Shown here: one piece after another, positions 1 to 64,000 of the stretch
Layout: every line of letters begins with the position of its first letter
How positions within the stretch are numbered: the first letter of the stretch is position 1
Assembly (NCBI GenBank): GCA_027618475.1
Contig: JAQCEJ010000012.1
Coordinates: 1 to 64,000 of the forward strand
Reading direction: 5' to 3'
DNA from: Planctomycetota bacterium
GTDB lineage: Bacteria > Planctomycetota > Planctomycetia > Planctomycetales > Planctomycetaceae
DNA: 64,000 nt
Notes under the pieces: generated by a model
Told to the model about the DNA's origin: nothing
Seen by the model: the letters and a program-made list of their open reading frames with translations, nothing else
Databases searched by the model: none
Made by a program: the position numbers and the translations under genes

Positions 1-70
1 GGTTGGGGGTTGGGGGCGAGTCAGAGGGTATACGCCCCCCATCCTGATCGTGTCTGGTTCTGGCTCTCGA

Positions 71-1021
71 CTATTCCTTCGCTGTCACTTCTCGTTCGGG
101 ATGAATCATCATCTGGGCGGTTAAACCGACGCGCAGCAGATCGTCGCGGTTGGGAACTTCGGCCCATACGCGAAACAGACTCGATGTGGGAACAACCGCT
201 TTGTCGATAAACGTCACGCGGCCTTCGAAAATCTCGTTTTCGATTTCCAGATCCACATCGGGGATATCGAGTTTCACCGAGACGGGAGTGCCGGGACGAA
301 CACGCAGTCGATCTTTAATGTTGAGATAGCCCTCCACCCGCAAGTGGTCGGTATTCATCAATTCGAGCACGGGATCTCCCTGTCGCACGGCTTCGCCTTT
401 GTGCTTGTAGATGCGCGTAACCGTCCCCGTGAAGGGGGCTTTGACATGGTAGCTGTTCAAATCGGCGAAGGCTTCGTCGCGCGAAAGTTTATTCAACATA
501 AAATCGTGCTCGGCTTTTTCGACCTGCAACTCGCCTCGTTCCATGGCCAACTTCAGCTTGTCCAGTTCGAGTTGCGTCACGGCACCTTTTTTTCTTACCT
601 CCAGCATGATTTCATATTCTTTTTTGGCAACCTCCCAGGCCTTCTCGGCATATCGGATGTCGATGTCATCCGTCGCTTTTTCTTTGGCAAGAGTATATCG
701 GGCTTGTGCCACGTCATCCTGTAACCGGGCGATGATGGCGTCCGCCTCAACTAAATCACCCTCTTTGACCGATACTTCGGCGAAGACCCCGGGCCGATCG
801 GTCGACAACACAGCGACATCAACCGGCGTAATCCGGCAGTCTTCAATAAGAATCGGGGAATCGGCGGCTTTCGAAGTTCCCTTTGTCAGCTTCGCATTCT
901 GCCCCCAGACGATCTCCGGCAATATCGTCCCGGCACACAAACACGATGTCGCAACAATCACAACAGACACGAGCCAGCGACTCACCTTCGATCGATTCGA
1001 CAACGTTGTAACTGATGGCAT
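71..1021 (-). CDS. HlyD/RND-type efflux periplasmic adaptor subunit
   Basis: Probable periplasmic adaptor (membrane fusion protein) linking an inner-membrane transporter to an outer-membrane channel. The 316-residue form starts at an ATG followed by a signal-like segment (about residues 13-40). A biotinyl-lipoyl-like half (about 65-100) is followed by a Lys/Glu-rich helical hairpin (about 100-185) and the returning lipoyl half with KAPFTGTV (194-201). A beta-barrel region follows. A longer upstream reading to position 1312 has an implausible basic composition, so the inner start is preferred. No transporter or channel gene adjoins it in the window; a partner may lie beyond the left edge, and the TolC-family gene at 37.6 kb is far away. 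Family call is confident; substrate unknown. Confidence 0.85.
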   Translation of the reverse strand: MPSVTTLSNRSKVSRWLVSVVIVATSCLCAGTILPEIVWGQNAKLTKGTSKAADSPILIEDCRITPVDVAVLSTDRPGVFAEVSVKEGDLVEADAIIARLQDDVAQARYTLAKEKATDDIDIRYAEKAWEVAKKEYEIMLEVRKKGAVTQLELDKLKLAMERGELQVEKAEHDFMLNKLSRDEAFADLNSYHVKAPFTGTVTRIYKHKGEAVRQGDPVLELMNTDHLRVEGYLNIKDRLRVRPGTPVSVKLDIPDVDLEIENEIFEGRVTFIDKAVVPTSSLFRVWAEVPNRDDLLRVGLTAQMMIHPEREVTAKE

Positions 1022-1480
1022 GGCAAAGTTCCTCGATCTGTCTATTGAACCCAAATGGCGAGGGAAAATGCATTCACATCGTCCCGAAAAACTCGCCCCC
1101 TGTGGGTCATGTCGTTGCTTGATAAGACGAATGCGGAATGAGAATAACAAAACGACTCGGTATCGATTCGACCTCCGCCTATAATGTAAGTCCGCTCTAT
1201 TTATATGCACGCGACGTTTCCACTCCAACCCGAATTCCTGTAGATTACGGTGACGGGGTGGTTTTTGTTGATAATGTCCATTTTTCCGAGGCGTATCTTG
1301 AGCGTGTCGCATCGATGATGCGGCGTGTTATTGAATTCGATGTTCTCGCCGAAGTCGGTCCAGCTATTTGTCAAAATTCGACCGAAATACCCGATAATAC
1401 TTGCCCGGCAATCCGACATTATCTCGATTCCTTCAGTTCGTTTGAAACCATTAAGTCAACTCAGAACGTAACGTCGTATC
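1022..1480. other. Divergent intergenic region, no gene seen
   Basis: Space between the minus-strand HlyD gene and the plus-strand phosphohydrolase. It holds the weak minus-strand promoter match at 1122-1150 and a perfect TATAAT at 1180-1185 on the plus strand, the latter without a recognisable -35 box. Short open frames here look random in composition. Confidence 0.5.
1122..1150 (-). promoter_or_regulatory. Possible sigma70-type promoter of the HlyD gene
   Basis: Read on the minus strand, TTGTTA (1150-1145) and TCTTAT (1127-1122) are separated by 17 bases, each matching the consensus at four of six positions. It would give a leader of about 95 bases before the ATG at 1021. Pattern only; not verified. 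Confidence 0.3.
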
Positions 1481-3607
1481 ATGTGGAATTTCGACACCGC
1501 CGCGCTGAATGTCGACGTCGTCTGTACGTGGGGATACATCGGTCCCGGCGCGGGGATGACCTTTCTCGGGTCGTTTCTGGTCTTGCTGGTTGCGTTCTTT
1601 TTGCTGCTGATCTCGATTCTCACCTGGCCGTTTCGTTTCGCCATTCTCTCGACCCGCCGGTTGCTGCGCGGCATCAAAGGGGAAACAGACCGCGTGATTG
1701 TGCTCGGTCTCGACGGACTCGACCCACAGCGCGTTCGCCGTATGATCGCGCAAGACCGCCTTCCTCATCTGAAGAAACTCGCCGACGAAGGGACGTTTAC
1801 AGATCTGGGGACCACGCTACCTCCGATCTCTCCGGTGGCATGGTCGTCGTTTCAAACGGGTGTGAACCCCGGTAAACATTGCATCTTCGATTTCCTCAAC
1901 CGCGATCTGCGAACCTATCTACCGGAGTTGTCGTCGGTCAGGATCACCGAGAAAACCGGTGGCGGATTCTGGTCGCGTTTCGGTCTCGGCGGAAGTTCGA
2001 TTCGATTGCTCCGCAAAAGTCAGCCATTCTGGAAAATACTCGGCGAGAACGGCATCTTCAGCACGATTCTCCGCGTACCGATTTCGTTTCCCCCTGAAAA
2101 GTTTTACGGGTTGTCTCTCTCAGCGATGTGCACACCCGACATTCGAGGCACTCAGGGTACATTCACGTTTTATACGACCGACCCCGACGAAACCGAACAG
2201 GCGACCGGCGGATTGTGCATACCCGTTCGGCGGGACGGCAATCGTATCGAAACCAGACTCCCCGGCCCCCCTAATCATCCCGGCAACACGCCTGAAGATT
2301 TCGAAGTCAAACTGACGATCAACATCCTCCCCGGCAAAAACAAAATCACCCTGCAAGTCGGCGACGAGAAACGTTCGCTCTCATTGAATGAAGACTCCGG
2401 CTGGGTGCGGCTGACGTATCGTTGCGGGTGGTTTACCAAAGTCCGGGCGATCTGCCGGTTTCGATTAGAATCGCTCGAACCTCATTTTCGATTATATGTC
2501 TCGCCGATTCATCTCGATCCAGAACGTCCCGCGATGCCTATTTCGCATCCGACCTATTATTCGATTTATCTCGCGAAACTGCACGATGCCTTCGCCACGC
2601 TAGGATTGGCCGAAGATACCTGGGCTCTCAACGCCGGAAAGATCGGCGAGGGCGCGTTTCTCGAACAGGCGTATGTCATTCACGACGAACGTTCGCGGAT
2701 GTTCCTCGATGCGATTCGACGCATGCCGCGCGGGTTGAGCGTCTGTGTGTTCGACGCCTCTGACCGCATTCAGCATATGTTCTCTCGGCATGATAACGTC
2801 GACCATCCCGCCAACGTCGGGAAAGACAACGTCACATACGCCAACGCCATCGACGAAATGTACGAGCGAATTGATAAGCTCGTCGGCGATGTCGTCAACG
2901 AAATTGGCGAGAATGAAGTGTTGATGGTGATCTCCGATCATGGATTCACCGATTTTCGCCGGGGTGTGAATCTCAACGTCTGGCTGAAACAGAATGGCTA
3001 TCTCGTCTTGCAGGAGGGGGTGAAGGAAGGGGAATATCTCTCGGCTGTCGATTGGTCGAAAACCAGAGCCTACTCGTTCGGCCTCAGCGGGATCTATATC
3101 AATCAAGAGGGCCGCGAAGCGAAGGGAATCGTCGCGAAAGACAAAGCCGACGTTTTACGAAAAGAACTCGCGCAAAAATTAACCGGTCTGATCGATGAAG
3201 AATCAAAGACGCAGGCGATACGCCAGGTTTACGACAGCCATATGGCATATCAAGGGCCGTATAAAGGGGATGGCCCCGATCTGATCGTCGGTTACGATAA
3301 AGGTTACCGCGCGAGTTGGGATAACGCCGTCGGCCGAACCGACGGTCCGGTGTTTCACGATAACACCCGTTACTGGAGCGGCGATCATTGCGTCGATCCG
3401 AGCCTCGTGCCGGGTGTGTTTTTCTCAAACTATAAATGGGATGACGACAACCCGGGGATTATCGATCTCGCACCGACGATCTTGAAACTGTTCGGCGTGA
3501 ACCCCCCCGGATACATGGACGGCAAGGCGATGACTCGAGTGACCGACACCATTCAATCCGAAACGAAACCAGAGGCCCCCGCGAAAGAACTGGTACCGAT
3601 GAAATGA
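1481..3607 (+). CDS. AlkP-superfamily phosphohydrolase/phosphomutase (COG3379-like), membrane-anchored
   Basis: Predicted metal-dependent phosphohydrolase of the alkaline phosphatase / nucleotide pyrophosphatase fold, 708 residues. A GPGAGMTFLG stretch and one hydrophobic helix (about 24-50) anchor the N-terminus. The fold follows: metal aspartate in VLGLDGLDP (D78), nucleophile region SPVAWSSFQTG with NPGKH (about 117-133), SDHGF (D486-H487) and SGDHCVDPS (D635-H636). These positions match the two-metal site pattern of the superfamily. The substrate cannot be told from sequence. The next gene is a homologue with a different N-terminus, so the two look like a duplicated pair, possibly one transcript. 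The start ATG lies in the only frame that keeps the membrane helix. Confidence 0.85.
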   Translation: MWNFDTAALNVDVVCTWGYIGPGAGMTFLGSFLVLLVAFFLLLISILTWPFRFAILSTRRLLRGIKGETDRVIVLGLDGLDPQRVRRMIAQDRLPHLKKLADEGTFTDLGTTLPPISPVAWSSFQTGVNPGKHCIFDFLNRDLRTYLPELSSVRITEKTGGGFWSRFGLGGSSIRLLRKSQPFWKILGENGIFSTILRVPISFPPEKFYGLSLSAMCTPDIRGTQGTFTFYTTDPDETEQATGGLCIPVRRDGNRIETRLPGPPNHPGNTPEDFEVKLTINILPGKNKITLQVGDEKRSLSLNEDSGWVRLTYRCGWFTKVRAICRFRLESLEPHFRLYVSPIHLDPERPAMPISHPTYYSIYLAKLHDAFATLGLAEDTWALNAGKIGEGAFLEQAYVIHDERSRMFLDAIRRMPRGLSVCVFDASDRIQHMFSRHDNVDHPANVGKDNVTYANAIDEMYERIDKLVGDVVNEIGENEVLMVISDHGFTDFRRGVNLNVWLKQNGYLVLQEGVKEGEYLSAVDWSKTRAYSFGLSGIYINQEGREAKGIVAKDKADVLRKELAQKLTGLIDEESKTQAIRQVYDSHMAYQGPYKGDGPDLIVGYDKGYRASWDNAVGRTDGPVFHDNTRYWSGDHCVDPSLVPGVFFSNYKWDDDNPGIIDLAPTILKLFGVNPPGYMDGKAMTRVTDTIQSETKPEAPAKELVPMK

Positions 3608-3725
3608 GGTCCGTCCCACTTCATGCGAATGCTCCGCATTCTCGATTTTTCGGGCCAAAACGATTAACGAAATATCTTCCGCCGTGCAACCACTTTCTCG
3701 CGAAGTGAGAAGCGAAAATCCAGAT

Positions 3726-5717
3726 ATGACGAACGAACCAGGACAAAGCCATTCCTTCAACCGGCGAAGATTTCTTCAAGCCGCCGGGGCGGCTGCGCTT
3801 GCCGCCGGGTGTGGACGAACGCCCCGAACGAATGACGGACCTCTCGAACGTATGATCGTTCTTGGGATCGACGGCATGGATCCCCAACTGTTGAAACAGT
3901 TCATTGCCGAAGGGCGCATGCCGAACTGCAAACGACTGATCGAACGGGGCTCGTTTCACGAACTGGCGACCAGCAATCCTCCGCAAAGTCCGGTCGCGTG
4001 GTCGAATTTCATTTCCGGGACAAATTCCGGCGGGCACGGGATCTTCGATTTCATTTCCCGCGATCCGGAAACAATGAAGCTGTTTCACTCGACCACCAAA
4101 CTGGTCTCGGGGGGTGAGCCCATTAAAGTCGGAAAGTATGTGATTCCCACCGGAGCGGGACACATCGAAAACCTGCGACACGGACCAACATTTTGGGACG
4201 AACTCGAACGCGCGGGGGTCGATTGTACCATTCTCCGTATTCCGGCAAATTTTCCTCCAACGGGTGAAGAAGCGACGTCACTCTCGGGCATGGGAACGCC
4301 CGACATCCAGGGAGGATACGGGATCTTCACCTGGTTCACCGACGACATCAAAGCGCGCAGTCGCGATGTCTCGGGGGGACGTATCGAACGCATGCCGTTC
4401 AAGAATCACATTGCCGACTGCCGATTATACGGCCCGCCGAACGAATTCCTCGCAGGCAGCCCACGCGCCGAACTTCACTTCAAAGTCTATCGCGATCCCG
4501 AACGCGACGCGGCGAAAATCGTCATCGGCGACCAGGCGATCGTTCTGCAACAGGGTGAATGGAGCGACTGGGTCGTCGTGCGATTTACGCTGCTCCCCTA
4601 CGCCGCCGAAGTTTCAGGAATCTGTCGCTTGTATCTCAAGAGCGTACACCGTCCGTTCGGGTTGTACGTTTCGCCGGTAAACATCGACCCCGCCGATCCG
4701 TCTGTGCCGATTTCGACACCTCCTGATTACTCGAAACGTCTCGTTAAAGAACTCGGCTACTTCTACACACAAGGGATGATCGAAGACACCCACGCTCTCT
4801 CACAGGGTATTCTCGACAATAACGAATATCGCGAACAGGCGATGTTCGTGCACGAAGAGCGAATGCGATTCTTCGAACACGAACTCGCACGGTTCACCGG
4901 CGGGTTTCTCTTCTTCTACTTTTCGTCGCTCGATCTCAGCTCGCATATGTTCTGGCGGACGATGGACCCTTTACATCCGCTTTACTCCGAAGAACTCGCG
5001 AAAACACAAGGTGATTTTCTCGCCGAACTCTACGGAAAAGTCGATCGGGCGATCGGGCTGGCGCTCGACCGGTTCGACAAGAACAGCTGGGTGATGGTCA
5101 TGTCCGACCACGGATTTACATCGTTCCGCCGGCAGTTCAATTTGAATTCGTGGCTGCTCGATCAGGGCTATCTGCGCACCAAGGGTCAGGCGAAACGGGA
5201 TGGTTCGACGTTGTTCGAAGGGGTCGACTGGGAACGGACTCTCGCCTATGGTGTGGGACTCAACGGCTTATACCTCAATATCAAAGGCCGTGAAGCCTAT
5301 GGCAAAGTGAATCCTGGGAACGAAGCGAACAACTTGGCAAACGAGCTCGCCACGCGATTGGAACAGGTGAAAGATCCCGACAACGACGAAGCGGTCATTC
5401 TCAAAGTCCATCGTTCACGAGAGATTTATCAAGGCCCGTATGCCGATACCGGCCCCGATTTGATCATCGGATACAACCGTTATTACCGTGCCTCGTGGGA
5501 TACGATTCTCGGCGGATTCCCGCGTGAACATGTTCTTGACAACACCGACAATTGGAGCGGCGACCACTGCATCGACCCCAGCTTCGTTCCGGGAGTTCTA
5601 TTGAGCAATCGACCCTTGCAGGGGATGTATCCCCGACTGGAAGACCTTGCTCCGACGATTCTGGCCGGGTTTGACATCAAAGCCCCCGAGGGAATGACCG
5701 GCAAAAGTCTATACTAG
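3726..5717 (+). CDS. AlkP-superfamily phosphohydrolase, Tat-exported, probable lipoprotein
   Basis: Second COG3379-like phosphohydrolase, 663 residues from the chosen ATG. The N-terminus has NRRRFLQAAGAA (twin-arginine pattern) followed by LAAGCGR, a lipobox-like cysteine, so it is probably folded before export and lipid-anchored. Catalytic landmarks repeat those of the upstream paralogue: VLGIDGMDP, SPVAWSNFISGTNSGGHGIFDF region, MSDHGF and SGDHCIDPS. An earlier in-frame ATG at 3684 would put 14 residues before the twin-arginine motif; 3726 gives a normal-length signal. It follows the first phosphohydrolase by about 120 bases. The different anchors suggest that the pair acts at different membrane faces; that is inference. 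Confidence 0.85.
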   Translation: MTNEPGQSHSFNRRRFLQAAGAAALAAGCGRTPRTNDGPLERMIVLGIDGMDPQLLKQFIAEGRMPNCKRLIERGSFHELATSNPPQSPVAWSNFISGTNSGGHGIFDFISRDPETMKLFHSTTKLVSGGEPIKVGKYVIPTGAGHIENLRHGPTFWDELERAGVDCTILRIPANFPPTGEEATSLSGMGTPDIQGGYGIFTWFTDDIKARSRDVSGGRIERMPFKNHIADCRLYGPPNEFLAGSPRAELHFKVYRDPERDAAKIVIGDQAIVLQQGEWSDWVVVRFTLLPYAAEVSGICRLYLKSVHRPFGLYVSPVNIDPADPSVPISTPPDYSKRLVKELGYFYTQGMIEDTHALSQGILDNNEYREQAMFVHEERMRFFEHELARFTGGFLFFYFSSLDLSSHMFWRTMDPLHPLYSEELAKTQGDFLAELYGKVDRAIGLALDRFDKNSWVMVMSDHGFTSFRRQFNLNSWLLDQGYLRTKGQAKRDGSTLFEGVDWERTLAYGVGLNGLYLNIKGREAYGKVNPGNEANNLANELATRLEQVKDPDNDEAVILKVHRSREIYQGPYADTGPDLIIGYNRYYRASWDTILGGFPREHVLDNTDNWSGDHCIDPSFVPGVLLSNRPLQGMYPRLEDLAPTILAGFDIKAPEGMTGKSLY

Positions 5718-5830
5718 AACTGGTTTCATAACCCGGTTTGATGCTGGCTATTGCAGGCTGATTGCGATGTTCGATAATACGATTTCATGCACTTTACCCG
5801 ATATCCGACTCTTGACTCATCGGAGTGATC

Positions 5831-6862
5831 ATGTCCGCTAAGATTCCTGTGGCACTCATCACACACGCCGGTGGCGCCCATCTTGGTGCCTACTACGCCG
5901 GACTGGCAGCCTCTGAAGACGTCGAATCGGTCGTTCTTGCTGATCCGGACGGTAACGCCGAAGGGCCGGCACGGCAACAACTCGGCGATCGCCTCAAGAA
6001 AGTCTATTCGAGTGCGGGGGAACTCTGGCAGAACGAGCACCCCAAAATGGCTCTTGTCAGCATGGAAGCGAAAGTCGCGCCCCCCTACATTGCACAGGCT
6101 CTTGAAGCCGGAGCAAATGTACTCGCCGAAAAACCGGCCTGCATTCGCATCGATGAATTCGCCGAAATCGCCAAGCTCGCCGACTCGAAGCATCTCGAAA
6201 TCATGTTGGCGTTTGCCAATCGCTTGCATCCTTCAATCATCACAGCGAAACAATTGCTCGCCGAAGGAGCACTGGGTGATCACTACGGCATGGAGATGCA
6301 TCTCATCGCCGATCAAACTCGCCTGACCCGTCCCGAGTATCACAAGCAGTGGTACGCTCACAAATCGCGCGGCGGAGGGGGACATCTCATCTGGCTGGGA
6401 ATTCACTGGCTCGATCTGGCGATGTATCTCGAAAACGCTTCGATCGTCAAAATCGCGGGCTTCATCGCAAATGTCGGAGGGCAGCCGATCGACGTTGAAG
6501 ACTCTGCTGCCGTCGCTCTGCAATTCGAGAATGGAACACTGGGCACATTGACCTCGGGATACTACCTCGACAAAGGATATCATTCTCACATCCGACTCTG
6601 GGGCTCACTCGGCTGGATGGAGCTGCAACTGACCGACGAGATGCCCCTTCGCTGGGTCAGTCGTCAAAAAGATCGGCCCGAAGGAGAACAAACAGCCAAA
6701 GCGACCGGCCCTGAAGGATACACGCCGTTCGTCCAGGCCTGCGTCAGAAGTTCGGCGGGCCTCGCCGAACCTCCGGTGACGACCGTCGATAGTCTGCGAG
6801 CACTAAAGGTCGTTTACGGAGCTTACGACGCCGCACGAACGGGAACGACTCAGGAATTGTGA
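5831..6862 (+). CDS. Gfo/Idh/MocA-family oxidoreductase
   Basis: Probable NAD(P)-dependent sugar or polyol dehydrogenase, 343 residues. The N-terminal Rossmann segment reads ITHAGGAHLGAYYAG, a variant of the usual GxGxxG loop. LAEKPACI corresponds to the EKP motif that carries the catalytic lysine region, and GGGHLIWLGIHWLD is the family's substrate-side helix with its histidine. The ATG at 5831 has GGAG five bases upstream, better than the GTG two codons earlier. No neighbour identifies the substrate. No signal peptide is evident, so cytoplasmic. Confidence 0.85.
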   Translation: MSAKIPVALITHAGGAHLGAYYAGLAASEDVESVVLADPDGNAEGPARQQLGDRLKKVYSSAGELWQNEHPKMALVSMEAKVAPPYIAQALEAGANVLAEKPACIRIDEFAEIAKLADSKHLEIMLAFANRLHPSIITAKQLLAEGALGDHYGMEMHLIADQTRLTRPEYHKQWYAHKSRGGGGHLIWLGIHWLDLAMYLENASIVKIAGFIANVGGQPIDVEDSAAVALQFENGTLGTLTSGYYLDKGYHSHIRLWGSLGWMELQLTDEMPLRWVSRQKDRPEGEQTAKATGPEGYTPFVQACVRSSAGLAEPPVTTVDSLRALKVVYGAYDAARTGTTQEL

Positions 6863-7108
6863 CGGGGTCGTGTCGACCTCATCGCGACATGGCAAAACGG
6901 GTTCGCGCCATCTTGCACCCTCGTGTTTCTCGATGATGCATCTACGGCTCGTTTGCGCGGTTTATTTTCTCGTTCCCACTTCTGTGACCCGATTTTTTGC
7001 CGCATTTCGCTCAGCTCAGTCTCGAATTTCACCGTTTCACAAACAAATTCGGAAAAAACATGAACACAAATTCATGGAAATTTCATGTCTGATCGGTATC
7101 ATTTTGAG
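6863..7108. other. Intergenic region, no gene seen
   Basis: About 380 bases separate the oxidoreductase from the peroxiredoxin. The first part holds no supported gene; near 7050-7090 there is an AT-rich stretch in which AAATTCATG and AAATTTCATG recur. The promoter at 7109-7137 lies just after. Confidence 0.5.
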
Positions 7109-7137
7109 TTGACGGATGAGAGGAGGGAGAGAATACT
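7109..7137 (+). promoter_or_regulatory. Sigma70-type promoter for the peroxiredoxin gene
   Basis: TTGACG (7109-7114, five of six consensus bases), a 17-base spacer, then AATACT (7132-7137, four of six). It is about 108 bases upstream of the ATG at 7245. Confidence 0.5.
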
Positions 7138-7244
7138 GGATCAATATTGACTGATGCATTGCGAGATAACCTTTTGGATTCAGTTCGTCACCTTCGACAT
7201 CGAACGGATAAACAATGGAATATACCTCTGTAGGAGTTGCTGCG

Positions 7245-7820
7245 ATGAAATTCACCTGGCTGAGTCTCTCGATCGCCCTGATCTCACTCTCTGCTGTCAC
7301 CACTCTTTCTGCCGGCGACTTGAATGTCGGCGACGACGCCCCCGAATTTCAAGCAATGGATGACACGGGCAAGCTCTGGAAGTCCTCCGATCACGTCGGC
7401 AAAAAAATGATTGTGGTCTACTTCTATCCCGCCGATCTCACGGGGGGTTGCACGAAACAGGCGTGTGGTTTTCGCGACGATCTGAAAACGCTCTCCGATA
7501 AAGACGTCATCGTGCTCGGAGTCAGCGGCGATTCGGTCAAGAATCATCAGCTGTTCAAAAAGGTCGAAAAGTTGAACTTCCCGCTTCTCGCCGATGAGAA
7601 AGGCGAAGTCGCCGATGCGTTCGGAGTTCCTTTCGACAAAGAAGAAAAGTCGATCGTTAAGGAAATTGCCGGAAAAGAAGAAACGCTGACGCGCGGCGGA
7701 ACAGCGAAACGCTGGACGTTTCTGATCGATATGAAGGGAAAAATCGCTCTCAAGAATACCGAAGTCAACGCCGCCGAAGACAGCAAAGCGATTCTTAAAG
7801 CCGTTGCCGACCTGAAGTAA
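7245..7820 (+). CDS. Exported peroxiredoxin, Bcp/PrxQ type
   Basis: Thiol peroxidase reducing hydroperoxides, 191 residues including a signal peptide (about 1-23, ending LSAG). The active-site block reads YPADLTGGCTKQACGFRDD: peroxidatic Cys69 and a second Cys74 five residues on, the arrangement of PrxQ-type atypical two-cysteine enzymes. The start ATG is preceded by AGGAG ten bases upstream; an earlier in-frame ATG at 7215 would break the signal. The next gene encodes another exported cysteine-containing protein, so the pair may form a periplasmic redox unit. Family assignment is firm; the reductant is unknown. Confidence 0.9.
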   Translation: MKFTWLSLSIALISLSAVTTLSAGDLNVGDDAPEFQAMDDTGKLWKSSDHVGKKMIVVYFYPADLTGGCTKQACGFRDDLKTLSDKDVIVLGVSGDSVKNHQLFKKVEKLNFPLLADEKGEVADAFGVPFDKEEKSIVKEIAGKEETLTRGGTAKRWTFLIDMKGKIALKNTEVNAAEDSKAILKAVADLK

Positions 7821-7990
7821 CCGTTGTTGAGTGACCCGAGAAGGGGGAGTTGGTCGCAATTTGCCCGCCAATCTGCGACAATTACTTTCTTCGCGAATGA
7901 GATTTGTATCGGACCACTTCAATATGAAAAATGCGGAGTACAGGATCTCCGCCCGATTGACAAAAAATGATTCTTCTGAAAGGAACAGAC

Positions 7991-8545
7991 ATGCAGAAAT
8001 TGTTGTCCATTGCTGCCGTAGGACTGCTGAGCCTCGCCGGTTATGCGGTCGTCGCCGGTGAAGCCGATTCGGGATTGAAGGTCGGAGATTCTCCGGCTGC
8101 GTTCAATGTCCTCGATTGCTCGGGACCGTCCGAAGGGACGAGCCTGTGCTATCGCTGCAAGTACGGCGCACGCCCGACCGTCGCCATCTTTACCCGCGAA
8201 ATCAACGACGACGTGGTCTCGCTTGTACAACAGATCGACGAACAGGTCGGCGAAAACCAGGATAAGAAATTGTCGGCTTTCGTCGTATTGTTGACCGACG
8301 ATCCCGATGCGAATCAGCCCAAATTGAAGAAACTGGCGACCGACAAGGGAATTAAGAACGTACCGCTGACCGTCTTCGACGGCGTGGCCGGTCCCCCCGA
8401 ATACAAGCTCGCTGAAGGCGCAGCCGTCACCGTGCTGATGTGGAACAAGTCGAACGTCAAAGTCAACAAAGGTTTCGAAGAAGCCAAGTTGAGCAAAGAT
8501 GATGTAACGACTGTCGCCAAAAACACGTCGAAAATCCTCAACTGA
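7991..8545 (+). CDS. Exported thioredoxin-like protein with CxxC motif
   Basis: 184-residue exported protein with a signal peptide (about 1-23). The mature part begins GLKVGDSPAAFNVLD like redoxins. Cys43, Cys53 and Cys56 form a cluster, with 53-56 reading CYRC, a CxxC pair. The position resembles a thioredoxin-fold active site, but the surrounding sequence is not that of a standard thioredoxin. The start is set by AAAGGAAC just upstream of the ATG. A 6-bp hairpin (7933-7952) lies between it and the peroxiredoxin, and a strong terminator follows, so the two genes probably end one unit. Role in redox handling is inferred. Confidence 0.7.
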   Translation: MQKLLSIAAVGLLSLAGYAVVAGEADSGLKVGDSPAAFNVLDCSGPSEGTSLCYRCKYGARPTVAIFTREINDDVVSLVQQIDEQVGENQDKKLSAFVVLLTDDPDANQPKLKKLATDKGIKNVPLTVFDGVAGPPEYKLAEGAAVTVLMWNKSNVKVNKGFEEAKLSKDDVTTVAKNTSKILN

Positions 8546-8572
8546 TTTTCAAGCGTTACAACAAAACGTAAG

Positions 8573-8604
8573 AACGCCGGCAACCCAACGTTGCCGGCGT
8601 TTTT
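8573..8604 (+). terminator. Rho-independent terminator after the redoxin pair
   Basis: Perfect 12-bp stem (8573-8584 with 8590-8601), a 5-base loop CCAAC and a run of five T (8600-8604), 28 bases after the stop codon. Confidence 0.9.
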
Positions 8605-8918
8605 CGTTGAGGACGGGACGACTGACCGCAAAGTTGCAGCACAGGCTTTCGCTCGCAACGAAAATACTTAATCCAGCATAATGATGGCAGAATTTCTGAA
8701 CCCCGTAGGGGTGGCCGTTAATAGCCTCTCCGAGGCTGAATGCCGGGCATGAACGCAAACCGCTTTTGTCGTCCGCAAGTTATTATTCCTTTGGGAAAGG
8801 CGTGGCCAACTCCGAAGATTGAAATGCAGCGCAATTATGATCGTCGGTCATACAGAGCCAACTGGACCCTCTGCACCAGGTGCAGTATCATCGACACATC
8901 AACTAAAGGATGCTTTCG
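8605..8918. other. Intergenic region with two small hairpins, no gene seen
   Basis: No supported gene. Two adjacent hairpins lie in it: CCCC-gta-GGGG (8701-8711) and AGCCTC-tcc-GAGGCT (8723-8737), separated by GGCCGTTAAT-like sequence. The pair could be a dispersed repeat or leader structure; nothing ties it to a known RNA family. Confidence 0.4.
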
Positions 8919-10193
8919 ATGTCGATGTCCCGTAGCGAGATTCGCAAGATTCAACAGGAGAAATGGGAATTCCTGTGGAACGAAATCGGCGAGCGTAATC
9001 CCTTCTGGCGAGCACGGGCTGCGGGACAAGACCTTTCTTTCGATGCCCTGTCGCAATTTCCCTTCACGACGAAAAGCGAACTCGTCACCGATCAATTGCA
9101 ATCTCCGCTGTACGGTACCAATCTGACGTACCCGCGCACAACGTATTCGCGGCTGCATCAGACGTCGGGAACGACCGGCCAACCGATACGCTGGCTCGAT
9201 ACGCCTGAAAGCTGGAACTGGCTGATTCAATGCTGGTCGCAACTGTTTCAACTCATCAGCATCACACGGGACGATCGTTTTTGTTTTCCGTTCTCGTTCG
9301 GACCGTTTCTGGGGTTCTGGGCCGGTTTCGAAGGGGCCCTTGATCAGGGAAACTTCAGCATCGCCGCCGGAGGAATGTCCACATCCGCCCGGTTGAAACT
9401 CATCTGCGAACACGAGATCACCGTCGTGTGCTGCACGCCGACGTATGCTCTGCGCATGGCCGAAGTTGCTCGCGAGGAAGGATACGATCTGCCCGCAACG
9501 GCAGTCCGCATTCTGCTCGTCGCGGGAGAACCCGGGGGCTCGATTCCCGCAATTCGTCGGCAGATCGGAGAAGCCTGGGGAGCACGCGTCATCGATCATT
9601 GGGGGATGACGGAACTCGGTCCTATGGCGATCGAACCGGTCGACCATCCCGCGACATTAACACTTCTCGAAACCGAATGCATACCGGAGATCATTGATCC
9701 GGCGACAGGCTCGGCCGTTTCACCGGGGGAACTCGGCGAACTCGTGATGACCAATCTCGGACGCCTTGGTTCCCCTCTGATTCGATATCGCACAGGTGAT
9801 CTCGTCCGCGCTGTATCCGTGGAGGATGGATTTCTACGGCTGGAAGGAGGCATTCAGGGGCGCGTCGACGATATGATGACCATCCGTGGCAACAACGTCT
9901 TTCCTTCCGCGATCGAAGCCGTCATTCGTGAATTTGACGATGTCGCCGAGTATCGCCTGGAGTTACGGACGACACGGGCGATGAATCATTTGCACATCGA
10001 GATCGAACCGCGGGCAGAATCGGCCGATCACAGAAATTCATTGTCGACCGACGAGTTGATCGAAGCCATTCGCCAGCAACTCCGCGATCGATTTCATTTT
10101 CAGGCCGAGGTCGTTCCCGTCGCCGTTAACAGCCTCCCCCGATTCGAAATGAAAGGCCGGCGATTTGTTCGGCGCGAGGTGTCTGCGGAGTAG
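8919..10193 (+). CDS. Phenylacetate-CoA ligase-like AMP-forming acyl-CoA ligase
   Basis: Adenylate-forming enzyme that would activate a carboxylic acid to its CoA thioester, 424 residues, the usual length for PaaK-type ligases. The phosphate-binding loop reads TSGTTGQP (about 82-89). DHWGMTELGPMA is the A5 motif, YRTGD the A7 motif, and RVDDMMTIRGNNVFPSAIE the C-terminal hinge typical of PaaK. Start: AAAGGA (8905-8910) is eight bases upstream of the ATG at 8919, while the ATG at 8910 overlaps that site. No phenylacetate catabolic genes adjoin it, so the acid substrate is open. Confidence 0.85.
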   Translation: MSMSRSEIRKIQQEKWEFLWNEIGERNPFWRARAAGQDLSFDALSQFPFTTKSELVTDQLQSPLYGTNLTYPRTTYSRLHQTSGTTGQPIRWLDTPESWNWLIQCWSQLFQLISITRDDRFCFPFSFGPFLGFWAGFEGALDQGNFSIAAGGMSTSARLKLICEHEITVVCCTPTYALRMAEVAREEGYDLPATAVRILLVAGEPGGSIPAIRRQIGEAWGARVIDHWGMTELGPMAIEPVDHPATLTLLETECIPEIIDPATGSAVSPGELGELVMTNLGRLGSPLIRYRTGDLVRAVSVEDGFLRLEGGIQGRVDDMMTIRGNNVFPSAIEAVIREFDDVAEYRLELRTTRAMNHLHIEIEPRAESADHRNSLSTDELIEAIRQQLRDRFHFQAEVVPVAVNSLPRFEMKGRRFVRREVSAE

Positions 10194-10566
10194 ATGACGC
10201 TACTGTCGGCAGCCGATCACTAAACGGCGAAGATTTGCGAATTCATACTTCAACATTTCTGCGGAAAATTTTACATGTTCTGTCGCGGCACGATCGTCTC
10301 GATTCGTACGGTTTGACAAAAATGTAAAGTTCAACGTCATCGATAAAATCCCCTCTTACAACATGCTTAATCCGTCGACTCGCCCCCTTCCTTCCTGACC
10401 GGTTCAATTATCGAAATCGTTCGCTATCTGGAACTTAAACTCACTCTTGCAGGCCGCAAAGTTTTCGTGAGCGGTTCTTCCCGGACGATGTTCAAGTCCG
10501 TCATGGCAGGAGTCGATCAAGAGAAAAGATTCTGGATACTCGTGTTGCACCAGGGAGCAGGTGTGT
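10194..10566. other. Intergenic region, no gene seen
   Basis: About 370 bases. A perfect TTGACA (10313-10318) is present but no good -10 box lies 16-18 bases downstream; an AT-rich stretch with GATAAAAT follows at 10342-10349. Possible promoter region for the next two genes; not assigned. Confidence 0.35.
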
Positions 10567-11202
10567 ATGACGTCGGATACCGTTCGGGACAAGATGCGTC
10601 TCGGCTTTTTAACCACCGTACAAACGCCTGAAGGAAGTTTCGTCGGAGGGTTGCTGGTGACGAACCATATGGGGCGTCCACTGGAGTTTCAGTGCACCAC
10701 ACCCATTAAACCGAACGCGACCCAACAGATTCTGTACGGTCCAACCCTCAAGCCGTTTTTGATGGGTGAGTTGATCAGTAAGACCCTGGTCGAGAGGGTT
10801 GGCATCGCCCCTGACATTCTGTTGACCGAACAGGAAGAAGTTCTCGAACTTCGCCCGCACGTGAATGTTCCGGTGGGACTCATTTCCTTACCCGCTCGCG
10901 TAAAAAAAGCGATCGCTGACAAATCAGGTTCGATTGGGGAGAATTCCGTGACATCGGACGCGGCCGAAGCATCCAGCGAGGGCAATATTTCCTCACCGGC
11001 ACAATCGTCAGAGGGAGCCCCTTCGGAAAAGCAAGTCCGGTTGGGAAGGCAATGGCTCCGATTTCATGCGAGTCACGACGACGATCGGGTCAAAGTTTCC
11101 GAATCGTCAAAGAGCATCTCTGCCGATGCCGATTTGCTTGAGCCATTCGAACGGGTTCGCGAAGCCTTAATGGAGGCTTCGCGCAACGGAGCAGGACGTT
11201 GA
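10567..11202 (+). CDS. Conserved-looking protein of unknown function, coupled to a SNF2-type helicase
   Basis: 211 residues, not recognised. The N-terminal part (about 1-110) looks like a compact globular domain with alternating hydrophobic strands ([20 protein letters not shown] and following) and a [18 protein letters not shown] stretch. The part after about 125 is Ser/Glu-rich and probably disordered, followed by [15 protein letters not shown] and a helical end. No signal peptide or membrane helix. Start: GGGAG (10553-10557) is nine bases from the ATG. Its TGA overlaps the TTG start of the helicase gene (TTGA), so the two are probably co-translated and may act together; that is inference from position. 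Confidence 0.65.
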
Positions 11203-13088
11203 GCGAACTTCAGTCGATGATTGTCACTCCTTCACCAGAGGCCGTATCGGTACACCCGCAATCGATACCGATCGAAACATCGAGTTCTTCTTTCTCCAAC
11301 TGGGGACTCGACATACACGCCTCGGGGATAAACGGCGCTCTCAAGCGTTGGCCGAAGCTCGATTGTCAACAGCTGGCCTTGTACGACCGTTTGCCGCTCG
11401 AACCGAGCTGGAAACCTTACTGGCCCCGTCCGAAAACGTTTCGCATGACGTTTCCGGACGGACTTGAGTTTCTTCCCCCGCCGAAAGAAAAAACGTCCGA
11501 ACCCGAACAGGCCGGCGAAAAACCCGTCCCCGAAACCGGCGGCGGCGACGAAGCGGCCGATGCCGCCACTCCCCGGAAGCGAACACGGTTGAAACCTCCT
11601 TCCGATGCGCTTTCACTGGAAGACCGCTTGTTTTATCTGTTGCAACCGCCGCTCGAAACATGGCTCGCGGGACAAGAATTGATCATGCCGTTCGAGCCGT
11701 TCCCTTATCAGTACGAAGGAATTGCCTGGCTCTTCTCGCAAGGAGCGGCATTGCTCGCCGACGAAATGGGACTCGGCAAAACCATGCAGACGATCACAGC
11801 GATTCGATTACTCCTTCGCAGTGGACAGGTCCGCAAGATCTTATTGATCTGCCCGAAACCACTCATTCCGAACTGGCAACGCGAATTCAAAACATGGGCC
11901 GAGGAATTACCGGTCACACTGTTGGAAGGGGACGCCGCTCGCCGCAAAATGCTGTGGACGATGCCTGGCATACCTATCTTGCTTGCCAACTACGAACTGA
12001 TGGTCCGCGACATGGAAGCCCTCGAAGACGACGAGCGGCCCAAGTTCGATCTTGTCGTGTTGGACGAAGCCCAACGCATCAAAAATCGCAACTCGCGCAC
12101 ATCCGAAACGGCGCGGGCCATTCCCCGCAAACGAACGTGGGCTCTCACCGGCACGCCGATCGAAAACCGGCCGGAAGAATTGGCGTCGCTCTACGAATTC
12201 ATGGAAGTCATCCCGCCGCGCGGCACTCCCGACTTACGGCAACTGATGAAACTCTCGAAAGAATTTATTCTCCGCCGGACCAAAGATCTGGTGATGAAAG
12301 ACCTCCCGCCCCGTCTCGATCGCGAAGAGTATCTCGACCTCAACCCCGCACAAGAATATGCGTATCGCGTGGCCGAAAAAGAAGGGATCATTCAGCTCAA
12401 CGAACTCGGCGAATCGATCTCGGTGCAACACGTGTTCGAACTGGTGCTGCGCTTGAAGCAGATCACGAATTACGATCCGCTGACCGGCGAAAGTGCCAAA
12501 CTCGACCGTCTGATGGCAGACATGGAAGAAATTTCGGCTAGCGGCGGCAAGGCGATTCTCTTCAGCCAATGGACGAAAACAATCGACTGGATCGCCGCGA
12601 AAATGGAAGGCCGCAACTTCGGCGAGCTGATCTATCACGGCGGAGTTCCCACAAAGAAAAGGGAACCGATTCTCAAGCAATTCAAGGAAGACCCGAATTC
12701 GCATTTGTTGCTGATGAGTTACGGCACCGGCGCCGTGGGACTTAATCTACAATTCGCTGGTTACGTATTTTTGTTCGACCGCTGGTGGAACCCCGCCGTC
12801 GAAGACCAGGCAATCAACCGCGCGCATCGCATCGGCCAGAAGACGAAGGTCATCGTGACGAAGTTCATCTCGAAGAACACGATCGAAGAACGCATCGACC
12901 TCGTCTTACAGCAAAAACGCGAACTCTTCGCCGCGGTGTTGGGCGACGGAGATAACACGAACGTTTCGCTCAGTTTGAACGCCTCAGAAATTTTCGGCTT
13001 ATTTGATCTCAAGGCGCGTCACGGGAAAGGGACGAGAAAAATCGCCCCGCCGACGGTCAATTCGGATGCAGCCGATACAGCGGCGTGA
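11199..13088 (+). CDS. SNF2-family DEAD/DEAH-box ATPase (helicase-like)
   Basis: 629-residue Swi2/Snf2-type DNA translocase ATPase. After an unusual N-terminal 165 residues, the ATPase core shows Walker A DEMGLGKT (G193-K194-T195), Walker B LDEAQ (289-292), [11 protein letters not shown], and the C-terminal lobe with [17 protein letters not shown] and [20 protein letters not shown]. This is the ordinary RapA/HepA/Snf2 layout. The TTG start at 11199 has GGAG (11188-11191) seven bases upstream and overlaps the previous stop codon; an ATG at 11217 is the alternative. Likely acts on nucleoprotein complexes; a specific role such as RNA polymerase recycling or defence cannot be told. Confidence 0.88.
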
Positions 13089-13194
13089 AGGGATCGCTGT
13101 GTTCAGACCGTCCCCTGAATGATATAACAACGTGGCGTTGTATGTGTTCCGTCATCGGGCCAGCGTCTGATGTGCCAGTCCACTGGAGCCAGTC

Positions 13195-14136
13195 ATGCGA
13201 CATTATTTCTGCGCAATTCTCTCGGTATCGCTCTTTCTCTGCACCGAAACTATTTTTCACTCTGTGATGCTTCGGGCACAGAGCAAAGACACGACATTAA
13301 AATCCGTCGCTGCGGGAAAAGCGCTGGTCACGGTCAATGGCACGCCAATTACGACCGCTTCAGCCGAATTGTGGATGATGATGCACGCCATACCAACATC
13401 ACAGAGAGAGGCGTTTCAAGAACAGGCCACACAGTTGCTTGTCGACGAAGAACTCGTTGCCCAATTCCTCCGCAGCCGACGCATCGAGGCGTCCGAGATG
13501 GCGATCGACAAGATGATCATACGCTGGAAAAAACTCGTTGCTGCCGAAAAGCGCGACCCCTCCGAATGGCTCGGGAAGCATGGGATTTCCGATTCGATGT
13601 TACGAGAGACTTTATCGCTCATGCCGCGCTGGGATGTTTATCTGAACGAGATTGTGACGCGGGACACATTAAACGAATACTTCGAGTCACACCGTCAGGA
13701 ATTCGACGGCACGCGCGTACGCGTCAGTCAGATTATGAAAAAACTTTCCTCCGATGCCACCGAACAGGATGTCGCAGCGGTTCAAGCCGAACTCACGACA
13801 CTGAAATCGAAAATTGAATCGGGGAGCCTCACCTTTGCCGATGCGGCGAAAAAACATTCCGAGGCACCCAGCAGATCCCAAGGGGGAGACATCGGCTCGT
13901 TTACGTTTCGCGGCGTGATGGCAAAGGAAATCACCGAGGTCGCGTTTCAATTGCAACCAGGTGACATCAGCGAACCGTTTCGCAGCCCCTTCGGCATACA
14001 TCTGATCGTTGTCACCGATCGTCAAGCGGGACAACTGAGTCTGGAAGACGTTCGTGCTCAAGTCCTTGAAGAACTCGGCCAGAGCATTTGGACTTCCACC
14101 GTGACGGAACTCCGCGACAAAGCCGATATCCAATAG
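13195..14136 (+). CDS. Exported parvulin-type peptidylprolyl isomerase (SurA/PrsA-like)
   Basis: 313-residue folding factor. A signal-like N-terminus (about 1-29) leads into a SurA_N-like region starting ALVTVNGTPITTASAELWM, with a helical segment to about 165. The parvulin domain (about 175-290) shows VRVSQIMKK, FADAAKKHSEA, GGDIGSF, and QLQPGDISEPFRSPFGIHLI, the standard motif series. It probably catalyses cis-trans prolyl isomerisation in exported proteins in the periplasm. It stands alone between the helicase gene and a convergent lipoprotein gene. Confidence 0.88.
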   Translation: MRHYFCAILSVSLFLCTETIFHSVMLRAQSKDTTLKSVAAGKALVTVNGTPITTASAELWMMMHAIPTSQREAFQEQATQLLVDEELVAQFLRSRRIEASEMAIDKMIIRWKKLVAAEKRDPSEWLGKHGISDSMLRETLSLMPRWDVYLNEIVTRDTLNEYFESHRQEFDGTRVRVSQIMKKLSSDATEQDVAAVQAELTTLKSKIESGSLTFADAAKKHSEAPSRSQGGDIGSFTFRGVMAKEITEVAFQLQPGDISEPFRSPFGIHLIVVTDRQAGQLSLEDVRAQVLEELGQSIWTSTVTELRDKADIQ

Positions 14137-14180
14137 ACGAAACGTGCGGGTCAGTAAGATCCGTCGTTTCGTACTTTCAC

Positions 14181-14504
14181 TCATTCGAATATCGGGGTAT
14201 CGTCAGAGGGAGCCACTTCATTGGCCGTCGCCGTGGGCGATTCCGCCGCCGAATGGGTAACGATGCGTGGATTTGCTGCATCGGCTGATACGGCAGGAGT
14301 GTTTTTCTGTTCGCGAAACGAGTTCGTCACGGGGTCGGAGATCGAAAAATATGGATCTCCACTCATCGGTGCCGTGCGGTTCATGCGCCATAATCGATGG
14401 GGCTGCAGCTCGTGCTTCATCATTTCACATCCGCCGGTGACGAGGATGCCGACGATTAAGAGTGTGCCACGAACATCGAGACCTATGGTTTTTGTGCGAT
14501 TCAT
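14181..14504 (-). CDS. Small probable lipoprotein of unknown function
   Basis: 107 residues from the ATG at 14504. The N-terminus has a hydrophobic helix, LLIVGILVTGGCEMM, ending in a lipobox-like GGC. The -3 residue is T rather than the usual L, so lipidation is only probable. HELQPHRLWRMNR follows the cysteine, a short basic-aromatic motif; the remainder is polar and looks disordered. An upstream in-frame ATG at 14543 would add 13 polar residues before the signal. Convergent with the isomerase gene. Function not recognised. Confidence 0.55.
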   Translation of the reverse strand: MNRTKTIGLDVRGTLLIVGILVTGGCEMMKHELQPHRLWRMNRTAPMSGDPYFSISDPVTNSFREQKNTPAVSADAANPRIVTHSAAESPTATANEVAPSDDTPIFE

Positions 14505-14946
14505 CGTCAATCTCTGTTCTTGTTGAACTGACGCATACACCACGAGTGACGATATTCCCGCCGAATGACGGTCTCGATCGAATCAACTGGTTGTGTCAGC
14601 GTCCTTTGCAAGTCGAAATAGCGAACGAGTCACCCGAACAGATCAATGCTTGCCGGGAGAACAGATATTACATTCATGCTGGATCGCGGGAGGCAGGAAT
14701 GTGGTAAGCCAACGGGTATAACGCCATGGGAATGGTTGAAAGGTGAGGAACCAACTGACAAAGTTCGTCCTGAAGGGGGCGGGATTCTAATGGTAAACGG
14801 ATCGGTCATCAAGAGAGGTTTTTGCGATACCGTCTGTTATAGTGACGTGCAGACGACAAAAACTGAAATAGACGGTCGCATTGACCCGTCTTTGCAAATT
14901 TTTCATTTCTGGATGGGCATGAAGACAGGAACGGCAGGCGTATCTC
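14505..14946. other. Intergenic region, no supported gene
   Basis: About 440 bases between the divergent lipoprotein and membrane-protein genes. A plus-strand open frame from 14646 runs into the next gene in another frame and lacks protein-like features. A weak hairpin AGACGG...CCGTCT lies near 14869-14892 and a TATAGT box near 14838; neither is certain. Confidence 0.4.
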
Positions 14947-15387
14947 ATGCAGTGGTTACCTTTCGATCACTACACGTTCGAGAGTGAAGCGACGCCGGAG
15001 GAATTAGCCGCCCGATGGAACAATGTGACTACGGCACGATCAGGATCTTTGGCAAACGGTGTCGAGTTTCGCGGCGATGTCACAACGAACGGGTTTCGGT
15101 TGCGTCCGACATATCTACTTCTTAAGCCGTTTGTCCCCGTGATCTACGGGCGGTTCGAATCGTGCGCCAGGAAGACGATCATTCACGTGGACGTGGTTCT
15201 CAGCACCAGGTGGTTGCTTTGGCTTGCCGCTCCCTTTATTCTGTTCAACGTGCTGGTATTTCGGACGGGCCAAAATGTTGTCATCTGGTCGTGCGGATTG
15301 CTGGTGACGGCCTGGTTTTTCAGTATGTTGGCTTTTTGGGGCGACGCCGGGCGTTTGCGACAGAAACTCTCCGACGCCTTTCGCTGA
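14947..15387 (+). CDS. Small membrane protein of unknown function
   Basis: 146 residues, family not recognised. A soluble N-terminal part (about 1-85) containing LRPTYLLLKPFVPVIYGRF is followed by two hydrophobic helices: about 88-105 (WLLWLAAPFILFNVLVF) and about 110-130 (VVIWSCGLLVTAWFFSML), then a short basic tail. The layout suggests an inner-membrane protein with a cytoplasmic head. The next gene starts about 140 bases downstream on the same strand. Confidence 0.6.
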   Translation: MQWLPFDHYTFESEATPEELAARWNNVTTARSGSLANGVEFRGDVTTNGFRLRPTYLLLKPFVPVIYGRFESCARKTIIHVDVVLSTRWLLWLAAPFILFNVLVFRTGQNVVIWSCGLLVTAWFFSMLAFWGDAGRLRQKLSDAFR

Positions 15388-15525
15388 AGCTATGATACAA
15401 TGGCGATTTCGTGACCGTCATGCGTACTGGAAATCCCTCGGCGTTTTCAAACCGACGAGCTCTATCTGTGCCGACTGAAGTGCGGCACGCCACCAACCCT
15501 CCATATAGGACGAATCTCGACGATT

Positions 15526-16485
15526 ATGGCTCTTTCGACGGAAGAGTATATTGTGTGGCTGGAGACGGAGCGTCAGTTGATATGGCCGCAGCCTGCTCCC
15601 ATTGTTCCCGCCAAAGCGACGCCGTATCTTAAAAAGCTCCCTGGTATCCGTGCGGTGTTGTGGAACTTATACGGAACATTGCTGCACATCTCAGAAGGCG
15701 AATTGTTGTTTTTCCATCCGCAGCCGATACGGATACAGATCGCACTCGACAAGACGATTCACGAATTCAACATGTGGCAGAGCATGACGCGGAAACCTGG
15801 GGCACCGTGGGAATATCTGCTTCCAAAATATCGAGAACTGATCGACGCCGCAAAAATGAGGGCGACCAACAAGAAGGGTGACGTTCCCGAGATCGATTCG
15901 GTGCAGATCTGGGAAAAACTGATCAGCCGGCTGGAACAAAAAGAATATCAATACGACGTCTCGTTTTACGGGGATCGCGAAGAATTGGCTGAAAAAGTTG
16001 CCTATTTTTTTCACGCCAGTCTGCAGGGAGTTGATGTCTATCCCGGAGGATTGGAGACGATGCAGGCCATAATTGCCGCAGGATTTCGTCAGGGACTTCT
16101 CGCCGACGTTCAGAGTTTCTCACTCCCACAATTGTTGCGAGTCATGGGCCGAAGCGGTAAACTGCATGAACTGACAGAAATTTTTACACCCGGCTGTGTG
16201 ACGCTTTCCATCGCTCGGGGAGTTCGCAAGCCGTCGCTGTCGTTGTATGAAGCCTGTGTCGACCAATTGGAAGAACTTGGCGTTCGTCCAGAGTCGATTC
16301 TGTATATCAGTAATCAATTGACTGATGATTTGGCGGTTGCCAAGCGAGTCGGTATGCGCACGGCGCTGTTCGCCGGTGATAAGACATGCCTACGCGCACG
16401 TAGCGATGATTTGAAAAACCCCGAGATGAAACCCGATCGACTTTTCACAGAGCTTCCTCAGGTACTTCAAATTTTGGGCCTTTGA
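15526..16485 (+). CDS. HAD-fold protein with degenerate catalytic motif
   Basis: 319 residues with the fold pattern of haloacid-dehalogenase hydrolases. Where motif I should read DxDGTL, this has WNLYGTLL (N47, Y49), so the nucleophilic and acid/base aspartates are both replaced. Later motifs persist: a motif II-like strand GLLADVQSFS, a motif III lysine in RKPSLSLY, and a motif IV-like ISNQLTDDLAVAKRVGM. A helical cap lies between about 60 and 190. It is therefore probably not a phosphatase by the usual mechanism and may act as a binding or regulatory protein. The neighbours (membrane protein, FabZ-like enzyme) do not fix its role. Confidence 0.7.
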   Translation: MALSTEEYIVWLETERQLIWPQPAPIVPAKATPYLKKLPGIRAVLWNLYGTLLHISEGELLFFHPQPIRIQIALDKTIHEFNMWQSMTRKPGAPWEYLLPKYRELIDAAKMRATNKKGDVPEIDSVQIWEKLISRLEQKEYQYDVSFYGDREELAEKVAYFFHASLQGVDVYPGGLETMQAIIAAGFRQGLLADVQSFSLPQLLRVMGRSGKLHELTEIFTPGCVTLSIARGVRKPSLSLYEACVDQLEELGVRPESILYISNQLTDDLAVAKRVGMRTALFAGDKTCLRARSDDLKNPEMKPDRLFTELPQVLQILGL

Positions 16486-16669
16486 TTCAGAGTTTCGAGT
16501 TTCATTTTCTCCCCGAAAACAGATTTAGTACGCATCCGATTATGTGCATTCCAATAGACGCTTTTGAATCGAACCAGGTCAGACAACTTATCTCCGGCAG
16601 GTCCGCCGTCGATGGTCGTCGTAACTCGAAAACGGCCCTTCGGCCGTTATTGCGGAGGTAAACAACAAT

Positions 16670-17230
16670 ATGCCTCCCCCACCGCTGTTCGATTTATCGC
16701 AAATTGATTTCGATAAGCCACTTTACGATCTGGACGAGATTCGCAAGATCAATCCGCAACGGTACGAAATGGAACAGTTGACGGCCATTGTGCATGTCGA
16801 CACCGAAAACCATGCCATCATCGGCTATAAAGACGTCACCGATGACGAATTCTGGATTCGTGGGCATATGCCCGGTTACCCGTTGATGCCCGGAGTCGTC
16901 CTTTGTGAATGTGCTGCACAACTCGCCGGTTTTTATTCCCGCAAATACAACTTGCTTGAAGGGGATTTTCTGGGTTTCGGCGGCGTCGAAGAAGTTCGCT
17001 TTCGCTGGCCTGTTTACCCGAACTCGCGATTGATCTTGATGGCCCGCCTCACCGAACTTCGCGGCCGCCGAGCGGAATTTCAGTTTCAAGGATATGTGAA
17101 AGAGACCATGGTCTTTTGCGGAAAGATGATGGGGGTTCCCATCAATCGGATTTTGATACCGGCACCCTCGAAACCGACCGATGCGTCCCCATCGACCGCG
17201 GTCGATGGCGCGACAGATACATCGAATTGA
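16670..17230 (+). CDS. FabZ-like 3-hydroxyacyl-ACP dehydratase
   Basis: 186-residue hotdog-fold protein. GHMPGYPLMPGVVLCE (65-80) corresponds to the FabZ motif with the catalytic histidine (H66) and glutamate (E80). FGGVEEVRFRWPVYP matches the strand forming the substrate tunnel. It would dehydrate 3-hydroxyacyl-ACP in fatty acid synthesis or a related pathway. It is longer than typical FabZ (about 145 residues) through a 40-residue N-terminal extension and a Thr/Ser/Pro tail. The start ATG follows GGAGG (16656-16660). Confidence 0.8.
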   Translation: MPPPPLFDLSQIDFDKPLYDLDEIRKINPQRYEMEQLTAIVHVDTENHAIIGYKDVTDDEFWIRGHMPGYPLMPGVVLCECAAQLAGFYSRKYNLLEGDFLGFGGVEEVRFRWPVYPNSRLILMARLTELRGRRAEFQFQGYVKETMVFCGKMMGVPINRILIPAPSKPTDASPSTAVDGATDTSN

Positions 17231-17341
17231 TTGGGATTGTCGCGATATTTCCGTTGATTTCTTTCGGTTCTTTCCGAACATCAAAACGCACCTAAGCTGC
17301 GTTAGAACGCCTTGAAGCAGGTGACTGCCGTACGATCCGCC

Positions 17342-17983
17342 ATGCCTGGTTCTCCACCAACAAACGATCTGAAGCCGTACTTTTGCGTGTTGAACGACCT
17401 CGACGGATCCATTCTCTGGTCGAGGATGTTCGGTAACGATCACCCTGTCGTTCTCGACATCGGTTGCGGACGGGGAATGTTTCTGGTCAAACATGCCGAG
17501 GATCATCCTGAACTGAACATCCTTGGCATCGAAATCGACTACCGGGAGGGACGTCACGGTGCCGCCCGCCTGCAACGCCGACACCTGAACAATGCGCGCG
17601 TTCTCGGCGGCGACGCCCGCATCGCTCTCGAAAAATATGTACCACCTCGATCGGTCCACGAGGCCTATATCCTCTTTCCCGATCCGTGGTGGAAGCGTCG
17701 ACATCGAAGACGTCGATTGTTCACCGACGTCTTCGTTCATCATGTTCGAGAGGTTCTTCGGCCGGATGGTGTGCTGAATGCCTGGACCGATGTCGAAGAG
17801 TACTTCGAAGTGATTGCGGCACTCATGAATCATCATCCGGGTTTCATCGCTCTCGAACCGCCGGAGGAAAAACCGGCCGCTCACGATCTCGACTACCACA
17901 CGAGTTTCGAACGGAAACGCCGGCAAGCCGGTGAAACCATCTACCGCGGCCGCTGGAAGAAAAAGAACATAGAACCTTCGTAA
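17342..17983 (+). CDS. trmB: tRNA (guanine-N7)-methyltransferase TrmB
   Basis: SAM-dependent enzyme making 7-methylguanosine at position 46 of tRNA, 213 residues. LDIGCGRGMFL (38-48) is the SAM-binding motif I, LGIEIDYREG the motif II acidic loop, and FPDPWWKRRHRRRR (112-125) the TrmB signature. The end ERKRRQAGETIYR matches the family's terminal substrate-binding motif. TTG and GTG starts at 17312 and 17321 would add about ten residues; ATG 17342 is chosen because the extension lacks family features, though no strong ribosome site precedes it. Confidence 0.92.
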   Translation: MPGSPPTNDLKPYFCVLNDLDGSILWSRMFGNDHPVVLDIGCGRGMFLVKHAEDHPELNILGIEIDYREGRHGAARLQRRHLNNARVLGGDARIALEKYVPPRSVHEAYILFPDPWWKRRHRRRRLFTDVFVHHVREVLRPDGVLNAWTDVEEYFEVIAALMNHHPGFIALEPPEEKPAAHDLDYHTSFERKRRQAGETIYRGRWKKKNIEPS

Positions 17984-18052
17984 GGCCCATACGGATTCTG
18001 ATAAACGAATGCCCGGCGATGACGCCTCTCTGCAATCGGAGCGTCGGAACCC

Positions 18053-19453
18053 TTATGCCAGGACGTCGGTCATTGCGGTGGTAAGCTGTTCGTCGATATT
18101 CGGTTCACACAGGCAGACCGAGACTTCATAGCCCCCTTGAGGGAACGCCTCTTTCACCGGAATATACCATGGACCTCCGTCGCCATAAGCGGCCGTCGCA
18201 ACGAATCCCTCCGGTTTGATCGACTGTGCCCGAAGCTGGTATTCGAGAAAACATTCCGCCGGCAGGTGCAACATAACGACATCGCCGAGATGCAACGCCG
18301 TAATTCGCAGCGGAACTTTGTTCTCGCACCGTCGCAACCATGTCAACATGTACGAGGGACGATTTCGATTGACGACGGCGTTATCGTGATTCGAAATATT
18401 CTTCTCGATCTCAGCCGCGTCTAGCGTACTTCGCGGCGTGGGAACGAATTCGTGCATCTTCCAACCAACCGACGTCAACGGCCGACGTTCGAGTTTCTCT
18501 TCGGATGCGACGATCCCCGCGTACATGCGATCGGTTAACCGCACGCGCGATTCGGGTGTCCCGTCGTTGTATTTGCCCGCGGCGATGTTTCCCGAACATC
18601 CGGTGAAGTAAATGTGAGTGCAATCGGGCTCATCCTGCTGACGTCGTTTACGGGCCAGACCGGCGAAGTCGCTGCTGACGCGACCGTCTCCGTAGTAACT
18701 CATCGGATGGGTGGCGTAAAAATGCATCGCGATGATTTTTTCATCGCCATCGTAAAAGGCGATCGTCTTCAGCCAAGGGTCGATCAATCCTTCGGGAAGC
18801 TGCTGATGGACGGGATCTTTACTCGCACTGCCGCGCCAGTTGACGAGTTTTCCCTCGTCGTTGAGGATCCTGCGATTGGAGGCCACCATTTCGACTTTTC
18901 CCTGGCCGGTGGAAATGTGCGTCACCGAGCGCGGCGTTTTTAATGCTTCTTGCACGGCTTTCTTCCCTCGCATCAGACACTCATCGAAGTATTCGAGTTC
19001 GACGATGTGCGGCAAATCTTTTTGAGCCAGCACCAGCCGTTCTGATTCAAGGCAGGCAAATGGTGCGTTGTGCTGATGCACACAATGGACGGCAACTCGA
19101 TCCGGGGTTGTTCCTGCCGCTTCGGCGAGTGCCGTTCGCCAGGCGAGATGGGCTTCGTTCAAGAGCCCGGTCCAGTCGACGGCGCAGACGACGATTGGCT
19201 TTTCGGGGCCGAGCAGCACATATCCAATCGCTTCGAGGGAATCGTCGAAATCGACGACCGGCTGAATCCAGCCTCCGCAGAGGGAATGTCCCTTAGGGGG
19301 GGTGACATCGAAGCGAAAGGGAGCCACAAGAAATCCCTGCTGATCTTCGCTCCGCGCAACGCCAGAAGACTGAGCCAGCGAACCGGCGAGTATACCCGCT
19401 GCCAGCGAACCGACCGAGCCCTGCACAAATTCTCTGCGATTGATTTCCACCAT
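18053..19453 (-). CDS. Tat-exported neutral/alkaline ceramidase-like protein
   Basis: 466 residues. The N-terminus NRREFVQGSVGSLAAG is a twin-arginine signal. FRFDVTPPKG and GPEKPIVVCAVDWTG match the start of the neutral/alkaline non-lysosomal ceramidase N-terminal domain, and HCVHQHNAP carries the histidines expected to bind zinc. MHFYATHPMSYYGDG and FTGCSGNIAAGKYND are further family-like blocks. In ceramidases this domain hydrolyses an N-acyl bond; planctomycete relatives are mostly uncharacterised, so the substrate is unknown. GGAG lies about ten bases before the chosen ATG; an ATG ten codons upstream would displace the signal. Confidence 0.75.
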   Translation of the reverse strand: MVEINRREFVQGSVGSLAAGILAGSLAQSSGVARSEDQQGFLVAPFRFDVTPPKGHSLCGGWIQPVVDFDDSLEAIGYVLLGPEKPIVVCAVDWTGLLNEAHLAWRTALAEAAGTTPDRVAVHCVHQHNAPFACLESERLVLAQKDLPHIVELEYFDECLMRGKKAVQEALKTPRSVTHISTGQGKVEMVASNRRILNDEGKLVNWRGSASKDPVHQQLPEGLIDPWLKTIAFYDGDEKIIAMHFYATHPMSYYGDGRVSSDFAGLARKRRQQDEPDCTHIYFTGCSGNIAAGKYNDGTPESRVRLTDRMYAGIVASEEKLERRPLTSVGWKMHEFVPTPRSTLDAAEIEKNISNHDNAVVNRNRPSYMLTWLRRCENKVPLRITALHLGDVVMLHLPAECFLEYQLRAQSIKPEGFVATAAYGDGGPWYIPVKEAFPQGGYEVSVCLCEPNIDEQLTTAMTDVLA

Positions 19454-19754
19454 GTGAGTTTCTCCTTGGCCGATTCTTGGCAACGGGTCGGTCTGGTGAT
19501 GAATGCGGACGGACTATTTTTTGGCACCACCGAATTTTCAGGGGATTTCCGTGCCACTTCTGGGCTCAGATCAGTATATTCAGTATTGCCTCTCTGAAGA
19601 AAGTCACTTCCGTTGATTCGCAGACGCTGCGAACTTCGACGTCATGATTCAATAGCATTTGTTCGTTGATTTCGAACATCGAAAATTGGCTCGCAGGAAG
19701 CGCGCGATCGAATTGATTGTTCTTCCATTTGAGATTCTTCAGGAGGCGCTCACC

Positions 19755-20156
19755 ATGGTAGATCCCATCCGTGATGACGGTTTCGAACCGTCTCCCGAAG
19801 CCGCATCGCAAGATTCAGGAATTCTGCAACCACTGCACGATTCATCCGATTTGGGGCCGTTCAAGGTCTATGCTCGCGGACCGCTCACCGTCATCGGCTT
19901 CGGGGGCCAACCTCCTCCCGACATGCTCACCCTTACCCAGTTTCGACCGGCGCTTCAACAATTACTCTCGGAAGTGAAGTGCAACGTCCTGGCGATCGAT
20001 CTCAGCGGAATTCCTATTATCCCCAGCGGACTGCTGGGACTGCTGACATCCTTCGGAAAATCGGGCATCGAAGTCCAATTGCACAACACGTCGAAAGACA
20101 TTCAGGAAGTCATCGAACTGACCAAACTGAATGTGAAGATTCAGATTTCCTCATAA
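19755..20156 (+). CDS. STAS-domain protein (anti-sigma factor antagonist-like)
   Basis: 133 residues. After a 40-residue polar lead, the rest follows the STAS pattern: a strand LTVIGFGG, helix, strand CNVLAIDLSGIPIIPSGLLGLL, helix, strand EVQLHNTS and a final helix EVIELTKLN. The usual phosphorylated Ser in DLSG...(S/T)SxG is represented by PIIPSGLLG. AGGAGG (19741-19746) sits eight bases before the ATG, which fixes the start. Such proteins work in partner-switching with anti-sigma kinases; no kinase or sigma gene is nearby. Confidence 0.8.
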   Translation: MVDPIRDDGFEPSPEAASQDSGILQPLHDSSDLGPFKVYARGPLTVIGFGGQPPPDMLTLTQFRPALQQLLSEVKCNVLAIDLSGIPIIPSGLLGLLTSFGKSGIEVQLHNTSKDIQEVIELTKLNVKIQISS

Positions 20157-20196
20157 AGACGTATGGGGCCACTGTGGTTTAAGATCCCGAAGAGCG

Positions 20197-21081
20197 TCAA
20201 CCGTTCGTCGCGTCCGGATCGAACAATAGCGGGAAGAACTTACCTCCCATCAATTCTCCCATTGGGACCGGGGGGACACCGTCGAGCAATGTTTCGTCAC
20301 TTGCCGAACGAACGCCATCTTTGAAGACGTTGATGACCACCGCGCGACGGGGACGATCCGTTCTGTTCGCCTGCGAACCATGCACCATTAACGGGTGATG
20401 AAAACTGGCTTCTCCCTTTTTCAATTCGATCGGGACGGGGCAAAACTGACGGCGCTGTTCGGGAGTCAGTTGTGCCTGCACGGCTTCCATATTGTTCGCC
20501 AGATCGGTTCGTTCGAGGAGAGGCCAGCGGTGACTTTTCGGGACGTACTGTAAACATCCGTTGTCGACAGTGGCGTCGTCGAGCCCGATCCAACAGGTGA
20601 GATGTGCCATCGGCTGGGTTCTCGTCCAGTACGAATAATCCTGATGCCAGGCAACGACCCCGCCGTGGTGCGCAGGCTTGCAAAATAATTGGTCGTGCCA
20701 GAAACGAACGGCCCCCTCTAACAGCTGGCTCGCCGGGACGGTGAACGCCGGATTCCAGAGAATATCGTGCATTCCCGGAGCAATTCGCCATGCTCCGAGT
20801 GCGTGGAAGAGGACGTTGTTCGGATCGCCCGACTCATTGGCATGATATTCATACCACAACTCGCGTCCGTCATGTTGCGGATCGAAAAACGCATTCAGCT
20901 CCTCACGAAGCACGTCAACCTGATCGTCGGAGAGAACCCGAACACCGGCGACGTAACCCTCGGTTTGATAATGCGCCACTTGCTCGTCGGTGAGCTTGAG
21001 CCGGTTCCATTCGGCACTCGACGTCGGCAGCGAAAACATATCGCCAACTCGTTCATGACGGTCGGCAAGATCAACGGTCAT
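20197..21081 (-). CDS. Phytanoyl-CoA dioxygenase-family protein
   Basis: 294-residue Fe(II)/2-oxoglutarate-dependent oxygenase. The iron triad is visible as WHQDYSYW (H146, D148) and a distal histidine in [19 protein letters not shown] (H234), with the following arginines available for 2-oxoglutarate. [22 protein letters not shown] is the conserved core strand of the family. Substrate is not predictable; planctomycetes carry many paralogues. No signal peptide, so cytoplasmic. Confidence 0.87.
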
Positions 21082-21204
21082 CGGTGCACCATAACAAAGA
21101 AGATGTCAGAAAATATCATTTGAACTCGAACCTGCGGTACGAGATAAATACTGGACGCACAGGATAAGCCAGGTACACGCCTGACTCATCCTTATCCATC
21201 GGCT

Positions 21205-21951
21205 TCATTCGCCCATGAGTGCGGCGACCGTCGACTCGATTTGTTCGGCCCATGTCGTGTAGCTGGCTTCGTTCAGATGTAAAAGGTCGGGCATGACCTC
21301 TTTCGAGAGTGTGCCGTCTTCTTCGAGGAACGCTTTGCCGATGTCGAGATAATGTACCATTTCGTCCCCTTCGTCTTCGATAGAGGCGGCGACAAGTGTG
21401 TTGGCCCCTTCATTCACTTTGCGTTTGGCATCCTCGGCATTCGGCCCGCGCGGAAAAATACCAAGGATCAAAACTTCCGTCTCAGGAAGTTTCTCGCGGA
21501 GCTTTGTGATAATGGCTTCGATTCCTTCGGCGATTTGTTCGGACGTATTGGTACCCGAGTTGTTCGTGCCGATCATCACGACAGCAAGTTTCGGGTTAAT
21601 GCCGTCGACGTTGCCTTGATCGAGTCTCCAAAGAATGTGCTGCGTCCGATCGCCCCCGATGCCGAGGTTGACGGCGTTACGCGGGGTATAATACTTCTCC
21701 CAGACCGACTTGCCGGCCCCCTCCCAGCCGTGGGTAATGGAATCGCCGATGAGCAGCAGGTCGACGTTCCCCTGTTTGACTCGCTCGTTCATCGCTTTGT
21801 GGCGATTCATCCATCCTTCATTGTCTTCTTTTCCGACAGGAATGATGGCATCGTTCTTCGGCGGATCGGCTCGAAGCACATTCGTCACGAGCATCGCCAA
21901 CGAAAAATTCACGAGGCAAACCGCCGTCATCAAAAAGCGTCGTCGCAACAT
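21205..21951 (-). CDS. Exported SGNH/GDSL-family hydrolase (PAF-acetylhydrolase-like)
   Basis: 248 residues with a signal-anchor at about 7-28. Block I is LLIGDSITHGW (nucleophile S71), block II LGIGGDRTQHILWRL, block III MIGTNNSG, and block V MPDLLHLNEASY with the catalytic Asp and His. This order is that of the platelet-activating-factor acetylhydrolase IB subset of SGNH hydrolases. It probably removes acetyl or other acyl groups from exported glycans or lipids. It is monocistronic on the minus strand. Confidence 0.87.
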   Translation of the reverse strand: MLRRRFLMTAVCLVNFSLAMLVTNVLRADPPKNDAIIPVGKEDNEGWMNRHKAMNERVKQGNVDLLLIGDSITHGWEGAGKSVWEKYYTPRNAVNLGIGGDRTQHILWRLDQGNVDGINPKLAVVMIGTNNSGTNTSEQIAEGIEAIITKLREKLPETEVLILGIFPRGPNAEDAKRKVNEGANTLVAASIEDEGDEMVHYLDIGKAFLEEDGTLSKEVMPDLLHLNEASYTTWAEQIESTVAALMGE

Positions 21952-22450
21952 GATGGAAACTCCCTGTAAAGTTGAGCATTCGTGGGTTAAATTATCGATT
22001 AGATTATGTACCGCAGGGGCTTCAGAGTCGAGTGAAACGCCGAAAGAGATGAAATGGAAGTCACGTTATTATCGATCATTTCCGATCCCGATAATCGTGT
22101 CCTACACTGCCTTGAATCGCACCAAAGCAGAACTCGTCATCAGGACGGCTCGCCGTGACTCGTATTCCGCCCTCAAACCGCGACATTGTTCACCACTCAT
22201 TTTTTTCAAAATATAGTGTCTTTATGCTATCGATCGTGTATGATATTTTCTGATTCCGTGGGCAAGGGCCCACGCGGTTGGTGAAGACGATCGCGATCTG
22301 ATTCCCTTGCCGCCGCGATTCGGTCGAGAGGAATTCGAGGCAGCAACCGTTGAAGGTGGGAATGTGCGAACCGTTATTCGGCGTCCTAAGGACGACAACC
22401 GATGACATTTCTATTTTTTAGGAGCCTGATGGGCACGCAGAGGTCGAGTA
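21952..22450. other. Intergenic region with a hairpin upstream of the RRM gene
   Basis: About 500 bases without a supported gene. The half near 22190-22250 is AT-rich and contains TATGAT at 22239-22244, a possible -10 box with a poor -35. A 7-bp hairpin CGTGGGC-aagg-GCCCACG (22257-22274) follows, with no T-run, so it would lie in the leader of the RNA-binding-protein mRNA if transcription starts there. Confidence 0.4.
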
Positions 22451-22789
22451 ATGAGTAAGAATCTGTATGTGGGGAACCTCCCCTTTGGTACGACAAGTGA
22501 CGATCTGAGAGAAGCATTTTCCCAATTTGGAACCGTGACATCGGCTCAAGTGATTTCGGATCGTGAAACAGGCAGGTCACGTGGGTTCGGGTTTGTAGAA
22601 ATGGAATCCGGAGCAGACGAAGCCGTTGAAGGAATGAATGGTTCGACATTCCAGGGTCGAACCCTGACCGTCAACGAGGCCCGTCCTCGTGAAGACCGCC
22701 GAGGTGGCGGTGGTGGTGGCCGCGGTCGCGGCGGTTATGGAGGGGGTGGCGGCGGATACGGCGGCGGTGGAGGATACGGAAACCAGTAA
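22451..22789 (+). CDS. RRM-type RNA-binding protein with glycine-rich tail
   Basis: 112-residue RNA-binding protein. A single RNA recognition motif fills residues 1-80 with RNP2 LYVGNL and RNP1 RGFGFVEM, both with the expected aromatic residues. The tail (about 85-112) is almost only Gly, Arg and Tyr. This architecture matches the small cyanobacterial and planctomycete Rbp proteins, which bind single-stranded RNA and are often cold-induced. Here a leader of up to 200 bases with a hairpin precedes the gene. The two parts may bind RNA and drive self-association respectively; that is inference. Confidence 0.93.
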   Translation: MSKNLYVGNLPFGTTSDDLREAFSQFGTVTSAQVISDRETGRSRGFGFVEMESGADEAVEGMNGSTFQGRTLTVNEARPREDRRGGGGGGRGRGGYGGGGGGYGGGGGYGNQ

Positions 22790-22930
22790 TTGACATCTGC
22801 CCGATTCCGCGTCTCGACCAGCAGTTTCAAATTCCGCTGGACGGTGATTCTACCACATAAACATCGAGCAATTGTCTCGTCGCCGACCGAGTGACGAAGG
22901 ACAACGTCAGCGAGGCACGAACTTTTGCCC

Positions 22931-23716
22931 ATGAAAATTCCATTGTATAACGAACGTCAAACCGAAGCGTTGCGGGCTGCCGGACGAGCTAATGCTGCGC
23001 TGATGGATTACCTCCGCCCGTATGTCCGGGCGGGGGTAACGACAGCCGAGCTTGATCGTCTGGCTCATGATTACACGGTTAATCAGGGATACAAACCCGC
23101 ATGCCTCGGCTACAAAGGATACCCCAAGAGCATTTGCACCAGCATCAATGAAGTTGTCTGTCACGGCATTCCAGATCAGACGGCTCTCAAAGATGGCGAT
23201 ATCGTCAATATGGATATCACGACGATCGTCGATGGCTGGTACGGCGATCAGTCCGAAACATTTCTCATCGGCGAAGTGAATCCCGAAGCCAAGCGCCTCG
23301 TGCAGGTCACATTCGAAGCGTTATACATCGGCATTCGCGCGGCACGACCTGGCGTCGCCGTCATTGAAATCGGCCGTGCGATTTATGATTATGCCCGTTC
23401 CCGCGGATTCGAAGTCGTTGAGGAATATCAGGGACATGGTATCGGACGACATTTTCACCAGGAACCAGGTATTCCACATTACCCGGAACCGAATTCGGCG
23501 AAAATTATCATCCGACCGGGAATGTGCTTTACGATCGAACCGATGCTCAACGCGGGTACCTTCAAGACCGTGCTCGATCGCAACGATAAATGGACCGTCC
23601 GGACGGCGGACAATTCCCTCTCCGCTCAGTTCGAACACACAATTCTGATGACCAAAGATGGCCCCGAGATTCTCACTAAGACGAAAGACGGCCCGCAACC
23701 CGGTCACGAGTTTTGA
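22931..23716 (+). CDS. map: Type I methionine aminopeptidase
   Basis: Removes the N-terminal methionine from nascent proteins; 261 residues. Metal ligands can be followed: the aspartates in [12 protein letters not shown], the histidine in [12 protein letters not shown], the glutamate in FTIEPML and the last glutamate in QFEHTIL. The sequence has the expected length for a bacterial MetAP-I without an N-terminal zinc finger. ATG 22931 is preferred to the TTG two codons upstream. The C-terminal [12 protein letters not shown] tail is short and ordinary. Confidence 0.95.
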
Positions 23717-23736
23717 TGTCTCGGTCTCTCCAAGTG

Positions 23737-24873
23737 CTAGGGCTGCGGTGGAAACTGGAGGAAATTCCAGATGGCAGCAAACCACAACAGCCCGGCTCTG
23801 CGCTGGCCGAGACCGCTGAAATGTTGCCGGGTTCCGACGGGACCACGATGCGGCCCATCGAGTAAATCGGTGTCCGGCCCAGGTGCGAAACCGGGTTCGT
23901 GCCACAACGCCTCGAGAGCGGCGCGAATGTGTCCTTCCGCCTCGGGTCGCTTGTAGACCGTCGGATGCAACGTCGATTTCGCCAGCAGCCATGTCGGAGA
24001 TCTCGCCCATGCCTCGGCGAGCGATTCGCGAATTCGCTTGATATTTGCCACATACGTTTCGGTCGTGGTATTTGCGATCACATCTGATTCGCCTTGCTGC
24101 CAGAGGACCGCGCGAACATTTCCGACGGCGAGTCCTGCATCGAGCAGTCGCTGATAAAGTTTTTCACCGGGTAGCCATTGCGACGAAGCCGTACCGCCGA
24201 CGGCGACGTTGCAGAAGCCGACCGGCACCTGCAAGATCGGCACGAGCAAATCGCCGGTCGGGGGCCAGATTGTCCCTCCTGTCCCGACGTCAGGTTGGGG
24301 ATCGTGAGCAACTCGCCAGGTTCCATCGAACGGATTGAACGACGAGACACGGCCTTGCGGCTCTTGAACGTTCAACAATTCATCGTTACTTCCTTCGGCA
24401 TACGATTGACCGGCGACGATGAAGACTTCGCCAACGCCAAACGGCTCAATATTGCCAAGCAATACGGCCGTACCATCGTCTTGGACGATTCTCGCTTCGA
24501 GTCGGTACCACCCTCCGGCAGGAACATTCAATGTGCCGGTGAAGACTTTCTCGCTATCGAAACGGGCTTTGATGTCAGTCCAATCGACCGCTTCGCCAAA
24601 CGCATCTTCGAGCAACACCGTCCGACACTCGATGTCCCCCTTCAGGTGTTTGGATACCGAACCGGTAATGGTTACGCTGGCCGAGCCGCGCTGTGCTCCT
24701 CCCACGGCATGGGAATGCGATTCCTTGACGTTGTATCCTTCGCGCTGCACGATCTGGTAAGGCAGCGGCGATGTGAATTTCGCCACAGGCTCCTGTTCGT
24801 CAGCAACGAGAACAGCTTGAAATGAGAAGAACATCACTGTCGTAGCGATACCACAAACGAATGACTCTCGCAT
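23737..24873 (-). CDS. Exported sialate O-acetylesterase-like SGNH protein
   Basis: 378 residues with a signal peptide (about 1-24). A beta-rich N-terminal domain (about 30-150) precedes the esterase domain: GVGEVFIVAGQSYAEGS carries the nucleophile block I serine, VGFCNVAVGGT is block II, and LWQQGESD resembles the block III of sialate O-acetylesterases. A late DGPHRGP contains the candidate catalytic histidine. In this family GQSN is usual; here it is GQSY, so the oxyanion residue differs. It probably deacetylates polysaccharides, but the substrate is not known. Confidence 0.75.
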   Translation of the reverse strand: MRESFVCGIATTVMFFSFQAVLVADEQEPVAKFTSPLPYQIVQREGYNVKESHSHAVGGAQRGSASVTITGSVSKHLKGDIECRTVLLEDAFGEAVDWTDIKARFDSEKVFTGTLNVPAGGWYRLEARIVQDDGTAVLLGNIEPFGVGEVFIVAGQSYAEGSNDELLNVQEPQGRVSSFNPFDGTWRVAHDPQPDVGTGGTIWPPTGDLLVPILQVPVGFCNVAVGGTASSQWLPGEKLYQRLLDAGLAVGNVRAVLWQQGESDVIANTTTETYVANIKRIRESLAEAWARSPTWLLAKSTLHPTVYKRPEAEGHIRAALEALWHEPGFAPGPDTDLLDGPHRGPVGTRQHFSGLGQRRAGLLWFAAIWNFLQFPPQP

Positions 24874-24996
24874 AGCGGAACCTCCGAGACGAATAATAAG
24901 ACAGAAGACCTAAGCCTCCTGAATCGTACGTCTCGTGTCAAGTTCCGCGAACGGCATTAACCTGCGCTCACACCTCGTACTCAAGAGGCGAATTCG

Positions 24997-25590
24997 TCAC
25001 TCTTGCGGAGCAAGTGGAGCGGCGATTTCTGTAGAGGCGTCCTCTGTGGGCAACTCGTCGATGGGGTATGGATCGTCGTGGGAACAGCAAGCGTCGACCT
25101 TCGACATCGTGAAGATCCCATTGTCTTTGCTCGCACAGTAGACCGAATCGAATTGCCCGCCGTGGGCGATCCCGTTGTAGGTGTAGTTCCCACCGGCAAG
25201 CCAGCCGAGATCGGCCTGCCCTTCGAAATGAACACCCTGGTCGTCGGTGGTGACGGTCATGGGGATTTCGAACTGGTAGGGAATGATAAACGCATAGGTC
25301 GCTTTGAATCTCGCGTTATAGATGCGATCGTTGTCGGTCGGACTGATCAACGCACGGAGTTTCCCATGATGTCCGTTGACGTCGCTTTTCCATGAACCCT
25401 CCCAGCGACCCGAAAAGCCGTCACACGGATTCACGAATTGTTCCGAAGCGCGCCAGTCGCGCTCGAACGATGTGCATCCGGTCAATATGAACGCGCAGAG
25501 GAGCCCCAGACACGAAATCCAGCGGCGAAGGGAGCGGAATTCAAGTGACAATCGGGATCGCTGTTGAAATGGATGCCGCTGGGCCGTCAT
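24997..25590 (-). CDS. Lipoprotein of unknown function
   Basis: 197 residues. A basic N-terminus is followed by a hydrophobic helix LGLLCAFILTGC, a good lipobox with cysteine at about 39. The mature part has GFSGRWEGSWKSD and a series of short amphipathic strands (LRALISP, ARFKATYAFIIPYQFEIPMTV, GVHFEGQADLGWLAGGNYTYNG), suggesting a small beta-barrel or lipocalin-like fold. The C-terminus has CCSHDDPYP and an acidic end. GAGG lies about eight bases upstream of the ATG. Family not recognised. Confidence 0.7.
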   Translation of the reverse strand: MTAQRHPFQQRSRLSLEFRSLRRWISCLGLLCAFILTGCTSFERDWRASEQFVNPCDGFSGRWEGSWKSDVNGHHGKLRALISPTDNDRIYNARFKATYAFIIPYQFEIPMTVTTDDQGVHFEGQADLGWLAGGNYTYNGIAHGGQFDSVYCASKDNGIFTMSKVDACCSHDDPYPIDELPTEDASTEIAAPLAPQE

Positions 25591-25971
25591 GGGTCACCTC
25601 ATCATCTGCGGGAGTCTGCGAAACCTCCTTTGCGCTGCGGACGCAAAAGAACCGATCGTACCGAGCCTGAACGACCCGGCACTATCGATTTTATCGGCAA
25701 TCCGCGACCCGATTTTGCATGTGATTTGAGGCGAACGACCTGTACTTGAGCCAATTTCCAATCGACTTAAATATTTTGCTGATTTTTTTCTAAATTTCTC
25801 AAAAAAAACTGAAGCCGCCCACTTTTTCAACCTACGCTTACTATCGGAGACAACGTCGAAACCCATTCGAGTGACACTTCAACTCCTTGCAATTCATGCT
25901 CGGGTTTCGGCAAGTTCGACGCATCTTTTTCAATTCATCGCGTTCAACTGGCCGCTCTGTGTGGAGTGACC
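25591..25971. other. Intergenic region upstream of the riboswitch, no gene seen
   Basis: Divergent region between the lipoprotein gene and the riboswitch-led operon. A markedly AT-rich stretch with T- and A-runs lies at about 25760-25820. TTGAGC and AAATAT 17 bases apart near 25747-25776 are a weak promoter match for the riboswitch transcript. Confidence 0.4.
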
Positions 25972-26092
25972 ACGATAATAGCAAACCGGTCGCAAGGCCG
26001 GGTCGCAAAGCCATGGGTCTTGCTGCGCTAACATCGGCATTCGCCTGGATGCCGGTTCGTGCGCACGCGAGATCGCCAGGTTACCGAATGGT
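25972..26092 (+). promoter_or_regulatory. Cyclic-di-GMP-I (GEMM) riboswitch aptamer
   Basis: Matches the GEMM-I consensus in order: GCAAACC (25981-25987); a hairpin ccggtc-GCAA-ggccgg (25986-26001) whose loop is a GNRA tetraloop as in the known tertiary contact; GTCGCAAAGCC (26002-26012) against the consensus GACGCAAAGCC; a second, more variable stem region; and the 3-prime block GCCAGGTTACCGAATGG (26075-26091) against the consensus GGGGTTACCGATGG. The aptamer ends about 12 bases before GGAGGGG (26104-26110), the ribosome site of the next gene. That spacing suggests control of translation start, though a transcriptional switch cannot be excluded. Binding of c-di-GMP is established for the family; here it is inferred. 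Confidence 0.9.
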
Positions 26093-26116
26093 ACATCTCT
26101 ATTGGAGGGGACAACG

Positions 26117-26812
26117 ATGAATGAACTCCGAACAGCTCCAAAAGCTACGAACGATTCTCAGAAACCACGCACGCGCTGGAGCTTGATCGCCGTCGCCGTG
26201 GGCTTGATCTGTCTGATGACGAAATCCGTTTTCGCGGTCGATGTCGAACCGGACATTATCCGCATCGAAGAAGACTGGATCGTCGAGATCACGTCTCCCG
26301 ACCCGGACGAAAGTTCTCCGCAGATCATCACATCAATGTCGTCGACCGATGAACTGGCTGATGTTCATGCCGTATTCGAGTTGAATCATCGGACACTTCC
26401 CAATTTCGCAGACGGAGGGATGGAAATCCAGCTGTGGAGTCACGACGAACTGATTGATCTGCGCGTCTCGCCCAAGACGGCGAAATTAAGCTATCCCAAC
26501 GAGACCATCTACTACACGATGGCCATGGAACTGAAGAATGGGAACGTTGATTTCGAAGCCCGCGACGGATACTCGGATACCTGGAATGAATTCGGGCATT
26601 GGAACTATTTGAAAGTCGGGACAACGACAACTCAGACGAGATTGAATTTTTACGACCCCGAGAAATCGGTATCCAATTCCAGGATCGGGTTTGCCAAGCA
26701 TCGCGTCAATCGCTTCGGAATGCTACGCGTCCGCTATTACACGTATGACAACGTGCTGGTACACACCGACTATACCGATCGCATGGTACATGTGCTGGCT
26801 GAAAACCCTTGA
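26117..26812 (+). CDS. Secreted protein of unknown family, first gene after the c-di-GMP riboswitch
   Basis: 231 residues. A signal peptide covers about 20-41 (LIAVAVGLICLMTKSVFA). The mature part starts VDVEPDIIRIEEDWIVEITSPD and contains regular strands such as VHAVFELNHRT, MEIQLWSHDELIDLRV and RFGMLRVRYYTYDNVLV, so it looks like an all-beta exported protein of about 190 residues. No family recognised. GGAGGGG is six bases from the ATG, which fixes the start. Riboswitch position makes it the gene most directly under c-di-GMP control. It is followed on the same strand by TadG- and TadE-like genes; a structural or adhesive role is inferred only. Confidence 0.75.
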   Translation: MNELRTAPKATNDSQKPRTRWSLIAVAVGLICLMTKSVFAVDVEPDIIRIEEDWIVEITSPDPDESSPQIITSMSSTDELADVHAVFELNHRTLPNFADGGMEIQLWSHDELIDLRVSPKTAKLSYPNETIYYTMAMELKNGNVDFEARDGYSDTWNEFGHWNYLKVGTTTTQTRLNFYDPEKSVSNSRIGFAKHRVNRFGMLRVRYYTYDNVLVHTDYTDRMVHVLAENP

Positions 26813-26891
26813 TCGATGACGGTCGTCGATTCCAGTGTTTGCGATATCTCGTGCGCGTCAATCAACGATGGGTCTCTGAGGAAGTCATATC

Positions 26892-28103
26892 ATGAAAACA
26901 ATACAATTGTCAGATCGTTTGAATTCCGTTCGATCGCCTCGCTTTCGACGCGGCAGCGTCCTCGTCCTGGCGGCTTCGATGCTGGTCGCCATCTTTGCAT
27001 TCACATCGTTTACGGTCGACGTCGGATTCATCATGGTGACCAAGTCCGAACTGCAGACCGCCGCCGACGCCGGTTCTCTGGCAGCAGCCATTGAACTTTC
27101 ACAAGGTCTCGGCCCCGCACCCCAAAAGACATCGGCTGAGGTCGATTTACTTTCCAGAGCTGCCGCGGTCAGCGTAGCCGCCCGCAATCCCTCGGGCGAT
27201 CTATCGAGTGCCTATGTCGATTCCAATCGGGACGTTCGACTGGGACAGGTGAATTGGGACGAGAATACGAACAGTTGGGTCAAAAATTGGGGAGTCGCCC
27301 CCTATAACATGGTCGAGGTTTCTGTGCTACGCGAAGAGGGAGCCGGTACCAACAGCGGTCCGTTGCCGCTCTTCTTCGCACCCATTATCGGGCACGAAAC
27401 GGCAAATGTCTCGGCGTCGACGACATCGGCGATCGTTCCCGGCTGGGGGTTTCGGATCGCCGGCGGCAGCGGTCAAACAATTGGCGCATTGCCAATTACG
27501 CTGGATGTCGCCACCTGGAATCGCCTCGTCGCCGATAACAAGGCGCATCACAGCACGGAATTTTCTGACAATTACTCCTATGACCCCGTGACGGGAGCCG
27601 TTACCAGCGGACCAGACGGCATCTTCGAAGAAAACTTTTATCCCCACGGAAATGTTTCGCTGCCTCCAGGAAATCGCGGCACCGTCGATCTTGGAGCGCC
27701 TGGCAACAGCACGGCAGACATCAAACGGCAGATTCTCTATGGTCTGAACGAAAACGACCTGTCGTACTTCGGAGGTGAACTGTGCGCGTCATTCGAAAGC
27801 CCTTTGACGATCAACGGCGACACCGGGCTGAGTGCCGGTATCAAAGCCGAACTTGAAGCGATCAAAGGACAGCCGCGGGCGATTCCATTGTTCTCCGGCG
27901 TCCCGACCGGAAACGGTAATAACGCCATGTATACCGTTCCGCAATTTGTCGGGGTTCGCATCATGCACGTGAAACTAACGGGAAATCCGAAACAGGTCAT
28001 TATCCAGCCGGCGCCGTTTGTCGATTCCAGCGTCGTCTACGACGGCAGAACGACAACCGTTGAAGAAGCGTTCATTTTCTCGAAGCCGCGCAGCATTCGT
28101 TGA
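26892..28103 (+). CDS. TadG-like protein (Flp pilus assembly TadE/G-like N-terminus)
   Basis: 403 residues. RRGSVLVLAASMLVAIFAF...DVGFIMVTKSELQTAADAGSLAAA (about 20-67) is the membrane-plus-helix N-terminus of TadG-type proteins, where the helix after the transmembrane segment carries the AADAGSLAAA motif. The remaining 330 residues are exported, mostly beta, with no VWA MIDAS motif. GAGGA (26878-26882) is nine bases before the ATG. It lies 79 bases after the riboswitch-controlled gene, so is probably in the same transcript. The family contributes minor subunits or assembly factors to Tad pili; no Tad motor gene is in the window. Confidence 0.8.
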   Translation: MKTIQLSDRLNSVRSPRFRRGSVLVLAASMLVAIFAFTSFTVDVGFIMVTKSELQTAADAGSLAAAIELSQGLGPAPQKTSAEVDLLSRAAAVSVAARNPSGDLSSAYVDSNRDVRLGQVNWDENTNSWVKNWGVAPYNMVEVSVLREEGAGTNSGPLPLFFAPIIGHETANVSASTTSAIVPGWGFRIAGGSGQTIGALPITLDVATWNRLVADNKAHHSTEFSDNYSYDPVTGAVTSGPDGIFEENFYPHGNVSLPPGNRGTVDLGAPGNSTADIKRQILYGLNENDLSYFGGELCASFESPLTINGDTGLSAGIKAELEAIKGQPRAIPLFSGVPTGNGNNAMYTVPQFVGVRIMHVKLTGNPKQVIIQPAPFVDSSVVYDGRTTTVEEAFIFSKPRSIR

Positions 28104-28193
28104 TGAAGTTTTTAAGGGACGGGGCGCACGCAAAAGCCGAACTGACCATGTTGTGCCGAGAGGGTTTGACACTCGGCCGGGAAAACACCAGTG

Positions 28194-28661
28194 ATGACAA
28201 AAAGGCTCGACAAAATGATCAAACGAAAGACGACCAATAGGAATCGACGTCGCGGTGCTGCACTGGTTGAAATGGCGCTGGTGTTACCCGTCTTCGTCGC
28301 TGTGACGCTCGGAATCATCGAATTCGGACGGGCGATGATGGTCTCGCAACTCGTGACCAATGCCGCTCGCGAGGGAGCCCGGCTCGGTTCATTCGATGGT
28401 ACAACAAACGCGGAAGTCGAAGAGGAAATTCGATCCTTCCTGCAAGGGTCTGCCAATGTCGGAAGCGGGGAAGTGTCGATCGCCATTACGATCACCCCTG
28501 CAACGGGGAATCCCGATCCGGCAAACGATGCCAGTCAGGCCAACGTACGCGACGAAGTGAATGTTACGGTATCGATTCCGTTTGGCAGCGTCAGCTTCAT
28601 CGATGGCAATTATCTGGCGGGAAAGAACATCACCGGTTCCGCAACCATGCGGCACGAATGA
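28194..28661 (+). CDS. TadE-like minor pseudopilin
   Basis: 155 residues. RRRGAALVEMALVLPVFVAVTLGIIEFGRAMMV (about 19-51) is a typical TadE N-terminus: a basic segment, the VEMALVLPVF motif and a hydrophobic helix ending in EFGR, then AAREGARLG. The rest is an exported domain ending GSATMRHE, an end shared with the next TadE-like protein (AVMRHE). The ATG at 28194 is preferred to the adjacent GTG at 28191. A 6-bp hairpin (28155-28177) lies just upstream and may be an attenuator or mRNA boundary. Confidence 0.85.
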   Translation: MTKRLDKMIKRKTTNRNRRRGAALVEMALVLPVFVAVTLGIIEFGRAMMVSQLVTNAAREGARLGSFDGTTNAEVEEEIRSFLQGSANVGSGEVSIAITITPATGNPDPANDASQANVRDEVNVTVSIPFGSVSFIDGNYLAGKNITGSATMRHE

Positions 28662-28939
28662 ATTCGTTCGTCTCGAACGTATGAGTCCGCAATCGCCAAC
28701 GCCCACCCTTTGCATTTCCCGCAGTATTGCATGCCTCGCAGCAATTCCACCTTCCGTCGAGCCGGCATAATCGTCTCAACCCTCTGTGGCCGAATGATGC
28801 AGCCACCTCTCGATACGCTAAAAATATTTCGTTTCTCCCGCATTCATCAAAATCTTGATCTATGTTTGTTTAGGTAAACTGTACGAAGCGAGAACGTGGG
28901 AAATCGCTGGTTCTCCGTCATTTTTCAGATGGCTCAATC
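28662..28939. promoter_or_regulatory. Gap inside the Tad-like cluster; possible second promoter region
   Basis: About 280 bases between the first and second TadE-like genes, larger than other gaps in the cluster. The last third is AT-rich (AAAATATTT at 28819-28827, TTGTTTAGGTAAACTG at 28866-28881) and holds a GAGAAC...GTTCTC hairpin near 28890-28916. It may carry its own promoter, which would free the three downstream genes from the riboswitch; no convincing -35/-10 pair was found. Confidence 0.3.
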
Positions 28940-29449
28940 GTGAAAAACAATTTCGCTAACACCGATCGCGGCACCATGCAGATCATGCTTCGGCGCACAC
29001 GGTGTCGTAAGGGTACGACGTTAGTCGAAATGGCGGTTGTCTTACCTGTCTTCTTCATGTTTCTGTTTTCCCTGTTTGAATTCGCTCACGTGCATATGGT
29101 TCGAAATATACTTCGAGCTGCTGCGAACAAGGCAGCACGTGAAGGCGTCGTCGATGGCGTTACCACCGCACAAGTCGAACAGCAGGTTATGGAATTCCTT
29201 CAATCGGGAATCAAGAATGCCGATAGCGTCACGGTGCTGATCAAAGACGCCGGCGTATTTGATGATTCAAGTTCTGATCCTTCCGGGATCAATTACTCGA
29301 ATCTACCCGATATCGATTTGTCAAAGGCCGAGTCGCGTCAGCTCTTTATCGTTCGGGTCGAAGTCGACTATGACAAGGTCTCTCTTCTGCCACCAATGTG
29401 GGTCGGTTCCTTAAGACTGGCGGCTCATGCCGTCATGCGGCACGAATAA
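28940..29449 (+). CDS. TadE-like minor pseudopilin
   Basis: 169 residues with a GTG start; ATG codons at 28976 and 28985 are alternatives. CRKGTTLVEMAVVLPVFFMFLFSLFEFAHVHMV (about 22-54) is the TadE signature, followed by AANKAAREGVVDG, which echoes the REGARLGSFDG of its neighbour. An exported domain follows and the end is AVMRHE. Sequence similarity to the flanking TadE-like genes suggests local duplication. Probably anchored in the inner membrane with the C-terminal part outside. Confidence 0.82.
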   Translation: MKNNFANTDRGTMQIMLRRTRCRKGTTLVEMAVVLPVFFMFLFSLFEFAHVHMVRNILRAAANKAAREGVVDGVTTAQVEQQVMEFLQSGIKNADSVTVLIKDAGVFDDSSSDPSGINYSNLPDIDLSKAESRQLFIVRVEVDYDKVSLLPPMWVGSLRLAAHAVMRHE

Positions 29450-29495
29450 AACAGAGAATCGCATATAGAAGTCACGACGACCAGCAAGGAAATCC

Positions 29496-30014
29496 ATGAT
29501 GCAAAAGCATCGTCTCCGTTCTCGAGAACGTTTAGGTGTCCGCTGTCTTCATCGTCGCAGAGGGGCGGCGATCGTCGAATTCGCCATAATGGCACCCGTA
29601 TTCCTTCTCCTGCTGATGGGATCCATCGAGTCCGGCAAAGCCCTGGAAATCAGCAACATACTCTCATCGGCGATACGCCAGGGGGGACGGCTGGCTTGCA
29701 TGGACTGGGAAGGCTTCTCCTCTTCACAACAATCATCAAACCTCAAAGTCGAGTCCGATATCCGAAATTTTCTCATCGCATCGGGTATCGACGGCGATGA
29801 TGTCGAAATTACGATTACATCCGCCGACGGAGACGACTCGGGAGATACGTTTGACTTGTCCAATCCCGCCAATCGGCTCCGTATGTTTCGTATCACGGCG
29901 ACGGTCGCCTTCGATGACGTTAACAATTACCCGATTCCGGTTAAGTTCATGAACGGCAAGAACGTCTCGATGTCGATCGTCTTTCGGGCAGGTAATTCGA
30001 GCATGAGCAATTAA
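29496..30014 (+). CDS. TadE-like minor pseudopilin
   Basis: 172 residues, third TadE-like protein of the cluster. HRRRGAAIVEFAIMAPVFLLLLMGSIESGKALEI (about 19-52) has the same layout, with IVEFAIMAPVF in place of LVEMALVLPVF and ESGK in place of EFGR. IRQGGRLACMDWEG follows. It ends with a C-terminal domain without the MRHE tail. AAGGAAA precedes the ATG by about six bases. The 46-base gap from the previous gene suggests co-transcription. Confidence 0.82.
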   Translation: MMQKHRLRSRERLGVRCLHRRRGAAIVEFAIMAPVFLLLLMGSIESGKALEISNILSSAIRQGGRLACMDWEGFSSSQQSSNLKVESDIRNFLIASGIDGDDVEITITSADGDDSGDTFDLSNPANRLRMFRITATVAFDDVNNYPIPVKFMNGKNVSMSIVFRAGNSSMSN

Positions 30015-30172
30015 AACAAACAGGCGGTCGCCGGACCGATCTCGAACATCGAGATTCGTTCTCTTCAATAGCATTTTGAATTCGTAACGGATTCAGCAAC
30101 GGCTCAATCGTCTTCGTGGAAATCAGGGTTGAAACAAACTTGCAAGCGTGTCAGGGCAGGGAGAAACGAATT

Positions 30173-32137
30173 ATGGCAAACGGTAGAATTGGCTCGAGTG
30201 GTCGATCGAAACAGCCGTCGACAACAGGCAAAAATATTTCTTCGTCAAAGCGACGAGGGGCATTCATGGTTCTGGCCGTGTTTGCATTGATCGCGGCGAT
30301 CAGCATGGTCGCGTTGGGCGTCGATCTTGGCGTAGTTTCGCTGACGAAAACGAAAATGCAAAATGCCGTGGATGCAGCGGCCCTGGCCGCCGCGCAGGAA
30401 ATCATCACCGCTGTGGAAAATGTGGGGCAAAACAGCGGCGACGGAGCCGATGTTGCAGACGCTAACGCCAGCGCGATGGCCCCCGCCCGACAAATGGCGA
30501 TGAACGTGGCCAACATGAACGGCGTCCATGTCGATCCCGATGACGATGTCCGCTTCGGCAAACGTTATTACAACAAGAATTCCAATACGTATGGGATCAC
30601 TTGGGATGAGGCTCCCTACAACGTCGTCAAAGTAACGGCACGACGGGATAACGCCACTCCCGGTAAAGACGACTCCGAACTCACGCTCTTTTTTGCCCGC
30701 ATCTGGGGAAAGAAGTCGACGTCGCTGACGGCTTCTGCTGTCGCCTATGTCGAACCGCGCGATATCGTGCTGGTACTCGACTATTCGGGGTCGATGAATG
30801 ATGACAGCGAATTGGGGGCCATATCCAAGCTGGGTCAGACCAACGTCGAAGCGAACATCTATCAGATCTGGCAAGATCTGGGATCACCTTCCTACGGTAA
30901 CATGACATTTACACCCAACTGGGTCACGATTCCGGGCCAGCCCGCATCCGGCGCCATTCCTCACATTAAAGTCACATGGAAGGCGACGGAGATTTATGTG
31001 GTCTCAACAAAAGACTTGAGCAACGTTGTGCTCGAGTTTCAGGGGGGAAGCACACAGAAATTCGAAGGTCTGAGCAACACCACCGGGACGTTCAAGGGAA
31101 CGGGGTCTAAGAGTGGAAAACTCATCACGAACTGTTGGATCAAATCAGGAGACAACAGTAGCGGTGACTGCCCGGGGTGCGGAGAAGAATTCAACTTCTA
31201 TAGCAATACGGCCATCAAAAAAGGCCTCGGTTTGAGTAATGTCGCTTACCCTTATGCCAGCGGAAGTTGGGATGATTACATTGAATACTGTCGTGGTAAT
31301 TCCAGTTCCGGTTCCGGATACAGTAACGATGTCTATAACGCCGGATACTGTCGCAAATTCGGGATACTGACGCTGATCGATTACTGGAACAGCGAAAAAC
31401 CCAAGTTCAGCCAGACCAATGCTCTTTGGAAAACACACCAGTACCCGGTAGCAGCCATGCGGAGTGGTGCCTCCTTATTCACCAACTTTCTGGCAGGTTT
31501 GGATTTCGGTGATCACGTCGGTCTGGTGACTTATGATTCGGTCGGACGTATCGAGAAAACACTCAGCCATCCGTCGTTTCCTGAGTCGGTCAATCTGGGT
31601 AACTCGCCCCTCACCGATCAGTACGACGACATTGCGACGATTGTTAATCACAAACAAGCCGGCCATTACGATCTCTACACCAATATCGCCGACGGTATCA
31701 ATAACTCGATCCAGCTGCTCGAAGAACATCGTCGTGCCGGTGCAAAACCGATCATCATTCTGATGACCGACGGCAACGCCAATCGAAAAGTCAACGGCGT
31801 TCAGACTCCGAGTGGCTGGAACTGGAACAACCTCACCGATTACAACGATGACGGGCAATCCGACTATTCGACGAACGACCAGTACAAACTGTGCGCCATG
31901 ATCAAGGCCAAAGAAGCCGTTGATCTCGGATTCACGATTCACACATTGACCGTCGGTGTCGGGGCCGATCGCGACTTCATGAAGGCGATCGCCCACATGG
32001 GGAAAGGGGATTGGATCGATTGCCCGGGGGGAACGTCCGTCGGTGAGATGGACACACAATTGCTCGCGGCCTTCAGCAAGATCGCTGCCAACGTTCCGCC
32101 GGCGAAATTGATGGCTGATCCGGATCAGGCGGACTGA
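30173..32137 (+). CDS. TadG-like protein with a VWA domain split by a long insertion
   Basis: 654 residues. RRGAFMVLAVFALIAAISMVALGVDLGVVSLTKTKMQNAVDAAALAAA (in several steps, about 28-75) is the TadG N-terminus. A von Willebrand A domain starts at VLVLDYSGSMND with a full MIDAS triad (D203-x-S205-x-S207). The matching TDG aspartate (ILMTDGNAN) is only at D533, so about 330 residues separate parts normally about 100 apart. The inserted region contains SGDCPGCGEEFNFYSN, a four-residue cysteine pair, and Ser/Gly-rich loops. GGGAG lies about nine bases before the ATG at 30173; the upstream ATG at 30116 gives an improbable leader. Probably an exposed metal-dependent adhesion component. Confidence 0.85.
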   Translation: MANGRIGSSGRSKQPSTTGKNISSSKRRGAFMVLAVFALIAAISMVALGVDLGVVSLTKTKMQNAVDAAALAAAQEIITAVENVGQNSGDGADVADANASAMAPARQMAMNVANMNGVHVDPDDDVRFGKRYYNKNSNTYGITWDEAPYNVVKVTARRDNATPGKDDSELTLFFARIWGKKSTSLTASAVAYVEPRDIVLVLDYSGSMNDDSELGAISKLGQTNVEANIYQIWQDLGSPSYGNMTFTPNWVTIPGQPASGAIPHIKVTWKATEIYVVSTKDLSNVVLEFQGGSTQKFEGLSNTTGTFKGTGSKSGKLITNCWIKSGDNSSGDCPGCGEEFNFYSNTAIKKGLGLSNVAYPYASGSWDDYIEYCRGNSSSGSGYSNDVYNAGYCRKFGILTLIDYWNSEKPKFSQTNALWKTHQYPVAAMRSGASLFTNFLAGLDFGDHVGLVTYDSVGRIEKTLSHPSFPESVNLGNSPLTDQYDDIATIVNHKQAGHYDLYTNIADGINNSIQLLEEHRRAGAKPIIILMTDGNANRKVNGVQTPSGWNWNNLTDYNDDGQSDYSTNDQYKLCAMIKAKEAVDLGFTIHTLTVGVGADRDFMKAIAHMGKGDWIDCPGGTSVGEMDTQLLAAFSKIAANVPPAKLMADPDQAD

Positions 32138-32181
32138 TATCAGACGCCGCACTCAGACGCCTGTTACTCTTCTATCAAAAT

Positions 32182-32218
32182 CAACACCCGGATGACGCGA
32201 AGTCATCCGGGTGTTGTT
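32182..32218. terminator. Bidirectional terminator between convergent genes
   Basis: Perfect 15-bp stem (32182-32196 with 32202-32216) and a 5-base loop GCGAA, 44 bases after the VWA-protein stop. A short T-rich end on the plus side and an A-rich left flank (AAAAT) serve both directions; the convergent repeat-rich gene ends at 32244. Confidence 0.8.
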
Positions 32219-32243
32219 CATAAAATCGAAAGCCATGGAGAAG

Positions 32244-34385
32244 TCAGTTCCCCTTCTGCTGGATGATCACGGGAAGGGAACCCTCTTCCGGTGCAGCTCC
32301 TTGCTCATTGGACTCGACCTTTGACGCCCCTTCCGGATTCGGTGTCGGAGGGGCGGGTGGCGGTCCGGCTTTCGCCGGTGCGGGATCAACCCCCTTCACG
32401 GTGCTGGGGTCGCCTCCCAATTCCTTAAATAATTGACTGGCGATTTCATCGTCAGGAACCAGTTTGAGAGTCTGTTCGAATTTCGCCTTGGCATGTTCTT
32501 TGTGACCAATCACCTTGTACATGTATCCAAGCAAGAACGAATTAAATGGCGAATCGGTCGTTTTCTTGACGTCAGCCTCCAAGGCGCGAAGTTGCTTGGT
32601 AAAGTCTTCCGCATTTTTGTAGTGAGCAATCATCGTCTCCCAGGTTGGCTCACCTTTGTAGTGGACGACGGCGTGTGCTTCGATTGCCGAGTTCTGGTAA
32701 TCACCCTGGGCAAACAGACTCAACCACAACAATTCATGAACCTTAGGGCTTTCCGGCAGTTCGATCGCGGCATGGCTCGCCATGCGAACGGCCTGACCAT
32801 ATTCTCCATCATTGAATGCATCGTTCGCGGCATTCAAGAATTGAAGGCCTAAGTCGTCATCGGCATTCGCCGGGGGCGTCGCCGAACTATCGGGATCGAT
32901 CTGCGCGAGTTCAGTCGAGGCATATTGATCAACTGGGGCCGTTTCGGAATACGTGTAACCGCCACCTTGAGTATACACAATCGGCTGTACATAACCTGTG
33001 TTGTAGTATGAGGCATAGCCGATGTACGGAGCGTACAATCCATTACCGCCGAATCCGTCATAGCCACCGTATCCGTAAGTACCATATCCAAAACCGAATC
33101 CACCGTATCCGAGGCTGAGAATAAAGTTGTTTCTCGGACCACCGTAGCCATAGCCTCGATGGCGGGGGGGGTTGCCATATCCACCACCATACCAGCGGTT
33201 CCCCCACGAGTTATAGCGGGGATTGAAGGCGAACGAGCGGTGTCCACCATTGTGATTGTGACCATACCGCACGTTGATGCTGTTGTTGCGATGGCTGTGA
33301 TGGCCGTGATGGCCGCCGTAGTTTCCGCGATTGAAACTGTCGTTTCCCCGTCCCTCGAAATTATTAAAATTGCGGGAGCCGAAGTTGGAATTTCCTCCGT
33401 TGTTTCGATTCACAACCGATGGGTTGAAATGATGGTTTTTTCCGTCACGGTTATTTGCGTTGAAATTGCGCGTGTTCGATCCTGAATGACTGCTGAACGT
33501 CCGATGGCTGTTCCCACCTTGTTTTCCGGATTGTCCACGGAATGTCGCGCCTGAGTTTCCGTTTTTAAAACCGTTTTCGCCTCGTCCCTCGTTACTCCTA
33601 CTCTTACCGGAACCGAAGTCGAAGTTCTTCGCACCATTTCGATTCACGATCGACGGATTGAATTGATGATCTCGTCCATTGTCGCGAGCGTCGTCGATAC
33701 TACGGCTTTTCGACCCCGATTGACCGCTGAACGTCCGATGGCTGTTGCCGGTCTTGTTTCCGGATGGTCCACGGAATGTCGCGCCTGAGTTTTCACCACG
33801 CGGGGAAATCCGATTGACCGAATTGCTGCTGTTGCCGCGGTTCGAAGAACCAATATTTCCACTTTGCGTACGAGGTGTAATACTTCGGTTCTGGCCTTGA
33901 AACTGTGAACCACCGCGAGGCTGCGAACTGGCGCTGCGGTTACCACTGGGCGGGCGGGAAGATCCTCCACTGAAACTGCGTGATGATCCACCACTCAAAC
34001 CGCTCTTTGAGCCACCGCGAGGCTGCGAACTGGCACTGCGGTTACCACTGGGCGGGCGGGAAGACCCTCCACTGAAACTGCGTGATGATCCACCGCTAAA
34101 ACCGCTCTTTGAGCCACCGCGAGGCTGCGAACTGGCGCTGCGGTTACCACTGGGTTGGCGGGAAGACCCTCCACTGAAACTGCGTGACGATCCACCACTC
34201 AAACCGCTCTTTGAGCCGCCACCTCTGCTGGCGCTGCTTCCTCCACCGCCGCCGCGACTGCTACCGCCACCTCCACCTTTTCCGCCACCCCCGCCGCGCT
34301 GTGCGAAGATATCGGGCCCCGTGGCGACAATCAGCACAAGGCTGAGTAAACCGGCACCCCAAGTTCTTGTTTTGAGAGGTATCAT
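32244..34385 (-). CDS. Secreted Gly/Ser/Arg/Asn-rich repeat protein with TPR-like C-terminus
   Basis: 713 residues. A signal peptide (about 1-28, ending DIFAQ) leads into RGGGGGKGGGGG and then three tandem 34-residue repeats beginning GGSKSG(L/F)SGGSSRSFSG, followed by longer degenerate Ser/Asn/Arg/His repeats with recurring NSHRTFSG and HHFNPSVVNRN units. A Gly/Tyr-rich stretch (GYGGFGFGYGTYGYGGY) follows. The final 200 residues are different: FLNAANDAFNDGEYGQAVRMASHAAIELPES and LFAQGDYQNSAIEAHAVVHYKGEP look like tetratricopeptide helices. AAGG is eight bases from the ATG. Probably an extended, surface-exposed protein. Convergent with the TadG/VWA gene. Confidence 0.8.
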   Translation of the reverse strand: MIPLKTRTWGAGLLSLVLIVATGPDIFAQRGGGGGKGGGGGSSRGGGGGSSASRGGGSKSGLSGGSSRSFSGGSSRQPSGNRSASSQPRGGSKSGFSGGSSRSFSGGSSRPPSGNRSASSQPRGGSKSGLSGGSSRSFSGGSSRPPSGNRSASSQPRGGSQFQGQNRSITPRTQSGNIGSSNRGNSSNSVNRISPRGENSGATFRGPSGNKTGNSHRTFSGQSGSKSRSIDDARDNGRDHQFNPSIVNRNGAKNFDFGSGKSRSNEGRGENGFKNGNSGATFRGQSGKQGGNSHRTFSSHSGSNTRNFNANNRDGKNHHFNPSVVNRNNGGNSNFGSRNFNNFEGRGNDSFNRGNYGGHHGHHSHRNNSINVRYGHNHNGGHRSFAFNPRYNSWGNRWYGGGYGNPPRHRGYGYGGPRNNFILSLGYGGFGFGYGTYGYGGYDGFGGNGLYAPYIGYASYYNTGYVQPIVYTQGGGYTYSETAPVDQYASTELAQIDPDSSATPPANADDDLGLQFLNAANDAFNDGEYGQAVRMASHAAIELPESPKVHELLWLSLFAQGDYQNSAIEAHAVVHYKGEPTWETMIAHYKNAEDFTKQLRALEADVKKTTDSPFNSFLLGYMYKVIGHKEHAKAKFEQTLKLVPDDEIASQLFKELGGDPSTVKGVDPAPAKAGPPPAPPTPNPEGASKVESNEQGAAPEEGSLPVIIQQKGN
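33910..34215. repeat. Three tandem 102-bp repeats inside the repeat-rich protein gene
   Basis: Units start at 33910, 34012 and 34114 with an exact period of 102 bases and few mismatches, each encoding 34 residues. Near identity at DNA level indicates recent expansion. Confidence 0.9.
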
Positions 34386-34702
34386 CGCTTGATTCCTTAA
34401 AGCCCAACGTTTCCAAAAACGATCGTCGCCATTCCTACGACTCCTGTGCCGTTCTTCCCTGTTCAGCACCCATTACCTCTTTAACTTCGCAACTGCCATT
34501 CCGGTTGGCGACGAATGGATGAGTTTATGAATTATACGAACTCTCGATTGAGAAAAGGGCCTAAATCCAGCTGAAATACGACCTGATCGAGCGGCGAATA
34601 TTTCGCAACTCGACAGAACATCCTCCGCCAGGATTCTCATACCATGTCGTCGACTCGATAATTCCGTCGTCAATGTGACAACAGAAATGAGCCCGGCCGG
34701 CA
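34386..34702. other. Intergenic region, no gene seen
   Basis: About 317 bases between two minus-strand genes; probably holds the promoter of the repeat-rich protein gene. No supported gene, and no clear hairpin terminator for the esterase was found. Confidence 0.4.
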
Positions 34703-35605
34703 TTATTTCATCGGATGTTTTTCGAAAAACGCCCAGATCATGTCGTTCGCCGGAATATTGAGTGCGGATTTCCCCAGGATTTTGAGTCCGGGTCTCCTCC
34801 CGGGCCAGGTGTGCCCTCCCCCTTCGATCGTGACGAGAACGACTTCCGTCCCTTCTTTTCCGCCGGAGTACGTCGTGCGGACGACTTTCAGCTGGTCGGC
34901 TGCTTCGTTCGACAGCACGTCGACAGCAGGAGTTTCGTCGCACTCATTCAGCTTCACCCAGGTTTCGATCGATGGTTTGACCCCGCGCATCCGCCAGACC
35001 GCCGAACTCTCATCGTTTCGTTCATACGACACGAAGTTATCGACCGTCCCATGAAAATGCAGCACCGCAACCGGCCGCTCGGGTTTCGACTCACTGATCG
35101 CAATCGTTCCCGCAACCGGCGCAATCGCGGCGATTCGCTTCGACATTTCAGCCGCGAGCCGGTAGCTCATCATGGCCCCGTTACTCATACCGCAGGCAAA
35201 CACGCGCTGCTTGTCGACGTTGATCACCGTTTCAAGATCATCGAGCAGTGCCTCAACATAAGCGACATCGTCGGGCATATGTTGGCGAATCTCTGGTGCA
35301 AAACCCCCGGCATTCCAGACCTGAAACGGACCTTTCCCCGTCCCATTGGGATAAACGACAACAAAACCGTTTTTGTCCGACGTTTCGCTCATCCCTGAAA
35401 ACGCAGCCATCATCCAGGCATTCATCCCGGCCCCATGAAACGTCAACACCACCGGCGTCGCCGTCTCGGGATCGTATCCCTTCGGCACATGCACCAGATA
35501 AGACCGCTCGCGCCCACCGATGTCGAGCGCCTGCATATGGTTGCCGGGTGTGAGCGGATCAGCAGATAAAAGGGAAATCAGAAGCAAGGATTGAATCGCT
35601 GTCAT
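34703..35605 (-). CDS. Exported PHB-depolymerase/feruloyl-esterase-like alpha/beta hydrolase
   Basis: 300 residues with a short signal peptide (about 1-15). The catalytic triad can be followed: nucleophile elbow CGMSNGAMMSY, aspartate in HFHGTVDNFV, and histidine in EGGGHTWPGR. YLVHVPKGYDPETATPVVLTFHGAG matches the start of the LpqC/esterase-PHB (CE1-like) family. It probably hydrolyses ester bonds in polysaccharides or polyesters outside the cytoplasm. The next gene upstream on the same strand ends 54 bases away. Confidence 0.88.
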   Translation of the reverse strand: MTAIQSLLLISLLSADPLTPGNHMQALDIGGRERSYLVHVPKGYDPETATPVVLTFHGAGMNAWMMAAFSGMSETSDKNGFVVVYPNGTGKGPFQVWNAGGFAPEIRQHMPDDVAYVEALLDDLETVINVDKQRVFACGMSNGAMMSYRLAAEMSKRIAAIAPVAGTIAISESKPERPVAVLHFHGTVDNFVSYERNDESSAVWRMRGVKPSIETWVKLNECDETPAVDVLSNEAADQLKVVRTTYSGGKEGTEVVLVTIEGGGHTWPGRRPGLKILGKSALNIPANDMIWAFFEKHPMK

Positions 35606-35658
35606 TGGTTAACCGCAACTTTTAGGTATGCCTACGAAGAACAAGCGTTTCCCTCACA

Positions 35659-37503
35659 TCAATTCCTTATCGCTTCGACGGCGAGTTTTTGGAAGTCGGC
35701 GCGGAGGTCGTTGGCGTCGCCGCCGGCGAAGCCCTGGCGAGCGATCAATAACACGAAGATCGTCTCTTGCGTGGGATCGATCCATCCCTGCGTGCCGAAG
35801 GCGCCGCCGTGGCCGAAGGTGCCGGGGGAGAGCATGCCGGTCGCTCCCTGCGGTTCCATCACCAAGGCAAAACCGAGTCCCCATTCGCTGCCGGGGGTGA
35901 AGCCCAACGGCTTGGGAACATCACCGGTCTGCACCGACGTCATTTCGGCGACCGCTTCCTGCGAGAGAATTCGCTTGCCGTTCAATTCGCCCCCGTTGAG
36001 CGTCATTTGATAAAATCGTACCAGGTCGCCCGCGGTCGATGACAACCCTCCCGAGGGATTCGGCGTTTCCTCGACGCCGATCCAGCTTTCGCCCGGTTCG
36101 ATCTCCTTCTTATCCTCCGTTGGCTTGTAGACGACCGCCGTGCGGGCCCGTTGTTCGGATGTCGGGAAGAATGTCGTTTCGTGCATGTCCAGCGGAGAGA
36201 AAATACGCTCGGTGAGAAATTCATCGAACGCTTGCTCCGACACGATTTCCACAATGCGACCGGCGACGGTGAGGCCGGGACCGTATTGCCACTTCGAACC
36301 GGGTTCGAATGCCAGTTCGGAGTGGGCCAGGTCTTCAGCGCTCTTGGCGAGCGTTCCCGTTGTCCGTTGATCACTCACCAGGCCGTTCGTGTGCCGTAAA
36401 CAATCACGAATCGTGATCTCGCGAGACGGTTTCTTGCCCCCCTTGAGCTTTGTTTCCTTGAACGACGGAATGTATTTCGAAACCGGGTCGTCGAGATCGA
36501 GTTTCCCTTCATCACGAAGAATCATGACGGCGGCAGCCGTAATCGGTTTTGTCATCGACGCGATCCGAAAGATCGTATCGGGGGCCATGTCGCGATTGGC
36601 GGCGACGTCGGCTTTCCCGACGGCACCAACATGCACGACGCGGCCACGCCGGGCGACCAGTGTCACCGCGCCGGAGGTCTGTTTCTGCTCGACGAATTCG
36701 CGCATCCGTTCGTCGATTTTCTTGAGCGCCTCGGCGTCCATACCCGATTCCGCCGCAATACCGTCAACGATCAAACCGGCGTCGCGGTCGGTCACTGTGA
36801 CGAGTACATCTTGCGGATCTTCGGTCAGGATCAATCCGCGCCATCGCACCTCTTGGGGGACCGTGTTGGAGTGCAACTGCAAACCGATCGGTCCTGCTTC
36901 GCAGAGTTCAGGCTGTGGATCGGACCAGTCGGCGACCAACCGGCCGTTAACGACATGGCGAATACGATTACCGATCGCCAGGATCTCCATCCGGTTCCAG
37001 TCGTGTTGCGATCCGGCGCTTTTGGCGATACCGAGTTTATCCTGATAGACGCTGTTACGGCGGAACAGGTCGTAATAGCCATACCCTGACGGGTACATCA
37101 CGAGATGCCCCTGATAGGTGAAGGGGCCTTCGTCCTTTTCGATGACCGTTCCCCACAGTGAAATCCCCGAATGCATTTCGCTGGTGACGAGTTTACTCTC
37201 GAAGATCAGCCGCAGGTTGCGATATTTCTCTTTTGTGAGCAGATACGTGCTCGATTTGGGGGCGTTTTTGTCGTCGTTTCTGCCGACAATCTCCCCCTCT
37301 TCGATCGAGAAATATTTACCGATGTGCCCTTCCCAGCCGTCGAAGTTTTTGCCGTTAAACAGGCGAAGGGGCTGTTCCCCTTCGGGAAGTCTGGAGACTT
37401 GAGATTCGCTCCACTCGTCACCACGCACCGATGGCAATTCGACCATCGATTGCACGAAGAATAACAGTGACAGCGCAACGCAAGAGGTACTTCGAGCGAA
37501 CAT
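35659..37503 (-). CDS. DUF1080 / serine beta-lactamase-fold fusion protein, exported
   Basis: 614 residues with a signal peptide (about 1-28). Residues about 45-225 form a DUF1080-like (3-keto-disaccharide hydrolase-type) lectin-fold domain: LRLFNGKNFDGWEGHIGK, GEIVGRNDD and LHSNTVPQEVRWRGLIL. Residues about 255-610 form a class C beta-lactamase/penicillin-binding-fold domain with ASMTKP (SxxK), WQYGPG in the YxN position (Tyr kept, Asn replaced by Pro) and GTFGHGGAFG as the third motif. Likely an esterase or peptidase coupled to a carbohydrate-binding module; resistance function is not implied. Neighbour of the exported esterase gene. Confidence 0.85.
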   Translation of the reverse strand: MFARSTSCVALSLLFFVQSMVELPSVRGDEWSESQVSRLPEGEQPLRLFNGKNFDGWEGHIGKYFSIEEGEIVGRNDDKNAPKSSTYLLTKEKYRNLRLIFESKLVTSEMHSGISLWGTVIEKDEGPFTYQGHLVMYPSGYGYYDLFRRNSVYQDKLGIAKSAGSQHDWNRMEILAIGNRIRHVVNGRLVADWSDPQPELCEAGPIGLQLHSNTVPQEVRWRGLILTEDPQDVLVTVTDRDAGLIVDGIAAESGMDAEALKKIDERMREFVEQKQTSGAVTLVARRGRVVHVGAVGKADVAANRDMAPDTIFRIASMTKPITAAAVMILRDEGKLDLDDPVSKYIPSFKETKLKGGKKPSREITIRDCLRHTNGLVSDQRTTGTLAKSAEDLAHSELAFEPGSKWQYGPGLTVAGRIVEIVSEQAFDEFLTERIFSPLDMHETTFFPTSEQRARTAVVYKPTEDKKEIEPGESWIGVEETPNPSGGLSSTAGDLVRFYQMTLNGGELNGKRILSQEAVAEMTSVQTGDVPKPLGFTPGSEWGLGFALVMEPQGATGMLSPGTFGHGGAFGTQGWIDPTQETIFVLLIARQGFAGGDANDLRADFQKLAVEAIRN

Positions 37504-37630
37504 GAGACGTCTCCTGGAAACGGGGCGAAGGGATCGTTCGACGCTGATCTCAGCCGTTTGATCGTACCAGTGATGTCAGCACGCCGCAAGCGGCGCGCGA
37601 GCCCGTCCTTGCACCGCGGTTCGACGCCGA

Positions 37631-39142
37631 CTATTGCTGACTAAACGTCTGATCGCGGAGGCCATCGGTGTATTCGACGTCGGCGACGTCGTCCAGTCCG
37701 CCGGTAAGCAGCAAACCATCGACCAAGGCGTTGGCTTGTCGCAGGTCGAGTTGCCGGTTGACGTAATCGAGATTCGTGTCGAGGTATGTCCGGCGAACCA
37801 GGTAGACCGAAAAGAAATTGAATTCACCCAGATCGTACGCTTTTTCTGCGAGTTCCAGCGTTTCGCTCGCACGCGGCAGAATTTCAGATTGATAGCGTTC
37901 GACGGCGACCCGCGCGACGTCATAATCGCTGCGGACTTTCGCCAGCCGCGACTTGATCGAGTTACCGATTCGTTCGACGTTTTGAGAGGCGCGAACCAAC
38001 TCGGCATTAGCGGCGGTGATGTTACCCTGATTGCGGTTATAAATCGGCAACGGCAACCCGACTTGTGTGTTAACGAAAAAGTCCTGGTTTGTGGCGTAGT
38101 CCTTTCCCGCACCAAAGTACAACGTAACGTTCGGTATCGCCTGCGCCAATTGCCGCTCGTAATACAACTGAGCCCGCGTTAACCGCGACTGCGCCGCCTG
38201 AAGTTCGGGACTCACCGCCAGTAACTTCTGTTCGGTCGCTTCCCAGTCGCGGTCCATTTCCGCGAAACCGAGTTCTCCTTCGAGCGGCCGGGGCGCCATG
38301 TCGGGGAGTCCGACCATGGAGACCATTTGTTTCCATGCATTGTGATAGACGATCTCGGCCTGCTGCCGCATCATCAATATCTGATTGAGTTGAATCTCAG
38401 CCTGCAGAATTTCGGGCTTGGCCCCTTCTTTGGCATCGAATCGCAACCTGGCGACACGAACCCCTTCGTTGGCGACTCTTTCGAAATCCAACGCGAGTTC
38501 CATACGTCGCTGTGCGGCGAGTGCGGTGTAGAAGAGTTGCCGCAGATCGGTCAACACGCGATAACGCTGTGTTTCGACGTCGAGCAATTTCGTCTGAACT
38601 TCCTGCCGCAACACGTCGCGGTTCTTTTGCAGTTTGTCGCCGGTGACAACCTCCTGCTCGACGAAGCCGGTATGCTGATCGGTCCCGCGGTCGGCCAACT
38701 GCATTGCGTTATAACCGACCGTCGGATTCGGACTAAGCCCGACCTGACAGCGAAACCCTTCGGCCTTATGTGCAATCGCCGTCGCTTGCAGAATCGCGGG
38801 ATTATGTTCCTGAGCGAGTTCTTCGAGTTGCGCAAGCGTGATGGGACCGGTTGCCACGATAACGTCGTTCGAGTCCAACGACTCAGGCAGGAAATCGTCT
38901 TCGATTGGTGTTTCCGCCGAGACAGGAATGATCGGCGAATTCTCGGAGGCATCGCGTGACGCCCTCTTCGTCTTATCGATCGGTTCCTGATGTGCTTCTA
39001 CCGAAGCAACGGCCTGCGCCGCCAACCGGGGACTCATTCCCCGTGGCCGAAGATGAACCGAACTGTTCGTCGACTGACACCCCGTAGAGAGCCCGATCAA
39101 AAGCAAACATGCGGCGTCGAGATACCGCGAACGATCGTTCAT
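37631..39142 (-). CDS. TolC-family outer-membrane channel, probable lipoprotein
   Basis: 503 residues. MNDRSRYLDAACLLLIGLSTGCQ is too long to be a simple leader and ends in a lipobox cysteine (STGC). The rest shows the two long coiled-coil repeats of outer-membrane efflux proteins: GPITLAQLEELAQEHNPAIL begins repeat one, and TNQDFFVNTQVGLPLPIYNRN with SYDVARVAVERYQSEILPRA-like helices forms repeat two. GGAG lies eight bases from the chosen ATG, and the longer upstream frame is rejected. No adaptor or pump gene adjoins it, so it may serve a distant system. Confidence 0.87.
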   Translation of the reverse strand: MNDRSRYLDAACLLLIGLSTGCQSTNSSVHLRPRGMSPRLAAQAVASVEAHQEPIDKTKRASRDASENSPIIPVSAETPIEDDFLPESLDSNDVIVATGPITLAQLEELAQEHNPAILQATAIAHKAEGFRCQVGLSPNPTVGYNAMQLADRGTDQHTGFVEQEVVTGDKLQKNRDVLRQEVQTKLLDVETQRYRVLTDLRQLFYTALAAQRRMELALDFERVANEGVRVARLRFDAKEGAKPEILQAEIQLNQILMMRQQAEIVYHNAWKQMVSMVGLPDMAPRPLEGELGFAEMDRDWEATEQKLLAVSPELQAAQSRLTRAQLYYERQLAQAIPNVTLYFGAGKDYATNQDFFVNTQVGLPLPIYNRNQGNITAANAELVRASQNVERIGNSIKSRLAKVRSDYDVARVAVERYQSEILPRASETLELAEKAYDLGEFNFFSVYLVRRTYLDTNLDYVNRQLDLRQANALVDGLLLTGGLDDVADVEYTDGLRDQTFSQQ

Positions 39143-39402
39143 CAAGCAGACTCCATTCCATCGAGGAGGATTCCTCTCTCCGGTAATATCGGAAAGACCG
39201 GTTGTAACAACCGTATTCAATCTGCTGATAAAAGGCATGCAAACGATTATCACGCCGCGCAACTGTTGTAATCGTTAAAGTTTAACAGCGATGTATCGAT
39301 TGTTGTCGCGGCGGTGTCGTTACGAAAAAGCTCTCGATTGGTGAACCGGTACAGGTTATCGTTCGTACAACAGGATGTCTGTAATACTGATCCGGAGCCA
39401 AG

Positions 39403-40842
39403 ATGTCCGACAACCCAAAAGAAAAGCCGATCGATATCCCACGCCAGCCGTTATTCGTGCGGCTGTTGCGGTGGCGATTTGTCATCCCGGCGGCTGTGAT
39501 TGTTGGGTTGATCGTCTCCCCGTTCGCCTATTTTCAACACCTGGTCAACCAAATTCCCGATATCGGTGATCCGTTCGATGTGGAGGCCTTCGGAACAGTA
39601 AAGATCGTCGACGAAGAGAATGGCTGGCTCGACTACGAAGCGGCGTACAAGATGCTGACGCCCTTACCCGATATTCCAGGCCGTGACATCCAGAAGGAGT
39701 ATGACGAAGCTCTGGACAACGGCTGGCAGGTGGCGACAGATGTCATTCGCGAATGGGTCGCCGACAACCGTCCCGCTTTGGCGCGCTGGAAACAGGGGAC
39801 GGAGAAACCTGATTTTCTCATTCAACAACCAAAAGATTTACATTTCGGACTTCTGATCCCCGATGTGCAAGCGTTCCGAGAAATCGCAAGACTGTCGCAG
39901 TTGGAATGGTCGCGGCTGCTGATTGAAGGAAATGTCGCCGAGGCATGGATCGGGATACGAACGTTGTACCGCTCCAGCCGGCAATTCGTACGTCATGGCA
40001 CGCCGATGCAACGCATGCTTGGCGCGGTCTATCTCGCCATCAGCATCAAGGGACTTGAAGACTTAACTCAACACCCTGCGACGACGGAAACCATGCTGCA
40101 CGAAATCTTGGATGAGGTGCACCGCACGTATCGTCAGACGCCTCCCAAGTCAGTGTTCGTCAAATGCGACTATTGGGAATATCAGAATTTGCTGAAAAAA
40201 CCAGATGAGGTCGCGGGGATCTTGAAGCCCGGTAAGAAAGACACACCCGTCGAAAGACTGCTTGTCTGGTTCGTCGTCAAATTCGGCTTCGAACCTCAAA
40301 TGGCACAACGGCTGGCACCCCATTTTTACGCGCGGACGCTCGACCAGATCGATCTGCCGGTGAAAGACCGTCAACCGTGGACCGGAACGTTGACGATGTT
40401 TTCTCCCGATCCGAAGCAGAGTTATCCGGCGGGAATATTGAGTCCCACGGAGATCAACGAGTTTTACATGCAATCAATTCTGGCACGATCGTCGCTGAGA
40501 TCGTGCGACGGAATGGACCAAACGTGCCTCAGAGAGGAAAGCCGTCAATATGCGGTGGAGCTTTGGCTGGCGTTGCAGATTTATGAGCGTCAGAATGGCA
40601 AATATCCCGATACGTTGTCAGAACTCGTCGCTGCCGACATCATCGACTCATTGCCGGTCGATCCGTTCTCGCGCACCGGCGCATCGATGCAATACCGTCG
40701 CGACGGGGACGGTGCCATCATCTGGGGCGTCGGAGAGAACTACATCGACGATGGCGGTCTCATTGGAATCGCCGTTAACAATGAACCGTCCGACATCGGC
40801 ATGCGACTGGGCAACGACAGCGTTGCCGCGAAGAAACCGTAA
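39403..40842 (+). CDS. Membrane-anchored protein of unknown function, first of a tandem pair
   Basis: 479 residues. PIDIPRQPLFVRLLRW precedes one membrane helix (about 26-43), so most of the protein is probably outside. QIPDIGDPFDVEAFGTV follows. The middle is helical and charged. The end, LALQIYERQNGKYPDTLSELV...DPFSRTGASMQYRRDGDGAIIWGVGEN, resembles the C-terminal part of pseudopilin-like exported proteins common in planctomycetes. Starts with GGAG five bases before the ATG. The next gene is a paralogue starting 12 bases after this stop, so both are probably translated from one transcript. Function unknown. Confidence 0.75.
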   Translation: MSDNPKEKPIDIPRQPLFVRLLRWRFVIPAAVIVGLIVSPFAYFQHLVNQIPDIGDPFDVEAFGTVKIVDEENGWLDYEAAYKMLTPLPDIPGRDIQKEYDEALDNGWQVATDVIREWVADNRPALARWKQGTEKPDFLIQQPKDLHFGLLIPDVQAFREIARLSQLEWSRLLIEGNVAEAWIGIRTLYRSSRQFVRHGTPMQRMLGAVYLAISIKGLEDLTQHPATTETMLHEILDEVHRTYRQTPPKSVFVKCDYWEYQNLLKKPDEVAGILKPGKKDTPVERLLVWFVVKFGFEPQMAQRLAPHFYARTLDQIDLPVKDRQPWTGTLTMFSPDPKQSYPAGILSPTEINEFYMQSILARSSLRSCDGMDQTCLREESRQYAVELWLALQIYERQNGKYPDTLSELVAADIIDSLPVDPFSRTGASMQYRRDGDGAIIWGVGENYIDDGGLIGIAVNNEPSDIGMRLGNDSVAAKKP

Positions 40843-40854
40843 TCACGAGCGACT

Positions 40855-42312
40855 ATGAACGATCACCCCTACAATCCGATCGATATCCCACGCCAGCCGT
40901 TGTTCGTGCGGCTGTTGCGGTGGAAGGTGGTGATTCCGCTGATCGTCGTCTGTTCGATCTTCACCGCACCATTAATGTATCGGCAGTGGCTTCTGAGCCA
41001 AATCCCCGACATCGGCGATCCGTTTGATGTGGAAGCGTTCGGAACCGTCGAGCTGGCGGATGAAGAGAACGCAAAGTTCGACTACGAAGCGGCGGTGGCG
41101 ATGCTGGTGCCGTTGCCGGAGATTATCGACAAAGACTCGCCTTATGGAGAGAGCATTGCAGGGGATGTTCAGCAGCACGCCTTGGACAACGGCTGGGAAG
41201 CCGCCGCACCCGAAATCCAACAGTGGGTGGAAGACAATCGACCGGCGATGGAGCGATGGAAGGCGGGGACTGAAAAGCCTGGCTTTCTCTATTACCAACC
41301 CAAGGACGTCAATTTAGAGACTTCGTTTGAATTATATCAAAGTATAAGAGAATTCTATCGCTTGGCTAAGCTGGAATCCTCCCGACTCCTCAGCGAAGGG
41401 GAACCGGAACAGGCCTGGATTTGGTCGCAGGCGACCATCAGTTGCAGCCGACACTTCGGACAACACGGCGGAATATTTGAGCGAACTCTCGGGATGGCAA
41501 TTCACGCCGTTGGTGTCGTTACCGAGAAAATAATCGTTGATGATCCACTGACCTCGGAGGCTCTGCTCAGCAAAATGCTCGCTTACGTTCAGCAAAAGTA
41601 TTCGGAATCTGCAGCGAATTCCACCGCCATTAAATGGGAATATTTGTGGATCAAAAATTCGATCCATGACGACAAAATCGTTGATGATTGGATCGTAATC
41701 CACACGGCTCTCGAAAAAGAACAATTTCGGTTATATCGATGGTACAAGATCGAACCAATGTTAAGTCAATTGGTGTCGCAACAGTATGTTGCCAACGTTC
41801 TCGATCAAATCGACCTTCCTTTGCGAGAACGCCAGCAACGAACGACAAATCTCGAACTGTTTTTGCGAGATCCTGGTACGGCATATAAAGCTGAAATGTT
41901 GCATCCAGACAAAATCGAGAGGCTATTCTCGCAAACGATTGTGTTGCGTCAGTTGCAACCCGACTTTTCGAAACCTGTATTTAGTCGCGCCTGCTTCCAG
42001 GAACAGGCCCGTCAATACTCACTCGAACTCTGCATCGCTCTGCAAATCTACCACCGCCGACACGACCATTATCCCGCAACACTCGATGAACTCGTCCACG
42101 ATCAAATCCTCGACGAAATCCCCCTCGATCCCTTCTCCCCCACAGGCGAACGAATGCGATATCGCCTTTACAACGGCGAAGCCTACGTCTGGAGCATCGG
42201 CGAAAACGGCGTCGACGACGGTGGATTGTATGTCGACTCCGACGACATCGCCAAAAAAATGCTCGACACCGGTCTGCGACTGGGTGATAGCGTCGAAGCA
42301 AGAAAACCCTGA
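40855..42312 (+). CDS. Membrane-anchored protein of unknown function, second of a tandem pair
   Basis: 485 residues. The first 60 residues repeat the paralogue upstream almost exactly: PIDIPRQPLFVRLLRW, one membrane helix (about 24-40), QIPDIGDPFDVEAFGTV. The middle has diverged widely. The end again reads LALQIYHRRHDHYPATLDELVHD (paralogue: ERQNGKYPDTLSELVAAD), DPFSPTGERMRYRLYNGEAYVWSIGEN. A 48-base block at 40876-40923 differs from 39427-39474 at one base only. No catalytic motif was recognised. Probably membrane-bound with an exported domain. Confidence 0.75.
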   Translation: MNDHPYNPIDIPRQPLFVRLLRWKVVIPLIVVCSIFTAPLMYRQWLLSQIPDIGDPFDVEAFGTVELADEENAKFDYEAAVAMLVPLPEIIDKDSPYGESIAGDVQQHALDNGWEAAAPEIQQWVEDNRPAMERWKAGTEKPGFLYYQPKDVNLETSFELYQSIREFYRLAKLESSRLLSEGEPEQAWIWSQATISCSRHFGQHGGIFERTLGMAIHAVGVVTEKIIVDDPLTSEALLSKMLAYVQQKYSESAANSTAIKWEYLWIKNSIHDDKIVDDWIVIHTALEKEQFRLYRWYKIEPMLSQLVSQQYVANVLDQIDLPLRERQQRTTNLELFLRDPGTAYKAEMLHPDKIERLFSQTIVLRQLQPDFSKPVFSRACFQEQARQYSLELCIALQIYHRRHDHYPATLDELVHDQILDEIPLDPFSPTGERMRYRLYNGEAYVWSIGENGVDDGGLYVDSDDIAKKMLDTGLRLGDSVEARKP

Positions 42313-42565
42313 AGCGAAGACGTTGCCAGAGCGTCGATATTCGCAATACCGTTGTTGCGGTCTATGTGGACCTACTGAATTTCGTCACCGGCATCATTGA
42401 ATTTTTGAACAGATTAATTATTCTATGTGAATAGGTGTCATCTGTCGGTCTGCCGCATCTCTATAAACATTTTCATAACCCTCTGGATGGCCACATTTCT
42501 GGAGAATTCAGGCGGTGATTCCGTCGCCAACCGGGTTATGGAACCAGGTTCAGGTCAGTGTCATT

Positions 42566-43231
42566 ATGCCCATACGTGTTGCCTGTCCCGACTGCGCACA
42601 GGAATACCAGCTCAAAGACGAGTTGGCGGGGAAAAAAGTTCGCTGCAAGAACTGCCAGGCTATCGTGCCTGTGCCCGCGGCGGCAAAGCCCAAAGTCGAA
42701 TTCGATGAGGTTGAATTCGAAGATGAATTTGGTGATGAAATTGATTTCGACGGAGTCGAACTTGAAGAACGTCGGGCTCAACGAGTTAAACGTCCAACCC
42801 GCGTGAAATCGAAACCGGTCAAGAAGAAAAGAAAAAAGCGTCGCCGTTATGATGACGACCTGGAACCAGGAGACCGCTGGTTTAATCAATCGGTAAAACT
42901 CACCCTGATTGCAGGGGGAGCGAACCTGTTATTGGCGATATTACTCGTCGTTACCAAATCGCCAGACTTAAAGGCTTTCGTTCCCCTAGCGGGATTATTT
43001 TCAATCTTCCCCGGCAGCATCATGATCATCGCCGGCGGACTCTGGAATCTCTCCATCGCTTTGGAAGAGGATGCCATGTGCCTGATATTATGGTTTTTCC
43101 TACCGTTCTATTCTCTCTATTACATTCTCACACGGTGGGATCAGTGCGCTCGCCCCGTATTGATCCAATTCATGGGGATGGCCATCATTTTTTCATTCAT
43201 ACTCAATACATTTGCCATACAAGGGATCTGA
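42566..43231 (+). CDS. Zinc-ribbon membrane protein of unknown function
   Basis: 221 residues from the ATG at 42566. RVACPDCAQEYQLKDELAGKKVRCKNC (in two CxxC steps, about 4-30) is an MJ0042-type zinc ribbon. An acidic stretch (EFDEVEFEDEFGDEIDF) and a strongly basic stretch (KRPTRVKSKPVKKKRKKRRR) follow. Three or four hydrophobic helices make up residues about 110-221. Longer starts upstream would add a non-family leader. The arrangement suggests a cytoplasmic head with membrane anchor; the job is unknown. Confidence 0.75.
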   Translation: MPIRVACPDCAQEYQLKDELAGKKVRCKNCQAIVPVPAAAKPKVEFDEVEFEDEFGDEIDFDGVELEERRAQRVKRPTRVKSKPVKKKRKKRRRYDDDLEPGDRWFNQSVKLTLIAGGANLLLAILLVVTKSPDLKAFVPLAGLFSIFPGSIMIIAGGLWNLSIALEEDAMCLILWFFLPFYSLYYILTRWDQCARPVLIQFMGMAIIFSFILNTFAIQGI

Positions 43232-43255
43232 CGGATAGGGTGTATATCAAAGCCA

Positions 43256-46119
<2,864 letters not shown>

Positions 46120-46171
46120 CGAGCCAATGGCATGAATTCCTTGTGATTCGAATGGCGTCGACCGGTTCTCT

Positions 46172-47281
46172 TTAGTGATCCTGGGCCAACGGCATGATGA
46201 CATACGTGTATGACTCTCCGACTTTGAAGACCGCGGCACTTTGCGGATCGATCAGACAGAAATGGACCTGCGTCTCTGCATCAAGCACGCGCAAGAACTC
46301 GGCAAGAAACCGTGGATCGAACGTGATCTTCATCTCTGAACCAGAGTATGAAATGGGATGTTCAACCCTCGATTCGCCGATGTCAGGTGCTTTACTGACC
46401 AGCGTCAGTGTGTCGGCGGAAAACTCGAAGTCGACGCCTCTGCTTTCCTGGTCGGTCACAATCTGTGCCTGACGCACCGTTGAATAAAACGGTCCCGCCA
46501 CGAGTTCGATTGTTGCGTTGAATTCTTTGGGAATCACGTCCTGATAACGCGGGAACCGCCCGTCAACCACCCGGCTGTAGAGTGTTGACTGTCCGGCTTG
46601 CACAACGACGTCGTTTCCGCGTACGGCCAGTTTGACCTGCTCGTCACCTTCAGCGAGGCTCTTTTCCAACAGACTCATTGCTCGATGGGGAATGACCGGG
46701 CTGTTCGTCTCTCCAACGGTTCCGTGTACGGTACATGGGGAACTGATGACCGACAGTCGTCGACTGTCGGTCGCCGCCATCGTGACGGAATCGCCGCCGA
46801 GATCGACCAGCACGCCCCCTAGTGCATAACGAGTGCTTTCGACGTCACATGAAAAGATCGTGCGGCGAATCATTTCGCGGAAAGTTGCCGCGTCGATGAG
46901 ATGATAGTTTTCTTCGGAAAACGCAGCGATTGTCGGAAATTCACTGGGATCCTGAACCGCAAGTCGAAAACGGCTGCGTCCCCCTTTGACGATGAGGGCT
47001 TCAGGCGTGACCTCGAGTGCAACGCGTTCGTCGGGGATTTCGCGGAGAATCGACTGCAGTCGGGCGGTGTGTAGTAAAACTTCGCCCGATTGGTCCGACT
47101 CGCAATCTTTGATCACGTGGCGAATGCTGGTCTCGAGATCGGTTCCGATCAGAGAGATTTCGGAATCGGTGACCTGCAATTTGACGTTTTTCAGGATCTC
47201 CTTCGGTGTGCGAGCCGGAACCGCGCCGCTTACAATTTGCAAAGCCGACGAGAGCGACCCGCGATGGCAATTTAGCTTCAT
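46172..47281 (-). CDS. dnaN: DNA polymerase III sliding clamp subunit beta
   Basis: Ring-shaped processivity clamp, 369 residues, the normal length. KLNCHRGSLSSALQIVSGAVPARTPKEILKNVKLQ is the N-terminal domain 1; SRYALGG-like STRYALGGVLVDLG is the domain 2 signature; and YVIMPLAQDH ends with the usual VIMPL motif of the hydrophobic cleft. AAGGA sits seven bases upstream of ATG 47281; the ATG five codons earlier overlaps that site. dnaN, dciA and gyrB run in the same direction with short gaps, so they probably share transcription. dnaA and recF are not adjacent. Confidence 0.97.
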   Translation of the reverse strand: MKLNCHRGSLSSALQIVSGAVPARTPKEILKNVKLQVTDSEISLIGTDLETSIRHVIKDCESDQSGEVLLHTARLQSILREIPDERVALEVTPEALIVKGGRSRFRLAVQDPSEFPTIAAFSEENYHLIDAATFREMIRRTIFSCDVESTRYALGGVLVDLGGDSVTMAATDSRRLSVISSPCTVHGTVGETNSPVIPHRAMSLLEKSLAEGDEQVKLAVRGNDVVVQAGQSTLYSRVVDGRFPRYQDVIPKEFNATIELVAGPFYSTVRQAQIVTDQESRGVDFEFSADTLTLVSKAPDIGESRVEHPISYSGSEMKITFDPRFLAEFLRVLDAETQVHFCLIDPQSAAVFKVGESYTYVIMPLAQDH

Positions 47282-47429
47282 GGCGGCATCCTTCATTGAT
47301 TACGAGACATGATCTGTAAAATTCGCTTATGGCGATGTGGGTTCACGCAGCAGGCAACAACACCGTTCCGTATTTTATCGATGTCGAGCATCGAGGGATA
47401 TGGTGTGAGCAAAATGAATAGCCTTGCTT

Positions 47430-47760
47430 TTTCTGAGATTCTTCTAATTGTATTTAAGAATATAGTCGTCGTCATTTCATGGTCTGTTGAAACCGTTGAC
47501 GAACCGAGTAAATGTGGCGTAAGTCTATGATGTAAATAATTTTAATTCAATTCAATCGACAATACAAAACGACAAGAATTCGTTGATAACCTGTCACCGA
47601 AAGATGATGCCCATTGGTCAATTGGTTCATCCCGGTGTGAATTAGGGCGGGTTGTTGATAACCCACGTTGTGGATCAACCGTTATTGACAAATTCTCAAC
47701 AAGTTCTGCACGATCGATGTCGACAACCGGGATACTCTAAACGAAGGTGAATCGATAGCA
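47430..47760. other. Candidate replication origin region (DnaA-box-like cluster with AT-rich tract)
   Basis: Part of the 680-base gap between dnaN and trpB. An AT-rich tract runs about 47430-47580. Next to it are DnaA-box-like 9-mers, compared with TTATCCACA: TTATCAACA on the minus strand (47653-47661, one mismatch), TGATCCACA minus (47669-47677, one mismatch), TTATTGACA plus (47682-47690, two), TTATCAACG minus (47580-47588, two) and TTCTCAACA plus (47693-47701, two). An imperfect hairpin spans about 47650-47680. Position beside dnaN-dciA-gyrB fits an origin, but dnaA is absent here, so this is a candidate only. Confidence 0.4.
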
Positions 47761-47840
47761 CTCACACGTATTGATGGGTTAAACAGGTGCCACATTGGTT
47801 CTCAGCATCAACATTTGGTCGCACTGTTTGTCTCGATGAA

Positions 47841-47869
47841 TTGACCTGATGTCTCCCCCTCAGAATAAT
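47841..47869 (+). promoter_or_regulatory. Sigma70-type promoter for trpBA
   Basis: TTGACC (47841-47846, five of six consensus bases), 17-base spacer, AATAAT (47864-47869, five of six). The predicted transcript would have a leader of about 85 bases before the trpB ATG; no leader-peptide attenuator was seen in it. Confidence 0.6.
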
Positions 47870-47961
47870 GGAGTTTCTGTCTCAATGGGGAATTCAGTCG
47901 AATAACTTAATAAACCCGTATTTTAGATCGAACGGATGTGAATTGAAATGGAAGAAGCAAA

Positions 47962-49173
47962 ATGACCACCACACATGCAACGGCATCCGTTCCCGATGCA
48001 GAAGGGCGTTTCGGCGAATTCGGCAGGCGATTTGTGCCCGAGACCCTGATGCAGGCTCTCGAAGAACTCACCCGCGAATATCAGCTTGCGAAAAACGATA
48101 TACTGTTTCAGACCGAACTCGCCGGCTATCTGCGACATTTTGTAGGACGACCGAGTCCGCTGTACTTCGCCGAGCGTCTCACCGAAAAAGCGGGAGGAGC
48201 CCGGATTTATCTCAAACGAGAAGATCTGAATCATACCGGCGCCCACAAAATCAACAATACGATCGGGCAAGCGCTGTTGACGATGCGGATGGGAAAAAAG
48301 CGAGTGATCGCAGAAACCGGTGCGGGTCAGCATGGCGTAGCGACAGCAACAGCATGTGCCCGCTTCGGTCTCGATTGCATCGTCTACATGGGGGAGGAAG
48401 ACATTCGGCGGCAAAAGATGAATGTCTTCAATATGAAGATGATGGGAGCCGAAGTCCGACCGGTTACGACCGGCTCTCGAACGCTTCGCGACGCCATAAA
48501 CGAGGCGATGCGCGACTGGATGGGTTCGGTGGCGACGACGCATTACATCATCGGGTCGGTGGTCGGTCCCCATCCGTTTCCCATGATCGTTCGCGATTTT
48601 CAATCGGTCATCGGTCGGGAAACGCGGCAGCAATGTCTCGACGAATTCGGTCGTCTCCCCGACGAAGTGATCGCCTGTGTCGGTGGGGGATCGAATTCCG
48701 CAGGGATGTTTTATCCATTTATCGAAGACGAGTCGGTGAAGTTAACGGGAGTCGAACCGGGAGGCCGCAGCTCGAAGCCGGGCGATCATGCCAGTACATT
48801 GACGTTCGGCCAAAAGGGAGTTCTTCACGGCAGTTACAGTTATGTCCTGCAGGATGCGGATGGGCAGACACTCGATGTGCATTCGATTTCCGCCGGACTT
48901 GATTATCCGGGCGTTGGCCCCGAGCACAGCTATTGGAAAGATTCCGGCCGGGTCGAATACGTGGCGATTGACGACAATCAGGCTCTTGAAACCTTCCAGT
49001 TGACCGCGAAGCTGGAAGGAATTCTTCCCGCCCTCGAGAGTTCTCATGCCGTCGCTCGGGCATTACAGACGGCCGGGTCGCGTTCACCGAACGATATCGT
49101 AGTAATTTGCCTCTCCGGCCGCGGAGATAAAGACGTACAAGAAGTCGCCCGGCTATTGGGCAAAGAAATATAA
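47962..49173 (+). CDS. trpB: Tryptophan synthase beta chain
   Basis: Condenses indole with serine to make tryptophan, pyridoxal-phosphate dependent; 403 residues. HTGAHKINN contains the PLP lysine (K96). [12 protein letters not shown] (about 233-244) binds the PLP phosphate, and [12 protein letters not shown] with [13 protein letters not shown] are further conserved blocks. [10 protein letters not shown] at the start is standard for the trpA-partnered form (TrpB1). GGAAG lies before the ATG. It is followed after 64 bases by trpA, with which its product forms an alpha2-beta2 channelled complex. Confidence 0.97.
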
Positions 49174-49237
49174 CAGTCTGATTGTATTTTCGATTGTCGC
49201 GACGCAACCACCGAGCGCGATTTCAAAAGGATATTCC

Positions 49238-50056
49238 GTGAACCCCTCGCCGATTGCTCAGAGATTTGATCAGCTCAAGGCCTCCGGTAAGATGGCATTT
49301 ATGCCGTTCTTGACGGCAGGTGATCCCGACCTCGAGATGACGAAAGAATTGCTCGTCGATTGGGGTCGTCGTGGTGTCGACCTGGTCGAGATCGGTTTTC
49401 CGTACAGCGATCCCATCGCCGACGGAGCCGTCATCCAGGCGTCGTATACGCGGGCGCTGGCGAAAAAAATTACGATCGATCAGATCTTTACGGCATTAGG
49501 CGAGTTATCGGGTGAAAACATTCCACCGCTAGTCGGTATGGTGTCGTACTCACTGATTTTCCGATATGGTACGGATCATTTCATCACCGGGGCTAAAAAT
49601 GCCGGAATTTCAGGGCTCATCGTCCCCGATTTTCCCGGAGATGAAGCAGGTGCCTTTGCCAAGCAGGTTCAAAATGCCGGGATCGATTCCATCCAGCTCG
49701 TCGCACCCACGACGCCGGCGGGACGTGTGCAGAAAATCCTGCAAAGTGCCAGTGGGTTCTTGTACTGTATTTCGGTCGCAGGGACGACGGGGGTCCGGCA
49801 GGAGTTACCCGAAGAACTCTCCCAACAACTGGAACAGCTGCAGTCGCAAACCGCATTACCACTCGCCGTCGGTTTCGGCATCAGCCGTTCTGAGCAAGCA
49901 GCCGTTCTTCGCGGCAAGGCTCAGGGTGTGATCGTCGGATCGGCGATCGTCAGGCAGTTGGAATGTCTCGATGAAGACCCGACCCGCCGCGCAGCCGTGG
50001 TTGCCGAGTTGGGCCGTTTCGTCGACGAAATGGTTCAAGCGACACATCAGTCATGA
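49238..50056 (+). CDS. trpA: Tryptophan synthase alpha chain
   Basis: Cleaves indole-3-glycerol phosphate to indole and glyceraldehyde 3-phosphate; 272 residues. FLTAGDPDLE and VDLVEIGFPYSDPIADG carry the two catalytic acids (E51 and D62, corresponding to E49 and D60 of the classical enzyme). SGLIVPDFPGDEAG and GFLYCISVAGTTGVR are further conserved parts, and VGFGISRSEQAA and IVGSAIVR form the phosphate-binding end. Start is GTG with AAAGG about eight bases upstream. It follows trpB directly; the other trp genes are elsewhere. Confidence 0.97.
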   Translation: MNPSPIAQRFDQLKASGKMAFMPFLTAGDPDLEMTKELLVDWGRRGVDLVEIGFPYSDPIADGAVIQASYTRALAKKITIDQIFTALGELSGENIPPLVGMVSYSLIFRYGTDHFITGAKNAGISGLIVPDFPGDEAGAFAKQVQNAGIDSIQLVAPTTPAGRVQKILQSASGFLYCISVAGTTGVRQELPEELSQQLEQLQSQTALPLAVGFGISRSEQAAVLRGKAQGVIVGSAIVRQLECLDEDPTRRAAVVAELGRFVDEMVQATHQS

Positions 50057-50212
50057 AAGTGGCGACATAGCAGCAGAGCGCTTGCAAATGCCGCACCGAT
50101 TCACGATACTTGCCCGCTCGGCGGGAACCTCCATTCCGGTTCATGTGTCAAACTGTTGTCACATGAACCGAATCAGCACCCCCCGCGAGCGTCCGCGAAG
50201 ATATCCAAGCAC

Positions 50213-51603
<1,391 letters not shown>

Positions 51604-51660
51604 GTGAATACCTTTCGTTCGTATGCCAGTTCGTTCTTAATTGGATCTGATATTGCGAGA

Positions 51661-51885
51661 TTATGCAAGGGGGGAATCGTCATCCTTATAAACAGTCGCC
51701 ACGGTATGGCCATCGAAGTGGCAGACTTCAAACGTCACCGGTCCCACGAGGTCGGGATTGTCGGGCAGGTCGATATCTCGCAGATATGCCCCCGAATTGT
51801 GGTCGCCGAATAATATGTAAACGGGGGTGCCTTTGACGTCGATACGAGCAATTTTGCCAGTTTCTTTTTGATCGAATGGAAACAT
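51661..51885 (-). CDS. Small protein of unknown function upstream of the integrase
   Basis: 74 residues. MFPFDQKETGKIARIDVKGTP and the rest read as a soluble, acidic protein with alternating strands (VYILFGDHNSGAYL, GPVTFEVCHFDGHTVATV). The frame is preceded by an AAAGGTAG site about nine bases from the ATG and lies 57 bases upstream of the integrase start on the same strand. It could be an accessory gene of the integrated element, such as an excision or regulatory factor, but nothing in it identifies a family. Confidence 0.45.
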   Translation of the reverse strand: MFPFDQKETGKIARIDVKGTPVYILFGDHNSGAYLRDIDLPDNPDLVGPVTFEVCHFDGHTVATVYKDDDSPLA

Positions 51886-52006
51886 TGTTGTACACTACCT
51901 TTCTACCGGAAAAATGTCGTCATATTGGTCGGCAATCGGATGCTCGGAAACCGTTGTGCTTGGAAGTGGTGACACTGGTGACGGTGACAGATTCACCTCT
52001 TTCGAG

Positions 52007-53334
52007 CACAACTGTCCGGTTAACGATTCCGGAAATGGTTCCAAGGTCTTGTAAAATGGTTGTTTGGATCAAATGATAAGCGCGCACGACTTGAACTGGA
52101 TTTGTCAAAATCGACTTCTGCGACGGTGTTCCCAGCAGTGGAGGATGACAGATGTATTCGGGTCAGTTGGTCTTCGCGCAGTTGATGGAGTTCTTGCCCC
52201 GGCACGAATTCAATGCGTGCGTGCGCCGTTATGGCGGGAATCGTCGGCTGCGAAATTTTTCGTGTCGCGATCAATTCTTGACGATGGCGTTCGCACAGTT
52301 GACGTTTCGCGAAAGCCTGCGCGACATCGAGACGTGCTTGCGAGCGCTGGAACCGAAATTGTATCACGCGGGATTTCGCGGGAGGATCTCGCGGAGCACA
52401 TTGGCCGACGCCAATCGCTCGCGCGACTGGCGCATGTTCGCCGACTTCGCTCAAGTCTTGATTGGGCAGGCCCGCAGACTGTATGCGGGAGATCCGCTGG
52501 CGACGGCGCTCGACGAAACCGTCTACGCGCTCGATTCGACGACGATCGACTTGTGCCTGTCGTTGTTCCCATGGGCGAAATTTCGCCGCCGAAAAGGGGC
52601 GGTCAAGCTGCACACGCTCTTGGATCTCCGCGGCTGCATTCCGACATTCATCCATATTTCTCACGGAAAAACGCACGACGTGGCGGCGCTCGATTATCTG
52701 CCGCTCGAACCGGGCGAGTTTTACGTCATGGATCGCGGCTATGTCGACTTTGCCCGACTGCGTCGATTCACGTTGCACTCGGCGTTCTTCGTCACCCGCG
52801 CGAAACGGAACCTCGATTTCACCCGCCGCGCTCATCGGCCGGTCGACAAGACGACCGGCTTGCGCAGCGACCAGACCATCATGCTCGCGGGACCGAAGTC
52901 GTTGCGTTTGTACCCCGAGGCACTGCGCCGCATCGCGTACTTCGACGCCGAGAACGATCGTCGGTTCGTATTTCTCACAAACAACTTCACCCTGCCGGCG
53001 TTGACCATCGCCGAGTTGTACAAGAGCCGCTGGGGCGTCGAGTTGTTCTTCAAGTGGATCAAGCAGCATTTGCGAATCAAGTCCTTCTTCGGCACGAGTC
53101 CGAACGCCGTCAAGACGCAAGTATGGATCGCGATCAGCGTTTATGTCTTGGTGGCGATCGTCAAACGAGAACTCCGCATCGAACGGAGCCTCTCCGAAAT
53201 CTTGCAAATTCTCAGCCTCACGCTTTTTGAAAAAACGCCTATTTTTCAGACCTTTACGAGAATAAATGTACCACTTTCAGATGACACTCCTTCTAACCAA
53301 TTGACGCTGTTCGACTTATAGCCGGACAGTTGTG
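52007..53334 (+). mobile_element. IS4-family insertion sequence
   Basis: About 1.33 kb. Terminal inverted repeats CACAACTGTCCGG (52007-52019) and its complement (53322-53334) bracket one transposase gene. Outside these 13 bases, CTCTTT on the left and AAAGAG on the right are again inverted, so the element's true ends may extend further out. No target-site duplication was found. Confidence 0.85.
52152..53321 (+). CDS. IS4-family transposase
   Basis: 389 residues with an intact frame. The DDE triad reads ALDSTTIDL (first Asp), YVMDRGYVD (second Asp), and YKSRWGVELFFKWIKQ (Y-(2)-R-(3)-E-(6)-K signature with the catalytic Glu). HEFNACVRRYGGNRRLRNFSCRDQF and ESLRDIETCLRAL form the N-terminal region typical of the DUF4372-containing group. 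The gene fills the space between the inverted repeats. It looks complete and potentially active. Confidence 0.95.
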   Translation: MYSGQLVFAQLMEFLPRHEFNACVRRYGGNRRLRNFSCRDQFLTMAFAQLTFRESLRDIETCLRALEPKLYHAGFRGRISRSTLADANRSRDWRMFADFAQVLIGQARRLYAGDPLATALDETVYALDSTTIDLCLSLFPWAKFRRRKGAVKLHTLLDLRGCIPTFIHISHGKTHDVAALDYLPLEPGEFYVMDRGYVDFARLRRFTLHSAFFVTRAKRNLDFTRRAHRPVDKTTGLRSDQTIMLAGPKSLRLYPEALRRIAYFDAENDRRFVFLTNNFTLPALTIAELYKSRWGVELFFKWIKQHLRIKSFFGTSPNAVKTQVWIAISVYVLVAIVKRELRIERSLSEILQILSLTLFEKTPIFQTFTRINVPLSDDTPSNQLTLFDL

Positions 53335-53528
53335 ATAAAGAGTTATGGATTTCCAGGAGTCCCCTCGGTCTATTTTCGCCAATACGGCGAGTTTTCCGAT
53401 CGAATTGATTGCACGATTTGCGCAGGGTTTACGGAATATTCTTATGAATGCTGTAATCCACGTCGATGATATAGATGATAGAATTGTTTTTATTGTGACA
53501 ATCTCGCTGGGGGGCGAGGCATTGTTTC

Positions 53529-54299
53529 GTGATTCGTGGCATCTACCTCTCAGCACAAGGCGCGGACGTTCAGACTCGCCGTCTCGATGTCGTCGCCAAT
53601 AATCTCGCCAACGCTTCGACCACGGGGTTTAAGCGTGATCTGGCTCTGATACAGTCGCATCCTCCGCTCGCGAAAATCAACGGTAAGCATTCTGATCCCG
53701 ACGCGGTCAAAAACGCGATCGGGGGAACCACCCTTGCCGGTATCGCAACCGATCATCGTGACGGTTCTCTCACCGATACCGGAAACTCGCTCGATCTGGC
53801 CTTACGCGGACCGGGCTTTTTTCGCGTGTCGAACGGCTCACAGCAGTTTCTGACCCGCGCCGGCAATTTTTCAATGACGGCTCAAGGCGATGTGGTAACG
53901 CAAAGTCATGGATTGAATCTGCAGACCAGTTCGGGGAATTCGCTCAACATTCCCGCGAACATCGGCAAGATCGTCGTCGACGAAGAGGGACGCGTTACCG
54001 GATTGACACAGGGGACGCTCGACCCGATTCCGCTTGGCAAGCTCGACGTGGTTCGTCCGGTCTCGTTCGAAAACCTGCAGAAACATGGTGAAGGATTGTA
54101 TTTAGACGACGGTTCCGCCGAATCGGCGGGAAACGCGGTTTCGGTTCAGCAAGGATTTCTCGAAGCGTCGGGAACGCGCCCGATGCTCGAAATGATTGAA
54201 ATGATCGAAACGTCGCGCGTGCTGGAAATGAACGTGAATTCCATCAAGCTGCAAGACGAATCACTGGGACGGCTGTTACAGGCGATGCCCAACCGTTGA
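53529..54299 (+). CDS. flgF: Flagellar basal-body rod protein FlgF
   Basis: Proximal rod protein, 256 residues. GIYLSAQGADVQTRRLDVVANNLANASTTGFKRD is the rod-protein N-terminal motif, and the C-terminus QQGFLEASGTRPMLEMIEMIETSRVLEMNVNSIKLQD is the matching coiled-coil end. FlgF is preferred over FlgG because the protein is short and lacks the EMTNMIVAQRAY-type end of FlgG. The GTG start has GGCGAGG about ten bases upstream. First gene of the flagellar operon in the window, 194 bases after the IS element. Exported by the flagellar type III system. Confidence 0.85.
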   Translation: MIRGIYLSAQGADVQTRRLDVVANNLANASTTGFKRDLALIQSHPPLAKINGKHSDPDAVKNAIGGTTLAGIATDHRDGSLTDTGNSLDLALRGPGFFRVSNGSQQFLTRAGNFSMTAQGDVVTQSHGLNLQTSSGNSLNIPANIGKIVVDEEGRVTGLTQGTLDPIPLGKLDVVRPVSFENLQKHGEGLYLDDGSAESAGNAVSVQQGFLEASGTRPMLEMIEMIETSRVLEMNVNSIKLQDESLGRLLQAMPNR

Positions 54300-54358
54300 G
54301 CACATGATCGACATATCTAAATTCGACGCAAACACGAATTACGAAAACGAGTACGACC

Positions 54359-55147
54359 ATGCCGATCCGAGCATTAAACTCCGGCGCCACGGGAATGTCC
54401 GCCAATATGTTCAACCTCGACGTGATCGCCAACAATCTGGCGAACTCGGGGACGACGGCCTTCAAACGGTCGCGCGCCAATTTTGAGGACATGATCTATC
54501 AGCAACTCAAGCTACCGGGAACGCAGACGACGCAGGGGCAGCTCACGTCCGTCGGGCTCGGAACCCGATTGCAGAGTACGCAACTCGATTTCGTCACCGG
54601 AACACCGGTGACCACCGGCCGTCCGCTCGACCTGATGATCAATGGCGAAGGCTTTTTTGGAGTGACCGACGGAACGCAGGTTTCATACACCCGTGCCGGA
54701 AACCTGACCGTGAACGATTCGGGCAACCTGGTGATTGCGTCGGCAGACGTCGGCCGGTTGCTCGATCCGCCGATCACCATTCCCCAGAATGCCATCAATA
54801 TATCGGTCTCGGCGGATGGCGTCGTCTCTTACATGCAGCAGGGGACTCCCGATCCCATTCAGGCCGGCACCATCAATCTGTATCGTTTCATCAATCCCCA
54901 GGGGCTGATTCAGCAAGGGGACAACATCTATTTGCAGTCGCCCGCCTCGGGACCTGCTCAACTTTCCAATCCGGGACAGGATGGCGCCGGCATCATCACT
55001 CAAGGGTTTCTCGAATCTTCGAACGTCGAACCTGTCCGAGAACTGGTCGAACTCATCAAGACGCAACGCAACTTTGAATTGAACAGTCAAACGGTGCAAG
55101 CCGCCGATCAGGCCCTACAACTGATCGCTAACCTGAGACGCTTCTAA
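54359..55147 (+). CDS. flgG: Flagellar basal-body rod protein FlgG
   Basis: Distal rod protein, 262 residues, the standard FlgG length. RALNSGATGMSANMFNLDVIANNLANSGTTAFKRSRANFEDMIYQQL is the FlgG N-terminus. LPGTQTTQGQLTSVGLGTRLQSTQ and TGRPLDLMINGEGFFGV are the middle signatures, and ITQGFLESSNVEPVRELVELIKTQRNFELNSQTVQAADQALQLI is the C-terminal helix. Starts 60 bases after flgF on the same strand. Confidence 0.95.
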   Translation: MPIRALNSGATGMSANMFNLDVIANNLANSGTTAFKRSRANFEDMIYQQLKLPGTQTTQGQLTSVGLGTRLQSTQLDFVTGTPVTTGRPLDLMINGEGFFGVTDGTQVSYTRAGNLTVNDSGNLVIASADVGRLLDPPITIPQNAINISVSADGVVSYMQQGTPDPIQAGTINLYRFINPQGLIQQGDNIYLQSPASGPAQLSNPGQDGAGIITQGFLESSNVEPVRELVELIKTQRNFELNSQTVQAADQALQLIANLRRF

Positions 55148-55266
55148 ACGATGACCGTCCATCGCCAACGGGGAAATAACTCGAAATACAAAACCGCATC
55201 ATCGCTAACAATCACAACCAAGACCGGGGATATCCCTGACCAACGAGTATTGAAACAAAAAACGTC

Positions 55267-56658
55267 ATGATCCAACGTCAACTGGCCATTGTCATCTTTT
55301 GCAGTCTGCTCTGCTGCGCGGGAACTTCTGCGCCGGCAAAGGACCGCATTGTGACTTCATCGGGCGTTGCGACAATCGATCTGGTCATCCGAATTCGTGA
55401 AGACGCGACAACGGATCGCCATCTTGTTCGGCTGGGAGACTGTGCCGACATCATTACCGACGATGGGGCTTTTCGGCAGCAACTCGAAGAATTGACGTTA
55501 TTCCCTACTCCGGCCGCGGGGCGTCGTATGACGGTCGACTACGACTGGATCAGAGCCCGCCTGAGCGCTCACGGAGTCAACCTGGCACGTGTCGATTTCA
55601 CCGGCAGTCCACAAGTCACGGTCGTCGGTCCTTCTGTGGAAGTCGATGAAAGTCGAGTTCAGAAACCGAAAAACGTGCGACCTGTGATTCAACAGATCAG
55701 TCACCGCGCCGCCGAACGGTCATTGACGAATCGTGATCGCGACCACGCTCACCAACTGGTCATCAAGCAAATTCGGGAAAAACTGATCGAACACGATCCT
55801 GACTGGAGCTTTGCCGAGATCGTGACGGAATTAAACGACGAGGAGATCGAACTCGTCGTCAATGCCGTACCAAAGACCTGGAATATACACTCCGCTTCGG
55901 AGGCAGAATCGACCGAAACCGGATACAGGCAACTTTGGACCCTGTCATTTGCCGATCGAGCCGGGGTTATCAAGCAGGTCGCCGTCACGACCGACATTCT
56001 TCCACCTCATCAAATTCTGACGCTCAGACATACCGTTCCTTCAGGTCATGTGTTGCGGGCCGAAGACCTGAAATGGACCGTGGAATCGACTCGCGGCAGC
56101 GACACTGTCAGCTGGGATGATGTGATCGGGAAGGAGACCGTTCGTTCTCTGCGCGCCTCGTCGCCGGTGACGAAATCCGATGTCCGCCGTCCCATTCTCG
56201 TCCGCCGCAGCGACATTGTTACGGTGACGGTCGACGTTCGCGGTATTCGGGTTCGAAGAGAGTTCAAGGCCAACGGGCAGGGGGGGTGGGGGGAAACGAT
56301 TCCCCTGACATCACTGGACGGCCGCCACAAAATTACTGCCCGCATCGTCGGGTTGCACGAAGCGCAGATCATTACCGAGCCACGTATTCCTTCTCAGGGG
56401 AGGGTTCTTTCAGACGAACAACGAGCCGGACGCAGTCTTCCGGCCGAATCGTTATCGGACGGAACCGGAATTCGTATCAGTATCAACAACGAGCCGGACA
56501 GGACTTCACTGCCGTCTCCCACTTTACGCGACGTATTTGGCGGACAACCTGCCGCACCACCACCCGGTCGATGGAAACAGAATTCGGCAAACGCAGCGGT
56601 CCCGCCTGTCGGAGGCCGTCAATCTTCCGTAGACGACGAACATGATGTCGGACCGTGA
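55267..56658 (+). CDS. flgA: FlgA-like flagellar P-ring assembly chaperone, unusually long
   Basis: 463 residues, about twice the usual FlgA length (roughly 220-250). A signal peptide (about 1-24) is followed by LVRLGDCADI, an N-terminal region with FPTPAAGRRMTVDYDWIRARL, and a basic middle. The SAF-type region is seen at LPPHQILTLRHTVPSGHVLRAEDLKW, with VRSLRASSPVTKSDVRRPILVRRSDIVTV, the usual C-terminal end of FlgA. After about 390, the tail is Pro/Arg/Ser-rich and probably disordered. FlgA escorts FlgI in the periplasm; flgH and flgI follow immediately. Confidence 0.85.
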   Translation: MIQRQLAIVIFCSLLCCAGTSAPAKDRIVTSSGVATIDLVIRIREDATTDRHLVRLGDCADIITDDGAFRQQLEELTLFPTPAAGRRMTVDYDWIRARLSAHGVNLARVDFTGSPQVTVVGPSVEVDESRVQKPKNVRPVIQQISHRAAERSLTNRDRDHAHQLVIKQIREKLIEHDPDWSFAEIVTELNDEEIELVVNAVPKTWNIHSASEAESTETGYRQLWTLSFADRAGVIKQVAVTTDILPPHQILTLRHTVPSGHVLRAEDLKWTVESTRGSDTVSWDDVIGKETVRSLRASSPVTKSDVRRPILVRRSDIVTVTVDVRGIRVRREFKANGQGGWGETIPLTSLDGRHKITARIVGLHEAQIITEPRIPSQGRVLSDEQRAGRSLPAESLSDGTGIRISINNEPDRTSLPSPTLRDVFGGQPAAPPPGRWKQNSANAAVPPVGGRQSSVDDEHDVGP

Positions 56659-56659
56659 A

Positions 56660-57580
56660 ATGAACTTTCAAACAACATCCATGATACGAACCGGCTTGAA
56701 TTGTCTGGCCGTGCTCGGCGTTTCTTTGTTCGCGACGAGCATGAGTCTGGGACAGGAATCGCCGACACGGCGGTCACCTCAGGCTCAATTCTCGGCTGCT
56801 GCCGGTGCGCAAACGCGCGTCGTTTCTCCAGTTTCCGCCGAGTTGGTGGCGGCAGATACCGAAGCGGAACCGGCATCAACAGCGGGAAAAACGTCGTCGA
56901 CGAGGCGATTTGCAACGCCTGTAGCAAAGTCTCGCTTGAATTCCAAAGCCAATACGCAGTTCGACAATACCGAATCGTCCCTCTCGATTCAGTACGATTC
57001 GATTTCGATCAAACGCCCGACGAAGTCGCGGCATATGCGAGATTATTCGTGGATCTACATCGATCAACCGCAACCGCGTGAGGTCAAAGAACATGACATC
57101 ATCACAATTATCGTCGACGAAAAAAGCGAAGTGACACAAAATGCCCGATATACGCGGCAGCGTATGGGACAGCTTAAAGCCGAACTCAAGGAGTTCGTGC
57201 GACTGGATGACCAAATGAATCTGGCAACGGCAGCCGCCAATCAGCCGACAATCGACGGCACGCTGCAATCGCGGCTTCAGAGTGCGGGTGATACGATCAA
57301 TACCGAAGGGATTCGTTACCGCATCGCGGCGACCGTAGTCGACGTGCTGCCGAACGGACATCTTGTGCTCGAAGCACGCAAGAGCATTCGTGCGAATTTC
57401 GACGTCTGGGAATACACGCTGACCGGAATTATCCGCAGCGAAGATGTCAATCGCGACAATACCGCACTCAGCGAAAACATTGCCAATCTGAATATCGTCA
57501 AGAAACAGCGGGGACGCGTCTTCGATGCCACCAAACGTCCCTGGGGTATATTCCTGTGGGATATGCTGATGCCGTTCTAA
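56660..57580 (+). CDS. flgH: Flagellar L-ring protein FlgH
   Basis: Outer-membrane ring protein of the basal body, 306 residues from ATG 56660. A signal-like helix (CLAVLGVSLFATSMSLGQ) is followed by a 90-residue low-complexity linker and then the FlgH core: REVKEHDIITIIVDEKSE, RYRIAATVVDVLPNGHLVLEARKSI and YTLTGIIRSEDVNRDNTALSENIANL. No lipobox cysteine is evident after the signal, although typical FlgH is a lipoprotein. ATGs at 56642 and 56681 are alternatives; the TGA of flgA overlaps or abuts all of them. Confidence 0.9.
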   Translation: MNFQTTSMIRTGLNCLAVLGVSLFATSMSLGQESPTRRSPQAQFSAAAGAQTRVVSPVSAELVAADTEAEPASTAGKTSSTRRFATPVAKSRLNSKANTQFDNTESSLSIQYDSISIKRPTKSRHMRDYSWIYIDQPQPREVKEHDIITIIVDEKSEVTQNARYTRQRMGQLKAELKEFVRLDDQMNLATAAANQPTIDGTLQSRLQSAGDTINTEGIRYRIAATVVDVLPNGHLVLEARKSIRANFDVWEYTLTGIIRSEDVNRDNTALSENIANLNIVKKQRGRVFDATKRPWGIFLWDMLMPF

Positions 57581-57600
57581 TAGCGCCGGGAAATTTCATC

Positions 57601-58704
57601 ATGAATTGCTTGTATCAACTATTTGGGCCGGCCTTGCGTCCTTTCTGGGTCGCAGCAATAGCGTTATGTACTCTCGGAATGGGTACCCCGGCACAGGCAC
57701 GCACGCGGCTCGAAAATATCTGCACGGTCTACGGACAAAAGGAAATCAAACTCACCGGCACCGGGCTTGTCGTCGGCTTGAACAAGACGGGCGACGGCGG
57801 AAAAAGCCCATTGACGATGATGGCGCTGGCCTCGGTGATGAAGTTAAACAACCTTCCTGTCGTGTCGCCCGATCAGCTGCGCGATGCCGACAATGTTGCT
57901 TTGGTGATGATTGAAGCCACCATTCCTAGGACGGGGATTCGGCGTGGTCAAAAAATCGACTGCTATGTCAGTTCGTTTCTCGGAGCCAAAAGCCTGCGTG
58001 GCGGTCGCCTGCTGACCGCTGCGGTCGAGACAGCCGATATCGGTGACGACAGCGTCATCGGCCTCGCATCGGGGGCGATTTACATCGAAGGGGACGGCCC
58101 GTTGACGACCGGGAAAATTCCTCTCGGGCTGACGATCGAAGAAGACGTCATCTCTCCTTTCGTCGACACCGAGAACGGATATGTGATTACGCTTCTGCTG
58201 GATAAAGATCACGCCAGCTTCAAGGCAGCGGGTGAAGTGGCACACGTCATCAACGAGGAATTCGCCGAAGAGGTGACCGGAGAAATCGCTCGTGCCGTCG
58301 GACCGGGGACGATCGATATCTCGATTCCCGAACAATATCACGTTGCTCCCGTCGATTTCGTCGCCGAAGTATTGAAGATCGCGATCGAAAATCCGCAGCC
58401 CGAAGCGCGTGTGATCGTCAACGCGAAGACGGGAGTGGTCAATTTTACGGGTGACGTCGAAATCAGCCCGATCGTGATCTCGCATAAGAACCTGGTCATC
58501 GAAGTCGGCGGCGGTGCGGAACCTCGCGGCCCCTCCTTTCGCGAAATCCCCAGGATCGACAAGCAGAACAACCAGACACCGCAACAGTTTCGCGATCTGG
58601 TCGAGGCCTTAAACCAGTTGCAGGTGCCAACCGCCGATCAAATCGAGATCATTCGAGCGATTCATGCCTCGGGTCGTCTGCACGCCGTATATGTGGAGCA
58701 ATAA
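57601..58704 (+). CDS. flgI: Flagellar P-ring protein FlgI
   Basis: Forms the ring around the rod in the peptidoglycan layer; 367 residues from ATG 57601, which has GGGA about ten bases upstream. The signal peptide ends MGTPAQA. TRLENICTVYGQKEIKLTGTGLVVGLNKTGDG, TIPRTGIRRGQKIDCYVSSFLGAKSLRGGRLLTA and ISHKNLVIEVGG are the FlgI landmarks. FlgI usually has GQRPNQLxGYGLVVGLxGTGD; GQKEIKLTGTG is a planctomycete-like variant. The upstream frame to 57556 overlaps flgH. Confidence 0.93.
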   Translation: MNCLYQLFGPALRPFWVAAIALCTLGMGTPAQARTRLENICTVYGQKEIKLTGTGLVVGLNKTGDGGKSPLTMMALASVMKLNNLPVVSPDQLRDADNVALVMIEATIPRTGIRRGQKIDCYVSSFLGAKSLRGGRLLTAAVETADIGDDSVIGLASGAIYIEGDGPLTTGKIPLGLTIEEDVISPFVDTENGYVITLLLDKDHASFKAAGEVAHVINEEFAEEVTGEIARAVGPGTIDISIPEQYHVAPVDFVAEVLKIAIENPQPEARVIVNAKTGVVNFTGDVEISPIVISHKNLVIEVGGGAEPRGPSFREIPRIDKQNNQTPQQFRDLVEALNQLQVPTADQIEIIRAIHASGRLHAVYVEQ

Positions 58705-58706
58705 AC

Positions 58707-59174
58707 GTGGCAGGACTTTCAGCCGTCTCTTCCGTCAATTCGCTTTCGGCCGTCAGTTCGTTGGGCCGATCGGCGGATGTTGCATCGAAAATCGCCGTCA
58801 TGACCAACGAGATCCCGCAGCCGTTCGCGGCGGCGTTGAATGAAGCCGGCCAATCGAACGACCCAACGACGAATCTCGCCCCTTCGGAGGTGTCGTGGTC
58901 TACTGAGCATGCCGACAAAGACGACCCTGTCCGCAAAGCTTTCCAGGACTTTGTTGCCGGTACATTTTACAAGCAGATGTTCAAAGCCTTGCGGAGCGGC
59001 CAGAACAAACCGGCGTACATTCACGGCGGTGCCGCCGAAGAAATGTTCCAAAGCCAACTCGATCAACAGGTGGCCGAAGATCTTGCAGCGAATCACGGAA
59101 GTTCATTCTCTGATTCACTTTATGAGTCGTTCCAGCGCGAGCGACGCCAGGGCCGCTTCTCGACAACGGCGTGA
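58707..59174 (+). CDS. flgJ: FlgJ-type rod-binding protein, rod-binding domain only
   Basis: 155 residues. The core VRKAFQDFVAGTFYKQMFKALRSGQNKPAYIHGGAAEEMFQSQLDQQVAEDLAANHGSSFSD is the rod-binding half of FlgJ, with the GGAAEEMF block. The muramidase half of proteobacterial FlgJ is missing, as is usual outside the Gamma- and Betaproteobacteria. GTG start with GGAG nine bases upstream, two bases after the flgI stop. It caps the growing rod. Confidence 0.88.
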   Translation: MAGLSAVSSVNSLSAVSSLGRSADVASKIAVMTNEIPQPFAAALNEAGQSNDPTTNLAPSEVSWSTEHADKDDPVRKAFQDFVAGTFYKQMFKALRSGQNKPAYIHGGAAEEMFQSQLDQQVAEDLAANHGSSFSDSLYESFQRERRQGRFSTTA

Positions 59175-59435
59175 CGCATCGGGAATTCTCGACCGTCTTA
59201 CGTCAGCCGGACGCGCGCCGTGCAGTTGCACGTAGTAGCCGTTCGTTGGAATGTCAAACTCTGACGGTTGTAGTTGGACGTGCTGAATTCGCCGCTCTCA
59301 ACGGTTATTCCCTCGGAAGTTATTCGTCCGATCCTGACGACATTAACTGATGAGAGGGAACGATCGTAAGTTCCCCTGCGCACCTGCGAACGAATTCCCC
59401 GCGTCGTTCGCCGATCGAAAGCGAACATACGATCC

Positions 59436-59978
59436 ATGAATGCCAAACGACCCATCTCGAATCCGCAGGTGTCTGCAGTAACGCCCCGATCACCGGCACA
59501 ACTGCTCGTCGACATACAGCAGCTTATCGCCGAATTGTTGAATACGGGCGAAGGGTTGTTGCTGCACTACGAGCACAAGTCTTCGGCGATGCAGCGTGCC
59601 TCCGCCGACGAGATGCTCAAATTAACCGATATCGAGACATCGCTGACGCAACGGCTTGAACGCAGCTTAAGCCGACGCCGAACGATTTTGAAGGATGCGG
59701 GTCTGCTGCGTTTGCCGCATCGTACATTACGGGAATTGATAGTCGCATTACCGGGGGCTCCGCGGGAGGAATGGGACGCCGCCTTGACGCGCATTCAGCA
59801 ACAGTCGCAACGCCTTCGATTGATCGGCTGGTCGCACTGGATTGTCGCCCATCGCACGCAGTCTCATTACAACGAACTGATCGATCTGATTGCCCAGGGG
59901 GGTTACCGTTCGCCCACATACAGCCAACACGCGCAACGCGAAGGAAAAGGTGGCGTGCTGTTGGACGCATCGATTTAG
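59436..59978 (+). CDS. flgN: FlgN-like flagellar export chaperone
   Basis: 180 residues, mostly helical. AQLLVDIQQLIAELLNTGEGLLLHYEHKSSAMQRASADEMLKLTDIE and LTRIQQQSQRLRLIGWSHWIVAHR fit the FlgN pattern of two long helices ending in a conserved hydrophobic face. The position directly before flgK and flgL, whose products FlgN escorts to the export apparatus, supports the call. A 260-base gap separates it from flgJ; it contains no clear gene. Confidence 0.75.
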   Translation: MNAKRPISNPQVSAVTPRSPAQLLVDIQQLIAELLNTGEGLLLHYEHKSSAMQRASADEMLKLTDIETSLTQRLERSLSRRRTILKDAGLLRLPHRTLRELIVALPGAPREEWDAALTRIQQQSQRLRLIGWSHWIVAHRTQSHYNELIDLIAQGGYRSPTYSQHAQREGKGGVLLDASI

Positions 59979-60075
59979 CATTGGGAAATGTCTGGTCTTG
60001 AATACGATTTTGTGCAAGCGAGTTTGACGAAACTCAACCGCCGGGCTTCGTGTCCGGACGATTGAAGAGGGTGAC

Positions 60076-61773
60076 ATGAGTCTCAGCGGGACATTGGCCG
60101 CCGTCGGCAGAAGTCTGGAAATTTTCAGCACCGGCATTCAGGTGGCCGGGCAGAATATTTCCAACAGTTCGACGCCCGGCTACATCCGCGAAAAGCTCGA
60201 CATCAGCACCGGACTTCCGTATGCAAGCGGTTCTCTCATTCTCGGGACCGGAGCCAAAGCCAACGGGATCAAACAGCAGATCGATCTCTATCTCGAAACG
60301 CGCATTCATAGCGCCAACTCCGAAGTTTCCGCATCGAGTGCGATCACCAATATCTACCGTCAGCTCGAATCCGAACTCAACGCGTTGGGTGACGGCTCGC
60401 TTTCGGATCTGGTGAGCGGTTTTCTGTCGACCCTGCACGATGTCGTCAATCAGCCCGCATCGGCGGCCATTCGGCAATTCGCTGTGCAGGACGGGCAAAC
60501 ATTGGCCGGCCAGTTTCAGTCGCTCCGTTCACGAATCGACGATATTCGTGCGACCCAGACGATCAATGTGAATTCTCTGGTTAATGAGGCCAATCGACTG
60601 ATCGATCAGGTGTATAAGCTCAACTTCGATATTCAACGGGCCGAACTCGGCGGCTTGATCGAGAGCGATGCCGGTGCGCTGCGCAGTCAGCGTTACGACG
60701 CTCTCACGCGGCTTTCAGAAATCATTCCCATACAATTCGAAGAGCGTGCCAACGGCAGCGTCGATGTGCGAACGCCTTCCGATTATCTGATTCTCGCCGG
60801 TAGCTTTCAGCATCTGGCGACCAGTACCGAAGTCGATCGTGGTGTCAATGTGACGTATGTTCGACTGGATCACACCGGGACCGATGTGTCGCATCTCGGC
60901 GGAGAACTGAAAGGGATCGTCGAAGGACGCGATGACGTGTTGGGAGGTTTCGTCGATAATCTTGACGAATATGTCTCGAACTTCATCTACGAATTCAACA
61001 AGATCCACGCCTCAGGGCAGGGGATTAAGCGGTTCGATAACGTCACCGGCACCTACGCGGCAACCGACGCGACAGCGGCGCTCAATCAAGCCGGTCTGAC
61101 ATTTTCACCCGAACATGGCAGTTTCGAGTTCACCGTCGCCAATCAGCAGACCGGAATCGCCGAGTCGTCGATCATCAGCATCGATCTCGACGGCATTGGT
61201 ACCGATACCTCGCTCGCGGGGTTGCGCGATGCCCTCAACGCCGCCAATCCGCATATTACGGCGAGTATTACCAGCGACAACCGCCTGAAGATCATCGCCG
61301 CCAACGGTTACGAATTCAGTTTCGCGAATGATTCGAGCGGCGTGCTGGCCTCGTTGGGAATCAACACTTTCTTCATGGGAAAAAACTCGACCGATGTCGG
61401 AGTGAATTCCGTGATCGCCAACGATCATCGTTACCTTGCGACCTCTCGCGGGGGAGGAGAATCCGACGGCAGTAACGCCCAGCGGCTCACCGATTTCATC
61501 AAGCAACCCGTTTCGGGATTGGGAAACGTCAGCCTGAGCGAATATTACGATTCGTTGGTCTCGAACATTGCGCAAATGTCGGCCACCAGTACCACCTTGA
61601 CGAACGGTCTGCAAGCTTATCAGGATTCGCTCAACAGCCAGCGCGAACAATTTTCGGGCGTAAGCCTCGATGAAGAAGCATTAATGATGATGCAGTTTCA
61701 ACGATCGTACCAGGCGTCTGCCCGGTTGATCGGCGTGATCGACGAGTTATTCGACGTGCTGTTGAATATTTGA
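60076..61773 (+). CDS. flgK: Flagellar hook-associated protein 1 (FlgK)
   Basis: Joins hook and filament; 565 residues, a normal length. LEIFSTGIQVAGQNISNSSTPGYIREK is the N-terminal motif shared with rod and hook proteins, and the C-terminus LNSQREQFSGVSLDEEALMMMQFQRSYQASARLIGVIDELFDVLLNI is the FlgK end. The middle has ANRLIDQVYKLNFDIQRAE and GELKGIVEGRDD. GAGGGTG is just before the ATG. It follows flgN on the same strand and precedes flgL. Confidence 0.95.
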   Translation: MSLSGTLAAVGRSLEIFSTGIQVAGQNISNSSTPGYIREKLDISTGLPYASGSLILGTGAKANGIKQQIDLYLETRIHSANSEVSASSAITNIYRQLESELNALGDGSLSDLVSGFLSTLHDVVNQPASAAIRQFAVQDGQTLAGQFQSLRSRIDDIRATQTINVNSLVNEANRLIDQVYKLNFDIQRAELGGLIESDAGALRSQRYDALTRLSEIIPIQFEERANGSVDVRTPSDYLILAGSFQHLATSTEVDRGVNVTYVRLDHTGTDVSHLGGELKGIVEGRDDVLGGFVDNLDEYVSNFIYEFNKIHASGQGIKRFDNVTGTYAATDATAALNQAGLTFSPEHGSFEFTVANQQTGIAESSIISIDLDGIGTDTSLAGLRDALNAANPHITASITSDNRLKIIAANGYEFSFANDSSGVLASLGINTFFMGKNSTDVGVNSVIANDHRYLATSRGGGESDGSNAQRLTDFIKQPVSGLGNVSLSEYYDSLVSNIAQMSATSTTLTNGLQAYQDSLNSQREQFSGVSLDEEALMMMQFQRSYQASARLIGVIDELFDVLLNI

Positions 61774-61844
61774 TCGCCTTGGTATTTCCATCAGTTGACA
61801 GGAACACGATTGACGCGAGCGGTTGCTCGCCCTGAAAAATTCTT

Positions 61845-64000
61845 ATGAGCCTCGGACCCATATTACCTGGACGATTGCCGACGTCGCTGCTGACGTCGCG
61901 TCTGGCACAGAACATTCAGGCGAGTTCCCTTTCGCTGGCGCGGGTGCAAGATCAGATTTCGAGCGGGAAAAAATACTTTCTTCCCAGCGAAAACCCGACG
62001 TCGTCGATCCGGGCTCTCATTCTGCAAAAATCGCTCGAGTCGCGGAAGCAGATTCAGGCGAATATCGTGACCGATCGCACATTTCTGGCCAACAGCGAAT
62101 CGACGCTGGCGCCGGTTTCCGATCTGCTCAATCGCGCCAAAGGGGCTCTCCAGGCAGGACTGGGAGATGCATCGACCGCCGTCGAGCGTACCGCTCTGGC
62201 GAATGAAGTCGTCTCGATGCTGCAAGGGGCGCTCGGCATCGCCAATGCGAGTTTTCAGGGGCGATATCTTTTCGCCGGTACTCAGAATTCGCAGCCGCCG
62301 TTTCAACTGATCAACGGCGCCGTCCGCTACCTGGGGGACGGAGGAGCCATCAATTCCTTTGTCGACGCCGGTACGCTGGTCGCCAATAACGTTGACGGCG
62401 CCACGGCGTTCGGCGCTCTGAAGGCCAATACCGGTTCGGACATCAATCCCGCGTTGACGACCTCCACGCGCATCGGTGATCTGCTTGCCGGCCGGGGAAT
62501 CACTCTCGGAAAAATCGAACTGACTCTCGACGACGGCGTCAATCCCATCCAGTCGGCGGTCGTTGACCTGACCTCCGCACAAACGATCGGGGATATCAAG
62601 ACGCGGCTCGAAAATGCATTCGCGGGCGGTCCCGTTACGCTGGGAGTCGATATCGACCCAACCAGCAAGATGGGACTTCGCCTGACTCCCTCCGCCGGTT
62701 CGATTGCCGTCCGCGATATCACCGGTTCGACGGTGGCCCGCGACCTCGGCATTCTCGGCGGTCCGGCGGCGTCGATCGTCGGTGACGATCTCGACCCTGC
62801 GTTGTCGATCTACACGTCAGTCTCGGCTCTTAACGGCGGTACCGGCATCGGCAGTACAGCGGGAACGGGATTGCTCATCGACAACGGTCTCACTTCGAAA
62901 GTCGTCGACCTTTCCTCGGCGAATACTGTGCAGGATATCTTCAACACGTTGCGGCAGTCGGGACTCGATCTTGTCGTCGGTTTTAATTCAGAACGCAACG
63001 GCCTCGCGATATCGAGCCGGTTGAGCGGCAAGCAACTCACGATCGGCGAAAACGGCGGTACGAACGCCTCGGGACTCGGCATTCGCACGATGACTCCCGA
63101 CACATTTCTTGCCGACCTGAATTTTGGAGCGGGCGTGCTTCAGGATGGGTCAGAATCGATTCGCATTCTCCGACGTGACGGTACCAATGTTGACGTCGAT
63201 ATCGGAAACGCCGTGACGATACGCGATGTGATCGATGCTATTAACGCCGTCGACGAATTCTCGGGTTCAACGCCGCTCGCCGATTTGAATCTGGGGACGG
63301 GAGTACCGGTGGGAGGGGGTTCGCAGCTCGATATCACCCGCCGCGATGGTTCGAATGTCAGTATCGATCTAAGCGGTACGTCGACGTTGCAGGAAGTCGT
63401 CGATGCCATCAACGCCGTCGATGCGGGAAATCTCGTCGCGTCGATCGACGCGACGAACCATCGCCTTACGCTCACCGACAATAGCGGCATCGGTGATCTC
63501 ACCGTTGCGACGAACGACATTTCGACCGCGCTGGGAATGGCCGGCAGCGAAACCAGCGGCGACACAGCGGCAGCGTTAACGGGGGTGTACGTTCCGGTGA
63601 AACTGTTCGCACGCTTCAACACGTTCGGCAACGGTATCGAAATCGCTGATGGCAGCGGCAGCGGTCCTCTGACGATCGACAGTAACACTGTTGCGATCGC
63701 ACTCGGTATCGACGGAACGCAGAGCGGCAGCGATCCGACGGCGTTCCTGGCCGGACGCGACGTCAACGGTCAAAAGAACGGTGGTGTGTTCGGCATCCTG
63801 TTGGAACTCGAACAGGCTCTGCGTAAGGGAGACAATCAGACGATGTCGCGGTTGGAAGCAGAATTGACTGCGGAAATCGACCGCTTCAATGCCGTGCGTG
63901 CCGAAACGGGAAGCCGGATGAAACTGCTCGATGATGTTGAATCCCGTTTACTGGATGACAACTTGCAGATTCAGGAAGCGCTGTCGAAAGAGACCGACAC
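61845..64000 (+). CDS. flgL: Flagellar hook-associated protein 3 (FlgL), partial at window edge
   Basis: 718 codons are open from the ATG to the window end, with no stop. The N-terminus LTSRLAQNIQASSLSLARVQDQISSGKKYFLPSENP is the FlgL/flagellin start, and FQGRYLFAGTQNSQPPF is a FlgL landmark. The middle is much longer than usual (FlgL is typically 300-500): repeated units resembling the flagellin hook-IN motif occur, for example LADLNFGAGV and LADLNLGTGV, each followed by RRDGTNV or RRDGSNV, with DVIDAINAVD and EVVDAINAVD. The helical C-terminal domain begins near 63780. It lies 70 bases after flgK. Confidence 0.93.
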   Translation, partial: MSLGPILPGRLPTSLLTSRLAQNIQASSLSLARVQDQISSGKKYFLPSENPTSSIRALILQKSLESRKQIQANIVTDRTFLANSESTLAPVSDLLNRAKGALQAGLGDASTAVERTALANEVVSMLQGALGIANASFQGRYLFAGTQNSQPPFQLINGAVRYLGDGGAINSFVDAGTLVANNVDGATAFGALKANTGSDINPALTTSTRIGDLLAGRGITLGKIELTLDDGVNPIQSAVVDLTSAQTIGDIKTRLENAFAGGPVTLGVDIDPTSKMGLRLTPSAGSIAVRDITGSTVARDLGILGGPAASIVGDDLDPALSIYTSVSALNGGTGIGSTAGTGLLIDNGLTSKVVDLSSANTVQDIFNTLRQSGLDLVVGFNSERNGLAISSRLSGKQLTIGENGGTNASGLGIRTMTPDTFLADLNFGAGVLQDGSESIRILRRDGTNVDVDIGNAVTIRDVIDAINAVDEFSGSTPLADLNLGTGVPVGGGSQLDITRRDGSNVSIDLSGTSTLQEVVDAINAVDAGNLVASIDATNHRLTLTDNSGIGDLTVATNDISTALGMAGSETSGDTAAALTGVYVPVKLFARFNTFGNGIEIADGSGSGPLTIDSNTVAIALGIDGTQSGSDPTAFLAGRDVNGQKNGGVFGILLELEQALRKGDNQTMSRLEAELTAEIDRFNAVRAETGSRMKLLDDVESRLLDDNLQIQEALSKETD

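Follow-up and report, generated by a model that had tools for sequence, protein, structure and literature searches.

What does a protein of no known family do beside a SNF2-family ATPase? The question is raised by two overlapping genes on the forward strand of a 64,000-nucleotide stretch of a planctomycete contig (the window, hereafter meaning this whole stretch). The upstream gene, which we call q (10567–11202), encodes a 211-amino-acid protein from an ATG at 10567 to a TGA at 11200–11202, with an alternative GTG start at 10561 that would lengthen the product by two residues. The downstream gene, h (11199–13088), lies in a different frame and encodes a 629-amino-acid protein from a TTG at 11199 to a stop codon ending at 13088, with GGAGCAGGA directly 5' of the TTG. 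The stop of q and the start of h share the four bases TTGA (11199–11202), which confirms what the first-pass annotation had described, namely a 211-residue product whose stop codon forms part of the TTG start of the helicase. This gene anatomy is well supported by the open reading frames; as the N-terminus of h is unconserved, translation may instead begin at the ATG of its codon 7 (11217). Coupling through TTGA is not, as might be assumed from the window, a conserved feature: in a non-random sample of 64 distinct adjacent q–h pairs, a 4-base start/stop overlap is possible in just 14, the others having gaps or different overlaps. Long frames of 818–865 amino acids running over q in three genomes of one genus (G055, G128 and G138) were considered as natural q–h fusions, and rejected on finding that a stop separates the genes at all three loci. 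A promoter and terminator scan was uninformative.

Assignment of h to the SNF2 family is well supported. Both Pfam domains are matched (SNF2-rel_dom, E 2.9e-48; Helicase_C, E 9.7e-18) and the motor motifs are intact, with DEMGLGKT, Asp289 and Glu290, and the segment Asn540 to Arg544 invariant in an alignment of 36 sequences. The ATPase core, delimited by Pfam, the alignment and a PDB match, covers residues 168–593 (11700–12977) and includes RAHRIGQ. Among proteins of solved structure, the nearest relative by sequence is the snf2/rad54-family helicase 1z63 (E 3.9e-60), which we take to be archaeal and which has the same motor. Compared with 1z63, h has the additional partner q and conserved flanks of its own. 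One is a segment preceding the ATPase (residues 142–152; 11622–11654), in which Arg143, Leu144, Leu148, Gln149 and Pro150 are invariant in the 36 sequences; the other is a C-terminal tail (residues 590–604; 12966–13010) that contains EIFGLFDL and in which Leu601 and Phe602 are likewise invariant. We infer that residues 142–152 and the EIFGLFDL tail are candidate contact sites. In some h proteins (L038, L039 and L109) roughly 30 extra residues are inserted immediately ahead of the DEAQ motif. Within the host genome the SNF2 domain model matches one gene besides h, a 1144-codon open frame on another contig (C94). No plasmid record covers 80% of h, the best 30 of 907 plasmid matches being 33–36% identical.

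The first-pass annotation took stable pairs of this sort to suggest a complex acting on nucleoprotein, and a survey of relatives upholds the stable unit: a SNF2 ATPase and a protein of predicted RNase H-like fold (see below), both resembling nucleic-acid proteins, are retained together, and their co-occurrence is well supported. With the window genome counted, 142 of the 150 family genomes have a q match and 140 an h match (E up to 1e-100). Both genes are present in 138, q only in four (G016, G062, G068 and G100), h only in two (G114 and G122) and neither in six, one of which (G143) holds a short h piece below the limit. Adjacency was typed for 139 q rows and 139 h rows, the window genome excluded, and in 127 of the 135 typed genomes with both genes h lies downstream of q, on the same strand and within 3 kb. 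Two further genomes (G019 and G133) were left out of the q typing with q pieces cut at contig ends, and in each the piece adjoins h. The genes are non-adjacent in the remaining eight pairs: they lie about 219 kb apart on the single contig of G069, on two contigs in its congener G028, and on different contigs in six others, where assembly breaks are possible. The sequence distances of the two genes are correlated (r 0.87 for 36 pairs; 0.75 for the 17 family pairs). Such a correlation is what joint vertical descent would produce, and it shows common inheritance, not contact.

The same picture extends to the class, presumably Planctomycetia. Of its 198 genomes, 150 contain a q match and 145 an h match with E up to 1e-90; 144 genomes have both and 47 neither, presence agreeing in 191, while six have q only (G100, G589, G619, G631, G643 and G647) and one h only (G546). 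Outside the family, where 99 q rows and 96 h rows were typed and G647, with a weak q, is not among the places listed, the genes are adjacent in 78 of the 95 genomes with both and non-adjacent in 17; on the single contig of G515 they are 5 Mb apart. Common separation in relatives would have argued against a unit; separation is seen, but in a minority only (8 of 135 family pairs and 17 of the 95 pairs elsewhere in the class), many of the cases being drafts with the genes on different contigs. When all candidates of the six q-only genomes were scored in a second search for h, five yielded only more distant SNF2 proteins and G619 gave no SNF2 match at E up to 1e-30. Five q-only genomes lie outside the family, in genera g337, g339 and g347, and other members of these genera (G557, G560, G577, G604 and G634) have q and h on different contigs. 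After such a separation h may become dispensable and be lost, or it may be missing from the drafts; q-only genomes in genera with parted genes are the main fact against a strict q–h unit. Since the genomes share descent, the counts represent few independent presence or absence events: the f5 family accounts for 17 of the 20 q-negative genomes listed by name, with no positive row, and there are 28 further negatives. Absences are also bounded by the number of candidates scored per genome, at most six for h and 17 for q within the class, and eight in the phylum searches.

Across the phylum, q was detected in 40 of 392 genomes with a first profile and in 41 with a wider one (E up to 0.01), and two of these matches fall outside the class, G219 and G513 (E 0.007). 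The match in G219 (C229, 4096–4434; L107) is the sole strong one beyond the class and occupies one end of a contig of 4464 bases, next to a SecA-like open reading frame; h was not found in this incomplete genome, and transfer, old presence and contamination are candidate explanations for its q. A scan of genome contigs for exact short peptides returned two planctomycete loci only, which is no proof of absence elsewhere.

Genes around the pair vary between loci and give no functional clue, and the seven other nearby window genes scanned belong to other Pfam families or to none. An AMP-binding ligase gene upstream of q in the window (8910–10193) has a relative near q in six of 23 family loci, the window included; it is in the opposite orientation in five of the six and is Pfam-named in the window only. 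A nitrite/sulphite reductase gene stands divergently beside q at eight of 33 class loci (L118, L122, L124 and L128–L132), is Pfam-named at two of the eight, and stays with q in three genomes that have h on another contig. The window also holds, at 7967–8545, a 192-amino-acid open reading frame that adjoins an AhpC/TSA-type gene and has no significant Pfam match (best E 0.17).

Sequence searches assigned q to no family. Pfam, NCBIfam and PADLOC gave it no match at E up to 1, no PDB sequence matched its profile at E up to 10, and the window q matched no Pfam family at E up to 10, including PF04493, PF08459 and PF01949; over 15 q members Pfam returned just four other families, one member each. 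We therefore describe its fold from prediction. An AlphaFold2 model of the window q, built on a 15-sequence alignment (pLDDT 83.1, pTM 0.77), has the order βββ-α-β-α-β-α, a low-confidence stretch, and then ββ-α-α. Residues 11–119 (10597–10923) make up the first part, with strands at 12–19, 25–32, 38–43, 84–87 and 103–106 and helices at 51–77, 90–98 and 110–119. Residues 120–155 (10924–11031) form a length-variable linker of low confidence (pLDDT block means of 46–51 over residues 121–150), followed by a C-terminal part (residues 156–209; 11032–11193) that is again ordered (block means of 78–96 over residues 151–210). The reading of q as a compact N-terminal domain with a disordered linker holds as to the linker, but this is an insertion within the fold: an ordered part follows it, and structural matches span residues 5–211. 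As a replicate we modelled L133, a distant homologue that shares 33% identity with the window q, from 58 sequences (pLDDT 87.7, pTM 0.80), and obtained the same βββ-α-β-α-β core and C-terminal helices, the late hairpin being absent.

Foldseek searches were led by UvrC and EndoV for the window q (E 2.2e-4 and 2.5e-4) and by EndoV for the L133 model (E 2.6e-4), with TM-scores of about 0.3–0.4 for the top matches of both models. Realignment (VIA), in which a Z of 7 to 8 is the typical best value for models without a clear match, gave for the window q EndoV 3ga2 (Z 11.2, rmsd 4.3, 163 aligned), DUF99 2qh9 (Z 10.7, rmsd 5.6, 153 aligned), UvrC 8b0q (Z 9.7, rmsd 3.7, 134 aligned) and RNase HII (Z 8.7, rmsd 2.7, 114 aligned). 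The L133 model likewise gave EndoV 4nsp at the head (Z 11.0, rmsd 4.5, 158 aligned), followed by DUF99 (10.3), Argonaute and UvrC (both 8.5), and RNase HII and a PRP8 domain (both 7.8). A viral structure library contained no match to q with E up to 0.001. The core of the RNase H-like superfamily (βββ-α-β-α-β and a C-terminal helix) is present in the two predicted models, each with Z above 10 to EndoV, and prediction thus supports an RNase H-like fold for q, closest to Endonuclease V, DUF99/Endo_dU and UvrC. We claim the fold and not family membership because the TM-scores lie at about 0.3–0.4 and the profile alignments are non-significant, hhalign giving a probability of 8.6% against EndoV (30 sequences) and 0.6% against UvrC (30 sequences), compared with 60% for an EndoV–UvrC control. 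By sequence, q belongs to none of Endonuclease V (PF04493), the UvrC nuclease domain (PF08459) and DUF99/Endo_dU (PF01949).

We then placed the catalytic positions of this fold on q. The structural alignments start by pairing residue 7 of Tk-RNase HII and residue 43 of Tm EndoV, both of which we take to be the catalytic aspartate, with residue 16 of the window q; in the second model, residue 7 of RNase HII, residue 43 of EndoV and residue 1781 of PRP8 fall on its residue 17, the equivalent position, and both readings suppose that strand 1 is gapless. Asp1781, Asp110 and Glu89 are named in the PDB titles. The catalytic aspartate of UvrC, presumably residue 367, aligns one residue later than q residue 16. 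In the window q, then, the predicted equivalent of the β1 aspartate is Thr16 (10612–10614), as read from alignment ranges and not from coordinates. Among 59 q sequences (less than 80% identical, window q included) this position is T in 40, S in six, A in five, R in four, W in two, and G and C in one each, and acidic in none; position 17 holds A, V, T or I, and positions 12 to 17 contain no acid in any of the 59. Loss of the strand-1 catalytic aspartate of the superfamily is, like the fold, supported by prediction. Other acids persist: Glu68 (10768–10770), in the long helix, is acidic in 59 of 59 sequences, as are Asp189 and Glu192 in the C-terminal part, and Glu88 (10828–10830), at the end of strand 4, is acidic in 48 of 59. 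The hhalign alignments with EndoV and UvrC, themselves weak and non-significant, both put Glu88 on the β4 aspartate. An extra glutamate in helix 1 is found in RNase H1 and EndoV, according to the available excerpt of Majorek and colleagues (PMC3985635).

On this modelled active site, we consider q probably, not certainly, a pseudo-nuclease. In the excerpted survey of Majorek and colleagues (PMC3985635) the strand-1 aspartate is conserved in all superfamily enzymes, and it is absent from all 59 q sequences; the host genome, moreover, already carries separate genes for EndoV (G000:C190) and UvrC (G000:C140). These points weigh against a translocase–nuclease repair unit in which q would be an active nuclease with a rearranged active site, and h would deliver it to lesions or clear proteins for it. 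The retained acids speak for such a unit, and the loss of one aspartate is no proof of inactivity, because Endo_dU, whose structure 2qh9 is among the best matches to q, cuts deoxyuridine DNA despite an incomplete DEDD set, with the first aspartate present in just half of the Endo_dU proteins analysed (PMC11585767, available text); overall we judge an active nuclease unlikely. A role in transcription draws on other matches. In this reading h would remove or recycle RNA polymerase much as RapA, an established bacterial SNF2 motor of that type, does, and q would serve as adaptor to polymerase, RNA or R-loops. The second q model resembles chain M of polymerase II elongation complexes (E 1e-3 to 1e-2), which to judge from the titles would be SPT6, as well as chain C of the E. 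coli transcription-coupled ribonucleotide repair complex 7uwh (E 1.6e-2). Planctomycete proteomics has detected SNF2 proteins labelled RapA, the available text reporting five such genes, all with SNF2_N and Helicase_C, of which two are expressed (PMC8567305). RapA identity of h itself is ruled out by a family score of 60 bits against a cut-off of 576, by the lack of any RapA family among its Pfam hits, and by BLASTP, whose alignments with E. coli RapA cover 76 and 178 residues and lie inside the motor. Nor is there a transcription gene among the seven other nearby genes scanned. A role in transcription, including the recycling that the first-pass annotation had held possible, is in our estimation conceivable but rather improbable.

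An anti-phage role, also entertained in that annotation, found still less to sustain it. PADLOC, run on q and h only, has models of DISARM, Zorya and Dpd that match h, and SNF2 helicases are parts of those systems. The best stretches of these matches, however, fall in the motor region, h misses the NCBIfam cut-offs by far (DrmD 104 against 950, ZorD 139 against 1500, DpdE 64 against 500), and q has no PADLOC match. We disfavour defence, and think it very improbable, because the pair is near-universal in the family, its neighbours vary and q is absent from the mobile-element collections searched: neither the 72,556 plasmid records nor the 50,697 phage records gave a tblastn match to q (E up to 0.01), and of seven stretches in viral contigs that fit a q peptide pattern none was confirmed. 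That q and h are merely co-transcribed neighbours with separate housekeeping roles also seems rather improbable to us. It would accommodate the 25 non-adjacent cases among 230 typed pairs, such as those on the single contigs of G069 and G515, and the six class genomes with q and no detected h, five of which belong to genera whose other members carry q and h on separate contigs. The agreement in presence across the class tells against it, but through shared descent this comprises few independent events, f5 making up most of the listed negatives.

We favour, at a probability of roughly 40%, the view that the genes form a housekeeping unit, passed on vertically within one planctomycete class and made up of a SNF2 translocase and a pseudo-nuclease-like partner with an RNase H-like fold. 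Comparison with known systems shows what would set it apart. Endonuclease V, the best structural match to both q models, has the same core order of strands and helices; q differs in its Thr in place of the β1 aspartate and in having no significant sequence or Pfam match to EndoV. DUF99/Endo_dU is a tied match and has an acidic set that is also incomplete, but q lacks its Pfam signature and the available part of PMC11585767 does not mention SNF2. The C-terminal nuclease domain of UvrC resembles q in fold and, in the weak profile alignment, in the place of Glu88, and differs in that q is stand-alone and has lost the β1 aspartate. A parallel in layout may be Prp8 with Brr2, in which an RNase H-fold domain with an incomplete active site works in one machine with an SF2 motor (PMC3985635, excerpt). 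This is a works-like analogy only: Brr2 belongs to another helicase family and, as far as the excerpt of PMC3677097 goes, is bound and stimulated by a different Prp8 domain, Jab1/MPN, while the Prp8 match of the second q model (Z 7.8) taken alone perhaps reflects just a common arrangement. Another helicase–partner unit occurs on a Halococcus plasmid (L164), where a SNF2-type DEAD/DEAH helicase gene and a partner gene share a 4-base overlap, as in q–h; there the partner is annotated as a SWIM zinc-finger protein and the gene order is reversed.

We postulate that h acts as an ATP-driven DNA translocase, as its SNF2 family would imply, and that q assists it as an accessory subunit whose RNase H-like fold resembles those of EndoV, UvrC and DUF99 but no longer carries the canonical β1 catalytic aspartate. 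The nucleic-acid face of this fold would bind and recognise the substrate, which could be damaged or branched DNA, an RNA–DNA hybrid or a stalled complex; through direct contact q would recruit or gate the motor, and h would move along DNA and displace bound proteins. A bolder and more doubtful version, which we offer tentatively, is a two-subunit bacterial SNF2 machine that belongs to the core of one planctomycete class and whose motor has an RNase H-fold pseudo-nuclease as its substrate reader, a layout that would recall Brr2 with Prp8 or polymerase with Spt6; it could be a nucleoprotein remodeller or a new transcription-linked route of DNA repair.

Bacteria have many SNF2 proteins, but apart from RapA and the defence systems we are aware of few whose partners have been identified. 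In the open-licence literature we found no report of the q–h pair among titles and the beginnings of abstracts, and no description of the RNase H-fold family of q; the available part of a paper on PVC signature proteins (PMC3444138) makes no mention of SNF2. The pair joins a broadly retained motor to a dedicated partner whose fold is predicted, and, if the proposed reading is true, partner-controlled SNF2 action in bacteria would become testable with two small genes.

Follow-up and report, generated by a model that had tools for sequence, protein, structure and literature searches.

A c-di-GMP-class riboswitch leads a planctomycete cluster of TadE- and TadG-like genes that probably encodes the tip of a Tad pilus with a distant machine

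Genes of the Tad machine usually adjoin those of the minor pilins, though this is not defining in Myxococcus, where separately encoded TadEFG-like tip clusters are reported to serve one Tad pilus (PMC12075869). In these Kil clusters of Myxococcus xanthus (KilL, KilM and KilN), the TadE/F/G-like minor pilins lie apart from the machine and a large TadG-like protein, variable in its C-terminal domain, forms the tip. GEMM-I c-di-GMP riboswitches (RF01051; for example Vc2 and Cd1) have genes for surface structures downstream, and the 3',3'-cGAMP (GEMM-Ib) riboswitches of Geobacter control a pilus gene, pilM (PMC9262584, PMC8835794). Type IV pilus genes under riboswitches are already known, as are, in one predator, remote Tad tip clusters. 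In the open-licence literature we found no report linking c-di-GMP riboswitches either to TadE or to the pili of planctomycetes.

The window, the whole 64,000-nucleotide stretch of planctomycete DNA that was analysed (contig JAQCEJ010000012.1), contains a riboswitch aptamer followed by six genes on the + strand. The features are as follows.

25970..26088, + strand: GEMM-I (c-di-GMP-I class) riboswitch aptamer, found by cmscan with RF01051
26089..26116, + strand: 28-nt spacer with the Shine-Dalgarno sequence GGAGGGG, from sequence and fold models
26117..26812, + strand: secreted protein, conserved first cassette gene; signal-peptide-like N terminus, then a predicted beta-sandwich
26892..28103, + strand: TadG1, TadG-like minor pilin; Pfam Tad 35.2 bits, Tad_C 22.6
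28191..28661, + strand: TadE1, TadE-like minor pilin; Pfam TadE 62.3 bits, prepilin site RRRG/AALVE
28662..28939, + strand: gap of 278 nt between the cluster halves
28940..29449, + strand: TadE2, TadE-like minor pilin; Pfam TadE 49.9 bits, prepilin site RKG/TTLVE
29496..30014, + strand: TadE3, TadE-like minor pilin; Pfam TadE 42.2 bits, prepilin site RRRG/AAIVE
30173..32137, + strand: TadG2, TadG-like minor pilin with a split VWA domain; Pfam Tad 39.7, VWA_2 28.8 bits
32182..32216, called on the - strand only: 15-bp hairpin, possible terminator, between the cluster and the convergent gene 32244-34469

The cluster is probably (probability about 0.66) a tip cassette under translational control by the riboswitch, serving a Tad (type IVc) pilus that is built by a machine encoded at other sites in the genome. 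TadE1-3, TadG1 and TadG2 would enter the inner membrane, be cleaved by a Tad prepilin peptidase and assemble into the minor-pilin tip complex of an Flp fibre, where the VWA domain of TadG2 and the lectin-like secreted protein would present an adhesive surface. The riboswitch in the 5' leader would sense a cyclic dinucleotide and open or close the ribosome-binding site of the first gene, and the second messenger would thereby set when the tip is produced. If remote tip cluster and riboswitch control do occur together, the messenger could choose the cargo at the tip of a Tad pilus while the machine stayed unchanged. In that case planctomycetes, in which attachment is poorly understood, would gain a definite output of c-di-GMP (or cGAMP), and the family of secreted first-gene proteins would gain a testable role.

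The aptamer scores 60.2 bits with RF01051 (cmscan, E 2.7e-9), far over the gathering score of 35, and is the only such match in the whole genome. The initial annotation had placed a c-di-GMP riboswitch at the head of a cluster beginning at 26117; the aptamer is indeed there, just outside that start, with 28 nt between its end and the ATG of the first gene. It shares sequence and structure with GEMM-I aptamers of the Vc2 and Cd1 type, from which the locus differs in having Tad minor pilins downstream. A check of individual bases showed that, of the contacts for c-di-GMP specificity (G20, A47 and C92), A47 (26007) and C92 (26084) are retained, while position 20 (25980), which contacts the ligand, is A instead of G, a difference that concerns the ligand and not the fold of the class. 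Assignment of the window aptamer to the c-di-GMP-I-GGC class (RF03167) was rejected, the score of 56.7 bits lying below the cutoff of 59 and position 47 being A and not G; three aptamers of relatives were assigned to that class, yet A47 was present in every aptamer read.

Matches to RF01051 were found in 34 of the 170 genomes of the order. Of the 42 aptamers, 26 lie ahead of a Tad minor-pilin cassette and most of the remainder ahead of type IV pilins or giant surface proteins. By chance about 0.02 aptamers would be expected before Tad cassettes, an estimate that takes about 6 Tad loci per 5.9 Mb and 1 kb upstream on the same strand, so the association of aptamer and cassette is not due to chance. 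The comparison of synteny among relatives proposed with the initial annotation supports the riboswitch and the TadE/TadG cluster as a controlled unit. Its retention in many relatives points to a role of the signal in choosing the tip or adhesin that the attachment pili carry. When 12 related cassettes were scanned with about 1.5 kb of upstream sequence a riboswitch was detected in none; since many related cassettes are of this kind, the link is common and not obligatory. The consulted passages of PMC12075869 show no riboswitch at the Kil clusters.

Because the 28-nt spacer is too short for an intrinsic terminator, we infer that the riboswitch acts at translation of the first gene. This differs from pilM of Geobacter, where a transcriptional ON switch works through a terminator for which there is no room here; the genes behind the Geobacter riboswitches are also not Tad genes. 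In predicted folds of 20 riboswitches the Shine-Dalgarno sequence pairs with sequence upstream of the aptamer with a mean probability of 0.73, against 0.37 when the upstream sequence is shuffled, and the CTCC count is 15 compared with 8.8 +- 2.6 in shuffles, a modest excess. The window's own Shine-Dalgarno sequence is unremarkable in the same test (0.46 versus 0.48 shuffled). A conserved anti-Shine-Dalgarno element upstream of the aptamer, suggestive over the 20 loci, is non-significant for the window and was set aside.

It had been proposed that a 280-base gap at 28662 may break the transcript; the gap is real (278 bases), while a break is neither shown nor excluded by our consensus scan of 28662-28939, which found no + strand terminator or + strand sigma-70 promoter and may not cover planctomycete promoters. 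At odds somewhat short of even, the riboswitch may control only the secreted protein, TadG1 and TadE1 (26117-28661), with TadE2-TadE3-TadG2 forming a separate minor-pilin operon that points in the same direction by chance. These last three genes may be transcribed separately because of the gap and because relatives of TadG2 are nearly ubiquitous (found in 153 of the order's 170 genomes) and mostly lack a riboswitch. The closest relative (L107/L138) also has just the secreted protein, TadG1 and TadE1 after its riboswitch. On the other hand, the riboswitch of locus L118 leads a secreted protein followed by relatives of TadE2, TadE3 and TadG2, relatives of TadG2 lie within riboswitch-led clusters at four further loci (L109, L113, L114 and L119), and the absence of a visible + strand terminator from the gap also speaks for a continuous unit. 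On the tip-cassette reading control would extend across the gap.

The naming of c-di-GMP as the ligand has to be qualified because the aptamer carries A at the G20 specificity position; the candidates are c-di-GMP, cGAMP or both. It seems unlikely that the aptamer is instead a 3',3'-cGAMP or dual-specificity riboswitch and that the tip cassette answers to cGAMP, though the base at 25980 is the mark of the GEMM-Ib class, shared with the Geobacter riboswitches, and a G20A mutant of GEMM-I binds cGAMP (PMC7288161, PMC6274999). Moreover, the ligand contacts of a natural cGAMP riboswitch are made by A11-A12-U13-A14, and in the window the bases ending at 25980 are AAUA. Against this, 38 of the 42 aptamers of the order, including that of the nearest relative, keep G20, and the position has drifted to C in two. 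The substitution is also a single base in a single metagenome-type assembly of 218 contigs. A search of the genome for cGAMP synthases of two families, Hypr GGDEF and SMODS, found none; at the specificity position the canonical Asp is present in four of its five GGDEF proteins, while the remaining one is degenerate and has no GGDEF motif. More speculative still is the proposal that a cyclic-dinucleotide riboswitch selects the tip of the Tad pilus through translational control of a remote cassette and that G20A moved this control from c-di-GMP toward 3',3'-cGAMP in the lineage.

The tip-cassette reading draws next on the proteins themselves. As the initial annotation had described, the cluster holds one TadG-like protein, three TadE-like proteins and a TadG-like protein with VWA, and all five exceed the Pfam cutoffs. 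Each TadE has a prepilin-type cleavage site with Glu at +5, while both TadG proteins lack the Glu of this site. TadE1 has an alternative in-frame ATG at 28194. For TadG2 the ATG at 30173 is the likelier start, with a GTG at 30116 as the alternative (reading frame 30116-32137); its VWA motifs, DYSGS at residue 203 and TDG at 532, are separated by a large insertion. TadG1 aligns with 12 relatives at 40-72% identity, the C-terminal domain being strongly conserved, and is modelled with a long N-terminal helix (pLDDT 75); a fold search with TadG1 gave nothing with E < 0.001, the best match being an unrelated enzyme (Z 7.2), so that the search did not recognise the fold of its C-terminal domain, a point against the tip-cassette reading.

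Like the Kil clusters, these TadE- and TadG-like genes stand apart from the machine, and the counterpart of the Kil tip protein would be TadG-like. Compared with the Kil clusters, this locus has a leading secreted beta-sandwich protein, a VWA domain on TadG2 and three TadE-like proteins. Profile searches for the TadA ATPase, secretin and Flp families gave no match on the window's contig, as had been noted for the window, so that the description of a cluster without a Tad machine holds locally for these three; it does not hold for the organism. A genome search for tadA, tadZ and rcpA, also suggested at the outset, found three TadA-B-C sets (contigs C218, C84 and C199), and contig C53 carries Flp, an A24 prepilin peptidase, RcpC, a secretin and a TadZ-like gene. 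A second A24 peptidase adjoins TadE on contig C153. The genome, together with its TadE and TadG genes, has the gene kinds of the Tad/Flp pilus of Aggregatibacter and Caulobacter, here scattered over several contigs with the minor pilins in orphan cassettes.

Of the two explanations first offered, a distant Tad machine handling these proteins is favoured by the machine genes on C53, C218, C84 and C199, and the cassette would presumably use that machine. One point against the tip-cassette reading is that the genome has other TadE/TadG genes, which could be the ones that serve the Tad machines. An independent surface or matrix module, outside the Tad pilus, is an improbable role for the proteins, for although no TadA, secretin or Flp gene adjoins them and a secreted beta-sandwich protein and a VWA domain would suit such a module, the prepilin-type sites of all three TadE, the full set of kinds of Tad gene found elsewhere in the genome and the known precedent for remote tip clusters (PMC12075869) argue against it.

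The unknown secreted protein that had been said to open the cluster does so, with a signal-peptide-like N terminus. It matched no family in Pfam or NCBIfam, and a sequence search of the PDB gave nothing convincing. The AlphaFold2 model (pLDDT 83.8) has modest fold matches to galectins and the thrombospondin C-terminal domain (Z 8.0-8.7), and its predicted beta-sandwich resembles lectins of the galectin/ConA type, so the protein may be lectin-like and possibly sugar-binding. Homologues were found in 47 of 150 genomes, and at 25 distinct loci the gene is directly followed by TadG1.

Behind the GEMM-I aptamer lie six genes running in the same direction:

25970-26088 (+), GEMM-I aptamer, c-di-GMP-I class (RF01051, 60.2 bits against a cutoff of 35, E 2.7e-9)
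26117-26812 (+), secreted protein, without a Pfam family
26892-28103 (+), TadG1, above Pfam cutoffs
28191-28661 (+), TadE1, above Pfam cutoff, prepilin site; 278 nt gap to TadE2
28940-29449 (+), TadE2, above Pfam cutoff, prepilin site
29496-30014 (+), TadE3, above Pfam cutoff, prepilin site
30173 or 30116 to 32137 (+), TadG2 with VWA domain, above Pfam cutoffs

All five pilin-like proteins exceed the Pfam cutoffs and the prepilin sites of TadE1, TadE2 and TadE3 have Glu at +5. Within the TadG2 VWA domain ~330 residues separate the DxSGS and TDG motifs, which suggests the insertion of a large module. The product of a convergent gene (32244-34469, -) is 741 aa long, contains repeats rich in Gly, Ser and Asn, and matches TPR weakly.

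No match to the TadA-type ATPase, secretin or Flp families was found on the window's contig. Elsewhere in the genome, adjacent genes on contig C53 encode Flp, an A24 prepilin peptidase, RcpC, a secretin with pilus N-terminal domain and a TadZ-like ATPase, while TadA-TadB-TadC sets are present on C218, C84 and C199 and a further prepilin peptidase adjoins a TadE on C153. The initial annotation's statement that the cluster lacks a Tad machine therefore holds for its neighbourhood only and not for the genome, where TadA, TadZ-like and RcpC genes are all present on other contigs. We infer that the machine encoded there takes the window's pilins. The cluster is best explained as a tip cassette with the riboswitch as its own control: the minor pilins and an adhesive partner would form the cassette, encoded away from the Tad machine, and the riboswitch would regulate it. 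The four Kil tips of Myxococcus, which are interchangeable, are likewise encoded apart from the machine (PMC12075869). Further TadE/TadG groups on C37 and C23 (L030, L031), without a GEMM-I aptamer, are possibly alternative tips.

Across Planctomycetales, 34 of 170 genomes contain an RF01051 match. When the neighbourhoods of all 42 listed aptamers were examined (the window's included; two under the gathering score), 26 were found directly upstream of secreted protein and/or TadG/TadE genes. The main alternative is that the riboswitch controls only the secreted protein, TadG1 and TadE1. Nearly all genomes of the order (153 of 170) have TadG2 relatives, and most of these are not near a riboswitch; at L109, L113, L114, L118 and L119, however, they lie inside riboswitch-led clusters.

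Homologues of the secreted protein of the proposed tip cassette occur in 47 of 150 genomes and, in a phylum-wide sample, in 6 of 246, all in the window's own family. With overlapping locus sets merged so that each is counted once, TadG1 directly follows the secreted-protein gene in 25 distinct loci. The exceptions are L118, with TadE2-TadE3-TadG2 relatives instead, and the rearranged L153; L120 is cut off by the contig edge. A scan of 12 secreted-gene loci without an RF01051 hit, taken with ~1.5 kb of upstream sequence, gave no match under permissive settings. When riboswitch presence is mapped onto a tree built from 36 secreted proteins, it needs 7 changes, fewer than with shuffled labels (mean 10.8) but more than one; L107, the closest relative (62% identical), has the riboswitch as the window does. 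The link is therefore either old or the product of repeated gains, with frequent losses.

The AlphaFold2 model of the secreted protein is a beta-sandwich (pLDDT 83.8). Its best fold alignments are to thrombospondin C-terminal domains, the glycopeptide-bound protein HC7 and galectins, with Z of 8.0-8.7 at 2-9% identity; since such values are near chance-match level for these folds, "lectin-like" is a lead. The TadG1 model is poorer (pLDDT 75); it combines a beta-rich body with a long helix at the N terminus, and no relatives of its highly conserved C-terminal domain were found.

The first ATG, preceded by the Shine-Dalgarno GGAGGGG, is 28 nt past the aptamer end. As this is too short for an intrinsic terminator, control is likely to be at translation. 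In 20 related riboswitches the Shine-Dalgarno is predicted to pair 5' of the aptamer (0.73 compared with 0.37 for shuffled upstream sequence), though the window does not stand out among them. In several, the predicted pairing extends the aptamer's closing helix, which would favour a switch that turns OFF when ligand binds.

The aptamers outside the 26 with secreted protein and/or TadG/TadE genes precede giant proteins (8 of 42), an RTX protein (1) or a pilin-like or pilus cluster (5), the giant-protein and pilin loci being grouped partly by size and sequence resemblance alone; two fall in no group. The giant proteins, of ~700-1,900 aa, are encoded immediately 3' of the aptamer (L098, L101, L102, L105, L106, L116, L117, L125), and the one scanned, from L098, has PKD, bacterial Ig and cadherin-like domains. 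A type IV pilin is the first gene at L104, L108, L110, L112 and L124, with an N-methyl motif in the two pilins scanned. L104 also encodes an ATPase with MshEN domain, so the messenger may act on one pilus through both RNA and protein. L101 has two GEMM-I aptamers 2.8 kb apart, the first heading TadE-TadG-TadE and the second a giant protein; L100 has a near-identical aptamer and leader pair 2.4 kb apart, with a 565-aa protein after the second.

The window's aptamer, the sole RF01051 match found in the 5.93 Mb assembly, has A (25980) at the position of the ligand-contacting G20 and retains A47 and C92, by our own mapping to Vc2 numbering through the RF01051 alignment. Among the 42 aptamers this position is G in 38, A in 2 and C in 2, and it is G in the window's closest relative. 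According to published work, a G20A GEMM-I RNA binds 3',3'-cGAMP, and in a natural cGAMP riboswitch A14 is one of the bases that contact the ligand (PMC7288161, PMC6274999). Hypr enzymes have Ser at the GGDEF specificity position (PMC6456294); four of the five GGDEF proteins of the window's genome have the canonical Asp there, the fifth is without the GGDEF motif, and no SMODS synthase was found in this genome. Of the candidate ligands c-di-GMP is the more probable; cGAMP, or binding of both, is possible. Within a single genus (g45), the aptamers that precede a giant protein in three genomes (L116, L117, L125) read C, G and A at the G20 position.
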